Positions 1-64,000 of a DNA stretch of 64,000 nt are shown in pieces. Location of the stretch: NCBI RefSeq assembly GCF_040529055.1, contig NZ_CP132342.1, forward strand, positions 4,896,001 through 4,960,000, read 5' to 3'. How positions within the stretch are numbered: position 1 is the first letter of the stretch; the number at the start of each line of letters is the position of its first letter. Origin of the DNA: Xanthomonas sontii. GTDB lineage: Bacteria; Pseudomonadota; Gammaproteobacteria; Xanthomonadales; Xanthomonadaceae. The notes under the pieces are model-generated. The model was not told the origin of the DNA. It saw nothing but the letters and a program-made list of their open reading frames with translations, and made no database searches. Both the position numbers and the translations under genes were made by a program.

Positions 1-412
1 GCAGGCCCTCGATCTGCAGCTCGCTGCCGTCGGCGATGCGCAGCAGCCACAGCTTGTCGCCGAAGGCGAAGCGACTCTGCGAGCGGGTGCGCGGATGGAT
101 GCGCAGCCCGGCCAGCTTGAGTTCCGGCTGCGCGACCTGGGCGATGCCGGGCAGCGCAGGCAACTGCAGCATCGCCGCCAGATCGCGCCGCGGGCTCAAC
201 GACAACTGCGGCGGTCGCGGCGCATCGACGATGGCCTGCAGTGGCGCCGACGGCAGTTGGTAGCCGCTGTCCGCAGGATCGGCGGCGGCAGCCGCCGCAG
301 GTGCCGAGGCCGCGTTGGCGGCGGCGCTGCCGGCCGCGGCCAGGGCCGCGCACAGCAGGCCGCAGACCGGCCTGGCGACACGGCGGCGCCCGCGCACTGT
401 GATCTGGTTCAT
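1..412 (-). CDS. S9 family peptidase (prolyl oligopeptidase type), N-terminal part
   Basis: The frame is open from an ATG at 412 to the left window edge, giving 137 residues of a protein cut by the window. It starts with a basic segment and an Ala-rich hydrophobic stretch that looks like a signal peptide, so an exported enzyme is likely. The following part, with [20 protein letters not shown] and [19 protein letters not shown], resembles the start of the beta-propeller of exported Xanthomonadaceae S9 peptidases, which cleave short peptides. The catalytic domain lies outside the window, so the call rests on N-terminal resemblance only. It is divergent from ahcY. Confidence 0.7.
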
Positions 413-523
413 CTCTTCCCCTTTCCTTCGCATCGATCGAACCAGCGACGGTAGCAGGGCCGGCGCGTCCCGCCCCCTGTCGATGGTTGGGCTTGGGCAT
501 GCCATTGCCCGCCCCGACCCGCG

Positions 524-554
524 TTCAAGCGCCACACGCGGCAGCCGCTATAAT
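524..554 (+). promoter_or_regulatory. Putative ahcY promoter
   Basis: A perfect TATAAT at 549-554 lies just upstream of the SAH riboswitch. A weak -35 candidate (TTCAAG, 524-529) is 19 bp upstream of it. Transcription would start near 561, so the whole riboswitch would be in the leader. The -10 is clear and the -35 is poor. Confidence 0.55.
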
Positions 555-563
555 CGGTTACCC

Positions 564-660
564 CTTGCGCCGAGGGGCGCTGCGACCGGATCGAGACAGG
601 ATTCTCCGTCTCCAGATCCGGCCAGGCTCGGCGCGAGGCTTGAGCGACAACGGCGCCCGG
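564..660 (+). promoter_or_regulatory. SAH riboswitch upstream of ahcY
   Basis: The leader matches the S-adenosylhomocysteine aptamer in sequence and pairing. P1 pairs GCGCCGAG (568-575) with CTCGGCGC (627-634). An inner stem pairs CCGGATC (586-592) with GATCCGG (615-621), extended by GAGAC/GTCTC (593-597/608-612). A pseudoknot pairs GGGCGC (575-580) with GCGCCC (653-658). The conserved GAGGGGCGCTGC and CCAGGCTCGG blocks are present. SAH riboswitches activate ahcY when SAH accumulates. The ahcY start is 38 nt downstream, so control of translation or of early termination are both possible. Confidence 0.9.
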
Positions 661-698
661 ACTTCGCGAGTTTCTCGCCATTGACCGGAGCTTTATCG

Positions 699-2144
<1,446 letters not shown>

Positions 2145-2175
2145 GTCATCGGCAGGACATCGCCAGGCAGACCAG

Positions 2176-2203
2176 AACGGGCGCCGCGAGGCGCCCGTTT
2201 TTT
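2176..2203 (+). terminator. Rho-independent terminator of ahcY
   Basis: The stem AACGGGCGCC / GGCGCCCGTT (2176-2185/2190-2199) with a 4-nt loop is followed by an uninterrupted run of T. It starts 31 nt after the ahcY stop. Confidence 0.9.
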
Positions 2204-2349
2204 GTGCGACCGGCGCTGCGAGCGTGTGGAGACAGGGGGCTGGAAATTCGTAAGGAGCGAAAGCCGCAGACATCGTCACCTTGCGCAGTCCCTGCTGCAA
2301 GCGGCCTTTTCCGGCCAGTCGGCCGACGCGCCTGTCCAGCCAGGCCGTC

Positions 2350-2369
2350 TGTACCACACCTGTGCTACA
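2350..2369 (+). promoter_or_regulatory. Possible operator of the toxin-antitoxin operon
   Basis: TGTACCACA and TGTGCTACA form an inverted repeat (one mismatched pair) separated by CC, 31 bp before the antitoxin start. Ribbon-helix-helix antitoxins usually repress their own operon by binding such repeats. The role is inferred from position and symmetry. Confidence 0.4.
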
Positions 2370-2400
2370 TTGATTCCACACCAATCGCCTGGAGCTCCCC

Positions 2401-2685
2401 ATGAGCACCACAACCATCCGCCTGCCGGACGCGCTCAAGGCCCGCGTCGCCAAGGCCGCGGAAGCGGCCGGCACCACGTCGCACAACTTCATCCTGGAAG
2501 CCATCGCCGAGAAGGCCGAGCTGGCCGAGCGGCGCGTCGACTTCCATGCAGAGGCCGAGCGCCGTTGGGGCGAATTCCTCGAAACCGGCGAGAGCATTCC
2601 CTGGGACGAGATGCGTCGCTATCTGATGGAACGCATTGAGGGCAAGGACATTCCCCCTCCCGCCGCCCGCAAGTTCGCGAAATAG
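2401..2685 (+). CDS. CopG/ribbon-helix-helix antitoxin
   Basis: This 94-residue protein begins with MSTTTIRLPDALKARVAKAA, a typical ribbon-helix-helix DNA-binding segment in which the first strand (TTIRLP) pairs across a dimer, followed by two helices. The charged C-terminal half (about residues 45-94) is the expected toxin-binding region. A ParE/RelE-type toxin gene follows after 1 nt. Antitoxins of this type neutralise the toxin and autorepress the operon, and an inverted repeat lies just upstream. Family assignment is firm. The specific partner target is unknown. Confidence 0.85.
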   Translation: MSTTTIRLPDALKARVAKAAEAAGTTSHNFILEAIAEKAELAERRVDFHAEAERRWGEFLETGESIPWDEMRRYLMERIEGKDIPPPAARKFAK

Positions 2686-2686
2686 C

Positions 2687-2986
2687 ATGGCGCACGTCGA
2701 GTTCCTGCCCTCTGTCAACGAGGACCTACGGCGCATCATCGGCCATCTGGAACAACACGAAGCCGAGCATATCCAAGAGCGTCTGAGCGAGATCGTCAGC
2801 GCATCGAACGTGCTGACGGACAATCCGCTGATCGGCCGGCTGACGCGCCATGATCTGCGTGAACTGGTGATTGGCCAAGGCGCTCAGGGATATATCGCCC
2901 TCTACCGATACGTGGTGGCGCTGGATACCGTCTTTGTCCTGGCGATCCGCGCACAACGCGAAGCAGGCTATGCACGCGATGCATGA
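2687..2986 (+). CDS. ParE/RelE superfamily toxin
   Basis: This 99-residue protein begins one base after the antitoxin stop, so the two are almost certainly cotranslated. It has the compact ParE/RelE layout: a first strand (VEFLPSVNEDL), a helical hairpin, then DNPLIGRLTRHDLRELVIG, YIALYRYVVALDTVFVLAIRAQREAGY as the closing beta-sheet and tail. ParE-like members poison DNA gyrase and RelE-like members cut ribosome-bound mRNA. The conserved Arg-rich end (RAQREAGY) is more typical of ParE-like proteins, but the target cannot be fixed from sequence. An earlier in-frame start overlaps the antitoxin and is less likely. Confidence 0.82.
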   Translation: MAHVEFLPSVNEDLRRIIGHLEQHEAEHIQERLSEIVSASNVLTDNPLIGRLTRHDLRELVIGQGAQGYIALYRYVVALDTVFVLAIRAQREAGYARDA

Positions 2987-3344
2987 AACCGGGGCCGGTG
3001 CCCACGCTGATCTGGTCGATGCGTTGCTTGCCTGATTTGCTGTCACTGCCTCCCATGGCGCGGGCTAGCGCGGCACTTCGCAACCGAGGATGACATGCTG
3101 AGTGTTCCCCGCCGCAAACTGGCGATCGCGAAGCCAAGCGCCCGTGCCGGGTCGTAGCACGGCGTCGACCAGACCAGACACGATGCGCGCGGCTGCAGGC
3201 GCGGTTCGCCTATACACCAACGGGATAGCCTAGTCCGGCAGCGGCATGGCCGCAGACGCCGAATGCGATAAAGCCCAACTACTTCCGACGCCGCCACTCG
3301 CAGACCGGACATCGCCGTCAAGCGCTTACGACGGCGTGAATCTC
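2987..3344. other. Intergenic stretch without a supported gene
   Basis: The 358 bp between the toxin gene and the convergent methyltransferase gene hold only short overlapping frames without recognisable protein features. No clear terminator or repeat was seen. Confidence 0.5.
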
Positions 3345-4106
3345 TCAGGCCGTGCGCTCACTGGCAGGCACGTACACCGAGATCTGGATCCGGCTGCGCC
3401 CGTGATACGGCGTGCGTGCCCAGTCGCTCCAGCGCGCCTCCAGGCGCAGGCCGGCGATCTGCGCCATCAGGTCCAGCTCCGATGGCCACACATAACGGCG
3501 GCGCTCGCTGAAGATGCGCGTACCGGATTCGCCCAGTACCACCACGCGCTGGTCGATGCGCTGCTGCAGCGGATCGGGCTGCGAGCACACCAGCATCACT
3601 GCCGCGCCATCGCCGTCGGTGTCCGACACGTCCAGCACCTGGCTGACCTTGCCGCCGCTTTCGAACACCTCCGCACCCGGCACCGCGCTCTGGATCAGCA
3701 AGCGGCCGTCGGGCGCCAGGCAGCGCGCCGCGTTGACCATGCAACGCAGCTGCTCGGCCTGCGTCAGCAGATACCCGAATGCCGCCACCGCGTAGATCAG
3801 GCCGAACGGCCCGCATACCGGCATGTCGGCGAAATCGGCGCAGACCAGGTGCAGGCGTTCGCTGCCGGGCTTGGCACGCAAGGCCTCGAGCATCGCAGGC
3901 GAATTGTCGATACCGGTGACCGGCACATCGCAGTGCGCGAGCGGCAAGCCAATGCGGCCAGTGCCGATGCCCAGTTCCAGCGCCGCACGGCCCGCGGCCA
4001 GCTCGGCGAGGACACCGACGCACCGCTGGGTGACGGCGGCAGGCCAGCGATCGTAGAAACGGTCGTAGATCGCGGCCAGGCGATCGTACTCGTGGGTCAC
4101 GGGCAT
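3345..4106 (-). CDS. Class I SAM-dependent methyltransferase
   Basis: From the ATG at 4106 this encodes 253 residues starting MPVTHEYDRLAAIYDRFYDRW, the usual entry of small Rossmann methyltransferases. Motif I is ALELGIGTGRIGLPLA, which binds SAM; the acidic motif II region is VTGIDNSPAML, and CADFADMPV is the motif III region. Longer starts at 4192 or beyond are open but add a Cys/Arg-rich segment that looks non-coding. The substrate is unknown. The gene is divergent from the 26-codon YIYTY peptide gene with 283 bp between starts. The cittilin pathway, which has a similar core peptide, also uses a methyltransferase, so a tailoring role is a reasonable but untested inference. Confidence 0.75.
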   Translation of the reverse strand: MPVTHEYDRLAAIYDRFYDRWPAAVTQRCVGVLAELAAGRAALELGIGTGRIGLPLAHCDVPVTGIDNSPAMLEALRAKPGSERLHLVCADFADMPVCGPFGLIYAVAAFGYLLTQAEQLRCMVNAARCLAPDGRLLIQSAVPGAEVFESGGKVSQVLDVSDTDGDGAAVMLVCSQPDPLQQRIDQRVVVLGESGTRIFSERRRYVWPSELDLMAQIAGLRLEARWSDWARTPYHGRSRIQISVYVPASERTA

Positions 4107-4322
4107 CCGCAGCCACTCGTTGCCGAAGTGGCGCGACCATAGCACGCAGCGATGGCGACGCAGTGGCCACACGTGCAGGGCGGCACCCTGCATGGCAGGC
4201 GCGGCGATGCGCTGCAATCGCGTGCGACACACGCCACAAAACTGCAGATGACATGCGCATTGCAGTTGGCCGCGCTTCAGTCTTTTGCTTGCGCCGCCGC
4301 ATCCAAGCGAGGATGCTTTTTC

Positions 4323-4349
4323 CGCGCCTGCCACGCTGAGGCAGGCGCG
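4323..4349 (+). promoter_or_regulatory. Hairpin in the leader of the peptide gene
   Basis: A perfect 10-bp stem (4323-4332 with 4340-4349, 7-nt loop) lies 40 bp before the start of the small peptide gene. No T-run follows on either strand, so it is not a standard terminator. It may stabilise the mRNA or mark an operator. Confidence 0.4.
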
Positions 4350-4389
4350 ACAATCGCAACAGATCCCCCGCTCAATCAGGAGTATCGCC

Positions 4390-4470
4390 ATGAAACGCCT
4401 TTTTGATTCGCTGTCGCGTTGGGTGCAGAGCCTCGGTGGCCGCAGGCTCGGCTACATCTACACCTACTGA
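4390..4470 (+). CDS. Predicted RiPP precursor peptide with YIYTY core
   Basis: This 26-residue peptide starts MKRLFDSLSRWVQSLGGRR and ends LGYIYTY. AGGAG (4378-4382) lies 7 nt before the ATG, the best Shine-Dalgarno sequence in this locus. The first 15 residues look like a basic amphipathic leader helix, GGRR (16-19) could be a processing site, and the C-terminal YIYTY holds three Tyr side chains. A P450 gene follows. In Myxococcus, cittilins are made from a precursor of about the same length with a C-terminal YIYY core crosslinked by a P450; here a Thr is inserted before the last Tyr. The assignment combines sequence, neighbours and that precedent; no product is proven. No dedicated protease or exporter is adjacent. 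Confidence 0.78.
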   Translation: MKRLFDSLSRWVQSLGGRRLGYIYTY

Positions 4471-4504
4471 CCTCCCCCGCCACCGTCGCGTGGCATGACC
4501 GTGC

Positions 4505-4529
4505 GAGAGGGGGCGACCCGCCCCCTCTC
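4505..4529 (+). promoter_or_regulatory. Strong hairpin between peptide gene and P450 gene
   Basis: A perfect stem of about 10 bp (4505-4514 with 4520-4529, loop GACCC) begins 35 nt after the peptide stop. It lacks a T-run. Such a structure could protect the 3' end of a short precursor mRNA or let only part of transcription continue into the P450 gene, giving more peptide than enzyme. This is inference. Confidence 0.45.
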
Positions 4530-4638
4530 CCCAGCGCTCTCCGCTTCGCACGGCCGCACGCCCGTTCGCCATCGGCTCCATGTCCCCTCCTGCGTCACGG
4601 TGTGACCCGCCGACACGGCTATTCGTGCGGATCTGCAC

Positions 4639-6027
4639 GTGACCGATCCGCACCCGCGCCCGCCAGGCCCACGCGGGCACTGGGCATTCGGCAACCGGCA
4701 GGCTTTCGCCACCGATCCCCTCGACTTCCTGCAAGGCTGCGCACGCACGCATGGCGACGTGGTGCGGATCGCCGAGCGCACCTATCTGCTCGCAGCACCA
4801 AGCGCGATCGCCACGGTGCTCGGCGACGACGGCAGCCTCTACGCCAAATCCGATCCGGATCCGCGTGCGCGGCGCGCTGCCTTTCCGGCATCGGTGATGA
4901 ACAGCGACGGCGAGGCCTGGCGGCGCAAGCGCCAGGCGCTGCAGCCCGCGTTCCGCGCCAGCCTGGTGCGCGACTACGCCGCAAAGGCGGCCGCCGCCAC
5001 ACAGGCGCTGCTGCGATCGCGCGACGACATCGACAACGTGCACGACCTGCGCCTGACCATGACCGCGCTCTGCGCGCAACTGGGCGCCGGCTTCCTGCTC
5101 GGCGATGCGGTGCACGCGCCGGCGCTGCTGCGGATGCTGCCGATGGTCGATGCGATCCTGCAGCAGACGCGTACGCCGTCCGCGGCGCCGGCCTGGTGGC
5201 CGAGTGCCGGCAAGCGCCGCCTGCGTGCCGCACGCGGCGCACTGGACACCGCGCTGACGCAGATCCTGACGTCGCCACATTCTGATGGCGCAGACGCCTC
5301 GGTGCTGGAGCTGCTGCAACGCGACGCTCCGCAGGCCGACGACGACTGGTGCCGCGACGAAGCGGCGGCGATGCTGATGTCGGCGCTGGAGCCGATGGCG
5401 GCCGGCCTGACCTGGACGCTGTTGCTGCTGGCGCAACATCCATCGATCGCGCAGGCCGTGGCGGAGGAAGCCGATGCCCTGCCCGGTATCGACGGCGCAT
5501 CCGCCACGCCCTGCGCCGATGCGCTCGTCGAACGCCTGCCGCTGACGCGCGCCTGCGTGAAGGAGGCCATGCGCCTGTATCCGCCGGCATGGATGACCGC
5601 GCGCATCGCGCAACGCGACACCACGCTGGGCGGCTTCGCGGTGCCGCGCGGTACCCAGTTGATCGTCAGCCAGTGGGTGGTGCAGCGCGATCCGCGTAAC
5701 TTCTCCGCGGCGGACCGCTTCCTGCCGGCGCGCTGGCTGGACCCGGCGCAGACACCGGCGCGCTACACCTACTTTCCGTTCGGCGGCGGTCCGCGCAGTT
5801 GCATCGGCAGCCAGTTGGCGCTGGTGCAGATGACCGTGGTCGTGGCCGGCCTGTTGCGCGAGCGCACCCTGCACCTGGCGACGGATGCACGGCCACGGCC
5901 GTATCCGGCGCTGGTGCTGCGTCCACTCGATGTCCGCATCGCCTTGCGCCCGCGCACGACAACCCTGTCCCGCCAGTCGCCCGCGACGGCGCCCTTCCCC
6001 CGCACACCGGAAACCCCGCATGGCTGA
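4639..6027 (+). CDS. Cytochrome P450, putative peptide-crosslinking enzyme
   Basis: This 462-residue P450 has the proline-rich entry PRPPGPRG, the ExxR motif at E309-R312 (KEAMRLYPP), and the heme loop FGGGPRSCIG at 381-390 with Cys388 as axial ligand. The I-helix reads SALEPMAAGLTW: Glu251 is followed by Pro252 where most monooxygenases have Thr. Loss of this Thr fits a P450 that couples aromatic side chains rather than inserting oxygen, although it is not proof. The GTG at 4639 is the first start after an upstream stop at 4603 and has no clear Shine-Dalgarno sequence. The gene lies 168 bp after the YIYTY peptide gene and overlaps the next gene by 8 nt. An alternative is a P450 acting on an unrelated small molecule. 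Confidence 0.88.
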   Translation: MTDPHPRPPGPRGHWAFGNRQAFATDPLDFLQGCARTHGDVVRIAERTYLLAAPSAIATVLGDDGSLYAKSDPDPRARRAAFPASVMNSDGEAWRRKRQALQPAFRASLVRDYAAKAAAATQALLRSRDDIDNVHDLRLTMTALCAQLGAGFLLGDAVHAPALLRMLPMVDAILQQTRTPSAAPAWWPSAGKRRLRAARGALDTALTQILTSPHSDGADASVLELLQRDAPQADDDWCRDEAAAMLMSALEPMAAGLTWTLLLLAQHPSIAQAVAEEADALPGIDGASATPCADALVERLPLTRACVKEAMRLYPPAWMTARIAQRDTTLGGFAVPRGTQLIVSQWVVQRDPRNFSAADRFLPARWLDPAQTPARYTYFPFGGGPRSCIGSQLALVQMTVVVAGLLRERTLHLATDARPRPYPALVLRPLDVRIALRPRTTTLSRQSPATAPFPRTPETPHG

Positions 6028-6934
6028 TTCCACTGCCTTCGCCAAGACCCGGGAATACTCCAACCGCTTTTTCGATTCCGCCGCGTGGAACGCGCTGGAG
6101 TTTCGCGACGGCGACATCGTCATCGCCAGCTACGCCAAGGCCGGCACCACCTGGCTGCAGCAGATCGTCGCGCAGTTGCTGTTCGAGGGCGCGGCGGACG
6201 TCGACGTGTCGGCGATCTCGCCGTGGCTGGACGGCGTGTACCCGGACCGCGCCAGCAAGCTCGCGCTGCTGCAGGCGCAGACCCACCGGCGCTTCATCAA
6301 GACCCACCTCCCGGCCGATGCGCTGGTGATCAGCGATCGCGCCAAGTACCTGTACATCGGCCGCGATGGCCGCGACATCGCGCTCAGCCTGTACGACCAC
6401 CAGTGTGCGGTCAGCCAGGATGCGCAGGCGCGGCTGGATGCCGGCGCGACCGAACCGGGCAAGCTGCGCGTGGTGCCGCCGCCGAGCCTGCCGGTGGACG
6501 CCTACGTGGCACATTGGCTGGCCCACGACGGTGCGCCGTTCTGGCCGTTCTGGGAAGGCGTGCGCAGCTGGTGGCAGCAGCGCGCGCAGCCGAACGTGCT
6601 GCTGGTGCACTACGCCGATCTGCTGGTGGATCTGCCCGCGCAGGTGCGACGCATCGCCGCGTTTCTCGAGATCCCGATACGCGACGCCACCTGGGACAAG
6701 ATCCTGGCGCACTGCCAGTTCGACTACATGCGCCAGCACGCCGCGCGCTACGTGCCGCAGGGCGCCGGGCTGTGGCGCGAAGGCGGCAAGGCCTTCTTCA
6801 ACCAGGGCCGCAGCGGCCGCTGGCGCACGCTGTTGCCGGCGGCCGTGGCCGCCGACTATGAGGCGCGTGCGCAGGCGGAACTGGGCCGCGAGGCGGCGCA
6901 GTGGCTGGCGCAGGGCGCCGGGGCGACGCCATGA
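6020..6934 (+). CDS. PAPS-dependent sulfotransferase (Sulfotransfer_1 type)
   Basis: This 304-residue protein has the cytosolic aryl/alcohol sulfotransferase signatures in order: the 5'-phosphosulfate loop SYAKAGTTWLQQIV (around Lys40), the catalytic segment RFIKTHLP with His96, the 3'-phosphate segment YIGRDGRDIALSLY, and the C-terminal FNQGRSGRWRTLLP cap. Such enzymes transfer sulfate from PAPS to phenols, alcohols or amines. The ATG at 6020 overlaps the P450 end by 8 nt and the stop overlaps the next start by 4 nt, so the three genes are translationally coupled. A Tyr or Thr hydroxyl of the YIYTY peptide is the obvious candidate acceptor by context; the sequence itself does not show the substrate. 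Confidence 0.88.
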   Translation: MADSTAFAKTREYSNRFFDSAAWNALEFRDGDIVIASYAKAGTTWLQQIVAQLLFEGAADVDVSAISPWLDGVYPDRASKLALLQAQTHRRFIKTHLPADALVISDRAKYLYIGRDGRDIALSLYDHQCAVSQDAQARLDAGATEPGKLRVVPPPSLPVDAYVAHWLAHDGAPFWPFWEGVRSWWQQRAQPNVLLVHYADLLVDLPAQVRRIAAFLEIPIRDATWDKILAHCQFDYMRQHAARYVPQGAGLWREGGKAFFNQGRSGRWRTLLPAAVAADYEARAQAELGREAAQWLAQGAGATP

Positions 6935-7635
6935 GCCTGCGCATCATCGGCGCCGGCCTCGGCCGCACCGGCACCCTGTCGCTGAAGCTGGCGCTGGAGC
7001 ATCTGGGCCTGGGCCGCTGCTATCACGCCATGGAACTGGCCGCGCACCTGCGCCAGGCCTTGCCGCTGTGGGACGCGGCGATCGACGGGCAGGCGGACTG
7101 GGACACGCTGTTCGCCGGCTACACCGCCAGCGTCGACTATCCCGGCTGCTGCTTCTGGCGCGAGCTGGTCGCGCGCTACCCGCAGGCCAAGGTGATCCTG
7201 ACCGTGCGCGATGCCGATGCCTGGTTCGAGTCGGTGCGCAGCACCATCTTCGCCAGCGACGGCAGCGTGCCGGCCCTGTTCGGCGCCGAGGGCCAGCGGC
7301 TGAGTCAGTTCCTGCGCCGCGACTTCGCCACGCGCATCGACGATCGCGGCTTCATGACCGACTATTTCCGCCGTTGGAACCAGGCCGTCATCGCCAGCGT
7401 GCCGGCGCAGCGCCTGCTGGTGCTCGACACCGACGCGCAGACGGGCTGGGAGCCGCTGTGCGCCTTCCTGGGCGTGCCGGTGCCGGCACAGCCGTATCCA
7501 CGCGTGCATGCGCGCAGCGGCGGCGGCACGCAAGCGCGCCCGCTGCCCAGCGACCCGGCGCAACGCGAGCAACGCCTGCGCGCCTACCTGGACCGGCTCG
7601 CCGTCGAGGCGTTCGCAGCGCCCGCCGACGGCTGA
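6931..7635 (+). CDS. Sulfotransferase family protein (Sulfotransfer_4 type)
   Basis: The protein has 234 residues. It starts MSLRIIGAGLGRTGTLSLKL, where GLGRTGTLS is the PAPS-binding loop of the Sulfotransfer_4 family, followed by ALEHLGLGRCYHAMEL. VILTVRDADAWFESVRSTIF is the 3'-phosphate-binding strand-helix. It starts by an ATGA overlap with the first sulfotransferase and ends 12 bp from a convergent gene. It belongs to a different family from its neighbour, so the pair is not a simple duplication. Few bacterial members have known substrates. A second sulfation step on the same product, or an accessory role, are both possible. Confidence 0.82.
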   Translation: MSLRIIGAGLGRTGTLSLKLALEHLGLGRCYHAMELAAHLRQALPLWDAAIDGQADWDTLFAGYTASVDYPGCCFWRELVARYPQAKVILTVRDADAWFESVRSTIFASDGSVPALFGAEGQRLSQFLRRDFATRIDDRGFMTDYFRRWNQAVIASVPAQRLLVLDTDAQTGWEPLCAFLGVPVPAQPYPRVHARSGGGTQARPLPSDPAQREQRLRAYLDRLAVEAFAAPADG

Positions 7636-7647
7636 GCGCGCGTCCGC

Positions 7648-8421
7648 CTACAGCGAGAAGTTGCGCTTGATCGAGAACGACCAGGCGCCGTCGATCGGGT
7701 TGGAGACGTGCACCCGGCCCTCGCCATCCGCCACGCCGGTGGTGTAGCGGCGATAGACGCCAGCGCTGTTCCAGGCCCGTGCGTAGCTCAGGCCGAACTC
7801 GGTGCCGCGCCAGGTGCGGCTCAGGCCCACGCGCGCGTCGGTCCAGCCGTAGTCGGCGAAGTTGCGCACGTGCTGGTGGCCGGCGTGCACGCTGGCCTGC
7901 CAGTCCGGCGCCAGCGGTAGCGTGGCGTCCAGCGCCAGATAACCGGAACCGCGCGAGTGCCGGCCCTGGCCGACGCCCAGCGTGGCGCTGTTGTAGCCGA
8001 AGTAGTCGCGCGTCCAGGTGCTGGCGTAGGACAGTTCCAGCGTGCGCCAGTGCCCGGCGACGATGGCCTCGCCATAGTCGTAGCGCGTGCCGCTGGCGCT
8101 CATGCGCGCGCCGGGGTAGGCGTAGTGGTAGACGCCGGCGCGCCAGCCCCAGTCGCCATGGCTGGCCGCGTAGCCGGCATACACGTCCCACTCCACGTGC
8201 CCGCCTTCGATGAAGTACGGGCTCACGCCCGACGCCCAGGTGCCTGCGAACCAGCCGCTGTCGGCGGCCACGTCCAGCCCGCCCTGCAGCACCGGCCGCC
8301 CCCAGCTCTGCTCGAATCCGCGCGAGACGTAGTTCGAGGTCGCCGCCAGATTGGCACTGGCGGTCCCCGCCCAGGCCGGTGCGGCGACGCCCAGCGCCAG
8401 CAGCAGCGCTGCGCTGCGCAT
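7648..8421 (-). CDS. TorF family putative outer-membrane porin
   Basis: This 257-residue protein has a clear signal peptide (MRSAALLLALGVAAPAWA). The mature part starts with ASANLAATSNYVSRGFEQS, the hallmark of TorF-like (TIGR02001) beta-barrels, and continues with alternating aromatic strands such as WDVYAGYAASHGDWGWRAG and a C-terminus ending in Leu after SFSIKRNF. A role as an outer-membrane channel is inferred from family and fold. It begins 5 bp after a chemoreceptor gene and is probably cotranscribed with it. That pairing suggests uptake of the compound the receptor senses, but no ligand can be named. Confidence 0.82.
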   Translation of the reverse strand: MRSAALLLALGVAAPAWAGTASANLAATSNYVSRGFEQSWGRPVLQGGLDVAADSGWFAGTWASGVSPYFIEGGHVEWDVYAGYAASHGDWGWRAGVYHYAYPGARMSASGTRYDYGEAIVAGHWRTLELSYASTWTRDYFGYNSATLGVGQGRHSRGSGYLALDATLPLAPDWQASVHAGHQHVRNFADYGWTDARVGLSRTWRGTEFGLSYARAWNSAGVYRRYTTGVADGEGRVHVSNPIDGAWSFSIKRNFSL

Positions 8422-8426
8422 GGCGC

Positions 8427-10967
8427 TCACGACACCAGCTCCAGCCGCGCCCGGCCCGCCGCGGCCAGGCCGCCCGACGAAGGTGCCGCAAGCTTGAACA
8501 GCGCCACCGCGCGCTGCAGTTCCTCGGCCTGATCCTCCATCGCCCGCGCCGCCGCCGTGGCCTCCTCGACCAGCGCGGCATTCTGTTGGGTGGCTTCGTC
8601 CATCTGCACGATGGTCTTGCTCACCTGTTCGATACCGGCGCTCTGCTCCTGCGAGGCGGCGGCGATCTCGCTCATGATGTCGGTGACCCGGCGCACGCTG
8701 GCCACCACCTCGCGCATGGTGTCGCCGGCGCCGTTGACCAACGCCGTGCCATCGTCGATCTTGCCGACCGAGGCGTCGATCAGGCCCTTGATCTCGTGCG
8801 CCGCGGTCGCCGAGCGCTGCGCTAGCGCGCGCACCTCGCTGGCCACCACCGCGAAACCGCGACCCTGCTCGCCGGCGCGCGCCGCCTCCACCGCGGCGTT
8901 GAGCGCCAGGATGTTGGTCTGGAAGGCGATGCCGTCGATCACGCCGATGATCTCGGCCATCTTCTTCGATGCTTCGGCGATGCCGGACATGGTGTCCACC
9001 ACCTGCTCGACCACCGCGCCGCCACGCGAGGCCACGCCCGCGGTGTCCTGCGCCAGGCGATTGGCCTGGTGCGCATGCTCGGCGTTCTGCTTCACCGTCG
9101 AGGTCAGCTCCTCCATCGAGGCCGCGGTTTCTTCCAGATTGGCCGCCTGCTGCTCGGTGCGACGCGACAGGTCGTCGTTGCCGGCGGCGATCTCGCTGGC
9201 GGCGGAGTTGATCGCGGTGGTGGCCTGCTGGATGCGGCCGACGATGCCGGTCAGCTGTTCCACCGTGGCATTGGCATCGTCGCGCATCTGCGCGAATACG
9301 CCATGGAATTCGCCGTGCATGCGCGCGGTGAGGTCGCCCTGGGCCACGGCACGCAACAGCGCCGACAAGGCCGAGAGGTTGCCTTCGGTCAGCTCCATCA
9401 GCCGGTTCAGCCCGACCACCATGCCGCGGAAGTCGTACTGGAAGCGCTCGGCGTCGCCACGCCGGGAGAAATCGCCGGAAGCCGCGGCCTGCGCCAGTTC
9501 GGTGATGGCCTGGTTGATCGCCTGCAGGCTGCGCTTGGTGGTGCGCATCGCCTCGGTGATCGCGGCCTTCTCGCCCGGCAGCGGTTCCATGTCCACCTGC
9601 ATGTTGCCGATCGCGTACTGCGACATCACCTCGACCAGGCGCCGCTGCACGTCCACGTGCGCGGCCACCAGCGCGTTGGTGCCATGGACCATGCGTCCGT
9701 ACTCGCCGGGGAAACGTTCGGCGTCCATCCGGTAGCTCATCTCGCCGGCGTCGTGGCGCTGCGCCATCTCCGCCTGCGCCTGCATCACCGCCTGCAACTG
9801 CGTCTGCATGCTGCCCATCGCATCCAGCAACTGGCCCAGCTCGTCGTCGCGGCGATGCCGGACCTGGCTGTCCAGGCGCCCGGCGGCGACCGCCGAAGAC
9901 ACGCGCACGGCCTCGGCCAGCGGGTCGAGCACCTGCCGGCGCAGCAGCATGTACAGCGCGCCGCTCAGCAACAACGCCGAGAGCAGGCCGACCGCGGCGA
10001 TGGTCCACAACAGCGCACGCGCCTTGGCCATGACCAGCGCGTACGGCACCGAGACGCCAAGCGCGAACGTCTGCGGCGCATCGCCGATCTTCAGCGGCAC
10101 GAACACGTTCAACGCATCCTCGCCGTCGGCGCGGCGATGGTCGAACACCACCTGGCCCTTGGCCACGCGCGCCAGCATGTCCTTGGACCAGGCATCGCTG
10201 CGGGTCTTGCCGACCTGCTGCGGATCGCGGCTGGCCATCACCATGCCCAACGGCGACAGCAGGCTGGCATGGCCCTCGCCCATCGGCCGCAGCGCGGCGA
10301 TGCGCTGCTGCAGGGTATCGAGGGTGAAGTCGACGGTGACCACGCCCAGGAAGCGGCCGTTCTCCAGGATCGGCGTGGCCAGCGTGGTCATCAGCGTGTC
10401 CTTGCCGGCCACCGGATAGTAGTAGGGCTCGATCACCACCGGCTTGTGCGTGTTGCGCGCCAGCAGGTACCAGTCGCCGTCGCCCGGCTTCTCGTAGTCG
10501 CGCAGCGCCTCGCGCACCAGCTTGCCGTTCTGCCGCGACCACCAGGTCATGTAGCGGCCGGTGGCGTCATGGCCCTCGGTGCCGACGAAGGCCTTGTCGT
10601 TGCCGTCGAACGCGTCCGGCTCCCACATGGTGCTGATGCCCAGCCACTGCGGATGCGCGTCGAGCTGGCTGCGCAGCACCGCGGTGGCGGTGGCGCGCGA
10701 CAGACCGGCGGCGTGCTGCACGCGGAAGCTGTTGGCCAGCGCGTCGCTGGCGTCGAAGGCCACGCCGATTTCGCGCGACACCCGCTGCGCCTCCACTTGC
10801 GCCAGGTTCTCGATGCTGCTGCGCGAGGTCGACAGCAACGCCTCGCTGCTGCGCCAGTAGATGATCATGGCGGTCAGGCCGAAGCAGGCCAGCGCAAGCA
10901 GGCCGGTACCGAGCATCAGGCGTTTGGCGACGCTGCCGCGACGGCGATGCGGCGACGGAGTGGACAT
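8427..10967 (-). CDS. Methyl-accepting chemotaxis protein
   Basis: This 846-residue receptor has a basic start, a first membrane segment (about residues 17-37), a large periplasmic Cache-like sensor with [15 protein letters not shown] and [19 protein letters not shown], and a second membrane segment near residue 310. HAMP-like repeats follow, then the methylation helices and the signalling hairpin [20 protein letters not shown], which contacts CheA/CheW. The C-terminus lacks an obvious CheR/CheB-tethering pentapeptide. The ATG at 10967 gives the conserved basic N-terminus; longer frames run into the leader. A sigma-28-like promoter lies about 195 nt upstream, consistent with coexpression with motility genes. 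The TorF-like porin gene follows after 5 bp. Confidence 0.93.
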
Positions 10968-11160
10968 GACGACTTCCTTGGCAAGTGGGGGAGGGAATAC
11001 GGTCGCGGGGAACGCCCCCACGCGGCAGCCCGCCACGGCGCGCGGCACGAGTGCGCCGTGTCCGCTGCCGATGACCTGCCCGAGGCACCTTCCCCACCGG
11101 GCCACCATGCGCGGCCGGACATTGCGTCCTGGCGCCGCTGCATGGCGACCCACCCTCTCG

Positions 11161-11187
11161 CTATCGTCCCGCCGTCCGCAAACTTGA
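11161..11187 (-). promoter_or_regulatory. Sigma-28 (FliA) type promoter of the chemoreceptor gene
   Basis: On the minus strand TCAAGTTT, an 11-bp spacer and GACGATAG match the FliA consensus TAAAGTTT-N11-GCCGATAA at 7 of 8 and 6 of 8 positions. It lies about 195 bp upstream of the chemoreceptor ATG, so a long leader would result. The remaining part of the 511-bp gap (10968-11478) shows no gene. Confidence 0.65.
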
Positions 11188-11478
11188 TAGTCGTTGCGCG
11201 TCATGCCGATGAACGGACAGGGCGTCGCGGCGAGAACGCGCGGCTGCGCGCAGTTCTGTTCAGCACTTATGCGCCAGTGCACAAGCGCGTGCACGGATGC
11301 AGCACGGCGGGCCGGCGGCGGCAACATGCAGGGATGCGTGAAGGCGGCTGCGCGAATGCGTGACCGCGTCCGGGGCGATCACGCCTGCGCGCGGTAACAT
11401 GCGGCGCACGCACCGCCGCCGCACGCACCGCGATGGGTGTCCGGCGAGGTCACTGGCGCGGACCGTGTCTGGCCGCGC

Positions 11479-12036
11479 TTACGGCCGCCAGTTGGCGTTG
11501 TGCTCCCAGAACGCCACGCTGCGCCGATAGGCGTCGCGATCCAGCGGCACGCCCGAGCCGCCCTCCTCCACGCCCAGCGCATTGCGCAGCATGGTGATCG
11601 GCGCCATCGGGATCTCCTGCGGCTCGGCGGTATACAGGCAACCGACCACGCCCCAGTCCGCCTCGATCGGCGCGCCCTCGTGCGCGAGCTGTTCGCGGCT
11701 GTAGAGGATCGGCAGCAGGTACTCGGCCACCGGCGGCTCGACCCCTTCGAACCAGCGCACCAGGACCGGCAGTTCTTCACGGCTGCGCGCCTCGTAGCCC
11801 GAGCGCAGCAGGCGCCGGTTGGCGTCGGTGATCGGCACGGTCAGGCAGCGCGTCGAGGTCCAGTTGCGGTGCACGTGCAACTTGCAGAACGGTGCGTAGC
11901 CGTCCAGCACCTGCAGCGGCGTGTGCGCGTTGAGGTGCTGCTCGAACTGCTCGGGCGTGCAGTCCTGGATCGCATTGCGGCGGCCATCGCGCGGGAACAG
12001 ACGCGTGCGGGCAAACGGCGTGAGGACGATGGACAT
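11479..12036 (-). CDS. DUF3228 family protein
   Basis: This 185-residue soluble protein starts MSIVLTPFARTRLFPRDGRR. It contains the DUF3228 features HVHRNWTSTRCLTVPIT and VRWFEGVEPPVAEYLLPILY, and ends AYRRSVAFWEHNANWRP. No signal peptide or membrane segment is visible, and the family has no established function. An ATG at 12045 would add three residues; longer frames enter Ala-rich sequence that looks non-coding. It appears to be a single-gene unit between the chemoreceptor and the M14 peptidase gene. Confidence 0.75.
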   Translation of the reverse strand: MSIVLTPFARTRLFPRDGRRNAIQDCTPEQFEQHLNAHTPLQVLDGYAPFCKLHVHRNWTSTRCLTVPITDANRRLLRSGYEARSREELPVLVRWFEGVEPPVAEYLLPILYSREQLAHEGAPIEADWGVVGCLYTAEPQEIPMAPITMLRNALGVEEGGSGVPLDRDAYRRSVAFWEHNANWRP

Positions 12037-12175
12037 GGGGTGCATGGCAAACGAGGGCCCACAAGCGTAGCGCGCGGCGGGGTCGGTGCCCACCGCTGCC
12101 GCCGTCGCAGCCTGTGGCGCAAGGCCATGCGGAACAGCGCTCAGCGGAACTTGCGATACCTCGACTGGGTGCACT

Positions 12176-12200
12176 GTGGGAGGGACTTCAGTCCCGACGC
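12176..12200. repeat. Dispersed GTGGGAGGGACTTCAGTCCCGAC element, copy 1
   Basis: This 25-bp sequence recurs exactly at 16789-16813. Its centre, GGGAC-TTCA-GTCCC, is a small palindrome. Similar short elements are scattered between genes in Xanthomonadaceae genomes (from memory). No function is evident. Confidence 0.7.
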
Positions 12201-12282
12201 CGTGCAAGGTTGGGTACCCAGCGGGCGTCGCTCGTCGCGGCTGCGTGACAGGTGTGCTGCAAATCGTGCATCCACCTGGCGA

Positions 12283-13203
12283 CTACGGATGCGCCAAGGC
12301 GTAGTCGATCGCCGCGCGTACCGCCGCCACCTGCGCGGCGTTGCACTGCTCCGGCGTGGCGCTGGCGCTGTCCGGATACACCTCGGTAGTCGTGGTGTAG
12401 CGCGCGTCGGTGATGCCTGCGCACAGACCCAGCCGCTTCACCGGGTAGTTGATGACCCCCGGCGCCGCCAGCGGCGTGCCGATGAGTTCGCCTGCGGCGT
12501 CGGCCGGCGCGATATGGGTGACCTGTGCGACTGCGGCCAGCACCGCCTGCTGGAACGCGGGCTGCGGGTTCTCGCTGTCGCCGACCAGGTAGAAACCGTC
12601 GGGAATGCCGCCCGGCGCGTAGGCGATGCCATCGCGCGCGGCCAGCGCCGGCCGGAATTCGGACTCGTCGCTGTCGGTGGTCTCGTGCAGGTCGATGTGC
12701 ATGCGCACCCGATCGCGTAGCGGCGCCACCAGGCGCAGCAGCGCGGCCGATTCCTGCGCCGGGCTGTCGGCGCGGAACGAACGGTTGGGATCCAGCGCAT
12801 CGGCGTTCCAGCGGTGGATGCGCTCGTACGCCCACGGGCTCACGCACGGCGCCACCAGCACGTTGGCGCGGCCGGTGTAGTCCTCGGCATGCTGCTGGGC
12901 GAACTGCAGCGCGCCGTGCACGCCGCTGGTCTCGTAACCATGCACGCCGCCGGTGACCAGCATGCACGGCAAGGCGTCGTCCCAGTTGCGGCTGCGCAAG
13001 GCCAGCAGCGGATAGCGCTCCTGCGCGTACGCCAGTTCCCCGTACGCGACCACCTCCCACTGCCCGCGCAGGCCTTCGATGGCAGCGACCACCTCGTCCT
13101 GGTAGCTGCGCCGGCGCGGCTGACCCGCCAGCCAGGCCGCCTTCTCGGCGGCGCCCCAAGGCACGCCGGGGGTTCCGATCGGATAGAAGGCTGCGCTGGT
13201 CAT
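12283..13203 (-). CDS. M14 family zinc metallopeptidase / deacylase-like protein
   Basis: This 306-residue protein has zinc-site features of M14 carboxypeptidases and succinylglutamate desuccinylase-like enzymes: GGVHGYETSG (HxxE), an Asn-Arg pair in DALDPNRSFRA, HIDLHETTDSDESEFRP, and TTTTEVYPDS near the end, where the catalytic Glu is expected. No signal peptide is visible, so a cytosolic enzyme is likely. The substrate cannot be determined; amino-acid or peptide amide hydrolysis is the family theme. The ATG at 13203 starts MTSAAFYPIGTPGVPWG; an upstream extension looks non-coding. Confidence 0.75.
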   Translation of the reverse strand: MTSAAFYPIGTPGVPWGAAEKAAWLAGQPRRRSYQDEVVAAIEGLRGQWEVVAYGELAYAQERYPLLALRSRNWDDALPCMLVTGGVHGYETSGVHGALQFAQQHAEDYTGRANVLVAPCVSPWAYERIHRWNADALDPNRSFRADSPAQESAALLRLVAPLRDRVRMHIDLHETTDSDESEFRPALAARDGIAYAPGGIPDGFYLVGDSENPQPAFQQAVLAAVAQVTHIAPADAAGELIGTPLAAPGVINYPVKRLGLCAGITDARYTTTTEVYPDSASATPEQCNAAQVAAVRAAIDYALAHP

Positions 13204-13482
13204 GGTGCGGCTCCGCGTCGACAGGTGAGGGCGGCGACTGTAGCAAAGCGCATGGGCCGCGATGCGACATGTGCCATGAATGCAGCGCGCACGGCGCTCC
13301 CGAGCGGAAACGGATGCCGATCCCGCTTTCGTACGCTGTCGCCATGAATACGTATGTAGCGCGCGCATGTTGCGCCGCGATGCGCGCTTAGCATCCTCCG
13401 GCCGCACGCCAGCCCCGCGGCGACGTCATGCCCCTGTCCTGCAGGCGTCCTGCCTGCGCCCACGCACCGAGGAGATCGAACG

Positions 13483-14907
13483 ATGCGCGTCCCATCCGCT
13501 GCAAATCGTCTGCTGCACCTGCACCGCTGGCGCAGCCTGCTGGTCGGCCTGCTGCTGCTCCTGGCCACCGCCAGCGCCCAGGCCGACGTCATCCTGCATG
13601 CCTTCAACTGGCCCTACGCCACCGTGGAAGCGCGTGCCGCGCAGATCGCCGCTGCCGGCTACCGCAAGGTGCTGGTGGCGCCGGCCTACCGCTCGCAGGG
13701 CGACGCCTGGTGGGCGCGCTACCAGCCGCAGGACATGCGTCTGATCGACAACCCGCTCGGCGACACCGACGCCTTCGCCAGCATGGTGCAGGCGCTGAAG
13801 GCGGTGGGCGTGGAAACCTATGCCGACGTGGTGCTCAACCACATGGCCAACGAAGCGGCCACGCGCTCGGACCTGAACTACCCGGGCAGCGCGGTGCTCG
13901 GCCAGTACGCCGCCAATCCGCAGCGCTATGCGTCGCTGCGACTGTTCGGCGACCTCTCGCAGAATTTCCTCAGCGCCAACGATTTCGGCCCGGCGCAATG
14001 CATCACCAACTACAACGACCCTTACCAGGTACGCACCTACCGCATCTGCGGCGGCGGCAACGATCCCGGCCTGCCGGATCTGGTCGGCAACGACTGGGTG
14101 GTGCAGCAGCAGCGCAACTACCTGCTGGCGTTGAAGGCGCTGGGCGTCACCGGTTTCCGCATCGATGCGGCCAAGCACATGACCTTCGACCATTTGAACA
14201 AGGTGCTCGATGCGCAGGTGCGCTCCGGGGTGATGGTGTTCGGCGAGGTGATCACCGGTGGCGGCAGCGGCAATTCCGACTACGACCAGTTCCTGGCGCC
14301 ATACCTGCAGGCCACCCCGCACGCGGCCTACGACTTCCCGCTGTTCAACTCGGTGCGCAACGCCTTCGCCTACGGCGGCAGCATGGACCTGCTGGTGGAT
14401 CCGGGCGCCTACGGCCAGGCGCTGCCCGGTGCGCGCGCGGTGACTTTCGCCATCACCCACGACATCCCCAACAACGCCGGCTTCCGCTACGCGATCATGG
14501 ACCCGGTCGACGAGACCCTGGCCTACGCCTACCTGCTCGGCCGCGACGGCGGCGTGCCGATGGTGTACTCGGACAACAACGAGAGCGGCGACAACCGCTG
14601 GGTCAACGCCTACCAGCGCGACGACCTCAAGCGCATGGTCGGGTTCCACAACGCCGCACAGGGCCGCGACATGCAGGTGCTGGCGCACGGCGCCTGCTAC
14701 CTGCTGTTCCGCCGCGGCGACCTGGGCATCGTCGGCATCAACAAGTGCGGCAATACCGTCACCGCCGCGGTACCGATGAACGGCAGCGTATTGCGCTGGA
14801 ACGTCGACTACCCCGATGCGCTGGGTTCCGGCAGCGTGGTGCGTATTTCCAGCGGCAGCTACACCTTCAGTCTGCCGCCGCGGCAGGCGCGGATGTGGAA
14901 GCGCTGA
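13483..14907 (+). CDS. Secreted alpha-amylase (GH13)
   Basis: This 474-residue protein has a signal peptide of about 34 residues ending ATASAQA. The mature enzyme is a GH13 barrel: YADVVLNHMANE (region I), GFRIDAAKHM with the predicted nucleophile Asp228 (region II), VMVFGEVI with acid/base Glu255 (region III), and AITHDIPNN with Asp327 (region IV). It would cut internal alpha-1,4 bonds of starch outside the cell. GAGGAGATC upstream of the ATG at 13483 is a good ribosome binding site. No extra starch-binding domain follows the C-terminal beta domain. It appears monocistronic. Confidence 0.93.
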   Translation: MRVPSAANRLLHLHRWRSLLVGLLLLLATASAQADVILHAFNWPYATVEARAAQIAAAGYRKVLVAPAYRSQGDAWWARYQPQDMRLIDNPLGDTDAFASMVQALKAVGVETYADVVLNHMANEAATRSDLNYPGSAVLGQYAANPQRYASLRLFGDLSQNFLSANDFGPAQCITNYNDPYQVRTYRICGGGNDPGLPDLVGNDWVVQQQRNYLLALKALGVTGFRIDAAKHMTFDHLNKVLDAQVRSGVMVFGEVITGGGSGNSDYDQFLAPYLQATPHAAYDFPLFNSVRNAFAYGGSMDLLVDPGAYGQALPGARAVTFAITHDIPNNAGFRYAIMDPVDETLAYAYLLGRDGGVPMVYSDNNESGDNRWVNAYQRDDLKRMVGFHNAAQGRDMQVLAHGACYLLFRRGDLGIVGINKCGNTVTAAVPMNGSVLRWNVDYPDALGSGSVVRISSGSYTFSLPPRQARMWKR

Positions 14908-15009
14908 GCCTGGGAGCGGACGCGGCGCGCCCACCGCCGCGCCGCGCGGGAAGCGCGTCGCCGCCCCCGGGCGACGCGGCGATCGCGCGGTCGCGACCTC
15001 TTGCACATC

Positions 15010-15019
15010 CATCCGGATG
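15010..15019. promoter_or_regulatory. Palindrome upstream of metF
   Basis: CATCCGGATG is a perfect 10-bp palindrome 40 bp before the metF start, followed by AGATATAC, a possible -10. It could be an operator for a methionine-pathway regulator. No regulator can be assigned. Confidence 0.3.
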
Positions 15020-15058
15020 AAGAGATATACTCGCCACACCGCCCGCTGCGTTGCGCCC

Positions 15059-15901
15059 ATGACCGCCATCAGCTTCGAGTTCTATCCGCCCAAGACCGAC
15101 GAACAGCGCGCGCAGCTCGACCGCACCGCCGCGCGGCTCAAGGCCTACGCCCCGGAGTACGTCTCCTGCACCTTCGGCGCCGGCGGCTCGACCCTGAGCT
15201 ACACCTCCGAGACCGTGCGCCACCTCAAGCAGCACCACCGTTTCGAGGCGGCGCCGCACCTGTCCTGCGTGGGCGGCAGCCGCGAGGAGATCCGCGAGTT
15301 GCTCAAGCTGTACCGCGCCATCGGCTGCCGCCGCCTGGTCGCGCTGCGTGGCGACCTGCCGTCGGGCATGGGCCACCCGGGCGACCTGCGCTATGCCGCC
15401 GACCTGATCGCCTTCATCCGCGCCGAGCACGGCGACGCCTTCCATCTGGAAGTGGGCGCGTATCCGGAGACGCACCCGCAGGCCCACGACGCGCTCAGCG
15501 ACCTGCGCCACTTCAAGGCCAAGGTCGATGCCGGCGCCGATGCCGCCATCACCCAATACTTCTACAACGCCGACGCCTACTTCCACTTCGTCGACGCGGT
15601 GCGCAAGCTCGGCGTGCAGATCCCGATCGTGCCCGGCATCATGCCGATCTCCAACTTCAGCCAGCTGCGGCGTTTCTCCGAGCAGTGCGGCGCGGAAATC
15701 CCGCGCTGGATCGGCAAGCGCATGCAGGCCTACGGCGACGATGCCGAGGCCATCCGCGAGTTCGGCGCCGACGTGGTCGCCACCTTGTGCCAACGCCTGG
15801 TCGACGGCGGCGCCCCCGGGCTGCATTTCTATACGCTCAACCTGGCCAAGCCCACCACCAACGTCCTGGCACGTCTGCGCGGCGACGTCGCCGCCGGCTG
15901 A
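15059..15901 (+). CDS. metF: 5,10-methylenetetrahydrofolate reductase
   Basis: This 280-residue protein is close to the usual bacterial length. It reduces methylene-THF to methyl-THF with FAD, supplying the methyl group for methionine synthesis. The start MTAISFEFYPPKTDEQ contains the catalytic Glu region; VSCTFGAGGSTLSYT, LRGDLPSGMGHP and AAITQYFYNADAYFHFVD are typical of MetF barrels. The long open frame upstream is rejected because the ATG at 15059 gives the canonical N-terminus. It shares the methyl cycle with ahcY about 13 kb away. A short palindrome sits upstream. Confidence 0.95.
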   Translation: MTAISFEFYPPKTDEQRAQLDRTAARLKAYAPEYVSCTFGAGGSTLSYTSETVRHLKQHHRFEAAPHLSCVGGSREEIRELLKLYRAIGCRRLVALRGDLPSGMGHPGDLRYAADLIAFIRAEHGDAFHLEVGAYPETHPQAHDALSDLRHFKAKVDAGADAAITQYFYNADAYFHFVDAVRKLGVQIPIVPGIMPISNFSQLRRFSEQCGAEIPRWIGKRMQAYGDDAEAIREFGADVVATLCQRLVDGGAPGLHFYTLNLAKPTTNVLARLRGDVAAG

Positions 15902-15923
15902 GTGTCGCGGCCGCTGGCCGAAC

Positions 15924-16014
15924 GCTGGGATTGGGGATTCGGGATTAGGGATTGGTAACAGCGGCGCGCGGCCTCGCTTTGGCGAATCCCCAATCTCCAA
16001 TCCCGAATCCCAGC
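15924..16014. repeat. GGGATT-type inverted repeat pair
   Basis: A G-rich arm (15924-15955) made of GGGATT heptads is followed after about 27 bp by a C-rich arm (15982-16014) that is its near reverse complement, with matching GCTGGGATT / AATCCCAGC ends. The transcript would form a long stem-loop after metF. It belongs to the repeat family seen at ten places in this window. Confidence 0.8.
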
Positions 16015-16066
16015 GCTCGTAAGGCATTCGCTCCGCGGTCACACCGGCTGCGGCTACGCTGCGCCG

Positions 16067-16684
16067 ATGCGCGCCCTTCCGCCGATATTGCTGCTCCTGT
16101 GCCTATGCGTGTTCGCCCCGCCTGCCATGGCGCAACGGGTGAACCGTTGCACCGGGCCCGACGGCACCACCGTGTTCAGCGATCGCCGCTGCGAGGACGT
16201 CGGCGCGATCGATCGCCTGCCGCCACCGGCCGCACCTGGCAATGTCGGCGGCAATGCCCGCGGCCTGGCACCGCCGCAGTGCGTGCGCCGGCTCAGCGTG
16301 CTGGTCCAGCAGATCCGCAGTGCCGTGGACGCCCGCGACGTCAACCGGCTATCGGCACTGTACTGGTGGAACGGCGTTTCCGACGACGGCGCGCAACGCA
16401 TCTTCGACCGGCTGGAGGCGATCGTGCGCCGCCCCCTGGTCGCGATCGTGCCGGTGTTGCCGGAGACCGGCGGGACGACCGCTCCCGCAGCCGGTACGTC
16501 GTCGACAGCCGCGTCCGCGACAACGGCCACGTCGGCCGCGGCGGATGCCGACGGTGGCGAGGCACCATCGCGCCCGCATCCGACCGGCCTGCGCCTGCAG
16601 CAGACCCTCGCCGGCAGCATCACCCCCGCCTCCACCGTGCTGGACCTGCGCCGGCAGTACGACTGCTTCTGGATCAGTTTCTGA
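16067..16684 (+). CDS. Secreted DUF4124-containing protein
   Basis: The protein has 205 residues with a signal peptide (about 1-22, ending APPAMA). The first part of the mature chain, VNRCTGPDGTTVFSDRRCED, matches the short DUF4124 beta-motif with two Cys found in many secreted gammaproteobacterial proteins. An Ala/Thr/Ser-rich linker (about residues 145-170) joins a C-terminal part ending LRRQYDCFWISF. The function is unknown. The two arms of a repeat lie just before it and a single arm just after it. Confidence 0.7.
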   Translation: MRALPPILLLLCLCVFAPPAMAQRVNRCTGPDGTTVFSDRRCEDVGAIDRLPPPAAPGNVGGNARGLAPPQCVRRLSVLVQQIRSAVDARDVNRLSALYWWNGVSDDGAQRIFDRLEAIVRRPLVAIVPVLPETGGTTAPAAGTSSTAASATTATSAAADADGGEAPSRPHPTGLRLQQTLAGSITPASTVLDLRRQYDCFWISF

Positions 16685-16720
16685 GGAGCCGGGAATGGGG
16701 AATGGGGATTGGGGAATCGC
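16684..16720. repeat. Single GGGGAAT-type repeat arm
   Basis: GGGAATGGGGAATGGGGATT-type heptads follow the DUF4124 gene stop directly. No opposing C-rich arm is found nearby. It is the same family as the paired arms elsewhere. Confidence 0.75.
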
Positions 16721-16788
16721 AACAGCGGCTTCCGCGTACGCGCCTCCCCCTTGCACAGGAGCGGCTTCAGCCTCGTTGGAGGATCACG

Positions 16789-16813
16789 GTGGGAGGGACT
16801 TCAGTCCCGACGC
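16789..16813. repeat. Dispersed GTGGGAGGGACTTCAGTCCCGAC element, copy 2
   Basis: Exact second copy of the element at 12176-12200, here between the DUF4124 gene and the convergent Nudix-ThiE gene. Confidence 0.7.
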
Positions 16814-16894
16814 ATTGCGCCATCGGAAGCACGCCACTTCGCACTTCGCGGCTGCATGACAGTTGACCAGGGGAAGCGGTTGCTTCCGCCCCAC

Positions 16895-17857
16895 TCACGC
16901 CACATCGGCCGCCAGCGGCCACAGCCCGCGGATCGCGGCGATGCCCTGGCCGCCATGGCGGCGCGCCTCGGCGACGTGCGTCGACGCCAGGCCGCCGATC
17001 GGATAGATCGGCAGGGCGACCTGCTCGCGCAGGCGCTCGAACGCCTCCCAGCCCAGCGGCGCGGCGCCTGGGTGGCTGGCGGTGGGGGCCAGCGGCCCGA
17101 CCACCGCGAAATCGCAGCCGATGCGCTGGGCCGCCTGCAATTCTTCAACGGTATGACAAGACGCCGCCACGGCCTGCCCGGCCGGCAACGGGCGCGCCTG
17201 CCACTGCGGCAACTGCTCCGCGCCCAGGTGCACGCCGACACCCAGTTCCTGTGCCAGCGCCACGTCGCGGTTGAGCAGCACCTGCGCGCCACGCGTCACG
17301 CACAGCGTCGCCGCGGTCCGCGCCAGCGGCGCCCACTGCTCGGCCGGCAGGCTGCGCGCACGTAACTGCACGCGGCGCACGCCGGCGTCCAGCGCGCGCT
17401 GCAGCGCCGCCAACCAGGGACCCGGCTCGGCCGGCTCCGGCGTCACCAGGTAGCAGGCGGGCTGGCGCAGCATCGCCACCACCGGCTGGTCGGCCGGCGG
17501 CATCGCGTAGCGGCCCAGCTTGTCGGCGCTCACCCAGGTCAGCGCCTGGCCCTCGCGGCCGCGCGGCGTGCCCTTCCACGCCGCCACCTGGCGCACTTCC
17601 AGGCGCAGCCGCTTGTCCGGGTAGCGCTGCGGCACTTCCATCAGCCACTCGCCGACGACGGCCTCGATGCCCAGTTCCTCCTGCAACTCGCGCACCAGCG
17701 CCTGCTCCGAGGTCTCGCCGGGCTCGCGCTTGCCGCCGGGAAATTCCCACAGGCCGGCGAGGTCGCGGCCCTCGGTACGGCGGGTCAGCAGGATACGGCC
17801 ACGCGCATCGGTGATGACGCCGGCGACGACATGAATGGATCTGAGCGGTTCGGACAT
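16895..17857 (-). CDS. Nudix hydrolase fused to a ThiE-like domain
   Basis: This 320-residue protein has two domains. Residues 1-135 are a MutT-type Nudix hydrolase with a complete Nudix box (GKREPGETSEQALVRELQEE, continuing LGI), expected to clean oxidised nucleotides such as 8-oxo-dGTP. Residues about 140-320 resemble thiamine phosphate synthase: GVRRVQLRAR, VLLNRDVALAQELGVGVHLG and CDFAVVGPLAPTASHPGA, ending with the PIYPIGGL phosphate loop. Such fusions occur in several gammaproteobacteria, where the ThiE-like part is of uncertain activity. The ATG at 17857 gives MSEPLRSIHVVAGVI. Confidence 0.88.
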   Translation of the reverse strand: MSEPLRSIHVVAGVITDARGRILLTRRTEGRDLAGLWEFPGGKREPGETSEQALVRELQEELGIEAVVGEWLMEVPQRYPDKRLRLEVRQVAAWKGTPRGREGQALTWVSADKLGRYAMPPADQPVVAMLRQPACYLVTPEPAEPGPWLAALQRALDAGVRRVQLRARSLPAEQWAPLARTAATLCVTRGAQVLLNRDVALAQELGVGVHLGAEQLPQWQARPLPAGQAVAASCHTVEELQAAQRIGCDFAVVGPLAPTASHPGAAPLGWEAFERLREQVALPIYPIGGLASTHVAEARRHGGQGIAAIRGLWPLAADVA

Positions 17858-18146
17858 GGCGCAAGCTTGCCGTTTCCGGCAGCGCCAGCGCAATCAACCA
17901 GGGTCACATTGGCGCCGATCGGCTGTGGAGGGCAGCGACGCCCACGCAGCCAGGCAGTCCCAGGCGATGGCCTTTTTGGCGGCGCGCCACTGACGGCAGG
18001 CGCCTACCGCAGCAACGCCAGAGCGTCATCGAAAATGGCCGTGAGTGGGCGCTGGTCCGCCTGCAACGCTGCCCGGCGCGCGCCGCGCAACGCGCTGCGG
18101 CGGCGCGCATGGCGGTGATTGCCGCACTTCCACCACCGCCGCCCGC

Positions 18147-18521
18147 TCAGGCGCCCAGGCTGTGGCCGATCCGCCACAGCACGCCACCGGGGTCGTGCAG
18201 GGTGAAGTCGCGCATGCCCCAGGGACGGTCCCCGGGTTCGCCCAGGCGCGCGCCGTAACGGCCGGCCAAATCGGCTGCATGCAGCCGCCGCCACCAGGCG
18301 TCGGCGTCCTCCACCCACAGATGCAGCACGAGGTTGCGCGCCAGGCCCGCGTGGTAGAAATCCTGCAGCAGGAACGCGCAACGGTCGCCATGGCGGAAGC
18401 AGATCAGGCCGTCGCCGAGCGGCTCGGGCGCGAAGCCTACGTCGGCATAGAACCGCGCAGACAGCGCGAGATCCTGCGCCGGCACGAAGACCTTCAGTTC
18501 CAGGCTGGGCGAAGGCTCCAC
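18147..18521 (-). CDS. VOC (glyoxalase/bleomycin resistance) family protein
   Basis: This 124-residue protein has the paired beta-alpha-beta-beta-beta modules of the vicinal oxygen chelate fold: LELKVFVPAQDLALSARFYADVGF at the start and RDFTLHDPGGVLWRIGHS at the end. The likely start is GTG at 18521, since no in-frame ATG lies near it. DFTLHDPGG is typical of the second metal-side strand. Small stand-alone VOC proteins can be isomerases, dioxygenases or binding proteins, so no reaction is assigned. It lies downstream of secA beyond a terminator, so it is probably transcribed separately. Confidence 0.75.
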   Translation of the reverse strand: MEPSPSLELKVFVPAQDLALSARFYADVGFAPEPLGDGLICFRHGDRCAFLLQDFYHAGLARNLVLHLWVEDADAWWRRLHAADLAGRYGARLGEPGDRPWGMRDFTLHDPGGVLWRIGHSLGA

Positions 18522-18615
18522 GGCAGGCCTACAGAGGCAATGGCGACATCGGCCAGCCTACGCGCCGCACGCACGATACGCCACGTCGGCAAGCGCATCG
18601 CTCCAAGCCCTTCCC

Positions 18616-18645
18616 AAAAACAGAATGCCCCGCGCAAGGCGGGGC
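18616..18645 (-). terminator. Rho-independent terminator downstream of secA
   Basis: On the minus strand the stem GCCCCGC / GCGGGGC (18639-18645 with 18627-18633) is followed within a few bases by TTTTT (18616-18620 on the opposite strand as AAAAA). It lies about 170 bp after the secA stop. Confidence 0.75.
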
Positions 18646-18817
18646 TATTCGCAAACGCGTGATCGATCCGACACCTGCATCCGTCGCTCACTCCTTCACC
18701 GAAGGGAGTGCACCGGCTGACGTGCGGATGTGATGGCCGGCGCACCCGCACCCACAGCGTGCGACGCCGAATGCGGAGCCGCTGCGCGATTGCGCAGCGG
18801 TCCGCGCAACGCCAGGC

Positions 18818-21559
<2,742 letters not shown>

Positions 21560-21616
21560 TGAAGGAACCGGTTGGAAAGGAACGCCTCGACGGCCCGATC
21601 CCCAGGGAATCGACGG

Positions 21617-21649
21617 GCCGCAAACGAAACAGGGCGCGAGGCGCCCTGT
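21617..21649 (-). terminator. Terminator of the M23 peptidase gene
   Basis: A perfect 9-bp stem (21629-21637 with 21641-21649, loop GAG) is followed on the minus strand by the T-rich GTTTCGTTTG. It lies between the M23 gene stop and the secA start. Confidence 0.7.
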
Positions 21650-21722
21650 CGATGGCAAAGCACATTGTAGCTTGGGGCGGCGCCCGACGATTCAAGCGCC
21701 GGCACGCCAGCCCCCGCGCGGC

Positions 21723-22670
21723 TCAGCCACGGCCGCGGCGGCCCACCGGAATGGCGCCATCGCCGAGGAACTTGGCCGGGTTCACCACCACCCCGTCCTT
21801 CCAGACCTCGAAATGCACGTGGGCACCGGTGGAACGGCCGGTGGAACCGGCCTTGGCCACTTCCTGGCCGACCCGCACCAGGTCGCCGACCTTCACCGAC
21901 AGCCGCGAATTGTGCGCGTAGCGGGTGACATAGCCGTTGCCGTGGTCGACCTCGACCACATTGCCGTAGCCGCCGCGCACGCCGGCGTAGCTGACCACGC
22001 CGTCGGCCACCGCCAGCACCGGGTCGCCGACGTTGGCGTGGAAGTCGATGCCCTTGTGGTTGCCGGTGCCGCGGCCGAACGGATCGGCGCGGCCGCCGAA
22101 GGCCGAGGTGATGTAGCTGTTGCGGATGGGCATCCGCGAGGGCACCGCGTTCTGGTCCAGCTGGTGGTCGAACAGCAGCGATTCGAGCACCGACAGCTGC
22201 TGGCCGGAGGTAGCGAACTGCTGCTGCAGCCCGTCCAGTTCCTTGCCGAGCTGCTGCGCGGGCATGTCGTGGCTGGGCTCGTCGTCGCCGCCACCGACGC
22301 CGACCGGCTGGTCGAAATCGAACTCGCCGTCCTGCAGCTTGCCCATGCGGGTCAGGCGATCGCCGAGCGCGTTGAGCCGGGTCGCCTGCGCCTGCAGTTC
22401 GCCCAGCCGCGCCGCCAGGGCGTTGACCTGGGTCTGCGCGTCGCGGCGCACCTGCGCCAGTTCCTGGTCCTGCCGCTCGAGCTTGGCGCGCATCTGCGCC
22501 GAACCACCCCATCCGGCTGCGGCGCTGACGCCGATGCCGAGTACCATGCCGAGGCCGAGCACCGCACCGAGCGCGGCGAGGGGGCGACGATCGGCGAATT
22601 CGCGCAATCGCCACGGCAATGTCTTGACCCCCTTTTCACTGGAACGGATTACGATCTTCTTGAACGTCAT
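21723..22670 (-). CDS. M23 family metallopeptidase, membrane-anchored
   Basis: This 315-residue protein has one N-terminal membrane segment (about residues 33-53, PLAALGAVLGLGMVLGIGV), a coiled-coil stretch (QMRAKLERQDQELAQVRRDA onward), and a C-terminal LytM/M23 domain. Zinc-site residues are in GNHKGIDFHANVGDPVLAV and the HVHFEVW strand. It would act in the periplasm as a peptidoglycan endopeptidase or as an amidase activator; both active-site motifs are intact, favouring activity. The start used (22670) is only 10 bp from the divergent dciA start, so the two promoters must overlap the opposite genes. An ATG at 22682 is the alternative. Confidence 0.88.
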   Translation of the reverse strand: MTFKKIVIRSSEKGVKTLPWRLREFADRRPLAALGAVLGLGMVLGIGVSAAAGWGGSAQMRAKLERQDQELAQVRRDAQTQVNALAARLGELQAQATRLNALGDRLTRMGKLQDGEFDFDQPVGVGGGDDEPSHDMPAQQLGKELDGLQQQFATSGQQLSVLESLLFDHQLDQNAVPSRMPIRNSYITSAFGGRADPFGRGTGNHKGIDFHANVGDPVLAVADGVVSYAGVRGGYGNVVEVDHGNGYVTRYAHNSRLSVKVGDLVRVGQEVAKAGSTGRSTGAHVHFEVWKDGVVVNPAKFLGDGAIPVGRRGRG

Positions 22671-22680
22671 ATGAGTTTTC

Positions 22681-23157
22681 ATGTCTAAGCGAAAGTCCGG
22701 CGAAGGCCATACCGCCACGCCGCAGCCGGCGCTGGACGCCGCACTGGCGGACAAGGCGGGCGACCCGTTGCGCCGCGCCCTGTGGCTCGACGCGCTGGAC
22801 CGGCAGTTACGCCCCCATTTGCCGCCGAACCTGGCGCCCCGTTGCCGGTTGGCCAATGTGAACGGCGAACAGCTCGTTTTTCTCGTTGAGTCTCCGGTCT
22901 GGCACGCCCGGGTCAGGCTGGCCGAGGCCGACATCCTTGCTGCGGCCCGTTCCCTCGGGCTGAAAGCCACCAAAGTGACCGTCAAGACTGCGACTGCGCC
23001 CGCGCATTCCCCAATGCATCAGGCAAGAAGCACGCCGGCTCCGGTTTCTGCGGCCACGCACAAGGGGTTGCGCGAGGCCCTGGCTTCCCTGCAGGACGTC
23101 GTCTCCGCGACGCCCGATGCGACCACGGGCTCCGACCGTGGCCGTCGACGTACGTAG
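22681..23157 (+). CDS. dciA: DciA-like protein (DUF721)
   Basis: This 158-residue protein has a DUF721 domain at about residues 20-100 (RALWLDALDRQLRPHLPPNL, LVFLVESPVWHARVRLAEAD) and a low-complexity, basic C-terminal tail ending RGRRRT. DUF721 proteins are the ancestral DciA helicase operators that load the replicative helicase DnaB in bacteria without DnaC or DnaI. The location between lpxC and secA is typical of gammaproteobacteria. The ATG at 22681 nearly abuts the divergent M23 start. The symbol is assigned by family and position. Confidence 0.8.
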   Translation: MSKRKSGEGHTATPQPALDAALADKAGDPLRRALWLDALDRQLRPHLPPNLAPRCRLANVNGEQLVFLVESPVWHARVRLAEADILAAARSLGLKATKVTVKTATAPAHSPMHQARSTPAPVSAATHKGLREALASLQDVVSATPDATTGSDRGRRRT

Positions 23158-23301
23158 ACACGCACGCCGCGACCGACGCATCCTAGCGGGCGTCGGGCGC
23201 GAGGTCGTTACCGATTCGTTAAATCGGCGTTAAGGGGAGAAGAAGGAACGGCCGATTGCCGATTCCGTGATACCCACCCGGCCGTCACCGGGTTGAACGG
23301 T

Positions 23302-24216
23302 TCAGGCGTAAGCCGCCGCCCCGTAAGCCACCGGCGCCTGCTGCGCGGCGGATTCGAAGCTGACCCACTCCCAGGCCGCCTGTTCGGCGAGCAGGGCACG
23401 GACCAGCTTGTTGTTCAGTGCGTGGCCGGACTTGTAGCCCTCGTAGGCGCCGAGGATGGCACCGCCGGCGAGGTACAGGTCGCCGATCGCATCGAGGATC
23501 TTGTGGCGCACGAACTCGTCGGCGTAGCGCAGGCCGTCGTCGTTGAGCACACGGAACTCGTCGAGCACGATGGCATTGTCCATCGAACCGCCGAGGCCGA
23601 GATTGCGCTCGCGCATGTACTCCAGGTCGCGCATGAAGCCGAAGGTGCGCGCGCGGGAGATTTCCTTGATGTAGGCCATCGTCGAGAACTCGATCTCCTG
23701 GCGCGACTGCTTGGCCGGGATCATCGGGTGGTCGAACTGGATGGTGAAACCGAGCTTGTAGCCGCCGTCGTAGGGCACGAAACGGGCGATCTTGTCGCCG
23801 TCGCGCACTTCCACTTCGCGCTTGATGCGGATGAAGCGCTTGGCCTTGTCCTGCTCGACGATGCCCGCCGACTGCAGCAGGAACACGAACGGACCGGCCG
23901 AGCCGTCCATGATCGGCAGTTCGGCCGAGGACAGTTCGACGATGGCGTTGTCCACGCCGAGGCCAGCCATCGCCGACATCAGGTGCTCCACCGTCTGGAT
24001 CTTGGCCTGGCCGCGGCTCAGGCCGGTGCACAGCGTGGTCTCGGTGACCAGTTCGGCATCGGCCGGCACGTCCACCGCCGGATCCAGGTCCACGCGTCGG
24101 AACACGATGCCGTGGTCGGCCGGTGCGGGGCGCAGGGTCATGTAGACCTTGTCGCCGCTGTGCAGGCCCACGCCGGTGGCGCGGATCGTGTTCTTGAGGG
24201 TGCGTTGCTGGGTCAT
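23302..24216 (-). CDS. lpxC: UDP-3-O-acyl-N-acetylglucosamine deacetylase
   Basis: This 304-residue zinc enzyme performs the committed step of lipid A synthesis. Its motifs include [12 protein letters not shown], the zinc ligand segment [27 protein letters not shown], and the catalytic helix [19 protein letters not shown] with [12 protein letters not shown]. Length matches the family. The gene follows ftsZ in the direction of transcription but behind a terminator, and has its own start region of 250 bp. In other bacteria LpxC is controlled by proteolysis through its C-terminus, which here ends [11 protein letters not shown]. Confidence 0.97.
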
Positions 24217-24351
24217 GGCAGACAGTCTGGGAACGTCTGTTCGCACGGGAACTGAACAGACAACGAGAATATCACGCGTTTAGCTAAATTTTAACAAAGC
24301 GGTCACAGCATCCCATCGGTGCAACGCTGGCCCGTGCCGGCGTCGCGGTCG

Positions 24352-24383
24352 CAAAAACCTGCCGGGTCGCGGGGACCCGGCAG
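24352..24383 (-). terminator. Terminator at the end of the dcw cluster (after ftsZ)
   Basis: A perfect 10-bp stem (24359-24368 with 24374-24383, 5-nt loop) is followed on the minus strand by GGTTTTTGCG. It sits 90 bp after the ftsZ stop and separates the dcw cluster from lpxC. Confidence 0.85.
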
Positions 24384-24470
24384 CAAGGGACACGGCGCGC
24401 CGGCCAGGGAGGCGCTCCTGGACGGCGGTGTTGCGGGCCGGCGCGAACGCCGGCCGATGACGCATCGACC

Positions 24471-25697
24471 TCAGTCGGCCTGGCGGCGCAGAAACGCCGG
24501 GATGTCCAGGTAGTCGCTCGGCAGGTCGGCCGCGGCCGGCGCCGGGGCGGACGCCGCGGTGCTCATCGACTCGCCGCTCGGACGGCGCAGGCCCAGGCCC
24601 ATCGCACCGCCGACCGCCTTGGACACGGCATCGCCGCCGTGCTCGAAGTCGCCGAACTCCGGCTGGCCGGTGGTGGCGTTGCGCACCAGCTTGATCGGCG
24701 CACGCTGCTCCGGACGCTGCGACTGGCGCGACACCGCGCGGTTCAGGCCGGTGGCGACCACGGTCACCCGCACTTCGTCCTGCATGTCCGGATCCAGCAC
24801 GGTGCCGACCACCACGGTGGCGTCCTCGGAGGAGAAGCCTTCGATGGTGCGGCCGATCTCGTCGAACTCGGCCATGGTGAAGTCCGGGCCGGCGGTGATG
24901 TTGACCAGGATGCCGTTGGCGCCGGCCAGGTTGACGTCGTCCAGCAGCGGGTTCTGGATCGCGGCCTCGGCGGCGGCCTGCGCGCGGTCGTCGCCGCGGG
25001 CCGAGCCGGTGCCCATCATCGCCAGGCCCATTTCCGACATCACGGTGCGCACGTCGGCGAAGTCGACGTTGATCAGGCCCGGACGCACGATCAGGTCGGC
25101 GATGCCCTGCACCGCGCCCTGCAGCACGTCGTTGGCGGCGCGGAACGCCTGGATCATGGTGGCGTTGCGGCCGAGCACGGTGATCAGCTTTTCATTCGGA
25201 ATGGTGATCAGCGAGTCGCAGTGCTGGCTCAGTTCCTCGATGCCCTTCAGCGCCACCTGCATGCGGCGGCGGCCTTCGAACGGGAACGGCTTGGTGACCA
25301 CGGCCACGGTCAGGATGCCCATTTCCTTGGCCAGCTGCGCCACCACCGGCGCGGCGCCGGTGCCGGTGCCGCCGCCCATGCCGGCGGTGATGAACACCAT
25401 GTCCGCGCCCTGCAGCGCGTCCATGATGCGCTCGCGGTCTTCCAGCGCGGCCTGGCGGCCGACTTCCGGGTTCGCGCCCGCGCCCAGGCCCTTGGTGACG
25501 TTGGTGCCGAGTTGCAGCTGCAGCTTGGCGCCGCAGTTCTTGATCGCCTGCGAGTCGGTGTTGGCGGTGATGAACTCCACGCCGTCCACGCTGCTGCTGA
25601 CCATGTGCGCGACCGCGTTGCCGCCGCCGCCGCCCACGCCGACCACCTTGATCACTGCATTGGGTGCCATCTTTTCAATCAGTTCGAAATGCGCCAT
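24471..25697 (-). CDS. ftsZ: Cell division protein FtsZ
   Basis: This 408-residue tubulin homologue polymerises into the division ring. The GTP-binding segments are [15 protein letters not shown], the signature [15 protein letters not shown] and [10 protein letters not shown]; the T7 loop region is [13 protein letters not shown] variable linker precedes the conserved C-terminal peptide [14 protein letters not shown], which binds FtsA and ZipA. AGAGGAAAC just upstream of the ATG at 25697 is a strong ribosome binding site, fitting the high amount of FtsZ needed. It is separated from ftsA by 301 bp of repeat-rich sequence, unusually long for this cluster. Confidence 0.98.
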
Positions 25698-25998
25698 GTC
25701 CGTTTCCTCTTTGAGCCGTGAATGGGGAATCGGGAATGGGGAATCGGATCGCTCCGTTCGCTGTCCCGACACCCGCATTTCGGCGAGTGTTGTTGTTTGG
25801 AAGCTGGGAATGGGGAATCGGGAGTGGGGAATCGCAACAGCGCGTCTCCAGCCCGGGACCCTTTCCTCAGCGGAATTGCAAAAAAACCACGCCTACCTAC
25901 CTTCTCTCACCGCTCTCCACCGATCTCACCGCAGCACTGCCTTTGCCTTTGCTTTTGCTCTTACCCATTCCCAATTCCCGATTCACCATTCCCGGCCC
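25698..25998. repeat. Repeat-filled ftsA-ftsZ spacer
   Basis: This 301-bp gap holds two G-rich arms (25721-25747 and about 25804-25835) of GGGGAATC heptads and one C-rich arm (about 25964-25992) that can pair with either. No gene is supported in it. Alternative pairings could form in the ftsA-ftsZ transcript. It is the largest instance of this family in the window. Confidence 0.75.
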
Positions 25999-27234
25999 TC
26001 AAAACTCGCCGCGATACCAGTTCTTCAATTTCTTGAACAAGCTGCCGGCGCGGCCGGTCGGCAGCGACGGGCGGCGCGGGTGTTCGATCTGGCTGCCCAT
26101 CAGCAGCAGGCCCACGCCGGTGGCGTGCACCGGGTTGCCGACGACTTCGCCCAGGCCGGTGACGTGCTGGGGAATGCCCACGCGCACCGGCATCTGCACC
26201 ATTTCCTCGGCCAGTTCGACCACGCCTTCCATCTTCGAGGCGCCGCCGGTCAGCACCATGCCGGCGCGCACCAGTTCCTCGAAGCCGGAGCGGCGCAGTT
26301 CGGCCTGCACCATCTCGAAGATTTCCTCGTAGCGGCCCTGCACCGCTTGCGCCAGCGAATGGCGCGGCATGCGCCGCGGCGGGCGGTCGCCGACGCTGGG
26401 CACCTGGATGCTTTCTTCGGCGGTGGCCAGCTGCGCCAGCGCGCAGGCGTAGCGCACCTTGATCTGCTCGGCTTCCGGGGTCGGCGTGCGCAGCATGTGC
26501 GCGATGTCGTTGGTGACGTGATCGCCGGCGATCGGCAGCGAGGCCGTGTGGCAGATCGCGCCCTGCACGAACACCGCCAGGTCGGTGGTGCCGGCGCCCA
26601 TGTCCACCAGCACCACGCCCAGCTCGCGCTCGTCGGCGGTCAGCACCGCCACCGAGGACGCAAGCGAGGACAGGATCAGGTCGTCCACCTGCAGGCCGCA
26701 GCGCTGCACGCACTTGCTGATGTTGGCCGCGGCCGACTGCGCGCACACCACCAAGTGCGCGTGCACCTCCAGGCGCACGCCGGTCATGCCGACCGGGTTG
26801 CGGATGCCTTCCTGCGAATCGTCCAGCACGTACTCGCGCGGGATCGCGTGGAGGATGCGCTGGTCGGCCGGGATCGCCACCGCCTTGGCCGCTTCCAGCA
26901 CGCGGTCCAGGTCGTTCCAGGTCACCTCGCCGTCGCGGATCGGCACGATGCCCGGCGAGTTCTTGCACTGCACGTGGTTGCCGGAGATCGACGCGTACAC
27001 CGAGCGGATCTCGCAGCCGGCCATCAGCTCGGCTTCCTCGATCGCGCGCTGGATCGACTGCACGGTGGATTCGATGTCCACGACCACGCCGCGCTTGAGC
27101 CCGCGCGACTCGTGCGAACCGATGCCGATCACCTCGATCGGGTTGCCGGGCGAGTATTCGCCGACCAGCGCGACGACCTTGGAGGTGCCGATGTCCAGTC
27201 CAACGATGAGGGATTTGTCGCCTTTGCGGTTCAT
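25999..27234 (-). CDS. ftsA: Cell division protein FtsA
   Basis: This 411-residue actin-like ATPase tethers FtsZ to the membrane. LIVGLDIGTSKVVALVGE is the phosphate 1 motif, GVVLVDMGAGTTDLAVF phosphate 2, and GMVLTGGASKMEGVVELAE the adenosine motif. The C-terminal amphipathic helix is SLFKKLKNWYRGEF, which inserts in the membrane. The start overlaps the ftsQ stop by 4 nt (ATGA), so translation is coupled. Length and order match other gammaproteobacteria. Confidence 0.98.
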   Translation of the reverse strand: MNRKGDKSLIVGLDIGTSKVVALVGEYSPGNPIEVIGIGSHESRGLKRGVVVDIESTVQSIQRAIEEAELMAGCEIRSVYASISGNHVQCKNSPGIVPIRDGEVTWNDLDRVLEAAKAVAIPADQRILHAIPREYVLDDSQEGIRNPVGMTGVRLEVHAHLVVCAQSAAANISKCVQRCGLQVDDLILSSLASSVAVLTADERELGVVLVDMGAGTTDLAVFVQGAICHTASLPIAGDHVTNDIAHMLRTPTPEAEQIKVRYACALAQLATAEESIQVPSVGDRPPRRMPRHSLAQAVQGRYEEIFEMVQAELRRSGFEELVRAGMVLTGGASKMEGVVELAEEMVQMPVRVGIPQHVTGLGEVVGNPVHATGVGLLLMGSQIEHPRRPSLPTGRAGSLFKKLKNWYRGEF

Positions 27235-28085
27235 GTCTTGGAGCCGGGAATAGAGAATCGGGAATGGGGAAGGGAGAAGAGCGGGCTCTCGCGATGGGAT
27301 GGAGGGTCGGCCAGTGCCGCGTGCCGCGCGGGCTGGGCCGGCGCCGCGGGCTTCTTCTCCTTGCCCGGCTCCTTACTCGGCTCTTTGCTCTCGGGTACCC
27401 ATGCCACGGTGAATCCGTTGGTGTAGCGCAGATCGGCGCGCGCCAGCGGCGGCTGGCCCGGCTGCAGCAACTGCGGCAGCACCCGGGCGAAGCGCTCCAG
27501 GCGCGCGCGCGCGTCGTCGCGGCCGACCACCACCTGCACGCCGTTGCCCAGCGCCAGCGACCAGCTGCCGCGCGCGTCCAGTGCCACGCCCTGCACCGGC
27601 AGGCCGACCGGCGCGAACAGTGCGCGCGAGGTGTTGTACAGCGCGACCACGTCGGCGGCCTTGGCGTCCGGGCCGGCCAGATGCGGCAGCGCCACGTCGC
27701 GCAGTTCGTTGGGCAGGGCGAAGATGCGGCCCTGCTCGGACAGCATGCGGTCCGCACCCCAGCGTGCGAACGGGCGGTGTTCGACGACGCGCACTTCCAG
27801 CACGTCCGGCCAGCGCTTGCGCACGCGCGCACTCTCGACCCACGGCAGGCGCTCGATCGCGTCCTGCGCATCCTGCAGGCGCACCGCGAAGAAACCACGG
27901 CGCGCATACGGCAGCACCACCTGGCGCAACTGCTCGGCGGACACGCGCTTGAAATCGCCGCTCACCTGCAGCCGGCTCAGCGGCCAGCGCTCGGCCCCGA
28001 CCCAGCCGTTGAGCACGGCCACGATCGGCAGCGCGACCAGGGCCAGCGCCAGCAGCCAGGCGAGGATGCGCAGGGAGGCGTTCAT
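27231..28085 (-). CDS. ftsQ: Cell division protein FtsQ
   Basis: This 284-residue bitopic protein has a transmembrane helix at about residues 5-27 (LRILAWLLALALVALPIVAVL), then a POTRA-type domain (RLQVSGDFKRVSAEQLRQVV) and the FtsQ beta domain (RWPDVLEVRVVEHRPFARWG). It links the early and late divisome through FtsB/FtsL. The C-terminal end is unusual: after a Lys/Glu/Pro-rich stretch it reads [12 protein letters not shown], encoded by a dispersed repeat arm, before the ATGA overlap with ftsA. The ATG at 28085 is chosen because upstream codons lie in another repeat pair. Confidence 0.95.
   Translation of the reverse strand: MNASLRILAWLLALALVALPIVAVLNGWVGAERWPLSRLQVSGDFKRVSAEQLRQVVLPYARRGFFAVRLQDAQDAIERLPWVESARVRKRWPDVLEVRVVEHRPFARWGADRMLSEQGRIFALPNELRDVALPHLAGPDAKAADVVALYNTSRALFAPVGLPVQGVALDARGSWSLALGNGVQVVVGRDDARARLERFARVLPQLLQPGQPPLARADLRYTNGFTVAWVPESKEPSKEPGKEKKPAAPAQPARHAALADPPSHRESPLFSLPHSRFSIPGSKT
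27241..27275. repeat. GGGAATC-type arm in the 3' end of ftsQ
   Basis: GGGAATAGAGAATCGGGAAT-type heptads form the last codons of ftsQ and give its [12 protein letters not shown] tail. No opposing arm is seen nearby. Confidence 0.7.
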
Positions 28086-28099
28086 GCGCGCACCTTCCG

Positions 28100-28203
28100 G
28101 TGCGCGGGAATGGGGAATCGGGAATGGGGAATGGGCAAGGCACAAGCGGCCGCGCACGCGGCACCGCTCTTGCCCATTCCCGATTCCCGATTTCCGATTC
28201 CCG
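28100..28203. repeat. GGGGAATC inverted repeat pair between ddl and ftsQ
   Basis: A G-rich arm (about 28107-28138) and a C-rich arm (about 28170-28201) can pair over about 30 bp around a loop of about 30 bp. The pair fills the ddl-ftsQ spacer, which in many dcw clusters is only a few bases. Confidence 0.8.
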
Positions 28204-28206
28204 GCG

Positions 28207-29148
28207 TCACAGCGTCTGCTCCAGGATGCGCCAGCACAGGCCGGCGAAATCCACACCGAGCTGCGCCGCGGCCTTGGGCACCAGCGAGTGGCTGGTCATG
28301 CCCGGGGCGGTGTTGACCTCGATCAGTTGCAGGCCGCGCACGCGGTCGCGCATCACGTCCACGCGGCCCCAGCCGCTGCAGCCGGCCGCGGCGAAGGCCT
28401 GCAGCGCGAGCTGGCGGATCTGGGTCTCGTCCTCGCCCTGCATGCCCGGGCACAGGTACTGGGTGTCCTCGGCGATGTACTTGGCGTGGTAGTCGTACCA
28501 GTCGCCGGCGGGGACGATGCGGATCGACGGCAGCGCGACGTCGCCGAGGATGCCGACGGTGTACTCCTCGCCCTGCACCATCTGCTCCATCAGCAGTTCG
28601 CCGCGGTAGTCGGCGGCGAAGGCGCGCACCGGCGCCAGGTCGGCCTCGGACAGCACGCGGAACACGCCGACGCTGGAGCCTTCGCAGGCGGGCTTGACGA
28701 ACAGCGGGTAGCCCAGCGCGGCGGCGGCCGCGGCCAGGTCGGCCTGGGCGTCGATGCGGGCGAAGCCCGGGGTCGGCAGGCCGGCGGCGATCCACACCTG
28801 CTTGGTGCGGATCTTGTCCAGGGTCAGCGCGCTGCCGAGCACGTCGGGGCCGGTGAACGGCACCTGCAGCGCGCGCAGCAGGCCCTGCAGCACGCCGTTC
28901 TCGCCGTCGCCGCCGTGCAGGATGTTGAACACGCGATCGACTTCGCCGGCGCGGATGCGCTCGAGCAAGGCGGGAATGCCGTCCACCGGCTGCGCGTCGA
29001 CGCCGCGGCTGCGCAGCGCCTCGAGTACGTTGGCGCCGGAGTTCAGCGACACCTCGCGTTCGCTGGACGTGCCGCCGAGCAACACGGCGACGCGGCCGAA
29101 CGCGGCCGGGTCGGTGACGCGCGGCGGCGGCAGGGTCTGCGCGCTCAT
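28207..29148 (-). CDS. ddlB: D-alanine--D-alanine ligase
   Basis: This 313-residue ATP-grasp enzyme makes the D-Ala-D-Ala dipeptide for peptidoglycan. [20 protein letters not shown] is the N-terminal motif, [18 protein letters not shown] the substrate region, [19 protein letters not shown] the ATP-binding strand, and [20 protein letters not shown] the metal-binding end. The start overlaps the murC stop by 4 nt. The position between murC and ftsQ supports the ddlB symbol. Confidence 0.96.
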
Positions 29149-30581
29149 GCGTCGGCTCCGCCGGCGAAGCCATGCTGGGCGATGTGCTGGGCCACGTAAC
29201 CGATGTCGCCCGCGCCCATCATCAGCAGCAGGTCGCCGTCCTGCAGCACGTCCGGCAGCACGCTGTCGAGTTCGCCGACCTGGCCGACCACCACCGGTTC
29301 GCTGCGGCCGCGCGCGCGGATCGCGCGCGCCAGCGAGCGCGCGTCTGCGCCCGGGATCGGCGCCTCGCCGGCCGGGTAGACCTCGCTGAGCACCAGCGCG
29401 TCCACTTCCGACAGCACCGCGGCGAAGGCGTCGAACTGGTCGCGGGTGCGGCTGTAGCGATGCGGCTGGAACGCGACCACCAGGCGCTTGTCCGGCCAGC
29501 CGCCGCGGGCGGCGGCGAACACCGCGGCCAGCTCGCGCGGGTGGTGGCCGTAGTCGTCGACCACGCGCACGCGCGCGCCGCCGGCGGTGGTCACTTCGCC
29601 CAGGTCGTTGAAGCGGCGGCCGATGCCGGCGAAGCTCTGCAACGCGCTGGCGATCGCCTCCGGCCCCACGCCCAGTTGCCAGCCGATGGCGGCGGCGGCC
29701 AGCGCGTTGAGCACGTTGTGGCGGCCCGGCAGCGCCAGGGTCACCGGGATGCTGCTGCCTTCGGGCAGGCGCAGGGTGAAGCGCATGCGCGGGCCGTCCT
29801 GGACCACGTCCTCGGCGCGCACGTCGGCGTTCTCGCTGAGGCCGTAGCTCATCACGTGGCGCGGGGTCTTCGCCGCCAGTGCGGCCACTTCCGGATCGTC
29901 GATGCACAGCACCGCCAGGCCGTAGAACGGCAGGCGCTGCAGGAACTCGGCGAACGCCGCCTGGACCCGGGCGAAGTCGTTGCCGTAGTTCTCCAGGTGA
30001 TCGGCATCGATGTTGGTGATGACCGAGATCAGCGGGTTCAGGCGCAGGAAGCTTCCGTCGCTCTCGTCGGCCTCGGCCACCAGCCACTGGCCGCCACCGA
30101 GCTTGGCGTTGGCGCCGGCGGCGAGCAGTTGCCCGCCGATCACGAAGGTCGGGTCCAGCCCGCCTTCGCTGAGCACCGCCGCGGCCAAGCTGGTGGTGGT
30201 GGTCTTGCCGTGGGTGCCGGCCACCGCGATGCCGCGGCGGAAGCGCATCAGTTCGGCGAGCATCGCCGCGCGCGGCATGATCGGAATGCGCTGGCTGCGC
30301 GCCTCCATCAGTTCCGGGTTGTCTTCGCGGATCGCGCTGGACACCACCACGCAGTCGGTACCGAGCACGTTGGCCGCCGAGTGCCCGCGCATCACCCGCG
30401 CGCCGAGCTTGACCAGGCGCCGGGTCGCCGCGTTGTCGGCGTTGTCCGAGCCGGAGACCTCATAGCCCAGGGTCAGCATGACCTCGGCGATACCGCTCAT
30501 GCCGGTGCCGCCGATGCCGACGAAGTGCACGCGCGGGAACGCACGGACCAGATCACCGGTGTCGTGGAGGCGGCGGATCAT
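29145..30581 (-). CDS. murC: UDP-N-acetylmuramate--L-alanine ligase
   Basis: This 478-residue Mur ligase adds L-Ala to UDP-MurNAc in the cytosol. [16 protein letters not shown] is the N-terminal nucleotide motif, [11 protein letters not shown] the ATP P-loop, [12 protein letters not shown] the metal segment and [15 protein letters not shown] a MurC hallmark. Length is normal. It starts within the last codons of murG (ATGA overlap) and ends within the start of ddlB, so it is translationally coupled on both sides. Confidence 0.97.
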
Positions 30582-31825
30582 TGCTGGCCTCCTGCGGAGG
30601 CGGGAATGGGGAAACGGGAATCGGGAATTGGAAGAAGCGCGGCGGCTGCAGCGATCCGTGCCTGCCGCGTGTTCGTGTCTGCGTGTGTCACTGCGTGATT
30701 CTGCCCTTGATTGTGCTTGTACCCATTCCCCATTCCCGGTTCTCCATTCCCGGCTTCTTCCAAAACGATGTCCGCAATCCGCTCGGCCGCATCCGGCTTG
30801 GCCAGCTGGCGCGCGGCCTCGGCCATGACCAGGCGCTGCGCCGGCTGCGCCAGCAGGTCGCGCAGCACGCGCTGCAGGTGGCCGGCCAGGGCATCGTCCT
30901 GCTTCAGCAGCACGGCGGCGCCGCGCTCGACCAGGTATTCGGCGTTGCGGGTCTGGTGGTCGTCGACGGCGGCGGCGAACGGCACCAGCACGCTGCCGAT
31001 GCCGACCGCGCACAGTTCGGCCAGGGTCGAGGCGCCGGCGCGGCACACCACCAGGTCGGCCCAGGCGTAGGCGGCGGCCATGTCGCCGATGAAGGCTTCG
31101 ACGCTGGCGGCGACGCCGGCGTCGGCGTAGGCGCGCGCGGCTTCCTCACGCAGCGCTTCGCCGCACTGGTGGCGCACCTCGACGGCCGTGCCGAGCGCGG
31201 CCAGCGCCTGCGGCAGCGCCTGGTTGAGCACGCGTGCGCCCTGGCTACCGCCCAGCACCAGCAGCCGCGGCGCGCCGTGGCGCGCGGCCAGGCGCTGCGC
31301 CGGCGGCGCCAGCGCGGCGATCTCGGCGCGCACCGGGTTGCCCACCGCTTCCTCGCGCGTGGCGAAGCTGCCGGGGAAGCCGGTCAGCACGCGCCGCGCG
31401 ACCCGCGCCAGCACCTTGTTGGTCAGGCCCGGCGCGCGGTTCTGTTCGTGCACCAGCAGCGGCAGCTTGAGCAGGCGCGCGGCCAGGCCGCCGGGACCGG
31501 CCGCGAAGCCGCCGAAGCTGATCACCGCGCGCGGCGCCCGCCGGCGCAGCACGAAGCCGGCGGCGCGCACCGCGCGCATCACCCGCACCGGCGCGCCGAA
31601 CAGGGCCAGCGCGCCCTTGCCGCGCAGCCCGCCGATCTCGATGGTGTCCAGCTCGATGCCGTGCTCCGGCACCAGCCGCGTTTCCATGCGCCCGGCCGCG
31701 CCCAGCCATACCACCGGCACGCCGCGCGCGCGCAGCACCTTGGCCACGGCCAGCGCTGGGAAGATGTGCCCGCCGGTGCCGCCAGCGAGGATCATCACCG
31801 GACGACCGCCCTGCACCGCGCTCAT
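30578..31825 (-). CDS. murG: Lipid II synthase MurG with a repeat-derived tail
   Basis: This 415-residue glycosyltransferase adds GlcNAc to lipid I at the inner membrane. Landmarks are [51 protein letters not shown] and the acceptor-donor loop [15 protein letters not shown]. The normal protein should end near [10 protein letters not shown]. Here about 57 further residues follow, from [10 protein letters not shown] to [17 protein letters not shown], encoded by the two arms of a GGGAATC repeat and the loop between them. The tail still ends in an ATGA overlap with murC. It is probably unstructured. Confidence 0.95.
30600..30762. repeat. GGGGAATC inverted repeat pair inside the murG 3' end
   Basis: The G-rich arm (30601-30629) and the C-rich arm (30721-30752) flank about 90 bp. 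Both are in frame with murG and specify its C-terminal tail. Confidence 0.8.
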
Positions 31826-33144
31826 CCGAGCCTCCCGAAGGTGGGTTCGACGCGCGGCTGCATGCGGCTGGTGCCGCGCCCCGGGGCGCCGCCCTGGATC
31901 GCCGCGGCGACCGCGCTGGCGCTGGCCTCGCGCGCGGCGTGCAGGTCCTCGGCGTTGTCCACGGTCTGCTTGACCGGCATCGCCGCGTCGCTGCGTACCA
32001 GTGCCACCTGGCGCTCGGCGCGGTTGAGTTCGTAGGACACGCGCAGCAGCAGCCCCATCGCCACGCAGGTCATCAGCACGCTGGAACCACCGGCGGAGAT
32101 CAGCGGCAGGGTCAGGCCCTTGGTCGGCAGGATGCCCAGGTTCACGCCGACCGAGACGAAGCTCTGCAGGCTGATCCACAGGCCGATGCCGAAGGCGATG
32201 TAGCCGGAGAAGTGACGCTTCATCTCGACGCAGCGCATGCCCAGCCAGAACGCGCGGCCGACCAGCAGCGCGTACAGCGAGATGATCAGGCACACGCCGA
32301 CGAAGCCCAGTTCCTCGGCGATGACCGAGAAGATGAAGTCGGTGTGCGCTTCCGGCAGGTAGTTGAGCTTCTGCACCGAACCGCCCAGGCCGACCCCGAA
32401 CAGTTCGCCGCGACCCACCGCCATCAGCGCGTTGGACAGCTGGTAGCCGGAGCCGAGCTGGTCGGCCCACGGATCGAGGAAGGAGGTGATGCGGCGCAGG
32501 CGGTACGGCTCGAGGATCGCGATGAAGGCGAACACCGGCAGGCCGATCACGATCGGCATCGACATGCGCGGCAGGTTCACCCCGCCCAGCACCAGCATGC
32601 CGGCGGTGATCGCCAGCAGCAGCGTGGAGGAACCGAAGTCCGGCTGCAGCAGCAGCAGGCCGACCAGCGCCACCGCCACACCCAGCGGCTTGAGCATCGC
32701 CGGCCAGGTCGCGTTGACCTCGTCGCGGAAGCGCACCAGGTAGCTGGACAGCCACACGATGTACAGCACCTTCACCGCTTCCACGGTCTGGAAGCGCGAG
32801 ATGCCCAGGTTGATCCAACGCCGCGCGCCGTTGACGGTGCTGCCCAGGCCCGGCACGAACACCACCAGCAGCAGGCCGAAACAGGCCAGCAACAGCAACT
32901 GGTTGTACTGCTCGATGTTCTTCAGCTCGGTGCGCATCGCCCAGATCGCCAGGCCGACACCGCCGGCCAGGAACAGCAGGTGACGGCTCAGGTAGTAGAA
33001 CGGGCTGGTGGTCAGCTCGATCGAGCTGGAGCCGACCATGACCACGCCCAGCGACGCCAGCGCCACCGCGGCGCCGAGCAGCCACGGGTCGTAGCGGCCA
33101 CCGATGGCCTCCAGGCGGGTCGCTTGGCGGGCGGGGTCGTTCAT
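31822..33144 (-). CDS. ftsW: SEDS glycosyltransferase FtsW
   Basis: This 440-residue polytopic protein has about ten membrane helices and polymerises septal glycan with FtsI. Conserved SEDS segments include [20 protein letters not shown] with the catalytic Asp, [40 protein letters not shown] and [20 protein letters not shown] cytosolic tail of about 60 residues rich in Ala and charged residues follows the last helix. It starts by a 1-nt stop/start overlap with mraY and ends in an ATGA overlap with murG. Confidence 0.97.
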
Positions 33145-34229
33145 CAGCGCACCTTCAACGTGGCCAGGCCGACCAGCACCAGCACCACCGAAATGATCCA
33201 GAAGCGCACGATCACCCGCGGCTCCGGCCAGCCCTTCAGCTCGAAGTGGTGGTGGATCGGCGCCATGCGGAACACGCGCTTGCCGGTGAGCTTGAACGAG
33301 GCGACCTGGATCATCACCGACAGCGTCTCGATGACGAACACGCCGCCCATGATCACCAGCACCAGTTCCTGGCGCACGATCACCGCGATGGTGCCCAGCA
33401 CCGCGCCCAGCGCCAGCGCGCCGATGTCGCCCATGAACACCATCGCCGGGTAGGTGTTGAACCACAGGAAGCCCAGGCCCGCGCCGGCGATCGCCGCGCA
33501 GATGATGATCAGTTCGCCGGCGCCGGGAATGGTCGGGATCTTCAGGTAGGCCGAGAACACCGCGTTGCCCGAGGCATAGGCGAACACGCCCAGCGCGCAG
33601 GCCACCAGCACCGTCGGCATGATCGCCAGGCCGTCCAGGCCGTCGGTCAGGTTGACCGCGTTGGAGAAGCCGACGATCCAGAAGTAGGCGATGGCCACGA
33701 AGCTGATCCCGGCCAGCGGCAGCGCGATCGACTTGAACATCGGGATGTAGAAGGTGATCGCCGCCGGCACGTCGGCGGTGTAGTACAGGAACAGGCCCGC
33801 GGCCAGGCCGAAGATCGACTGCAGCAGGTACTTCCAGCGCGACTTCAGCCCGTTCGGGTCGCGGCGCACGATCTTGATCCAGTCGTCGTACCAGCCGATC
33901 ACGCCGAACGCCAGCATCACCGCCAGCACCAGCCACACGTAGCGGTTGCGCAGGTCGCCCCACAGGAGCACCGACAGCAGCACGGTGAGCAGGATCAGCG
34001 AGCCGCCCATGGTCGGGGTGCCGGCCTTGGAGAAGTGGGTCTGCGGGCCGTCCTGGCGGATCGGCTGGCCGCCCTTGAACTGCGCCAGCTTGCGGATCAC
34101 CGCCGGGCCCAGCCACAGCGACAGGAACAGCGAGGTCAGCGCCGCGAGGATGCCGCGGAAGGTCAGATAGCCGAACAGCCCGAACATGCTTTCGAGCTGC
34201 TGCAGCCAGCGGGCGAGTTCAAGCAGCAT
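33144..34229 (-). CDS. mraY: Phospho-MurNAc-pentapeptide transferase MraY
   Basis: This 361-residue integral membrane enzyme makes lipid I from UDP-MurNAc-pentapeptide and undecaprenyl phosphate. [13 protein letters not shown], the DDWIKI acidic pair, [17 protein letters not shown] and the [15 protein letters not shown] loop are the catalytic signatures. About ten membrane helices and the length fit the family. The start overlaps the murF end by 11 nt. Confidence 0.98.
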
Positions 34230-35754
34230 GCGGCGCCTCCTGTGCCTGGTTCAGCAGCGCGCGGACCACGGTGTCCATGGCGCTGCCGCGCGAGCCCTTG
34301 ATCAGGAGCGTGGCCGGGACCCGGGACCCGGGACCCGGGACCCGTGGGAGCGCGCCATCGGACAGCGCGCTGGTGTTGTCATGCATCTGCTTCACTTCCT
34401 GCTCTTGATCCTGCTCTTGCCGATTCCCGGCTCCCGATTCCCGATTCCCGGCCACCGCGGCCAGATCGCGCTGCAGCGCCTCGATCAGCGCCGCATGGCT
34501 GTCGAAGACGCGGCCGTTCTCGCCGAACGCCTGCGCGGCGTGGGCGCTGAGCGGGCCGAGCGCGTACAGCCGGGTCAGCCCGGCATCGCGCGCGCGGCGT
34601 CCGCCGCTGGCATGCAGCGCCTCGGCGCCGGCGCCGAGTTCGCGCATGTCGCCCAGCACCAGCCAGCGCTCGCCGCCGGCCGCGGCCAGGGCGTCGATCG
34701 CCGCGGCCAGCGAACCGGGGTTGGCGTTGTAGCTGTCGTCGATCAGCACCGCGCCGTTGGGCAGCGCGTGGGTGATCTGCCGGCCCGGCACCGGCTGCAC
34801 CTGCGCCAGGCCGGCGGCGATGCGCGCCGGCGCCACGTCCAGCGCCAGCGCCAGCGCGGCGGCGGCCAGGGCGTTCTGCAGGTTGTGCCGGCCCGGCAAC
34901 GGCAGCGTCGCCTCGACGTCGCCGCGCGGGGTGGTCAGCACGAACTGGGTACGGTCGGCGGCCATGCGGACCTGCGCGGCACCGACCTCGGCGCCCGGCT
35001 GCAGGCCGAAGCGCAGCACCTGCGGCCGCGCCTCGCCGCTCGCCAGGCGCTGCTCGAACCACAGGCCGAAGGCGTCGTCGGCATTGATCACCGCGGTGCC
35101 GTCGGCCGGCAGCGCGGTGTAGATCGCGCCCTTGGTCTGCGCCACGCCGAGCAGGCTGCCCATGCGCTCCAGGTGCGCAGCGGCGATGTTGTTGACCAGC
35201 GACACCTGCGGCGGCGCAATGTCGGTGAGATAGGCGATGTCGCCCGGCTTGCCGGCGCCCATCTCGTAGATCGCGTAGTCGGCGTCGTCCGGCGCCTCGA
35301 TCACCGCCAGCGGCAGGCCGATCTCGTTGTTGCGGTTGCCGGGATTGGCGTAGACGCTGCCGCCGTCGATGCGGCAGGCATGCTGCAGGATCGCCAGCAG
35401 CAGCGCCTTGACGCTGGTCTTGCCGTTGCTGCCGGTGATCGCGGCCACGCGGGTGGCACGGCCACGCTGCATGCCGGCGGCGATCCGCGCCAGCGCCAGC
35501 TGGGTGTCGGCGACGACGATCTGCGGCAGTTCGATCTGCGGCTGCACGCGCTCCACCAGCAGCGCGCTGGCGCCGCGCGCGGCGGCGTCGGCGACGAAGG
35601 CGTGGCCATCGAAACGCTCGCCGCGCAGCGCCACGTACAGGCTGCCGGCGGCCAGGCTGCGGGTGTCGTGACTGATCGCATCGATCGCCACGTCGTCGCC
35701 GTGCAGCTCGGCGCCGGCCCAGTGCGCGATCATCGACAACGGCAGGCGCTTCAT
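34219..35754 (-). CDS. murF: UDP-MurNAc-tripeptide D-Ala-D-Ala ligase with internal insertion
   Basis: This 511-residue Mur ligase is some 50 residues longer than E. coli MurF (452). It carries [20 protein letters not shown] (P-loop), [19 protein letters not shown] and [19 protein letters not shown]. The excess is explained by residues about 436-480 in the C-terminal domain, between LQRDLAAVA and [16 protein letters not shown]. This segment, starting [10 protein letters not shown] and ending [11 protein letters not shown], is encoded by a GGGAATC-type arm and by four GGGACCC heptads. The frame is intact, so the enzyme is probably functional with a surface loop. Confidence 0.95.
34315..34449. 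repeat. Repeat cluster inserted in the murF coding region
   Basis: A C-rich arm of the GGGAATC family (about 34419-34449) and four tandem copies of GGGACCC (34316-34344) lie within codons 436-480 of murF. The total is a multiple of three, so the frame is kept. A similar GGGACCC motif occurs near 42009-42041 and 42120-42134. Confidence 0.8.
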
Positions 35755-37235
35755 CGGGCCGCCTCCGCCGCATGCGCGCGCAGGGCCTGCGCAGCGACCT
35801 CGGTGTCGTCGAACGGATGGCGCACGCCGGCGATCTCCTGGTACGGCTCGTGGCCCTTGCCGGCGATCAGCACGATGTCCTCGGCGCCGGCGTCGGCGAC
35901 CGCCATGGCGATCGCCTGCGCGCGGTCGCGCTGTACCTGCACCGCCTGCATGCCGTCGAAACCGGCCACGATGTCGGCGACGATACGGTCGCCGTCCTCG
36001 CCACGCGGGTTGTCGTCGGTGACCACCACGCGCTCGGCCAGGCGCTGCGCGATCGCCGCCATCTGCGGGCGCTTGCCGGTGTCGCGCTCGCCGCCGCAGC
36101 CGAACACGCAGGTGATGCGGCCCTGCGCGTGCGCGCGCAGGCTCTGCAGCGCCTGTTCCAGCGCGTCGGGCGTATGCGCGTAGTCGACCACCACCAACGG
36201 TTCCGCGCCGTTGCCGCCGAGCCGGTTCATGCGCCCGCGGATCGGCTGCAGCTGCGCCAGGGTGGCGGCGATGCGCACCGGCGCCACGTCCAGCGCGTGC
36301 AGCGCGCCGGCCACGGCCAGCAGGTTGTCGACGTTGAAACGGCCCAGCAACGGCGACTGCAGCGGATGCCGCTCCTCGCCGATCGCCAGGGTGAAACCGA
36401 TGCCGCGCGCGTCCAGGCGCAGCGCCTCGGCGCGCACCTGCGCGCCATCCTGGCCGCGCGAACTGACCGCGATGCGGCGCAGCGCCGGATCCAGCGTGCC
36501 CAGCAACTCGCGGCCGAACGCATCGTCCAGGTTGACCACCGCCGACTTCAGCCCCGGCGTGGCGAACAGGCGCGCCTTGGCGGCGCCGTAACTGGCCATG
36601 TCGCCGTGGTAGTCGAGATGGTCGCGGGTGAGATTGGTGAACACCGCCACGTCGAAATGCACCGCGTCCACGCGGCCCTGGTCGAGCGCGTGCGAGCTGA
36701 CTTCCATCGCCACCGCCTGCGCGCCGGCGTCGCGCAGCTGCGCCAGCAGCGCGTGCAGCGGCAGCACCAGCGGCGTGGTGAAGCCGGTCGGCTGCACCTG
36801 CCCGTACAGGCCAGCGCCGAGGGTGCCGATGCTGCCGCTGCGCGTGCCCAGCAGGTGCCAGGCCTGCGCCAGCAGTTGCACGGTGGAGGTCTTGCCGTTG
36901 GTGCCGGTGACCCCGACCATGGTCATGGTCTGCGACGGATGGCCGTGGAACTGGTCGGCCATCGCGCCCATGCGCGCGCGCAGGCCCGGCACCGCGATCG
37001 CGTCGGCCGGCGCCGGCAGCTCGGCCGGGGCCGGCGGGTCGTACAGCACCGCGACTGCGCCGTTGGCGCGCGCCTGTTCGACGAAGCCCAGACCGTGCGC
37101 GCCGAAGCCGGCGATCGCCACGAAGGCATCGCCCGGGCGCACCGCGCGGCTGTCCATGACCAGCCCGGACACCTGCACGTCATGCGGCAGCGCCACACCC
37201 GGCAGCAGTTGCGACAGCGACATCGCGCGGGTCAC
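35751..37235 (-). CDS. murE: UDP-MurNAc-dipeptide meso-DAP ligase
   Basis: This 494-residue Mur ligase adds the third stem residue. [18 protein letters not shown] is the P-loop, [19 protein letters not shown] the UDP-sugar contact region, and TDDNPRGED carries the DNPR motif that selects meso-diaminopimelate, so the peptidoglycan is of the DAP type. A GTG at 37235 overlaps the ftsI stop (GTGA) and is preferred; an ATG at 37223 would remove four residues. It ends in an ATGA overlap with murF. Confidence 0.96.
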
Positions 37236-39100
37236 TGGCGGGTCTCCTGCAGCGGGGCCGGCAACGCGGCCGGCGCCGGCGGCGCCACGGCGCGCGCGCT
37301 GGGCAGCGCGGCATCGACTTCGGCGGCGGCGTCGGGCACTGTCGCCGGATCCGGCTCCACCGGCGCCGGCGGCGGCGCGTGGCCGCTCTTGCCGGCGGCC
37401 TGCGCGGCCAGCCACGACTGGATGTCGTCCGGCGGCACGTCCATCAGCCGCAGCGCGCCTTCCATCACGTTGTGGAACACCGGCGCCGAGACCAAGCCGC
37501 CGTAGTACTTGGCGCCCTGCGGGTCGTTGATCACGATGACCGTGGCGAAGCGCGGGTTGCTCGCCGGCACCAGGCCCGCGAACAGCGCGTTGTAGTGGCC
37601 GCGCTCGTAGCCGCCGGGGCCGGCCTTGCGCGCAGTGCCGGTCTTGCCGGCGACGTGGTAGCCCAGGATCGCCGCGCCCTTGGCGCCGCCCTGGGTGACC
37701 ACGGTCTCCATCATCGCCACCACTTCCTTGGAGATCGCCGGGTCCAGCACCTGCTTGCTGTCCTCGTGCTGGCCCTTGACGAAAGTCGGGGTCACCAGGC
37801 GCCCGCCGTTGCCCAGCGCGCAGTAGGCGCGGGCGATCTGCAGCGGCGTCACCGACAGGCCGTAGCCGTAGGACATGGTGGTCTTGGAGGAGCCGCTCCA
37901 GCGCGCCGGCGACGGGAACACGCCGGCCGATTCGCCGGGGAAGCCGCTGTGCGGGGAGCTGCCGTAGCCGTAGCTGTGGACCTGGTCGTAGAAGGTCTGG
38001 TCCGGCAGCTTGGCCGCGATCTTGGCCGCGCCGATGTTGGAGCTGCGGGTGATCACCCCGGTCACGGTCAGCACGCCGTTGTTACGCGGCACGTCCTTGA
38101 TCGTGAAGCGGCCCACCGACATGTAGCCGGGGTTGGTGTCGATCAGCGTGTCCTTGGTCACCACCCCGGCCTTGAGCGCGGTGGAGATGGTCAGCGGCTT
38201 CATCGTCGAGCCCGGCTCGACCAGGTCGGTGACCGCGCGGTTGCGGCGCACGTCCGGGTTGACCCCGTTGACCGCGTTGGGGTTGTAGGTCGGCAGGTTG
38301 ACCATGGCCAGGATCTCGCCGGTGGCCACGTCCATGATCACGATCGAGCCGCCGGCGGCCTTGTTCTCGACCAGCGCGTTGCGCAGTTCCTTGTAGGCCA
38401 GGAACTGGATGCGGCGGTCGATGCTCAGGGTCAGGTCCTTGCCCGGCTGCGCCGGCTTGACCAGGTCGATGCTCTCGACGATCGCGCCCTTGCGGTCGCG
38501 GATCACCCGCTTGGCGCCCGGCTTGCCGCGCAGCCAGGAATCGAACGCCAGCTCCAGCCCTTCCTGGCCGCGGTCGTCGATGTTGGTGAAGCCCAGCACG
38601 TGCGCCATCGCTTCGCCCTGCGGGTAGAAGCGGCGGAATTCGCGCTGCGAGAACACGCCGGGGATGCCCAGCGCGACCACCGCATGCGCCTTGTCCGGAT
38701 TGATCCGGCGCTTGAGGTACATGAACTCCTTGTCCGCCTTCTGCGACAGCTTGGCGGTGAGTTCGTCGACCGGCAGTTCCAGCGCCTGCGCCAGCTGCGG
38801 GATGCGGTCCGGGCTGCGCAGCAGTTCCTGCGGATTGACCCAGATCGACTCCACCGGCGTGGACACCGCCAGCGGCTCGCCGTTGCGGTCGGTGATCATG
38901 CCGCGCGAGGTGGCGATCGGCAGTTCGCGCAGGTAGCGCGCCTCGCCCTGGCGCTGGTAGAAGTCGCTGTTGATCAGCTGCACGTAGGCCGCGCGGCCGA
39001 TCAGGGTCACCGAGCACAGGCCCAGCGCGGCGCCGACCAGCACCAGGCGGCCGCGCAGGTTGAAGTTGCTGCGGGGGCGATTGCGGCCGCTCTTGTTCAC
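37232..39100 (-). CDS. ftsI: Septal transpeptidase FtsI (PBP3)
   Basis: This 622-residue class B penicillin-binding protein has a membrane anchor at about residues 18-40 ([20 protein letters not shown]). The N-terminal pedestal contains [18 protein letters not shown]. In the transpeptidase domain the catalytic tetrad is in [11 protein letters not shown] (SxxK), TRSSNIG (SxN) and AGKTGTARK (KTG). It crosslinks septal peptidoglycan with FtsW. A Pro/Ala-rich tail follows the catalytic domain. The start is GTG at 39100, within a GTGA overlap with the ftsL stop. Confidence 0.97.
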
Positions 39101-39360
39101 GGACGCACCACCACGATGTCGCCGGTCTCGGGGAACTTCATCCCCAGCCGCTCGCGCGCGACCTGGTCGACGCGATTGCTCTCCGCCCAGGTCGCCTGCT
39201 CCAACTGCAGCCGGCCGAACTCGATGTTCAGCTCGTCGCGGTTGTGCTCCAGCCGCGACAGCTCCACGAACAACTGGCGATGGCGATGGCGCATGTACAC
39301 CACCCCGATCGCCGAGGCGATGGTGCAGGCGAGCAGCACGAGCAGCAGCAACCGGCTCAT
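39097..39360 (-). CDS. ftsL: Cell division protein FtsL
   Basis: This 87-residue bitopic protein has a membrane helix (about residues 3-22, [20 protein letters not shown]) and a periplasmic coiled coil ([20 protein letters not shown] and following). It ends with the FtsL motif [23 protein letters not shown]. It bridges FtsB/FtsQ and FtsWI. The start overlaps the end of rsmH by 4 nt, and the stop overlaps the GTG of ftsI. Confidence 0.95.
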
Positions 39361-40469
39361 TGGGCGCTCCTGTGGAGCGCGCCATGCGCCGGCGGGAATG
39401 GGGAAACGGGAATGGGGAATGGGGAAGAGCCGGTCGACTGCGCACGGAAACCTTCCGTACCGGGAAGCGCGCTCTTGCTTTCGCCTTTCCCGATTCCCGA
39501 TTCCCGATTCCCCACTCCCAGCTTCTCCGCCACCCGCAACACCGCGCTGCGCGCGCGCGGGTTCACCGCCAGTTCGTCGGCGTCGGCCTTGATCGCGCCG
39601 CCGTGCAGGCGCAGGGTCGGCACGAAGGTGGTGGCCTCCGGCAGGCGGCGGTTGCTCGGCGGGGCCTTGGCGTGGCGCTGCATGAACTGCTTGACGATGC
39701 GGTCTTCCAGCGAGTGGAAGCTGATCACCGCCAGGCGGCCGCCGGGCTTGAGCCGGGCCAGCGCCGCGTCCAGGCCGGTTTCCAGATCGGCCAGTTCGCG
39801 ATTGATATGGATACGGATGGCCTGGAAGCTGCGCGTGGCCGGGTGGGTCTTGCTGTCGCCGCGCGGCATCACGCTGGCGATCAGCTCGGCCAGTTCGGCG
39901 GTGCGGGTCAGCGGCTGCTTCTCGCGGCGGGCGACGATGGCGCGAGCGATGCGCCGGCTCTGCCGCTCTTCGCCGTAGGTCCACAGCACGTCGGCGATCT
40001 CGCGCTCCTCGGCGCGCGCCAGCCACTGCGCGGCGCTCTCGCCGGCGTCCGGGTCCATGCGCATGTCCAGCGGGCCGTCTTTGCCGAAGGAGAAGCCGCG
40101 CGCGGCCACGTCCAGCTGCGGCGAGGACACGCCCAGGTCGAACAGCACTCCGTCCAGGGCAACGGCAGCGTCCCACTGGCCCAGCTCGGCGAAGCTGCCG
40201 CGATAGATGGACACGCGCGCGTCGCCGCCGAACGCATGTTCGGCTTCGGCGATCGCCTCGGGATCCTTGTCCATCACCAGCAGCCGGCCTCCTGGGCCGA
40301 GTTTGTGCAGCACCCCGCGCGCGTGTCCGCCACGCCCGAACGTGCCATCCAGATAGATTCCGTTTTCGATCACCTGCAGCCCGTCCAGGACCTGCGCGAA
40401 CAACACCGGCACATGCGCCGCCGATGGTTGCGACACCGGGAGGTGACCGGCCTGCGCCTGTCCGCGCAT
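39357..40469 (-). CDS. rsmH: 16S rRNA C1402 N4-methyltransferase with a repeat-derived tail
   Basis: This 370-residue enzyme (formerly MraW) methylates 16S rRNA at C1402. [29 protein letters not shown] (SAM motif I), [20 protein letters not shown] and [18 protein letters not shown] are hallmark segments. The family normally ends close to [15 protein letters not shown]. Here 52 extra residues follow, [15 protein letters not shown] to [20 protein letters not shown], encoded by a GGGAATC-type repeat pair, and still reach the ATGA overlap with ftsL. The ATG at 40469 is used; a GTG at 40487 overlapping the mraZ stop is possible. Confidence 0.96.
39391..39521. repeat. GGGGAATC inverted repeat pair inside the rsmH 3' end
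   Basis: The G-rich arm (39393-39425) and the C-rich arm (39485-39518) are separated by about 60 bp and lie in frame in the last 52 codons of rsmH. Confidence 0.8.
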
Positions 40470-40483
40470 CCGGACACCCCGAC

Positions 40484-40930
40484 TCACAACTTCAGATCGA
40501 GCAATCCATCGCCCAGATCCTCGTCAGACAAAGTCTGCTGGATCAGTGCGCGATGAGCCTGCTCGCTCCACAGTTCGAACTTGTCGCCCATGCCCAACAG
40601 CACGGCGCGCTTTTCAATGCCCACCGCGGCGCGATGGCTCGGCGGAATGGTGATGCGGGCGTTGGCGTCCAGCTCCAGCGCCGCCGACGAACCCACCAGC
40701 TTTTGCTGCAGGACCCGCACCACGCGCTGGGTGTTGGGCTTGGCCATGACGTCGTCACGGACCCGCTCCCACTCCTTCTCCGCATACAGCCACAGGCAGC
40801 CGGCCTCGAACGGGTTGTAGGTCAGCACCAGCCGATTGCCGCTCACGCGCGCGACGAGGTCGCGGTACGCGGTGGGAACCGCCATACGCCCCTTGTCGTC
40901 CACAGTGATTGCGGTCTCGCCCTGAAACAC
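40484..40930 (-). CDS. mraZ: Transcriptional regulator MraZ
   Basis: This 148-residue AbrB-like protein is the first gene of the dcw cluster. It contains two copies of the MraZ motif: [24 protein letters not shown] and [21 protein letters not shown]. It forms a ring and binds TGGG-type direct repeats in its own promoter, repressing the cluster. Such repeats are seen at 40991-41014. The start is GTG at 40930, preceded by AAAGGTGCAGG. Confidence 0.96.
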
Positions 40931-40990
40931 GACGCCTGCACCTTTCCGAATCCGCCTGGGCGGTCATTGAACCACGAAAAACCACAAAAA

Positions 40991-41042
40991 ACCCGGTTTC
41001 CCCTCAAGTGCCCACCTTAGCAGCGCGCAACTGGTTGTCAAC
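40991..41042 (-). promoter_or_regulatory. dcw promoter with MraZ-like boxes
   Basis: On the minus strand TTGACA (41037-41042) and TAAGGT (41014-41019) are spaced 17 bp, a perfect -35 with a poor -10. Just downstream TGGGC, AGGGG and CGGGT (41010-41014, 41000-41004, 40991-40995) recur every 9-10 bp. This matches the spaced direct repeats bound by MraZ and suggests autoregulation. The box sequences are degenerate after the first. Confidence 0.6.
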
Positions 41043-41111
41043 AACTTTGCGAGCGGTAAATCGCTAGCGGGATCAATGGTTTGCAACGATCTTTAGAGAC
41101 TTGTTCAAGGC

Positions 41112-41148
41112 TTATCCACAAGTTACTGTTTCGTCTCAAATTTTGAGA
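41112..41148. promoter_or_regulatory. DnaA box and palindrome upstream of the dcw promoter
   Basis: A perfect DnaA box, TTATCCACA, lies at 41112-41120. TCTCAAA-T-TTTGAGA, a perfect 7-bp inverted repeat, lies at 41134-41148. Both are 70-110 bp upstream of the mraZ promoter and within the AT-richest stretch of the region. A link between replication initiation and division-gene expression is possible but unproven. Confidence 0.5.
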
Positions 41149-41256
41149 TTGAACGGAAATTCAGGCCTGTGTACGGGGCGTTAAGGCCATCGTCACCGGC
41201 TGTCGACATGGCGCCTGGGCTCGCGCCGCGTTGCGCAAGCGCGCACACTGCCGGGC

Positions 41257-42051
41257 ATGTGTCTGGTCGTTCTCGCGCACGCTGCGCACCCGCGATGGCG
41301 CTTGCTGCTGGTCGGCAACCGCGACGAATTCCACGCCCGCCCGACCGCGCCGCTGCAGCGCTGGCCGGCCCCGGCGCAGCGCCTGCTGGCCGGGCGCGAC
41401 CTGCGCTCCGGCGGCACCTGGGTGGGGCTGGACGCCGCCGGCCGCTGCGCCGTGGTCACCAACGTGCGCGACCCGCTGGCGTCGATGTCCGGCGCCTCGC
41501 GCGGCGCGCTGATCGCCGACTACCTGACCGGCGCCGAGCCGGCAGCGGCCTTCGCCGACGCGCTGGCCGCGCGCGCCGACACCTATCCGCCGTTCAACCT
41601 GCTGCTGGCCGATGCCGCCGGCGCCGCCTACGTGGGCAACCACCCGCCCGGCCGCAGCGCCCTGGAACCGGGCGTGCATGGCATGTCCAACGGCGCGCTG
41701 GACGCGCCCTGGCCCAAGACCCTGCGCCTGCGCGCGGCCGTGACCGCCTGGATCGCCGCCGGCGACGACGACCTAACACCGCTGTGGCGGGCGCTGGCCG
41801 ACGAGACCCTGGCCGACCCGGCCGACCTACCCGACACAGGGGTCGGCCCGGACCTGGAACGGCGGCTGTCGCCGGCCTTCATCCGCGGCCACGACTACGG
41901 CACCCGCGCCAGCACCATCGTCGCGGTGGACGCCGCCGGCCACGGCTGGATCCATGAGCGACGGTTCGGCCCGGACGGAGTGTTCATTGGGGAGACGCGA
42001 CTGGAAAACCGGGACCCAGGTGCGGGGGCCAGGGACCCGGAAAAGCGATGA
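41257..42051 (+). CDS. NRDE family protein (TANGO2-like)
   Basis: This 264-residue protein starts MCLVVLAHAAHPRWRLLLVG and continues NRDEFHARP, where NRDE (residues 21-24) names the family. The N-terminal Cys2 becomes the first residue after Met removal, as in Ntn-hydrolase-like folds. GTWVGLDAAGRCAVVTNVR and the late YGTRASTIVAVDAAG are conserved. Its eukaryotic relative TANGO2 has been linked to heme or lipid handling; the bacterial function is not settled. The last 15 residues (RDPGAGARDPEKR) come from a GGGACCC-type repeat. Confidence 0.85.
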   Translation: MCLVVLAHAAHPRWRLLLVGNRDEFHARPTAPLQRWPAPAQRLLAGRDLRSGGTWVGLDAAGRCAVVTNVRDPLASMSGASRGALIADYLTGAEPAAAFADALAARADTYPPFNLLLADAAGAAYVGNHPPGRSALEPGVHGMSNGALDAPWPKTLRLRAAVTAWIAAGDDDLTPLWRALADETLADPADLPDTGVGPDLERRLSPAFIRGHDYGTRASTIVAVDAAGHGWIHERRFGPDGVFIGETRLENRDPGAGARDPEKR

Positions 42052-42157
42052 TGATGATGCAGGCGGCCGAGGCTGCTTTCGGCTGCATCGCCCGTCAGAG
42101 GTACGGCTTTGGCATTTGCGGGACCCGGGTCCCGTCTTAACATGCGACAATGCCCGC

Positions 42158-42528
42158 GGCGGAGCCGGCCAGACAGTCGCGTCATCCCATCGCATTTCGG
42201 TGCGGCGGGATGCCGAGGAAAGTCCGGGCTCCATAGGGCAAGGTGCCAGGTAACGCCTGGGCGGCGCGAGCCGACGGACTAGTGCAACAGAAAGATACCG
42301 CCTACGTCTGCGCAAGCAGGCCGGTAAGGGTGAAATGGTGCGGTAAGAGCGCACCGCGAGTCCGGTAACGGACCGGCACGGCAAACCCCACCTGGAGCAA
42401 GACCAAATAGGGACCTCATGGCGCGGCCCGCGTCGGGTCCGGGTAGGTTGCTTGAGCGTACCGGTGACGGTGCGCCTAGAAGAATGACTGTCCACGACAG
42501 AACCCGGCTTATCGGCCGGCTCCGCCAC
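42158..42528 (+). ncRNA. rnpB: RNase P RNA, bacterial type A
   Basis: The ends GGCGGAGCCGGCC (42158-42170) and GGCCGGCTCCGCC pair as P1. The conserved GAGGAAAGTCCGGGCTCC follows, as do CAGAAAGATACCGCC, GGTAAGGGTGAAA and the late AAGAATGACTGTCCACGACAG with ACAGAACCCGGCTTA. These are the universal core blocks of RNase P RNA, which matures tRNA 5' ends. A run of six T directly after P1 acts as terminator. End coordinates are accurate to a few bases. Confidence 0.95.
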
Positions 42529-42590
42529 TTTTTTCAGAACGTCGAAAACTCCAAACCTTCACTGAGGGCGCGGAGCGCCAGGCGTTGATG

Positions 42591-42602
42591 CCCCCCCCCC
42601 CC
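42591..42602. repeat. Run of twelve C
   Basis: An uninterrupted C12 tract directly follows an ATG at 42588. Tracts of this length slip easily during replication. It lies about 70 bp upstream of the DUF4160 start, outside any supported gene. Confidence 0.8.
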
Positions 42603-42672
42603 TTCCGGCCTCCGACCCGCTGCGAACAGGATCCTTGTTGCGAAAGTGCAATCATTGCACTATGTTCCGCAC

Positions 42673-42903
42673 ATGCCGACGATCGTCCGTTTCGCCAACA
42701 GCGTTGTCACGATGTATGCGGCCGACCATCTGCCGCCTCACTTCCATGTGCGTACCCGAGATGGTCGGGAAGCGCTGATCGTCATCGACACCCTGGCAGT
42801 TCTGTCCGGCCGCCTGAGCCGACGCGAATTGAGCGCCGCGCTTGAATGAGCCGCGGCGAACAAAGCCACCCTCATCGCCCGATGGCAGGAATTGAATCCA
42901 TGA
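42673..42903 (+). pseudogene. DUF4160 gene interrupted by an in-frame TGA
   Basis: The frame begins MPTIVRFANSVVTMYAADHL and continues PPHFHVRTRDGREALIVIDT, the DUF4160 pattern. It stops after 58 codons at TGA (42847-42849). Reading on in the same frame gives AAANKATLIARWQELNP, the expected end of the family, and the next stop overlaps the DUF2442 start by ATGA. The stop therefore replaces what is normally a Trp codon (TGG to TGA). The gene is either a recent pseudogene, a sequencing error, or rarely read through. DUF4160 genes commonly precede DUF2442 genes; their joint role is not established. Confidence 0.8.
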
Positions 42904-43364
42904 ACCAACCTCAATTCGTCATTACCAAGGTGAAGGCAGTCGCGGCGCGCGAACTTGCACTGACCTTTGCCGACGGCTTCACTTGCACTGTCGACCTCAG
43001 CGAGGTCTTGGCCTCGCATCCTTCCCTGAAAAAGGCACGGCTGCCGCACGTTTTCCATAAGGTCTCGCTCGACGAATGGCAGCGCGGCGTCATCTTCGAC
43101 GGCAACGACGAGTTGGCGCTCGCCAGCGACAACCTGCGCGCACTCGCGATCGAGCAAGCCGGTGACTATTCCCACCAGCAGATCATCGCCTGGATGCATC
43201 GCCACGACATGACGTTGGATTCAGCCGCCGAAGCATTGGGCTTGAGCCGGCGCATGCTCGCCTACTACCGCAGCGGCGAAAAGCCCGTCCCCAAGAGCAT
43301 TGGCTTGGCGATGCTGGGATGGGAGGCCGAACAGGCAGGGTTTGATTATTCGAAAGTCGCCTGA
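42900..43364 (+). CDS. DUF2442 protein with C-terminal helix-turn-helix
   Basis: The protein has 154 residues. Residues 1-80 are a DUF2442 domain (RELALTFADGFTCTVDLSEV, RGVIFDGNDELALASDNLRA). Residues 95-154 contain a helix-turn-helix-like region, MTLDSAAEALGLSRRMLAYY followed by RSGEKPVPKSIGLAMLGWE, resembling the second domain of antitoxin-type regulators. It starts at the ATGA overlap with the interrupted DUF4160 gene. The pair looks like a small two-gene module of toxin-antitoxin style, but no toxic activity is known for it. Confidence 0.78.
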   Translation: MNQPQFVITKVKAVAARELALTFADGFTCTVDLSEVLASHPSLKKARLPHVFHKVSLDEWQRGVIFDGNDELALASDNLRALAIEQAGDYSHQQIIAWMHRHDMTLDSAAEALGLSRRMLAYYRSGEKPVPKSIGLAMLGWEAEQAGFDYSKVA

Positions 43365-43425
43365 GAACGCAGTCGCCAAAGACGACTGGCCGGCGATCGC
43401 ATTGCCGCAGGGCGTTATCGCCCCC

Positions 43426-44250
43426 TCAACCGCCGTAAAGCGCCTTGCGCGACGCACCGGTCAGTTCGGCGGCCAGCTTGGCGGCGGTGGACGGCGGCAG
43501 GTGTTCGCTGAGCTTGGCGTAGACGCGGCGGCCTTCGGCCAGCTGCGCGTCGGCGTCGTCGCCGGCGCCCTGCACCATCAGCACGAACTCGCCCTTGCGC
43601 TGGTTGTCGTCGGCCTCGACCCGGGCGTGCAGGTCGGCCAGGGTGCCGTCGAGCACGGTCTCGAACAGCTTGGTCAGTTCGCGCGCCATCACGGCCGGGC
43701 GGGCATCGCCGAAGGCGGCGCGGCAGTCGGCCAGGGACTCGGCGATGCGGTGCGAGGCTTCGTAGAACACCAGGGTGCGTGGTTCGCTGGCCAACCGGAC
43801 CAGGCGCTCGCGGCGCGCCGAGGCCTTGGCCGGCAGGAAGCCCTCGAAGGCGAAGCGGTCGCTGGGCAGGCCGGCCACGCTGAGCGCGGCGATCGCCGCG
43901 CAGGCGCCGGGCACCGGGCTGACCCGGACCCCGGCCGCGCGTGCGGCGCGCACCAGGCGGTAGCCGGGGTCGCTGACCAGCGGGGTGCCGGCGTCGCTGA
44001 CCAGGGCCAGCGACTGGCCCTCCAGCAGGCGCGCGACGATGCGCTGCGACAGCGCCTCCTCGTTGTGTTCGTGCAGCGCCAGCAACGGCCGCTCGATGCC
44101 GAAGTGGGCCAGCAGCTGGCCGCTGCGGCGGGTGTCCTCGGCGCAGATCGCCGCCACCGTGCGCAGCGTCTCCTGGGCGCGCGGCGTCAGGTCGGCGAGG
44201 TTGCCGATCGGCGTGGCGACGACGTGCAGGGTTCCGGGCTGGGCGCTCAT
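43426..44250 (-). CDS. rsmI: 16S rRNA C1402 2'-O-methyltransferase
   Basis: This 274-residue tetrapyrrole-methylase-fold enzyme methylates the ribose of C1402, the same nucleotide modified by RsmH. LHVVATPIGNLADLTPRAQE, AEDTRRSGQLLAHFGI, LVSDAGTPLVSDPGYRLV and the PVPGACAAIAAL loop are signatures. It is divergent from the LpoA-like gene with 81 bp between starts, the usual arrangement beside yraN. Confidence 0.96.
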   Translation of the reverse strand: MSAQPGTLHVVATPIGNLADLTPRAQETLRTVAAICAEDTRRSGQLLAHFGIERPLLALHEHNEEALSQRIVARLLEGQSLALVSDAGTPLVSDPGYRLVRAARAAGVRVSPVPGACAAIAALSVAGLPSDRFAFEGFLPAKASARRERLVRLASEPRTLVFYEASHRIAESLADCRAAFGDARPAVMARELTKLFETVLDGTLADLHARVEADDNQRKGEFVLMVQGAGDDADAQLAEGRRVYAKLSEHLPPSTAAKLAAELTGASRKALYGG

Positions 44251-44331
44251 CTACGGGCTTTCCATGGTCAAGGGTAGAATCGTAGCGGTTTTCCCCGGCG
44301 CGCCCGGCGTGCCCAGCCGAATGGACCAGAA

Positions 44332-46056
44332 ATGAACAAGCGATTCGCAAGGATTTCCGCCCTGTCGCTGCTGGCGCTGCTCGTCGCCGGCTGCGCCACC
44401 ACCAGCGTGACGCCGAGCGCCTCGCCGGCCCAATCGGCGGCGCTGGCGCTGCTGGACCAGGGCAAGCCGAAGGACGCGGCGCAGCAGCTCGAGGCGCAGG
44501 CCGCCGGCGCCACCGGCAGCGCCCGCAACCAGTTGCTGGGCGACGCCGCCTTCGCCTGGTACGAGGCCGGCGATACCGCCCGCGCGCGCAGCCTGCTGGC
44601 GCAGGTGCAGCCGCGGCAGTTGCCGCCACTGAGCAAGGTGCGGGTGGCGCTGGTCGAGGCCGAGCTGGCCCTGGCCGACCGCCAGCCGGCCAAGGCGCTG
44701 CAGGCGCTGGGCAGCGATCCGCAGGCGGTGCCGCAGAACCTGCGCGCGCGCTGGCATCTGGCCCGTGCGCAGGCGCTGGAAGGCACCGGCGACGCCACCG
44801 CGGCGCTGGACGAACGCGCCCGCGCCGACAACGGCCTCAGCGGCCAGGCGCGCAGCGACAACCAGCGCGCCATCGTGCGCCAGCTGGCCACGCTCAACGA
44901 TGCCACCCTGCAGGCGCGCGCCGCCGCGCTGCCGGCCGGCGATCCGCTGTACAACTTCGTCGGCCGCGCGCTGCTGAGCCGCGGCCTGGCGCTGCCGCGT
45001 CCGTTCGACCGCGGCGAGCAGTGGGGCTTCGACACCAGCAAGCGGCCGCCGGCCGAGCGCGACGGCTACCGCCCGCCGGCCAAGCTGGCGGTGCTGCTGC
45101 CGTTGAGCGGCAGCCTGGCCACCGCTGCGGCGCCGGTACGCGACGGCCTGCTCGCCGGCTACTACGGCGAGACCCGGCGGCGTCCTGCGATCGACTTCAT
45201 CGACACCAGCGGCACCCCGGCCGGGGCGCTGGCCGCCTACCAGAAGGCGGTCGACGGCGGCGCCGATTTCGTGGTGGGCCCGCTCGGCCGCGACGAGGTC
45301 ACCGCGCTGTTCGGGCGCGACGCGTTGCCGGTGCCGGTGCTGGCGCTGAACCGCGGCACACACGCCCCGCCGGGCGGCAGCGCCGGCTTCTCGCTGGCGC
45401 CGGAAGACGACGGCATCGCCGCCGCCGAGTACCTGCTGGCGCACGAGCGCCACAACACCCTGGTGATCGGCAGCAACGACGACACCGGCCGCCGTGCGGT
45501 GGCCGCGTTCCGCGACCGCTTCAGCGAGCGCGGCGGCAAGGTCGCCGGCAGCGTCAGCGTCGCCGACACCCCGGGCGACATCGGCGCGCAACTGCGCAAC
45601 GCCGGCGCCGCCGACTCGGTGCTGCTGGCGGTGAAGGGCAATACCGCCCGCGCGCTGGCGCCGCAACTGGCGCTGGCCGGTTTCGCCGGCAAGACCCGGG
45701 TGGCAACCTCGCAGCTGGTGCTGGGCACCGGCAAGCCGGAGGACGACCTGGTGCTGGACGGCATCGTCTACCCGAGCGAGCTGTGGAACGTGCGCGGCGT
45801 CGGCGGCCTGCCGGCGGCGACCAGCGTGGCCGACATGCTGCCGACCGCACGCGGCCCGGCCGCGCGCCTGTTCGCGTTCGGCTACGACGCCTGGCAGATC
45901 ACCGCCTACCTGGAGAAGCTGGCGACCGGCAATGACAGCGGCCTGCGCGGCGCCACCGGCGTGCTGCACCTGGACGGCTTCGGCAACATCGTGCGCACCC
46001 CCGCCTGGTCCACCTTCAGCGGCGGGCGCCCGACCCCGCTGCCCGATGGAAACTGA
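44332..46056 (+). CDS. LpoA-like penicillin-binding protein activator lipoprotein (LppC family)
   Basis: This 574-residue lipoprotein has signal peptide [20 protein letters not shown] and lipobox LVAG-Cys. Residues about 30-230 are helical and TPR-like. Residues about 235-570 have a periplasmic binding-protein fold ([39 protein letters not shown]). In E. coli LpoA activates PBP1A from the outer membrane. The neighbours rsmI and yraN match the E. coli order around lpoA. The end overlaps yraN by 11 nt. Confidence 0.88.
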
Positions 46057-46414
46057 GCGGCGCCGACGCGGCAATGCGGTGGAAGCGGCGGCGCGCGCCG
46101 AACTGGAGCGCGCCGGCCTGCGCCTAATCGCCGCCAACGTCGCCTTCCGCGGCGGCGAGCTGGACCTGGTGATGCAGCAGGCGCAGAGCCTGGTGTTCGT
46201 CGAAGTGCGCTACCGGCGCAGCGCCGCGTTCGGCGGCGGCGCGGCTTCGGTCGATCTGCGCAAGCGCCGCCGCCTGCTGCTGGCGGCGCAGCTGTTCCTG
46301 GCCGCGCATCCGCAGTACGCCAACTGGCCGTGCCGCTTCGACGTGGTCGAGGCCGAGGGCGATCCGCCGCGGCTGACCTGGCTGCGCGACGCCTTCCGCG
46401 CCGAGGATTGCTGA
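46046..46414 (+). CDS. UPF0102 family protein YraN
   Basis: This 122-residue protein has the Holliday-junction-resolvase-like nuclease fold. [18 protein letters not shown] is the first helix, and [20 protein letters not shown] supplies the Glu-Asp-Glu-x-Lys-like site, although the usual EVK or EVR ends in Arg here. It starts within the lipoprotein gene. Function in DNA processing is predicted for the family but not proven. Confidence 0.9.
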
Positions 46415-46415
46415 G

Positions 46416-46967
46416 GTGCCCAGCGTCTTCACCCACGCCGCGGTGCCGCTGGCGCTGTGGGCCGCCGCCGACCGCGGGCGCATCTCCACGCGCCTGCTCG
46501 GCGCCGGCATCGTCGCGGCGATGCTGCCCGACGCCGACGTGCTCGGCTTCGCCCTGCACATCCCCTACGCCGACGCCTTCGGCCATCGCGGCGCCAGCCA
46601 CTCGCTGTTGTTCGCCGCGGTACTGGGCGTGCTCGGCGCGTTGCTGCACCGGCCCCTGCGCGCCGGCGCGCTGCAGGCGGCCGTCTGGATGTTCGTCTGC
46701 ACCGCCTCGCATCCGCTGCTCGATGCGATGACCTCCGGCGGCCTTGGCGTGGCCCTGGCCTGGCCCTGGAGCGAGCAGCGCTGGTTCGCGCCATGGCGGC
46801 CGATCCGGGTCTCGCCGTTCGCCAACGGTTTCTTCAGCGCGCGCGGCATGGCCACGCTGTGGTCCGAACTGCGCTGGGTGTGGCTGCCGCTGGCGCTGGC
46901 CGTGCTCACCTGGAAACTGCTGCAGCCGCCCTCGCCCTCCACTTCGCCGTCGCCACCTTCGCCATGA
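46416..46967 (+). CDS. Membrane-bound metal-dependent hydrolase (YdjM/DUF457 type)
   Basis: This 183-residue protein has several membrane helices and conserved His/Asp motifs: FTHAAVPLALWAA, MLPDADVLGFAL, GHRGASHSLLFAAVLG and SHPLLDAMTSGG. These match the YdjM/LexA-regulated hydrolase family of unknown substrate. A GTG at 46416 starts 1 nt after the yraN stop, and its own stop overlaps the next ATG, so the genes are coupled. Confidence 0.82.
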   Translation: MPSVFTHAAVPLALWAAADRGRISTRLLGAGIVAAMLPDADVLGFALHIPYADAFGHRGASHSLLFAAVLGVLGALLHRPLRAGALQAAVWMFVCTASHPLLDAMTSGGLGVALAWPWSEQRWFAPWRPIRVSPFANGFFSARGMATLWSELRWVWLPLALAVLTWKLLQPPSPSTSPSPPSP

Positions 46968-48346
46968 CCACCGCCTTGCCCACCGCGCTCACCGACACCC
47001 TTTCCGCCCTGCTCGGCGCCGAAGGCTGGCGCACCGATGCCGACAGCCGCCGCAACTATGGCGAGGACGATTCGCGGCGCTGGGCCCTGGCCGATGCGGT
47101 GGCGCTGCCGCAGACCCGCGAGCAGGTGCAGGCGATCGTGCGCGCCTGCCGTGCGCACCGCGTGCCGCTGGTGGCGCGCGGCGCCGGCACCGGCACCGCC
47201 GGCGCCGCGGTACCGTTCTCCGGCGGCGTGGTGCTGTCGTTCGCGCGCATGAACCGCATCCTGCAGCTGCGCCCGGCCGACCGCTGCGCGGTGGTCGAAC
47301 CCGGCGTGCTCAACGGCGACCTGCAACAGGCCTTGGCGCCGCACGGGCTGTTCTGGCCTCCGGATCCGTCCAGCGCGGAGATCTGCAGCGTCGGCGGCAA
47401 CCTGTCGACCAATGCCGGCGGCCCGCGCGCGGTGAAGTACGGCGCCACCCGCGACAACGTGCTCGGCCTGGTCGCGGTGACCGGCACAGGCGAGTTGATC
47501 CGCTGCGGCGGCGCCTACACCAAGGACGCCACCGGCTACGACCTGACCCACCTGCTCGTCGGCAGCGAAGGCACCCTGGCGCTGATCGTGGAAGCCACGC
47601 TGAAGCTGTCGCCACGGCCGCTGGCGCAGGCCGGCCTGCGCGCGCTGTACCGCGACGCCGCCGCCGCCGCGGCGGCGGTGTCGCGGCTGATGGCGCAGCC
47701 GAGCACGCCGACCATGCTCGAGTTCATGGACCGCAGTGCGATCGCGCTGCTGCGCCGCAATGGCAGCGACGTGCCCGAGGCTGGCGCGATGCTGCTGATC
47801 GAGGCCGACGGCGACCACGACACCCTGCCCTACGCGCTGCAGGCGCTGGGCGCGGCAGCCGAGGGCGAGGGCCTGCTGACGCTGGACGTGGCCGCCGACG
47901 GCAGTGCGCGCGACCGCCTGTGGGCCGCACGCCGCGCGCTGTCGCCGGCGTTGCGCACGATCCGCCCGGGCAAGATCAACGAGGACGTGGTGGTGCCGGT
48001 GTCGCGCATCCCTGAGCTGGTCGCCGGCGTGGAAGCGCTGGCCGCCGAGTTCGACCTGCCGATCGTGGCCTTCGGCCATGCCGGCAACGGCAACCTGCAC
48101 GTCAACATCATGTACGCGCCGGACGACGCCGCCGAAACCGCGCGCGCGCAGGCGGCGCTGCCGCGGCTGTTCGCACTGGTGCTGTCGCTGGAAGGCACCC
48201 TCTCGGGCGAACACGGCATCGGCGTGGCCAAGCGCGACTATATGGACCAGGCCTTCAATGCCGCGACCCTTGACGCGATGCGCGCGATCAAGCGCGCGCT
48301 GGATCCGGATGGGATCCTCAATCCGGGAAAGGTTTTACCAACCTAA
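46964..48346 (+). CDS. FAD-linked 2-hydroxyacid dehydrogenase (GlcD/D-LDH type)
   Basis: This 460-residue protein has a PCMH-type FAD domain (VPLVARGAGTGTAGAAVPFS, SVGGNLSTNAGGPRAVKYG, GSEGTLALIVEATLKL) and the C-terminal FAD-oxidase domain with FGHAGNGNLHVNIMY and GTLSGEHGIGVAKRDYM. It ends DPDGILNPGKVLP. Members oxidise D-lactate, glycolate or D-2-hydroxyglutarate; sequence alone does not separate these here. No GlcE or GlcF subunit genes follow, favouring a stand-alone dehydrogenase. It starts by an ATGA overlap with the hydrolase gene. Confidence 0.9.
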   Translation: MTTALPTALTDTLSALLGAEGWRTDADSRRNYGEDDSRRWALADAVALPQTREQVQAIVRACRAHRVPLVARGAGTGTAGAAVPFSGGVVLSFARMNRILQLRPADRCAVVEPGVLNGDLQQALAPHGLFWPPDPSSAEICSVGGNLSTNAGGPRAVKYGATRDNVLGLVAVTGTGELIRCGGAYTKDATGYDLTHLLVGSEGTLALIVEATLKLSPRPLAQAGLRALYRDAAAAAAAVSRLMAQPSTPTMLEFMDRSAIALLRRNGSDVPEAGAMLLIEADGDHDTLPYALQALGAAAEGEGLLTLDVAADGSARDRLWAARRALSPALRTIRPGKINEDVVVPVSRIPELVAGVEALAAEFDLPIVAFGHAGNGNLHVNIMYAPDDAAETARAQAALPRLFALVLSLEGTLSGEHGIGVAKRDYMDQAFNAATLDAMRAIKRALDPDGILNPGKVLPT

Positions 48347-48361
48347 ACATGGAAGCAAAAA

Positions 48362-48982
48362 ATGGACGAGACCGCAGAAAATAAATTCCTCAAAATTGCA
48401 CTTGATCCATACCGCAACAGGGCAATGGAACGACTACTTACTGCTCGCGACGCATTTCACTATAGCGCGGCGGGCTACGCCCTCCTAACTTCACCAGACA
48501 CTGGCCCAAAAATATCTCAATACAGGATCCATATCACCGAATCGGGCTTTTCCATTAGCCCGAATGACGCCCAAGTAGAATTTAGGGGGAATGGCTACCA
48601 AGTGAGCTTCGGCGCCGCTGTTAAGGCTGGCTTGGCTCGCTCAACGATAGATGCAGCTTATGCTCGCATGATCTCTGAAAGCGTGGGAGCTACCGCAGAC
48701 TACGCTGCAGACAAAGCCGAGTTTGAGAATTTGCGCGACCAAGACTGGTTCGCTTTCGCTATACAACTACGCAATGCCTTCAGCCATAATAATTCATGGA
48801 ATTTTGACAAAAGAACCAAAAACAGACTTCCCATCCAATGGAGAAGATTCAGTATCGAAGCCAAAATGCACGGATTGCCGCTTAATGATTTCTTGCCTTG
48901 GTACCAAGGCTTGCAACTTTGCGCACAGATGATTTTGTACGTAGAAGGCAGGGTTGATTATCGTCAACAACGCATTATTTAA
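48362..48982 (+). CDS. HEPN-like protein of low GC content
   Basis: This 206-residue protein is not recognised by family name. It is mostly helical by composition and contains LRNAFSHNNSWNF near residues 139-151, an R-x4-H motif as found in HEPN ribonuclease domains. The base composition is visibly AT-richer than its neighbours and codon use differs (many AAT, ATA, CTA, TTA), which points to horizontal acquisition. It lies between the FAD dehydrogenase gene and the convergent kdpE with only short gaps. It may be an RNA-targeting toxin or defence factor, but no cognate antitoxin is adjacent. Confidence 0.6.
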   Translation: MDETAENKFLKIALDPYRNRAMERLLTARDAFHYSAAGYALLTSPDTGPKISQYRIHITESGFSISPNDAQVEFRGNGYQVSFGAAVKAGLARSTIDAAYARMISESVGATADYAADKAEFENLRDQDWFAFAIQLRNAFSHNNSWNFDKRTKNRLPIQWRRFSIEAKMHGLPLNDFLPWYQGLQLCAQMILYVEGRVDYRQQRII

Positions 48983-49014
48983 CACCGAAAGCATCGACGC
49001 CAATCCAAACAAGC

Positions 49015-49734
49015 TCAATGAGCAACGCCAATAAAGCGCAGCCCCACGCCCGGCTCGGTGGCGATATAACGCGGGGCCACCGCGCTGTCGCCGAGTTTCT
49101 GCCGCAGCTTGCCGACCAGGATGCGCAGGTAGTGGGTGTCGTCCTGGTGGGTAGGGCCCCACAGTTCGCGCAGCAGTTGCGGCTGCGTCACCACGCGGCC
49201 GCTGTGTCGCAGCAGCAGGGCGAGCAGCGCGTACTCCTTGCGACTGAGCGGCAGCGCTTCGCCGTCCAGGCGCACTTCGCGCAGCCCCAGGTGGATGTGC
49301 AGGTGGCCGTCGTCGAACACCGGCTCGGCCTCGCCGGCCACCGGCTGCATGCGCAGCAGCACGCGGATGCGCGCCATCAGTTCCTGCACGCCGAACGGCT
49401 TGGTCACGTAGTCGTTGGCGCCGGCGTCCAGCGCCTGCACCTTCTCGTCCTCGCCAGCACGCACGGTCAGCATGATCACCGGCACCGACGACCATTGCCG
49501 CAATTCGCGCAGCACGCTGTGCCCGTCCTGGTCGGGCAGGCCAATGTCCAGCACCACCAGTTCGGCGCCGTGCGCGGCCAGTTGCGCCAGGCCGGCGGCG
49601 CCGGTGTCGGCCTGCAGCACGCGGTAGCCCTGCGCGCGCAGGCTGATGTCGAGGAAACGGCGGATCTGCGGCTCGTCGTCGATGACCAGCACGCGCGGCG
49701 GCGGAATCGGATCGGCGTGGGACTCAGTCGGCAT
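49015..49734 (-). CDS. kdpE: Response regulator KdpE
   Basis: This 239-residue OmpR-type regulator has the receiver signature RVLVIDDEPQIRRFL, phospho-acceptor Asp63 in LVVLDIGLPDQDG, and the conserved Lys in DYVTKPFGVQEL. Residues about 135-235 form a winged helix (YALLALLLRHSGRVVTQPQL, TEPGVGLRFIG). It activates kdpFABC under potassium limitation when phosphorylated by KdpD. The ATG at 49734 lies inside the end of kdpD, so the pair overlaps by 11 nt. Confidence 0.96.
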   Translation of the reverse strand: MPTESHADPIPPPRVLVIDDEPQIRRFLDISLRAQGYRVLQADTGAAGLAQLAAHGAELVVLDIGLPDQDGHSVLRELRQWSSVPVIMLTVRAGEDEKVQALDAGANDYVTKPFGVQELMARIRVLLRMQPVAGEAEPVFDDGHLHIHLGLREVRLDGEALPLSRKEYALLALLLRHSGRVVTQPQLLRELWGPTHQDDTHYLRILVGKLRQKLGDSAVAPRYIATEPGVGLRFIGVAH

Positions 49735-52402
49735 CGGGGCGGGACGGCGGCGCGGCGGGTTCGATGAGCGGCAGGGTAATGCGGATCGTGGTGCCGCGGC
49801 CATCGGGACCGGGTAGCGCCTCGACGCTGCCGCCGTGCGCGCCGATCATGCCCTGGCAGATGGTCAGGCCCAGGCCGGTGCCGTGGCGGCCGCGGTCGCC
49901 GCGCTCGACGCTGTAGAACATGTCGAAGATGCGCGCACGCTCGTCCTCGGGAATGCCCGGGCCGCGGTCGCTGATGTCGATGCGCAGGCGGCCCTCGACC
50001 ATGCCCGCGACGACGCGGATCGCCGCATCCGCCGGCGAGAACTTGGCCGCGTTCTCCAGCACGTTGAAGATCGCCTGCTCGACCAGCGCCGGGTGCACCC
50101 ACAGCGTCGGCAGCTCCGCGGCCAGGGCGATATCCAGCCGCACCTGCGGCTGGTAGCGCTGCAGGCGCCGCGCGGCCGAGCCGATCAGTTCGTCCACGCC
50201 GATCCAGTCGCGGTTCAAGGTCAGCCCGGTGTGACCGAGCCGGGTCATGTCCAGCAGGTTCTGGATGTAGCGGTCCAGGCGTTCGCCTTCCAGTTGGATC
50301 GTCTCGAGCAGGCTGCGGCGATCGTCCGCGTCCATCGCCTTGCCGTAGCTGGACAGGCTGCTGGCCGCGCCGATCATCGCCGCCAGCGGCGAGCGCAGGT
50401 CGTGCGAGACCGAGGACAGCAGGGCCGAGCGCAGCCGCTCGGTCTCGCCGCTGACACGGGCGCTCTCCAGGTCGGCGACCAGCCGCGTGCGCAGCGCGGC
50501 CTGGCCGATGTCCTCCACCATCGCCTCGGCCAGGCGCTGCTGCTCCAGGCCCGGGCGCTGCACGCCGGCGCCGAAGCGCAAGCCGACCACGCCGATGGTG
50601 CCGCGCTCGTGGCGCACCGGCAGGAACCACCAGCTCGCGCCGGCCAGCGTATCGGTGAAGCGACCGGTGGCCTGGCCGTGGCGCTGTGCCCAGTCGGCGG
50701 CGCTGCGGTCCACCGCGGCCATCGTCGGCGCGTAGTCGTCGGCGCCGTCATGCGCGCGCTCCAGCGGCTGCAGGCGCAGCCAGGCCTCGGCGTCGAGGGT
50801 GCCGGCGAGCGCGCGGCGCCCGGCCTCCAGCACCTGGCCGAGGTCGGCGGCACTGGTCAGTTCGCGGCCCAGCCGCTGCAGCGCGGTGGTCTGCGCGTTG
50901 ACCGCGCGCAGCGCCAGCACCTGCATGCGCAGGCGCGAGGCCAGGCGCCCGGCGACCAGCGCGGCGACCAGGAACAGCAGCACCGTGACCACGCCCTGGC
51001 GCGCGCCGATCTGGAAGGTGAAGCGCGGTTCGATGAAGAAGAAGTTGTAGCTGAAGAAGCTCAACAGCGCCGCCAGCACCGCCGCGGTCATCCGCGTCTT
51101 CGATGCCACCATCACCACGGCGACGATGAACACCATCGACAGGTCGTCGATGCCGACCCAACTTTCGGCGATCCAGGCGACCACCACCGCCAGCGCCGAG
51201 GCCACCGTGGCGAACAGCAGGTCGTCGCGCGACAGCCAGTGCGCGGGGCTGCGCCAGCGCCGCCGCGCCCGCGCGCGCGCTTCCGGCGAACTGATGATCA
51301 CAAGTTCGTAGTGCGCGCCGCGTTGCAGCAGTTGCTGGGTCAGGGTGCGGTTGATCATGCGCGCCAGCGGGCGCTCGCGGGTGCGGCCCAGCACCAGGGT
51401 GGACACGCCGCTGCGCGCGGCATGGTCGAGCAAGGCGTCGGCGACGTTGGCGCCGTGCAGCAGCGCGGCCTCGCCGCCGAGCCGCCGCGCCAGCGCGAAC
51501 GCACGGTCGATCTCCAGTTGCCAGTCGGCATCCGGCTGCGCCTGGGTCTGCACGGTGACCACCGTCCACGGCGCGCCGCGGCGCTCGGCCAGGCGCCGCG
51601 CTACGCGCACCAGGTAGTCGGACTGGCCGCGCCCGTCGATCGCCACCATCACCGTGCGCCGCAGCGCCACGCTGGTGCGGCCCTGCGCGGCCTGCACGTC
51701 GCGCAGATCGTTGTCGACGCGGTCGGCGGCGGTCTGCATCGCCAGTTCGCGCAGCGCGGCCAGGTTCGACGGCGAGAAGAAGGCCTGCAGCGCCTGCCCG
51801 GCCTGCTCGGGCAGATACACCTTGCCCTGCTGCAGGCGTTCGATCAGCTCGCGTGGCGGCAGGTCGACCAGCACGATGTCGCGCAGGCGGTCGAAGATCG
51901 CATCGGGCACGGTCTCGCTGACGCGCACGCCGGTGATGCGGTGGACCACGTCGTTGAGGCTTTCCAGGTGCTGGATGTTGACCGTGCTGTAGACGTCGAT
52001 GCCGGCGTCGAGCAGTTCCTGTACGTCCTGCCAGCGCCGCTCGTGACGGCTGCCCGGCGCGTTGCGATGGGCCAGTTCGTCCACCAGCACCAGCGGCGGG
52101 CGCAGCGCCAGCAGCGCATCCAGGTCCATCTCGTCCAGGGTGCGGCCGCGGTACTCCAGGTGCCGCCGCGGCTGCACGGTGAGACCCTCCAGCAGCGCCG
52201 CGGTCTCGGCGCGGCCGTGGGTCTCGACCACGCCGACCACCAGGTTGCTGCCCTGCTGCTGCAACTGCCGCGCACGCGACAGCATCGCGTAGGTCTTGCC
52301 GACCCCCGGCGCCGCGCCGAGGAACACGGTCAGGCGCCCGCCGCGCTCGCGCTGCAGTTCGCCGATCAGGGCGTCGGCCTGTTGGGTGCGGGGGTCGGGC
52401 AT
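49724..52402 (-). CDS. kdpD: Potassium sensor histidine kinase KdpD
   Basis: This 892-residue kinase begins with the cytosolic KdpD domain, including the Walker A-like GAAPGVGKTYAML, and a USP domain (about residues 245-370). Four membrane helices follow near 400-500, then a GAF domain, and the kinase core with SSVSHDLRSPLAAM, IFNVLENAAKFSP and GTGLGLTICQGM. It senses potassium and turgor and phosphorylates KdpE. The ATG at 52402 gives MPDPRTQQADALIGEL; the open frame upstream is repeat sequence. Confidence 0.97.
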   Translation of the reverse strand: MPDPRTQQADALIGELQRERGGRLTVFLGAAPGVGKTYAMLSRARQLQQQGSNLVVGVVETHGRAETAALLEGLTVQPRRHLEYRGRTLDEMDLDALLALRPPLVLVDELAHRNAPGSRHERRWQDVQELLDAGIDVYSTVNIQHLESLNDVVHRITGVRVSETVPDAIFDRLRDIVLVDLPPRELIERLQQGKVYLPEQAGQALQAFFSPSNLAALRELAMQTAADRVDNDLRDVQAAQGRTSVALRRTVMVAIDGRGQSDYLVRVARRLAERRGAPWTVVTVQTQAQPDADWQLEIDRAFALARRLGGEAALLHGANVADALLDHAARSGVSTLVLGRTRERPLARMINRTLTQQLLQRGAHYELVIISSPEARARARRRWRSPAHWLSRDDLLFATVASALAVVVAWIAESWVGIDDLSMVFIVAVVMVASKTRMTAAVLAALLSFFSYNFFFIEPRFTFQIGARQGVVTVLLFLVAALVAGRLASRLRMQVLALRAVNAQTTALQRLGRELTSAADLGQVLEAGRRALAGTLDAEAWLRLQPLERAHDGADDYAPTMAAVDRSAADWAQRHGQATGRFTDTLAGASWWFLPVRHERGTIGVVGLRFGAGVQRPGLEQQRLAEAMVEDIGQAALRTRLVADLESARVSGETERLRSALLSSVSHDLRSPLAAMIGAASSLSSYGKAMDADDRRSLLETIQLEGERLDRYIQNLLDMTRLGHTGLTLNRDWIGVDELIGSAARRLQRYQPQVRLDIALAAELPTLWVHPALVEQAIFNVLENAAKFSPADAAIRVVAGMVEGRLRIDISDRGPGIPEDERARIFDMFYSVERGDRGRHGTGLGLTICQGMIGAHGGSVEALPGPDGRGTTIRITLPLIEPAAPPSRPDAD

Positions 52403-52530
52403 TTGGAGCGGGGAATGGGGAATGGGGAATGGGGAATCGCAGAGCGCAAAGCCTACATGGCTGCGCGATTTACCGCTGTTGCTCCTGCTTTTGCCCATTC
52501 CCGATTCCCGTTTCCCCATTCCCGGCATCC
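52403..52530. repeat. GGGGAATC inverted repeat pair between kdpC and kdpD
   Basis: The G-rich arm (52410-52438) and the C-rich arm (52494-52528) flank about 55 bp. The right arm lies in frame in the end of kdpC and adds [10 protein letters not shown] to it. Confidence 0.8.
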
Positions 52531-53102
52531 AATGCCAGATTCAGCGCCAGCACGTTCACCCGCGGCTCCCCCAGCACGCCGAACTGGCGCGGCTGGGTCT
52601 GCGCGGCGACCAGGGCGGCGACGGTCTGCGGCGACAGGCCGCGCGCCGCGGCCACGCGCGCCACTTGGATGTGCGCCGCGTCCACGCTGATGTCCGGGTC
52701 CATGCCGCTGCCGGACTGGGTGATCAGATCGTCCGGCACCTGCGCCGGGTCGATGCCTTCGCGCGCGGCCACCGCCTGGCGGGTGGCGTCCAGGCGCTTG
52801 CGCAGGTCGGGGTTGCTGCGCGCCTGGTTGCTGCCGGCCGCCGACATCGGATCGTACTTGGCGCCGGATGGACGTGGCTGGAAGTAGCCGGCGGCGGCGA
52901 ACGGCTGCGCCACCAGCACCGAGCCGACCACGCGGCCATCGTGGCTGCGCAGGCTGCCATTGGCCTGCTCGGGGAACAGCGCGCCGGCCAGCACGGTGGC
53001 CAGCAACGAGTACAGCGCCGCGGACGCGAGCACCAGCAGCGGCAGCACCAGCACGGCGCGCCAGCGCATCGGTTCGCGAAGGGAAACGGAAGACACGGTC
53101 AT
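52470..53102 (-). CDS. kdpC: Potassium-transporting ATPase subunit KdpC
   Basis: This 210-residue subunit has a membrane helix at about residues 16-38 and a periplasmic domain with GSVLVAQPF, YFQPRPSGAKYDP, QSGSGMDPDISVDAAHIQVA and ARVNVLALNLAL-like end. It stabilises the KdpA-KdpB complex. The normal protein should end just after LNLALDA; the last 17 residues, [17 protein letters not shown], come from a dispersed repeat arm. Confidence 0.95.
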   Translation of the reverse strand: MTVSSVSLREPMRWRAVLVLPLLVLASAALYSLLATVLAGALFPEQANGSLRSHDGRVVGSVLVAQPFAAAGYFQPRPSGAKYDPMSAAGSNQARSNPDLRKRLDATRQAVAAREGIDPAQVPDDLITQSGSGMDPDISVDAAHIQVARVAAARGLSPQTVAALVAAQTQPRQFGVLGEPRVNVLALNLALDAGNGETGIGNGQKQEQQR

Positions 53103-53141
53103 GGAGGTAATTCCGAAGGAGCGTGAGAATCGGCGCTGGGG

Positions 53142-55211
53142 TCAGCCCAGCGCCACCAGCAGCAGATCGATGGCCTTGATCCCGACGAACGGCAGCAGCA
53201 CGCCGCCCACGCCGTAGATCAGCATGTTCCGGCGCAGCAGCGAGGTCGCCGAGGACGGGGTGAAGCGCACGCCACGCAGCGCCAGCGGGATCAGCGCCGG
53301 GATCACCAGCGCATTGAAGATCAGCGCGGCGAGCACCGCGTTGATCGGGCTGGACAGGCGCATCACGTTCAGCGCGGCCATCTGCGGGATCGAAGCGGCG
53401 AACAGCGCCGGCAGGATCGCGAAGTACTTGGACACGTCGTTGGCCAGCGAGAACGTGGTCAGCGCGCCGCGGGTGATCAACTGCTGCTTGCCCACTTCCA
53501 CCACCGCCAGCAGCTTGGCCGGATCCGAATCCAGATCGACCATGTTGCCGGCCTCCTTGGCCGCCTGAGTGCCGGAGTTCATCGCCAGGCCGACGTCGGC
53601 CTGGGCCAGCGCCGGCGCGTCGTTGGTGCCGTCGCCGACCATCGCCACCAGGCGTCCGCCGGCCTGCTCCTGGCGGATGCGCGCCAGCTTGTCCTCGGGC
53701 GTGGCCTCGGCGATGTAGTCGTCGACGCCGGCCTCGGCGGCGATGGCCGCGGCGGTGAGCGGGTTGTCGCCGGTGATCATCACCGTCTTGACGCCCATCG
53801 CGCGCAGCCGTGCGAACTTCTCGCGCACGCCGTGCTTGACCACGTCCGACAGCTCGACCACGCCCAGCACGTGCCGGCCCTCGGCCACCACCAACGGCGT
53901 GGCGCCGCTGCGCGCGACCTGCTCGACGCGGCTCTTCAGCTCCGCCGGCACCTGCCCGCCCAGCGCGGTGACGTGGCGGATCAACGCATCGGCGGCGCCC
54001 TTGCGGATCGACCGCGGCGGCTGCATGCCGTTGGCCGGCAGGTCGACGCCGGACATGCGGGTCTGCGCGGTGAAGGCGACGAACTCGGCGCCCGCCGGAT
54101 CGGCCGGCGGCAGGCCCTGCTCGCGCGCCAGGCGCACGATCGACTTGCCTTCCGGGGTCGGGTCGGCCAGCGACGACAGCATCGCCGCCTCGCGCAGCTG
54201 CGCCACGTCCACGCCGCTCAGCGCATGGAACACGGTGGCCTGGCGATCGCCGTGGGTGATGGTGCCGGTCTTGTCCAGCAGCAGCACGTCGACGTCGCCG
54301 GCCACTTCCACCGCCTTGCCCGACTTGGCCAGCACGTTGGCCGACAGCGCGCGGTTCATGCCGGCGATGCCGATCGCCGGCAGCAACCCGCCGATGGTGG
54401 TCGGGATCAGGCACACCAGCAGCGCGATCAGCAGCAGCGGATCCACGTGCACGCCGACGAAGCCGGCGATCGCCGGCAGCGAGGCGACCACGATCAGGAA
54501 GGTTAGGGTCATCGCCGCCAGCAGCATGGTCAGCGCGATCTCGTTCGGCGTCTTCTGCCGGTTGGCGCCTTCCACCAGCGCGATCATCCGGTCCAGGAAG
54601 CTGTGGCCCGGCTCGGCGGTGACCTTCACCAGGATCTCGTCGGACAGCACCTTGGTGCCGCCGATGACGCCGGAGCGGTCGGTGCCGGCCTCGCGCAGCA
54701 CCGGCGCCGATTCGCCGGTGACCGCGGCCTCGTTGATGGTGGCCAGGCCGTGCACGATCTCGCCATCGGCCGGGATCAGCTCGCCGGCCGACACCACCAC
54801 CAGGTCGCCCGGGCGCAGTTCGGCGGCGGGCACGCTGGTCTCGGCGTCCAGCCGCACACTGGCGACCCGGCGCGCCACCAGGTCCTTGCGTGCGCGCCGC
54901 AGCGACGCAGCCTGACCGCGGCCGCGGGCCTCGGCCACCGCCTCGGCGAAATTGCCGAACAGCACGGTGACCAGCAGGATCGCGGTCACCGCCCAGCCGA
55001 AGCCGGCCGGGCCCTGGCCGGACACGGTGATCAGCGCCGACAGCAGCGTGCCGGCGAACACCACGGCCATCACCGGGCTGCCCAGCAGGTGCCGCGGCGA
55101 CAGCTTCAGCACGCTGTCGCGCAGCGCCGCACGCAGCGCGGCGGCGTCGAACAGCCCGGGCCGGCGTGCCGGTGCGGAGGCCATGGGAGAAGATTGGTGC
55201 GGGGTGCTCAT
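53142..55211 (-). CDS. kdpB: Potassium-transporting ATPase ATP-binding subunit KdpB
   Basis: This 689-residue P-type ATPase powers high-affinity potassium uptake at the inner membrane. TGES (165-168) is the actuator loop, DKTGT with Asp313 is the phosphorylation site, [11 protein letters not shown] marks the nucleotide site, and [18 protein letters not shown] is the hinge motif. About seven membrane helices are present. It lies 10 bp after kdpA in the operon. Confidence 0.98.
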
Positions 55212-55221
55212 CGTCGTCGTC

Positions 55222-56940
55222 TCAGTGCGCGGCCAGGGTCAGGTGATCGGCGATCGGTCCCAACACCAGGGCCGGCGTGAATTGCAGAACGGTCAGGATC
55301 GCGATGACCGCGATCAGGGTCAGTGCGAAGGTCGGGGTTTCCACCTGCAGGCTGCCGCCGGTTTCCGGCGCCACCCGCTTGCGCGCCAGTTGCGCGGCCA
55401 CGATCAGCGGCACGATCAGTGCCGGATAGCGGCCCAGCAGCAGCACCACCGTGCAGCTCAGGTTCCACCACGGAATGCCGTCGCCCAGCCCCTCGAAGCC
55501 GGAGCCGTTGTTGGCGAACGCCGAGGTGTACTCGTAGAACACCTGGCTGATGCCGTGGAAGCCGGGATTGGAGGTCGCCGAGATCGAGGCCGGCAGCGCC
55601 AGGGTGACCGCGGTGAAGCCGAGCAGCACCAGCGGCTGCAGCAGGATCAGCAGCGCCAGCAGACGCACTTCCGGTGCCTCGATCTTGCGCCCGAACAGTT
55701 CCGGGGTGCGCCCGGTCATCAGGCCGGCCAGGAACACGCTCAGCAGCAGGTACACCAGGAACTGCTGCAGGCCGCAACCGATGCCGCCCCAGATCGCGTT
55801 GATCAGCATGTTGACCATCGCCACGCCACCGGTCAGCGGCGCCAGCGAATCGTGCATGGCGTTGACCGAGCCGTTGGAGGTCTGCGTGGTCAGCGACGAC
55901 CAGGCCGCCGAGGCATCGACGCCGAAGCGCACCTCCTTGCCTTCCATCAGCGCGGCACTGCCGGGCGCGTGGCCTTCGGCCCACAGCGACACCGCGGTGG
56001 ACGCCAGCGACATCACCAGCATGCTGCCGAACACCAGCGCGGTGAACTTGCGGCGCCCGGTGAACGGGCCGACCATGAACGCCACCGCCACCGGGATCAG
56101 CACGATGCCCAGCATCTCCAGCAGGTTGGAGAACGGCGTGGGATTTTCCAGCGCCATCGCGCTGTTGGGGCCGTACCAGCCGCCGCCGTTGGTGCCGAGC
56201 TGCTTGATCGCCACCATCGCCGCGACCGGGCCGAGCGGGATCTTCTGCGTCTGCTGGCCGGCGCTGGCGTCCAGCGGCGTGGCGACCGGACCGGCCGCCA
56301 GGGTCGAGGGCACGCCCTGCTGGGTCAGCAGCAGCGTCCACAGCAGGCACAGCGGCAGCAGGAAGCGCAGGGTCGGACGGATCACGTCGGCCCAGTAGTT
56401 GCCGAGGTCGACCTCCTGCGCCGTCTCGCCGCCACTCGCGGCCGCCTTGCGCGCCGCATCCTGGCCACGCCCACCGAACAGGCCGCGCAGCGTCGCCGCG
56501 ACCAGCGCCAGGCCCATCATCGGGGTGATGAACTGCAGGCCGACCACGCCCACCGCTTGCGACAGGTACGACAGCTGCGCCTGGCCCGAGTAGTGCTGCT
56601 GATTGGTGTTGGTCAGAAACGAGACCATGGTGTGCAAGGCCACGTCCCAGCGCATGTTGGGCACCGCATCCGGATTGAACGGCAGCCAGGCCTGGGTCAC
56701 GAACAGCACGAACACCAGCACGCCCAGTACCAGGTTGCTGGCCAGGAACGCGCCGGCATAGGCGCGCCAGTGCATGCCGCGCGCCGGGTCGGTGCCGAGC
56801 AGACGGTACAGCGGGCGTTCGATCCAGCCGAACAGCGCGTCGCCGCGCATCGGCGCCCCGCGCATCACCTTGGCCAGGTACAGGCCCAGCGGCCATCCCA
56901 GCAGCAGCGCGAGCGCATAGACAAGCAATGTATCGATCAT
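55222..56940 (-). CDS. kdpA: Potassium-transporting ATPase potassium-binding subunit KdpA
   Basis: This 572-residue channel-like subunit has about ten membrane helices and four degenerate selectivity-filter loops, visible around [44 protein letters not shown] and [15 protein letters not shown]. It binds and passes potassium in complex with KdpB, KdpC and KdpF. The start [19 protein letters not shown] is preceded by kdpF after 16 bp. Confidence 0.98.
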
Positions 56941-56956
56941 GGAAGTGGCACTCGGC

Positions 56957-57049
56957 TCAGAAATCTTCGGGGCGCAGGATCACGTACAGCAGGTAACCGG
57001 CCGCGACGATCACCGCCACGCCGCAAACGAACGAAAGCCAACCGCTCAT
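56957..57049 (-). CDS. kdpF: KdpF small subunit
   Basis: This 30-residue single-helix peptide, MSGWLSFVCGVAVIVAAGYL followed by LYVILRPEDF, matches the length and the RPE/RPEDF-like end of KdpF. It stabilises the KdpABC complex. It is the first gene of the operon, 16 bp before kdpA. The ATG at 57049 is chosen by length; longer frames are not membrane-like. Confidence 0.9.
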   Translation of the reverse strand: MSGWLSFVCGVAVIVAAGYLLYVILRPEDF

Positions 57050-57213
57050 GGTCTCAACTCCGAAACAAAGGGACGGCCCGCCGCAGGGCAGGCCGCAATC
57101 GTGTGGGAACACCGCCGGACGCGGCATGCGCACGGAGGCAGAAGGGAAGCGCAACATGGCCACGCACGCCGGGTCGGACAGGCCTTCTGGCCCAGGCCGG
57201 CATTATCGGAGCC

Positions 57214-57269
57214 GTCGCCATAAACTCTCCGTGGCGAAGGCGCGCGGCACGCATAAATTCTGCGTAAAA
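57214..57269 (-). promoter_or_regulatory. Candidate kdp control region
   Basis: AT-rich motifs stand out in GC-rich sequence: GCATAAA and GCGTAAA (57251-57257 and 57262-57268) are spaced like a direct repeat, and CATAAAC follows at 57219-57225. KdpE binds T-rich direct repeats upstream of kdpFABC in E. coli. The assignment is tentative, and the remaining gap to kdpF holds no gene. Confidence 0.3.
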
Positions 57270-57298
57270 CCGTGCGGCGCCGGCGATCGCGCCGCACG
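57266..57298 (-). terminator. Terminator of the beta-barrel protein gene
   Basis: On the minus strand CGTGCGGC / GCCGCACG (57291-57298 with 57271-57278) is a perfect stem followed by GTTTTAC. It lies about 50 bp after the stop of the gene at 57346. Confidence 0.6.
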
Positions 57299-57345
57299 TT
57301 GCAGATGCATCGCCGCTGCCAGCGCCGGCAGCGCGAGTGCAGTGC

Positions 57346-58848
57346 TCAGTAATGCAGGATCGCGTCGATCAACGCCGTCGCCTGATGATTGCGGCGCCCA
57401 CCGTCGTAGGCCGGGAAATCATAGGCGTGCTCGTAGCGCAGCTCGGGGCGGATCTCCAGGTCCTGCGACACCCAGTGGGTCAGGCCGATGGTGTGGCTGG
57501 AGTAGCGCGTGGCGAAGCCGGTGCGCTGGCCGTCGTGGTCGTTCACGAACTCGTTGCGGATCGCCAGCATGTCCGACGCGCCGAGCTGGATGTTGACGTA
57601 GTTGACGATGGCATCGGCGCTGCTGCGTCCCAGCGGGAAGTCCGGCGCCTCGCCCAGCGCATAGCCCGGGCGCCCGCTCGGCGCGTGCGACTGCGACGGA
57701 TCGGTGGCCAGCGCCTGGTCGCGCACGTAGATGTGGTAGGCCTCGGTGAGCATGTGCACCTTCGGCGAGAAGCGGTGGCCCCAGGTGAGCACGAATTCCT
57801 GCAGGTTGTTGTAGGTCTGCGCGGCGTTGTTGTACGACTCCACGCACGGATACAGCATGTCGTCGTTGCTCCTGGAGACCCAGCGCAGGCAGGCCTGCGC
57901 ACTCAGGCGGCTGGTCGCGTCCCAGATCGCCGAATCGTCGCCGCCGTGCACGCCGAGCTGCAGCGTCCACTGGTCGTTGAGCTTGGTGGTGGTGAGGATG
58001 CCCATGTTGGTATAGGCATCGACCGTATAAAGGATCGAATGGGTCAGCAGGTAATTGTTCGGCGAGAACTGCGCTTCGATGTCGGGCAGCGACAGGTAGC
58101 GGCCGACCGTGACCAGCATGCCCTGCGCCACCGACGGCAGGTACACGTCCACGTGCGCGATCATCGGATCGTTGCCGTAGATCTTGCCGTTGAGCGCGCT
58201 ATTGGACTGCGGATGATGCAGCAACTGGTCGCTGGTGACGCCCTTCATCGTGGTGTAGTGGTAGTCGTAGCCGTACAGGTCGTCGAAGTGGAAGCCCCAA
58301 TCGACATGATCGGTCTGCACCGTGTCCGGCACGCGCTGCAGGCGGATCAGCGCCTGGTTGAACTCGCCGCGGTTGGGTCGCGTGGAGTAGGACAGCGGAT
58401 AGTTGGTACGCGAGGACGTGCTGGCATTGAGCGAGGGATTGATCCAGCCGTACAGCTCGATGCGGTTGCGCTGCATCCACTGCCCCACGCGCGTGCAGGC
58501 CAGCGCCTTCTCCACCGGATACTGCGCGTTCTCGTTGGGCACGCCGACCGGATAGTCCACCGCGCCGAGCTGCCATTCGGCCGACGGAAACGGCGGCGAG
58601 GAGAACGGCGCCGCCAGGCCGCGGCGCGCCGGCGTCGGCGCATCGGGATCGGCCGGTTGCGCATCCTCGCGATAGGCCGAGGCCAGGCGCGAGAAGAAGC
58701 CATTGGAACAATCTGCGCTGCGTGCCAACGGCACGGGGGCGGGCTCCGACGCCGGCATCGCCTCCGACACGGGCGCAGCCAGGCCCACGGCGGCGGCATC
58801 GCCGGCGCACAGCACGGCCAGGGACAGGAACAGGGGATGGAACTTCAT
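57346..58848 (-). CDS. Outer-membrane beta-barrel protein (BBP2-like)
   Basis: This 500-residue protein has a signal peptide (MKFHPLFLSLAVLCAGDAAA). The mature part starts with a Pro/Ala-rich region, then RNRIELYGWINPSLNASTS, WGFHFDDLYGYDYHYTTMKG and many aromatic beta-strands, ending YDFPAYDGGRRNHQATALID. This resembles the putative beta-barrel porin-2 family, whose members form outer-membrane channels of unknown specificity. Two Met codons compete for the start (58848 and 58854). It is followed by a terminator and then by the kdp operon, which is a separate unit. Confidence 0.75.
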   Translation of the reverse strand: MKFHPLFLSLAVLCAGDAAAVGLAAPVSEAMPASEPAPVPLARSADCSNGFFSRLASAYREDAQPADPDAPTPARRGLAAPFSSPPFPSAEWQLGAVDYPVGVPNENAQYPVEKALACTRVGQWMQRNRIELYGWINPSLNASTSSRTNYPLSYSTRPNRGEFNQALIRLQRVPDTVQTDHVDWGFHFDDLYGYDYHYTTMKGVTSDQLLHHPQSNSALNGKIYGNDPMIAHVDVYLPSVAQGMLVTVGRYLSLPDIEAQFSPNNYLLTHSILYTVDAYTNMGILTTTKLNDQWTLQLGVHGGDDSAIWDATSRLSAQACLRWVSRSNDDMLYPCVESYNNAAQTYNNLQEFVLTWGHRFSPKVHMLTEAYHIYVRDQALATDPSQSHAPSGRPGYALGEAPDFPLGRSSADAIVNYVNIQLGASDMLAIRNEFVNDHDGQRTGFATRYSSHTIGLTHWVSQDLEIRPELRYEHAYDFPAYDGGRRNHQATALIDAILHY

Positions 58849-59359
58849 GGACATCGCGACGTCGGCTCGCAACGAGCCGTCCTTCGTTGGGTGGAGGGGG
58901 CAACGACGGCGCGCCGCCTCACGCGCACGCGCCATCGCAGGCGATACGCCGGGTAACGCATCGCGGGGAGGGAGTTGGAATGCAGCGCCGCGGTGGCGGC
59001 GGCGCTATGTCGTCAACGCGCGTGCAGTGAACGCGCGCGGCCGTGTGGCGGCGGATGCTGCAGCGCGCTGCGGCAGCCATCGTGGCGTCGCGGCGCAGGT
59101 GGCATGGCCGCCACGCGGACGCGGACGGCACGCCGTTGCGTCTGCGGCACGCGGCGCCTGCAGGCGATCGGTGCGGCCTGCGACACGCTCAAGATTGCAG
59201 CCATCGATTCCACGCAAGCATCCCCGTCGTCAGCGCGGAAAGTATAGGAATCGCCGGATATCTTCGTTGCAAAGCGCAGGCGGGTTTGAATAAAAGCTAC
59301 GTAAATTCGTGTGCTGTGCTGGCGTGGTGTGCGCGCTGCTGTGGCGATGCGCGGTGCCG
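58849..59359. other. Non-coding region upstream of the beta-barrel gene
   Basis: This 511-bp stretch has only short frames without protein-like features. TATACT on the minus strand (59241-59246) is a possible -10, in a locally AT-richer stretch up to 59310, which would give a leader of about 390 nt. No RNA gene is recognised. Confidence 0.4.
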
Positions 59360-60272
59360 TACCCTCATCCGCCCCTGCGGGGCACCTTCTCCCGGTGGGA
59401 GAAGGGAGAGGCCAAAGCCCCTCTCCCGCCGGGAGAGGGGTTGGGGTGAGGGTCCGACGCGCGAAGCGCTGCGCTGATCCAACTGTACGAGCCTCCGCCC
59501 GTACCCTCATCCGCCCCTGCGGGGCACCTTCTCCCGATGGGAGAAGGGAGAAGCTCAAAGCCCCTCTCCCGCCGGGAGAGGGGTTGGGGTGAGGGTCCGG
59601 CGCGCGAAGCGCTGCGCTGCGCTGCGCTGATCCAGCTGTACACGGTTACGCCCTACCCTCATCCGCCCCTACGGGGCACCTTCTCCCGGTGGGAGAAGGG
59701 AGAAGCTAAAGCCCCTCTCCCGCCGGGAGAGGGGTTGGGGTGAGGGTCCGGCGCGCGAAGCGCTGCGCTGATCCAACTGCACGAGGCTGCGCCCGTACCC
59801 TCATCCGCCCCTGCGGGGCACCTTCTCCCGGTGGGAGAAGGGAGAGGCCAAAGCCCCTCTCCCATCGGGAAAGGGGTTGGGGTGAGGGTCCGGCAAGCGA
59901 AGCGCTGCGCTGATCCAACTGTACGAGGCTCCGCCCGTACCCTCATCCGCCCCTGCGGGGCACCTTCTCCCGGTGGGAGAAGGGAGAAGCCAAAGCCCCT
60001 CTCCCATCGGGAGAGGGGTTGGGGTGAGGGTGCGGCGCGCGAAGCGCTGCGCTGATCCAACTGTACGAGGCTCCGCCCGTACCCTCATCCGCCCCTGCGG
60101 GGCACCTTCTCCCGGTGGGAGAAGGGAGAAGCCAAAGCCCCTCTCCCATCGGGAGAGGGGTTGGGGTGAGGGTCCGACGCGCGAAGCGCTGCGCTGATCC
60201 AACTGCACGAGGCTGCGCCCGTACCCTCATCCGCCCCTGCGGGGCACCTTCTCCCGAGGGGAGAAGGGAAAC
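59360..60272. repeat. Tandem array of 142-bp structured repeats
   Basis: Units start at 59360, 59502, 59654, 59796, 59938, 60080 and 60222, so there are six full copies and one partial copy. The spacing is 142 bp except once 152 bp, where a GCTGC motif is expanded. Each unit opens with ACCCTCA and closes with TGAGGGT. Between these ends are three hairpins: GCCCC-TGC-GGGGC, CTTCTCCC-GGT-GGGAGAAG and CCCCTCTCCC-GCC-GGGAGAGGGG. A spacer of about 45 bp is also conserved. Single units of this type are common between genes in Xanthomonadaceae, but a tandem array is less usual. Confidence 0.92.
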
Positions 60273-60283
60273 GCCGCACTACC

Positions 60284-61867
60284 TCAATGTAACGGCACGC
60301 TCAAAAACGACGGCGTCGCCGCTGGCGAGCTGAAGCTCACGGTGCCGCCGAAACGGCTGGCCGAGGTGTAGCGCGGATCGGTGGTGTCCACCACCAGCAC
60401 CAGGCGGCGGCCGGCCGGGATCTCGACCGCGGTCGCCTGCAGCGCCAGGTCGAGCGTCACCGGCGTGCCCGGCGTCGCGTTGCGCAGGGTGTACGGCACA
60501 TGGCTCAGCAACTGCGCCGAACCCGTGCCGTCCATGCTGTACAGATAAGCGAACAACGACACGTTGGACTGGCTCGGGGTCACCGTCAGGCGCAGCGAGG
60601 GCGCGCCGGCCAGGCGCTTGTCGCTGGACAGCACCGGGCCGCTCCACACTGCGGCACCCACCCGACTGACCAGCGGAATCGAGGTGGTTACCGGCTGGCC
60701 GAGGCCCTGCAACAGACCACTGACCATCACCACGCCGGAATCGGCCAGGGTCGGCACGCCGGTGGCGATGCGGTAGTTCCAGCCGCTGCTGTTGCCGCTG
60801 GTCAGCGACCCGGTCGGCAACAACAGGCCGCTGGGGCCGGTCAGGCCGTAGCGGGTGGCGCCGGCCTGTACGCTGTTCCAGTCGGCATAACTGAGCCAGG
60901 TGCCGCCGAGGGTCGCCAGTTGCACCGGCGCTTCACGGTCCACGCCGTTGTCGCGGCCCTTCAGGTAACGGTCGAACCAGCGCGTGGCCTCGGTATACAC
61001 CTGGTTCGGCAGGCCCAGCGCGCCCGGCAGCTCGGCAGTGGCGTGGTCGCCCTGGCTGAACATCAGGTGCTTGGGCACGCTGAGCCGGTTGTAGAGGTTG
61101 ATGTACTGGTTCGGCGGGAACAGGCCGTCGTTGAACGCATTGGCCAGCAGCACCGCCGGGCCGTTGCGGTTGAGCGCCTGCACCTCGTTGATCACGCCGC
61201 GTTCGGCCGCCTTGGGCAGGAAGCCCTGCACCGCGCCGTCGTAGTCGCCCACCGCCACGTGTGCGGTGATCCGCGCCAGGTCCGGACCGGGCCGACCGGT
61301 GGCGACCCCGGCGGCAACCAGCAGGCCCACACCCTGTTGGCTCACGGTGCTGTTGGCGTACAGCGAGGCCTGCAGGTCGGCCCAGCCGCTGAGCGCGGTC
61401 ACCGCCTTGATGCGCGGGTCGCGCGCGGCGGCGAGCAGGCTGGTGCCGGCGCCGTAGGAGATGCCCGAGACGCCGATCGCCTTGGCGTCGGCCGGGGTGT
61501 TGGCCAGCGCCCAGTCGATCACTGCGCTGACGTCCTCCACCGTCGGTGCCCCGGCGATGTCGATCAGCCCCTGCGAATCCCAGAAGCCGCGCGAGGTGTA
61601 GCTGACCACCACGTAGCCGTCGTTGGCCAGTTCGCTGGCGCGGCCCACGTATTCCAGGTTGGGTAACGACCAGCTGGCCGGCATCACCACCAGCGGGAAT
61701 GGCCCCGGCCCCTGCCCTTGCGGCACCAGGACAAGCGCGCCGAGCTTGGTGCCGTCGAAACTGGGAATGCTCTGGTACTGCTTGGTGAAGCCGGCCGCGG
61801 CCGCGGCGGCGGAGAACACCAGCAACATCGCGCCGAGGGCGATGCGACGTGACACGGACATGCGCAT
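60284..61867 (-). CDS. CocE/NonD family alpha/beta hydrolase, exported
   Basis: This 527-residue protein has a signal peptide (MRMSVSRRIALGAMLLVFSA, cleaved near AAAAA-G). The hydrolase domain has VVVSYTSRGFWDSQG and the nucleophile elbow GVSGISYGAGTS, with FSQGDHATAELPGALG near the expected His. The C-terminal 200 residues form a jelly-roll domain like that of CocE and X-Pro dipeptidyl peptidases (LRLTVTPSQSNVSLFAYLY, IPAGRRLVLVVDTTDPRYTS). The substrate is an ester or an N-terminal Xaa-Pro peptide. GGGAGG sits 6 nt before the ATG at 61867. Confidence 0.85.
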   Translation of the reverse strand: MRMSVSRRIALGAMLLVFSAAAAAAGFTKQYQSIPSFDGTKLGALVLVPQGQGPGPFPLVVMPASWSLPNLEYVGRASELANDGYVVVSYTSRGFWDSQGLIDIAGAPTVEDVSAVIDWALANTPADAKAIGVSGISYGAGTSLLAAARDPRIKAVTALSGWADLQASLYANSTVSQQGVGLLVAAGVATGRPGPDLARITAHVAVGDYDGAVQGFLPKAAERGVINEVQALNRNGPAVLLANAFNDGLFPPNQYINLYNRLSVPKHLMFSQGDHATAELPGALGLPNQVYTEATRWFDRYLKGRDNGVDREAPVQLATLGGTWLSYADWNSVQAGATRYGLTGPSGLLLPTGSLTSGNSSGWNYRIATGVPTLADSGVVMVSGLLQGLGQPVTTSIPLVSRVGAAVWSGPVLSSDKRLAGAPSLRLTVTPSQSNVSLFAYLYSMDGTGSAQLLSHVPYTLRNATPGTPVTLDLALQATAVEIPAGRRLVLVVDTTDPRYTSASRFGGTVSFSSPAATPSFLSVPLH

Positions 61868-62088
61868 GGACTGCCTCCCAAGCGGCGCCGGACCGGAATG
61901 GCCGGCTGCCGGAACGGTACTGCCAGAACGGTGACAAGGGCTCGACACGGGGCCGGGCAGGCGGACCGTACCACCGGGTACGGGCGATATTCACGCCGCA
62001 GTGCGGCACAGTATGGAAGGACCTTGGCGGGCGGCCCGAACGTGCTGGCGCCGCGGCCGGTGGCCGGCGTGCGCCCAGGCCGCGCGGC

Positions 62089-63063
62089 TCAGCTCAAAAA
62101 GTGCTGGTAGCCGCTTCGCGGCGGCTGCCACCGCTGGCCGTCGGCATCGCACACCGCGATGCCATTGCCGGCGACGATGCGCCCGATCGGCGTCGCCGTG
62201 ACCCCGACCGCCTGCAGCGCCTGCACGATCGCCGCGCGCTGCGCCGGGTCGGCGGTGAAGCACAGTTCGTAGTCGTCGCCACCGCCCAGCTGCCAGGCGT
62301 GCACCTGCGCAGGGTCCGCGTCGGCCGGGGCGGCGACCGCCGGCAGCGCGGCCAGCTCCAGTTCGGCGCCGACGTCGCTGCGCGCGCAGATATGCTCCAG
62401 GTCGGCCAGCAGACCGTCGGAGACGTCCACGCAGGCCCGCGCCAGGCCACGCAGGCGCAGGCCCACCTGGACCCGCGGCGTCGGCCGCAGCAGGCGCTGG
62501 CGCAGGCGTTCGTGCACGGGATCGGCGGCGGGCGCGGTCACGTCGAGGCGCCCAGCCTGCCACAGCGCCAGCGCCGCGGCCGCCTCGCCCGGCTGGCCGG
62601 TCACCCAGACCTCGTCGCCCGGCTGCGCGGCATCGCGGCGCAGCGCCATCGTCGCCGGCACGCTGCCGATTGCCGTGACCGACAAGGCCAGCGGCCCGCG
62701 CGTGGTGTCGCCGCCGGCCAGGCCGATGCCGTGCGCATCGGCCAGGGCGAAGAAGCCCTCGGCGAACGCATCGACCCAGGCCATGTCGACCTGCGGCAGC
62801 GACAGCGACAAGGTGCACCAGCGTGGCTGCGCGCCCATCGCTGCCAGGTCCGACAGATTCACCGCCAGCGTCTTCCAGCCGATGTCGGCGGCCGCGGTTT
62901 CGGCCGGGAAATGCACCCCGGCGTTGAGCGTATCGGTGGTGATCGCCAGCAACTCCCCCGGCGGCGGCAGCAGCAAGGCCGCATCGTCACCGATGCCCAG
63001 CGGCAGGTCGTCCCGCGCCCGGCTGCGCGCACGCAGGCGCTCGATCAGATCGAATTCGGGCAT
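62089..63063 (-). CDS. thiL: Thiamine-monophosphate kinase
   Basis: This 324-residue ATP-dependent enzyme phosphorylates thiamine phosphate to the active diphosphate. GIGDDAALLLPPPGELLAIT, HFPAETAAADIGWKTLAVNL, LAGGDTTRGPLALSVTAIG and VDVSDGLLADLEHICARS are the AIR-synthase-fold signatures. The ATG at 63063 gives MPEFDLIERL; the longer frame is repeat sequence. It follows nusB, a common gammaproteobacterial order. Confidence 0.96.
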   Translation of the reverse strand: MPEFDLIERLRARSRARDDLPLGIGDDAALLLPPPGELLAITTDTLNAGVHFPAETAAADIGWKTLAVNLSDLAAMGAQPRWCTLSLSLPQVDMAWVDAFAEGFFALADAHGIGLAGGDTTRGPLALSVTAIGSVPATMALRRDAAQPGDEVWVTGQPGEAAAALALWQAGRLDVTAPAADPVHERLRQRLLRPTPRVQVGLRLRGLARACVDVSDGLLADLEHICARSDVGAELELAALPAVAAPADADPAQVHAWQLGGGDDYELCFTADPAQRAAIVQALQAVGVTATPIGRIVAGNGIAVCDADGQRWQPPRSGYQHFLS

Positions 63064-63195
63064 GGGGGGCTGGGAATCGGGAATGGGGAGTCGGGAATGG
63101 GAAAAGCAGGAGCAACAACCGGCGCGCCGGCGATCTCGGAGGGGACGGCAGTTGCTTTTGCCATTCCCCATTCCCTTTTCCCCATTCCCAGCCCC
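63064..63195. repeat. GGGGAATC inverted repeat pair between nusB and thiL
   Basis: The G-rich arm (63069-63103) and the C-rich arm (63160-63192) are separated by about 55 bp and fill the whole gap between the genes. Confidence 0.8.
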
Positions 63196-63666
63196 TCAGC
63201 CCCCCGACTCCACCGCGCGCCATTCCAGCGCGGCGCGGTCCAGGACGCCGTTGACGTAGGTGTGGCCGTGTTCGGAGCCGAAGCGCTTGGCGGTCTCGAT
63301 GGCTTCGTTGATCACCACGCGGTACGGCACGTCCATGCGGTGCAGCAGTTCGTAGGCGGCCAGGCGCAGTACCGCGCGTTCGATCGCGTCCACTTCCTCG
63401 ACCGTGCGGTCCAGGTAGCCGACCAGCGCTGCGTCCAGTTCGGCACGGTGCTTGAGCACGCCTTCGACCAGGTTCTCGAAGTACACCAGGTCGGCGATCT
63501 CGTGCGCCTGCTCGTGCGCGAATTGCGCGATCACGTGCTGGGCGTTGCCGCCGGAGATCTGCCAGGCGTAGATCGCCTGCAGCGCACGCCGGCGCGCGCG
63601 CGAACGCAGGACCGGATCCACGCCGTCGCGGCGGGGGTGGTGCTTGTGGCCAGCGGGTTTGTTCAC
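63196..63666 (-). CDS. nusB: Transcription antitermination factor NusB
   Basis: This 156-residue all-helical protein binds boxA RNA with NusE (S10) in rRNA antitermination. [60 protein letters not shown] and [19 protein letters not shown] are conserved. A short basic N-terminal extension ([14 protein letters not shown]) is typical of Xanthomonadaceae. The GTG at 63666 overlaps the ribH stop (GTGA). Confidence 0.96.
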
Positions 63667-64000
63667 GGCAGCAGCTCCAGCAGGTTGACCATCTCCAGCG
63701 CGCTCAGCGCCGCTTCCTCGCCCTTGTTGCCATGGCTGCCGCCGGCGCGCGCCTCGGCATCCTCGACCTGCTCCACCGCGAGCACGCCGTTGAGCACCGG
63801 GATGCGGAAGTCCAGCGACACCCGCAGCAGGCCCTCGGCGCAGCCGTCGGCCACGTGTTCGTAGTGGCGGGTGTCGCCGCGGATCACGCAACCCAGCGCG
63901 ATGATCGCGGCATGCTTGCCGGCCGCGGCCAGGCGGGCGGCGACCAGCGGCAACTCCCACGCGCCCGGCACCCGGATCACGTCCACCGCGTCATCGGCGA
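63663..64000 (-). CDS. ribH: 6,7-dimethyl-8-ribityllumazine synthase, 5' end missing
   Basis: The frame is open to the right window edge and holds the C-terminal 112 residues. [38 protein letters not shown] (with the catalytic His region) and [22 protein letters not shown] are lumazine synthase signatures. The enzyme forms the riboflavin precursor from 5-amino-6-ribitylaminouracil and dihydroxybutanone phosphate. The first part lies outside the window. Confidence 0.96.

What the first reader, a model, noticed from the sequence alone, without database searches (positions are those of the whole stretch)
3345..7635. Candidate cittilin-like RiPP locus with two sulfotransferases
A 26-codon gene ending in YIYTY, a P450 and two coupled sulfotransferase genes lie on one strand, with a divergent methyltransferase. 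Cittilins of Myxococcus come from a short precursor with a YIYY core, a P450 crosslinker and a methyltransferase (from memory of published work). Here the core has an added Thr and sulfation enzymes are present, so the product would be a new type: a crosslinked, sulfated, perhaps methylated pentapeptide. Xanthomonas already has a precedent for tyrosine sulfation of a secreted peptide (RaxX/RaxST), which makes a signalling or host-directed role worth considering.
Basis: partly seen in the sequence, partly recalled or inferred. Interest (0 to 1): 0.94.

Follow-up and report, generated by a model that had tools for sequence, protein, structure and literature searches.

The report
Bacterial phytosulfokine-mimic peptide gene cluster
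A small conserved gene cluster in plant-associated bacteria appears to make a sulfated copy of the plant growth and immunity hormone phytosulfokine, here as a variant with one extra tyrosine that an oxidising enzyme probably modifies.

Summary
In detail: a 26-codon gene (4390-4470, leader plus YIYTY), a P450, two overlapping sulfotransferase genes and a divergent methyltransferase. The small gene stood beside the P450 in 17 of 17 distinct loci whose DNA I read: Xanthomonas, Trinickia, Robbsia and Agrobacterium vitis/Allorhizobium plasmids. Leaders diverge (6/21 identical in Robbsia) while the core stays 5/5 there.

"Cittilin-like" is only partly right. YIYT is the first four residues of phytosulfokine-alpha, Y(SO3)IY(SO3)TQ; published modelling finds Y1, I2, Y3, T4 important and position 5 tolerant. 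Strongest result: at the same chromosomal place, two X. albilineans-like genomes carry a related small gene ending in YIYTQ, the exact hormone sequence, with both sulfotransferases and the methyltransferase but no P450.

Verdict: a locus for a sulfated phytosulfokine mimic; the P450 probably oxidises or cross-links the extra Tyr5. Against: three Xanthomonas cores deviate (YIYSY, YIYIY, FTYIY), and no product, sulfation, export or receptor binding is shown. I found no description in ten paper searches, though a review lists one metagenomic bacterial YIYTQ.

The parts
4390..4470 (+). precursor gene, MKRLFDSLSRWVQSLGGRRLGYIYTY (26 aa)
   Evidence: Open frame with ATG and AGGAG upstream; counterpart in 17 of 17 distinct loci with this P450.
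4453..4467 (+). core YIYTY at the extreme C-terminus; YIYT equals residues 1-4 of phytosulfokine-alpha
   Evidence: Column counts over 14 precursors: Y1 13, I2 13, Y3 14, T4 11 (I 2, S 1), Y5 14 of 14. Phytosulfokine sequence from PMC10796568, section 4 seen.
4378..4382 (+). Shine-Dalgarno-like AGGAG
   Evidence: Read directly in the sequence.
4639..6027 (+). cytochrome P450 (GTG start), I-helix SALEPMAAG in place of the usual AGxET, heme loop FGGGPRSCIG
   Evidence: PF00067 E 1.8e-55; nearest NCBIfam model is the RiPP P450 ApyO, 188 bits against a cut-off of 525; clade with the E-P motif is one group, support 100/100, in a 36-row tree.
6020..6934 (+). ST1, SULT-type sulfotransferase
   Evidence: PF00685 E 4.8e-45; SYAKAGTT, KTHLP and GRDGRDI stretches invariant in 6 aligned relatives (their roles as PAPS site and catalytic His are recalled).
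6931..7635 (+). ST2, PF17784-type sulfotransferase
   Evidence: PF17784 E 5.8e-57; GAGLGRTGTLSLK invariant in 7 aligned relatives.
3345..4106 (-). class I methyltransferase, divergently oriented
   Evidence: PF13649 E 2.1e-13; kept in 9 of 10 other distinct Xanthomonas loci, in 4 of 4 A. vitis/A. ampelinum loci, in both Burkholderiaceae loci and in both YIYTQ loci.

Best explanation
The locus makes a tyrosine-sulfated mimic of the plant peptide hormone phytosulfokine (PSK). Shown by sequence: a short precursor whose last five residues are YIYTY (YIYTQ in sister loci), with two different sulfotransferases, a methyltransferase and, only in the Tyr5 form, a P450 of a distinct clade. Inferred: the leader (common element R/H/Q-K-[LVP]-[GAR] just before the core) guides the enzymes and is cut off by a host-cell protease; ST1 and ST2 sulfate Tyr1 and Tyr3 with PAPS, as in PSK; the P450 acts on the extra Tyr5, most likely as a Tyr3-Tyr5 cross-link of the YxY type or another oxidation of Tyr5; the methyltransferase adds a methyl group at an unknown site. 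The exported peptide would engage plant PSK receptors and favour growth over pattern-triggered immunity.
For: (1) The core is under far stronger constraint than the leader: Robbsia leader 6/21, core 5/5; Trinickia 9/21 and 5/5; A. vitis/A. ampelinum core 5/5 with a leader alike in little but basic residues. (2) G198 and G170, at the ahcY-to-porin place that also flanks the window cluster, carry MKIKNAISIVFR[RK]ILNVFGPRKVAYIYTQ between ST1 and ST2, with a methyltransferase and without P450; between the two genomes 9 synonymous (one is the stop codon) and 1 nonsynonymous codon differences, P = 8.5e-5 for at most 1 nonsynonymous of 9 sense codons against a neutral share of 0.757. (3) P450 and Tyr5 go together: Tyr5 in 17 of 17 P450 loci, no P450 hit in the 15 kb around either YIYTQ gene nor a P450 match at 1e-60 in either genome. 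(4) PSK work: sY1 and sY3 indispensable, I2 and T4 buried, Q5A tolerated (PMC11994915, passages); natural PSKs vary at positions 2 and 5 only (PMC10796568, section 4). (5) Named carriers are largely plant pathogens or plant isolates (names; lifestyles partly recalled). (6) PSK signalling weakens PTI and raises susceptibility to biotrophic and hemibiotrophic pathogens (PMC11658183 abstract; PMC12618502 passages). (7) The genome has an APS kinase for PAPS.
Against: No peptide, sulfation, cross-link, export or receptor binding is shown. Position 4 is Ser or Ile in two Xanthomonas loci and the core is FTYIY in a third. YIY is also in cittilin's YIYY (recalled; YIYY itself was not found in the paper searched), so a P450 preference could explain part of the likeness where a P450 is present. 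A cross-link might spoil the PSK shape. The sulfotransferases are not of the TPST/RaxST kind. No transporter or protease lies in the cluster. No HrpX-type PIP box was found in 14 upstream stretches.
Confidence: 0.74

Rival explanations
1. A cittilin-type P450-cross-linked, sulfated and methylated small peptide with a bacterial or ecological function unrelated to PSK; the YIYT likeness is a by-product of the P450's liking for Y-hydrophobic-Y.
For: P450, methyltransferase and a C-terminal YxY core parallel cittilins (PMC8708641 passages) and ApyO, which joins two Tyr in YLY (PMC13192836 passages); nearest NCBIfam model is ApyO; core position 4 varies.
Against: Two sister loci have no P450 yet keep YIYT and end exactly in the hormone's Gln; sulfotransferases, not the P450, are the constant partners; named carriers are mostly plant-associated.
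Confidence: 0.15
2. The product is a PSK-pathway antagonist or decoy rather than an agonist: the modified Tyr5 or a cross-link blocks co-receptor recruitment.
For: Extra Tyr5 plus a P450 in the YIYTY form only.
Against: Published position-5 tolerance and the unmodified YIYTQ form in sister loci make an agonist simpler; nothing here tests agonism.
Confidence: 0.06
3. The sulfotransferases and methyltransferase modify another small molecule, and the small gene is a leader peptide or regulator of the operon.
For: ST1 and ST2 belong to large families: 5476 and 7810 proteins at E <= 1e-30 among about 8000 scored candidates each.
Against: Conservation of the encoded core across three orders with synonymous changes, stop directly after the core, gene order changing while the set stays.
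Confidence: 0.05

Closest known systems
RaxX / RaxST / RaxAB of Xanthomonas (mimic of plant PSY peptides)
   Same: Bacterial tyrosine-sulfated mimic of a plant sulfopeptide hormone, sulfated in the bacterium (PMC8618561 and PMC9372746 passages).
   Different: Different hormone (PSK, not PSY), much shorter precursor (26 aa against 60), two non-TPST sulfotransferases (PF00685, PF17784), a P450 and a methyltransferase, and no transporter gene in the cluster.
Phytosulfokine (PSK-alpha, plant hormone)
   Same: YIYT identical; YIYTQ exact in two sister loci; pentapeptide length.
   Different: Window form ends in Tyr; precursor has no obvious secretion signal and no Asp before the first Tyr; plants use TPST and subtilases.
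Fungal PSK-like genes and one bacterial PSK homologue listed from a phyllosphere metagenome
   Same: YIYTQ (PMC8618561 table passage and section 16).
   Different: Described there as signal-domain preproteins without dedicated modifying enzymes; the metagenomic bacterial one was not available for comparison.
Cittilins (CitA, CitB, methyltransferase; Myxococcus)
   Same: Short precursor (27 aa), P450 and methyltransferase (PMC8708641 passages).
   Different: Core YIYY (recalled), no sulfotransferase recalled; CitB could not be compared.
Aminopyruvatide P450 ApyO
   Same: Nearest NCBIfam model; joins two Tyr in a Y-Leu-Y motif.
   Different: 188 bits against a membership cut-off of 525; other enzymes (MNIO) and a C-terminal Asp in that pathway.
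Biarylitide clusters with sulfotransferases
   Same: P450-linked RiPPs; 17 BGCs of a 277-BGC data set encode sulfotransferases (five in one clade and 12 others; PMC13417212 passage).
   Different: Five-residue precursors with other motifs; no PSK-like core.

Membership tests
Phytosulfokine mimic | core sequence YIYTQ or a natural variant | tested here: inconclusive
   Window: YIYT-Y, 4 of 5. Two sister loci at the same place: YIYTQ, 5 of 5.
Phytosulfokine mimic | dedicated sulfation capacity (two sulfotyrosines) | tested here: inconclusive
   Two sulfotransferase genes beside the precursor and an APS kinase in the genome; sulfation itself not shown.
Phytosulfokine mimic | binds and activates PSK receptors | not testable with these tools
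   Needs binding and plant assays.
Cittilin family | YIYY core at the C-terminus | tested here: not met
   YIYTY in the window; no YIYY in 14 precursors tabulated.
Cittilin family | P450 homologous to CitB | not tested
   CitB sequence not obtained.
Cittilin family | methyltransferase in the cluster | tested here: met
   3345-4106 (-); kept in 9 of 10 other distinct Xanthomonas loci.
ApyO family (NF050147) | score over the curated cut-off | tested here: not met
   188.4 bits against 525.
RaxX/RaxSTAB system | TPST-type RaxST sulfotransferase | tested here: not met
   ST1 is PF00685 and ST2 PF17784; PF13469 is a weaker match for ST1 (27.9 bits against 154.4 for PF00685) and absent for ST2.
RaxX/RaxSTAB system | adjacent peptidase-transporter genes | tested here: not met
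   None among the conserved cluster genes in 3345-7635.
Biarylitides | five-residue precursor gene | tested here: not met
   Precursor is 26 aa.
P450-modified RiPP | conserved precursor gene adjacent to a P450 of a distinct clade | tested here: met
   17 of 17 loci; clade support 100/100. Modification not shown.

The most novel reading that the evidence does not exclude
Bacteria of three orders carry a dedicated biosynthetic pathway for the plant hormone phytosulfokine, in two chemical forms: authentic PSK-alpha (YIYTQ, two sulfotransferases, no P450) in X. albilineans-like genomes, and a P450-modified YIYTY analogue in other Xanthomonas, Trinickia, Robbsia and Agrobacterium vitis.
Probability: 0.7. 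Interest if true: 0.96.

Novelty: new variant of a known kind. Interest (0 to 1): 0.93.

Why it matters
The PMC review seen here calls RaxX the only known ready-made peptide hormone secreted by a plant pathogen (PMC8618561, passage). A second such pathway, aimed at phytosulfokine, a hormone that dampens pattern-triggered immunity, would show that hormone mimicry by sulfated peptides is a recurring bacterial strategy spanning Alpha- and Gammaproteobacteria and, in current NCBI terms, Betaproteobacteria. It would give new tyrosine-directed sulfotransferases of two families, explain a P450 clade, and make a clear prediction for plants: activity should depend on the PSK receptors. It would also connect a tumour-forming grapevine bacterium with a hormone first found as a cell-division factor.

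Tried and rejected
Plain cittilin reading: set aside because sister loci lack the P450 but keep YIYT and both sulfotransferases. Chance open frame: rejected by conservation. HrpX control: no PIP box in 14 upstream stretches, and no sigma-70-like site by my simple pattern. Class-wide search with the P450 profile: 24 of 369 genomes at 1e-60, the window's own included; of the 24 outside loci L055-L078 scanned, those with a readable I-helix (10) were of the AGHET kind and none was E-P. In the 120 listed P450 homologues my motif script found E-P in 35, all between P0001 and P0043, and misread or missed some rows; in the alignment of 23 rows 22 show it. Searches that led nowhere: hydrogenase as a taxonomic marker (69 of 369 genomes, no use); 16S in the class sample (184 genomes, no close kin); Comamonadaceae-like family (0 of 195; the tool warns that this shows nothing), although Paracidovorax proteins exist. 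Plasmid search with P0042: 2 weak archaeal hits. Solved structures: ordinary P450s and SULTs are nearest. Structure prediction was not used.

Results against the reading, repeated here: cores YIYSY (L052), YIYIY (L044) and FTYIY (L053); L053 also lacks ST1 and methyltransferase; broken-looking P450 and methyltransferase frames in L046; no export gene.
Full report
What is there. The window lies in one 5.02-Mb Xanthomonas chromosome (genus from close named relatives). Between 3345 and 7635 stand a divergent class I methyltransferase (3345-4106, -), a 26-codon gene (4390-4470), a P450 (4639-6027), and two sulfotransferases, ST1 (6020-6934) and ST2 (6931-7635), which overlap each other and the P450.

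Conservation. P450 relatives at 66-87% identity occur in 7 of 20 genomes of the genus at E <= 1e-60, the window's own included, and in named X. sp. NCPPB 1128, X. sp. F10, X. maliensis, X. axonopodis, X. cissicola and X. phaseoli (X. maliensis 59%). Every one of the 11 distinct Xanthomonas loci, the window included, has a small gene upstream ending in YIYTY (8), YIYSY (1), YIYIY (1) or FTYIY (1). Of the 10 others, 9 have methyltransferase, P450, ST1 and ST2; L053 lacks methyltransferase and ST1.

Beyond Xanthomonas. A plasmid search with a Robbsia P450 led to Agrobacterium vitis and Allorhizobium ampelinum plasmids (6 of the 42 matching records). The four that I opened each carry a 25-codon gene MKKFLAVFIGASKLNRRKPRYIYTY, then P450, methyltransferase and two sulfotransferases. 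Identities to the window: methyltransferase 49%, P450 36%, ST1 56%, ST2 60%. A search of 398 genomes of the Burkholderiaceae-like family of G747 gave two carriers. One holds proteins identical to those named Trinickia caryophylli, the other proteins over 99% identical to those named Robbsia andropogonis; their small genes are MKNMISVVSKLVRILGGHKLGYIYTY and MKSMIGGITKLVRMFGWQKLGYIYTY, in the order precursor, P450, ST1, methyltransferase, ST2. Leaders differ widely while the core does not. Over 14 precursors Tyr3 and Tyr5 are invariant, Tyr1 and Ile2 13 of 14, Thr4 11 of 14.

The P450. Its I-helix reads SALEPMAAG, so the usual acid-alcohol pair is Glu-Pro. The motif was read in 16 of the 17 loci (15; L087 as P0031); in L046 the frame is broken and it was not read. 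E-P rows form one group with 100/100 support in a 36-row tree; the A. vitis row is a long branch whose inner place is unsure. The nearest NCBIfam model is ApyO, far below its cut-off.

Phytosulfokine. PSK-alpha is Y(SO3)IY(SO3)TQ; natural variants differ at positions 2 and 5 (PMC10796568, section 4 read). A study whose passages I saw reports sY1 and sY3 indispensable, I2 and T4 nearly buried, and Q5A tolerated (PMC11994915). The bacterial core keeps those four residues. PSK signalling represses defence (PMC11658183, abstract) and raises susceptibility to biotrophic and hemibiotrophic pathogens; a fungal effector exploits it (PMC12618502, passages).

The decisive locus. Looking for ST2 of the L053 type in 8 held Xanthomonas genomes gave 3 matches, L053's own genome and G198 and G170. 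In G198 and G170, between ahcY and the porin-like gene that also flank the window cluster, lie methyltransferase, ST1, a small gene and ST2, with no P450 hit in 15 kb. The small gene is MKIKNAISIVFR[RK]ILNVFGPRKVAYIYTQ (L094 6831-6920, L095 6728-6817, both -): the exact PSK-alpha pentapeptide at its C-terminus, with a GGTGAG stretch just upstream. The two copies differ by 9 synonymous codons (one the stop) and 1 conservative nonsynonymous codon (P 8.5e-5 for the sense codons). The ST2 of G198 is identical to a protein named X. albilineans. Neither genome has a P450 match at 1e-60.

How it most likely works. Shown: gene set, core, and the pairing of P450 with Tyr5. Inferred: sulfation of Tyr1 and Tyr3 by ST1 and ST2; P450 action on Tyr5, perhaps a Tyr3-Tyr5 bond as ApyO makes in YLY (PMC13192836, passages); leader removal and export by genes elsewhere; action on PSK receptors. 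L053, which has Phe in place of Tyr1 and has lost ST1 and the methyltransferase, suggests that ST1 serves Tyr1; this is one case. The methyltransferase is kept in the YIYTQ loci, so its target is not Tyr5 alone.

Prior knowledge. Ten paper searches of an open-licence library gave no description of this cluster; subscription papers are largely absent. A 2021 review tabulates YIYTQ for fungi and for one 'Proteobacteria sp.' from a phyllosphere metagenome, function unstudied (PMC8618561, passages and section 16), so a bacterial YIYTQ has been noted before; the pathway, the enzymes and the YIYTY form have not been found by me. No E-value, count or paper is taken from memory; host lifestyles, catalytic-motif roles and the cittilin core are recalled where so marked.

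Noticed in passing
L053 7751-10130 (G200, X. cerealis-like): Hybrid or decaying version: core FTYIY, P450 kept, ST1 and methyltransferase absent, ST2 inverted and of the X. albilineans-like type (81% identical to L094 ST2).
   Followed up: partly
L046 8797-11340 (X. phaseoli pv. phaseoli ATCC 49119): Methyltransferase and P450 each match in two pieces lying in different frames, so both look broken or mis-sequenced; the small gene, ST1 and ST2 each match in one piece.
   Followed up: no
L079 9910-10824 and counterparts in L080-L082: A phytanoyl-CoA dioxygenase-like gene (PF05721) lies next to the cassette on all four A. vitis/A. ampelinum plasmids opened, on the opposite strand; perhaps a further tailoring gene.
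   Followed up: no
proteins P0132/P0255, P0155/P0280, P0154/P0281: Paired ST1- and ST2-like proteins sharing longest-contig lengths in Sphingobium/Sphingomonadales, Gynuella sunshinyii and a marine Reinekea MAG; whether a YIYT-type gene lies beside them is unknown.
   Followed up: no
window 2401-2986: A two-gene toxin-antitoxin-like pair (small DNA-binding-type protein and a ParE/RelE-like protein, by eye) between ahcY and the methyltransferase; found by tblastn in 6 of 10 other distinct Xanthomonas loci.
   Followed up: no
proteins P0136, P0139, P0268: ST1 (X. euvesicatoria, X. arboricola) and ST2 (X. campestris pv. pennamericanum) proteins about 82% identical to those of the YIYTQ loci: likely further YIYTQ-type loci.
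   Followed up: no
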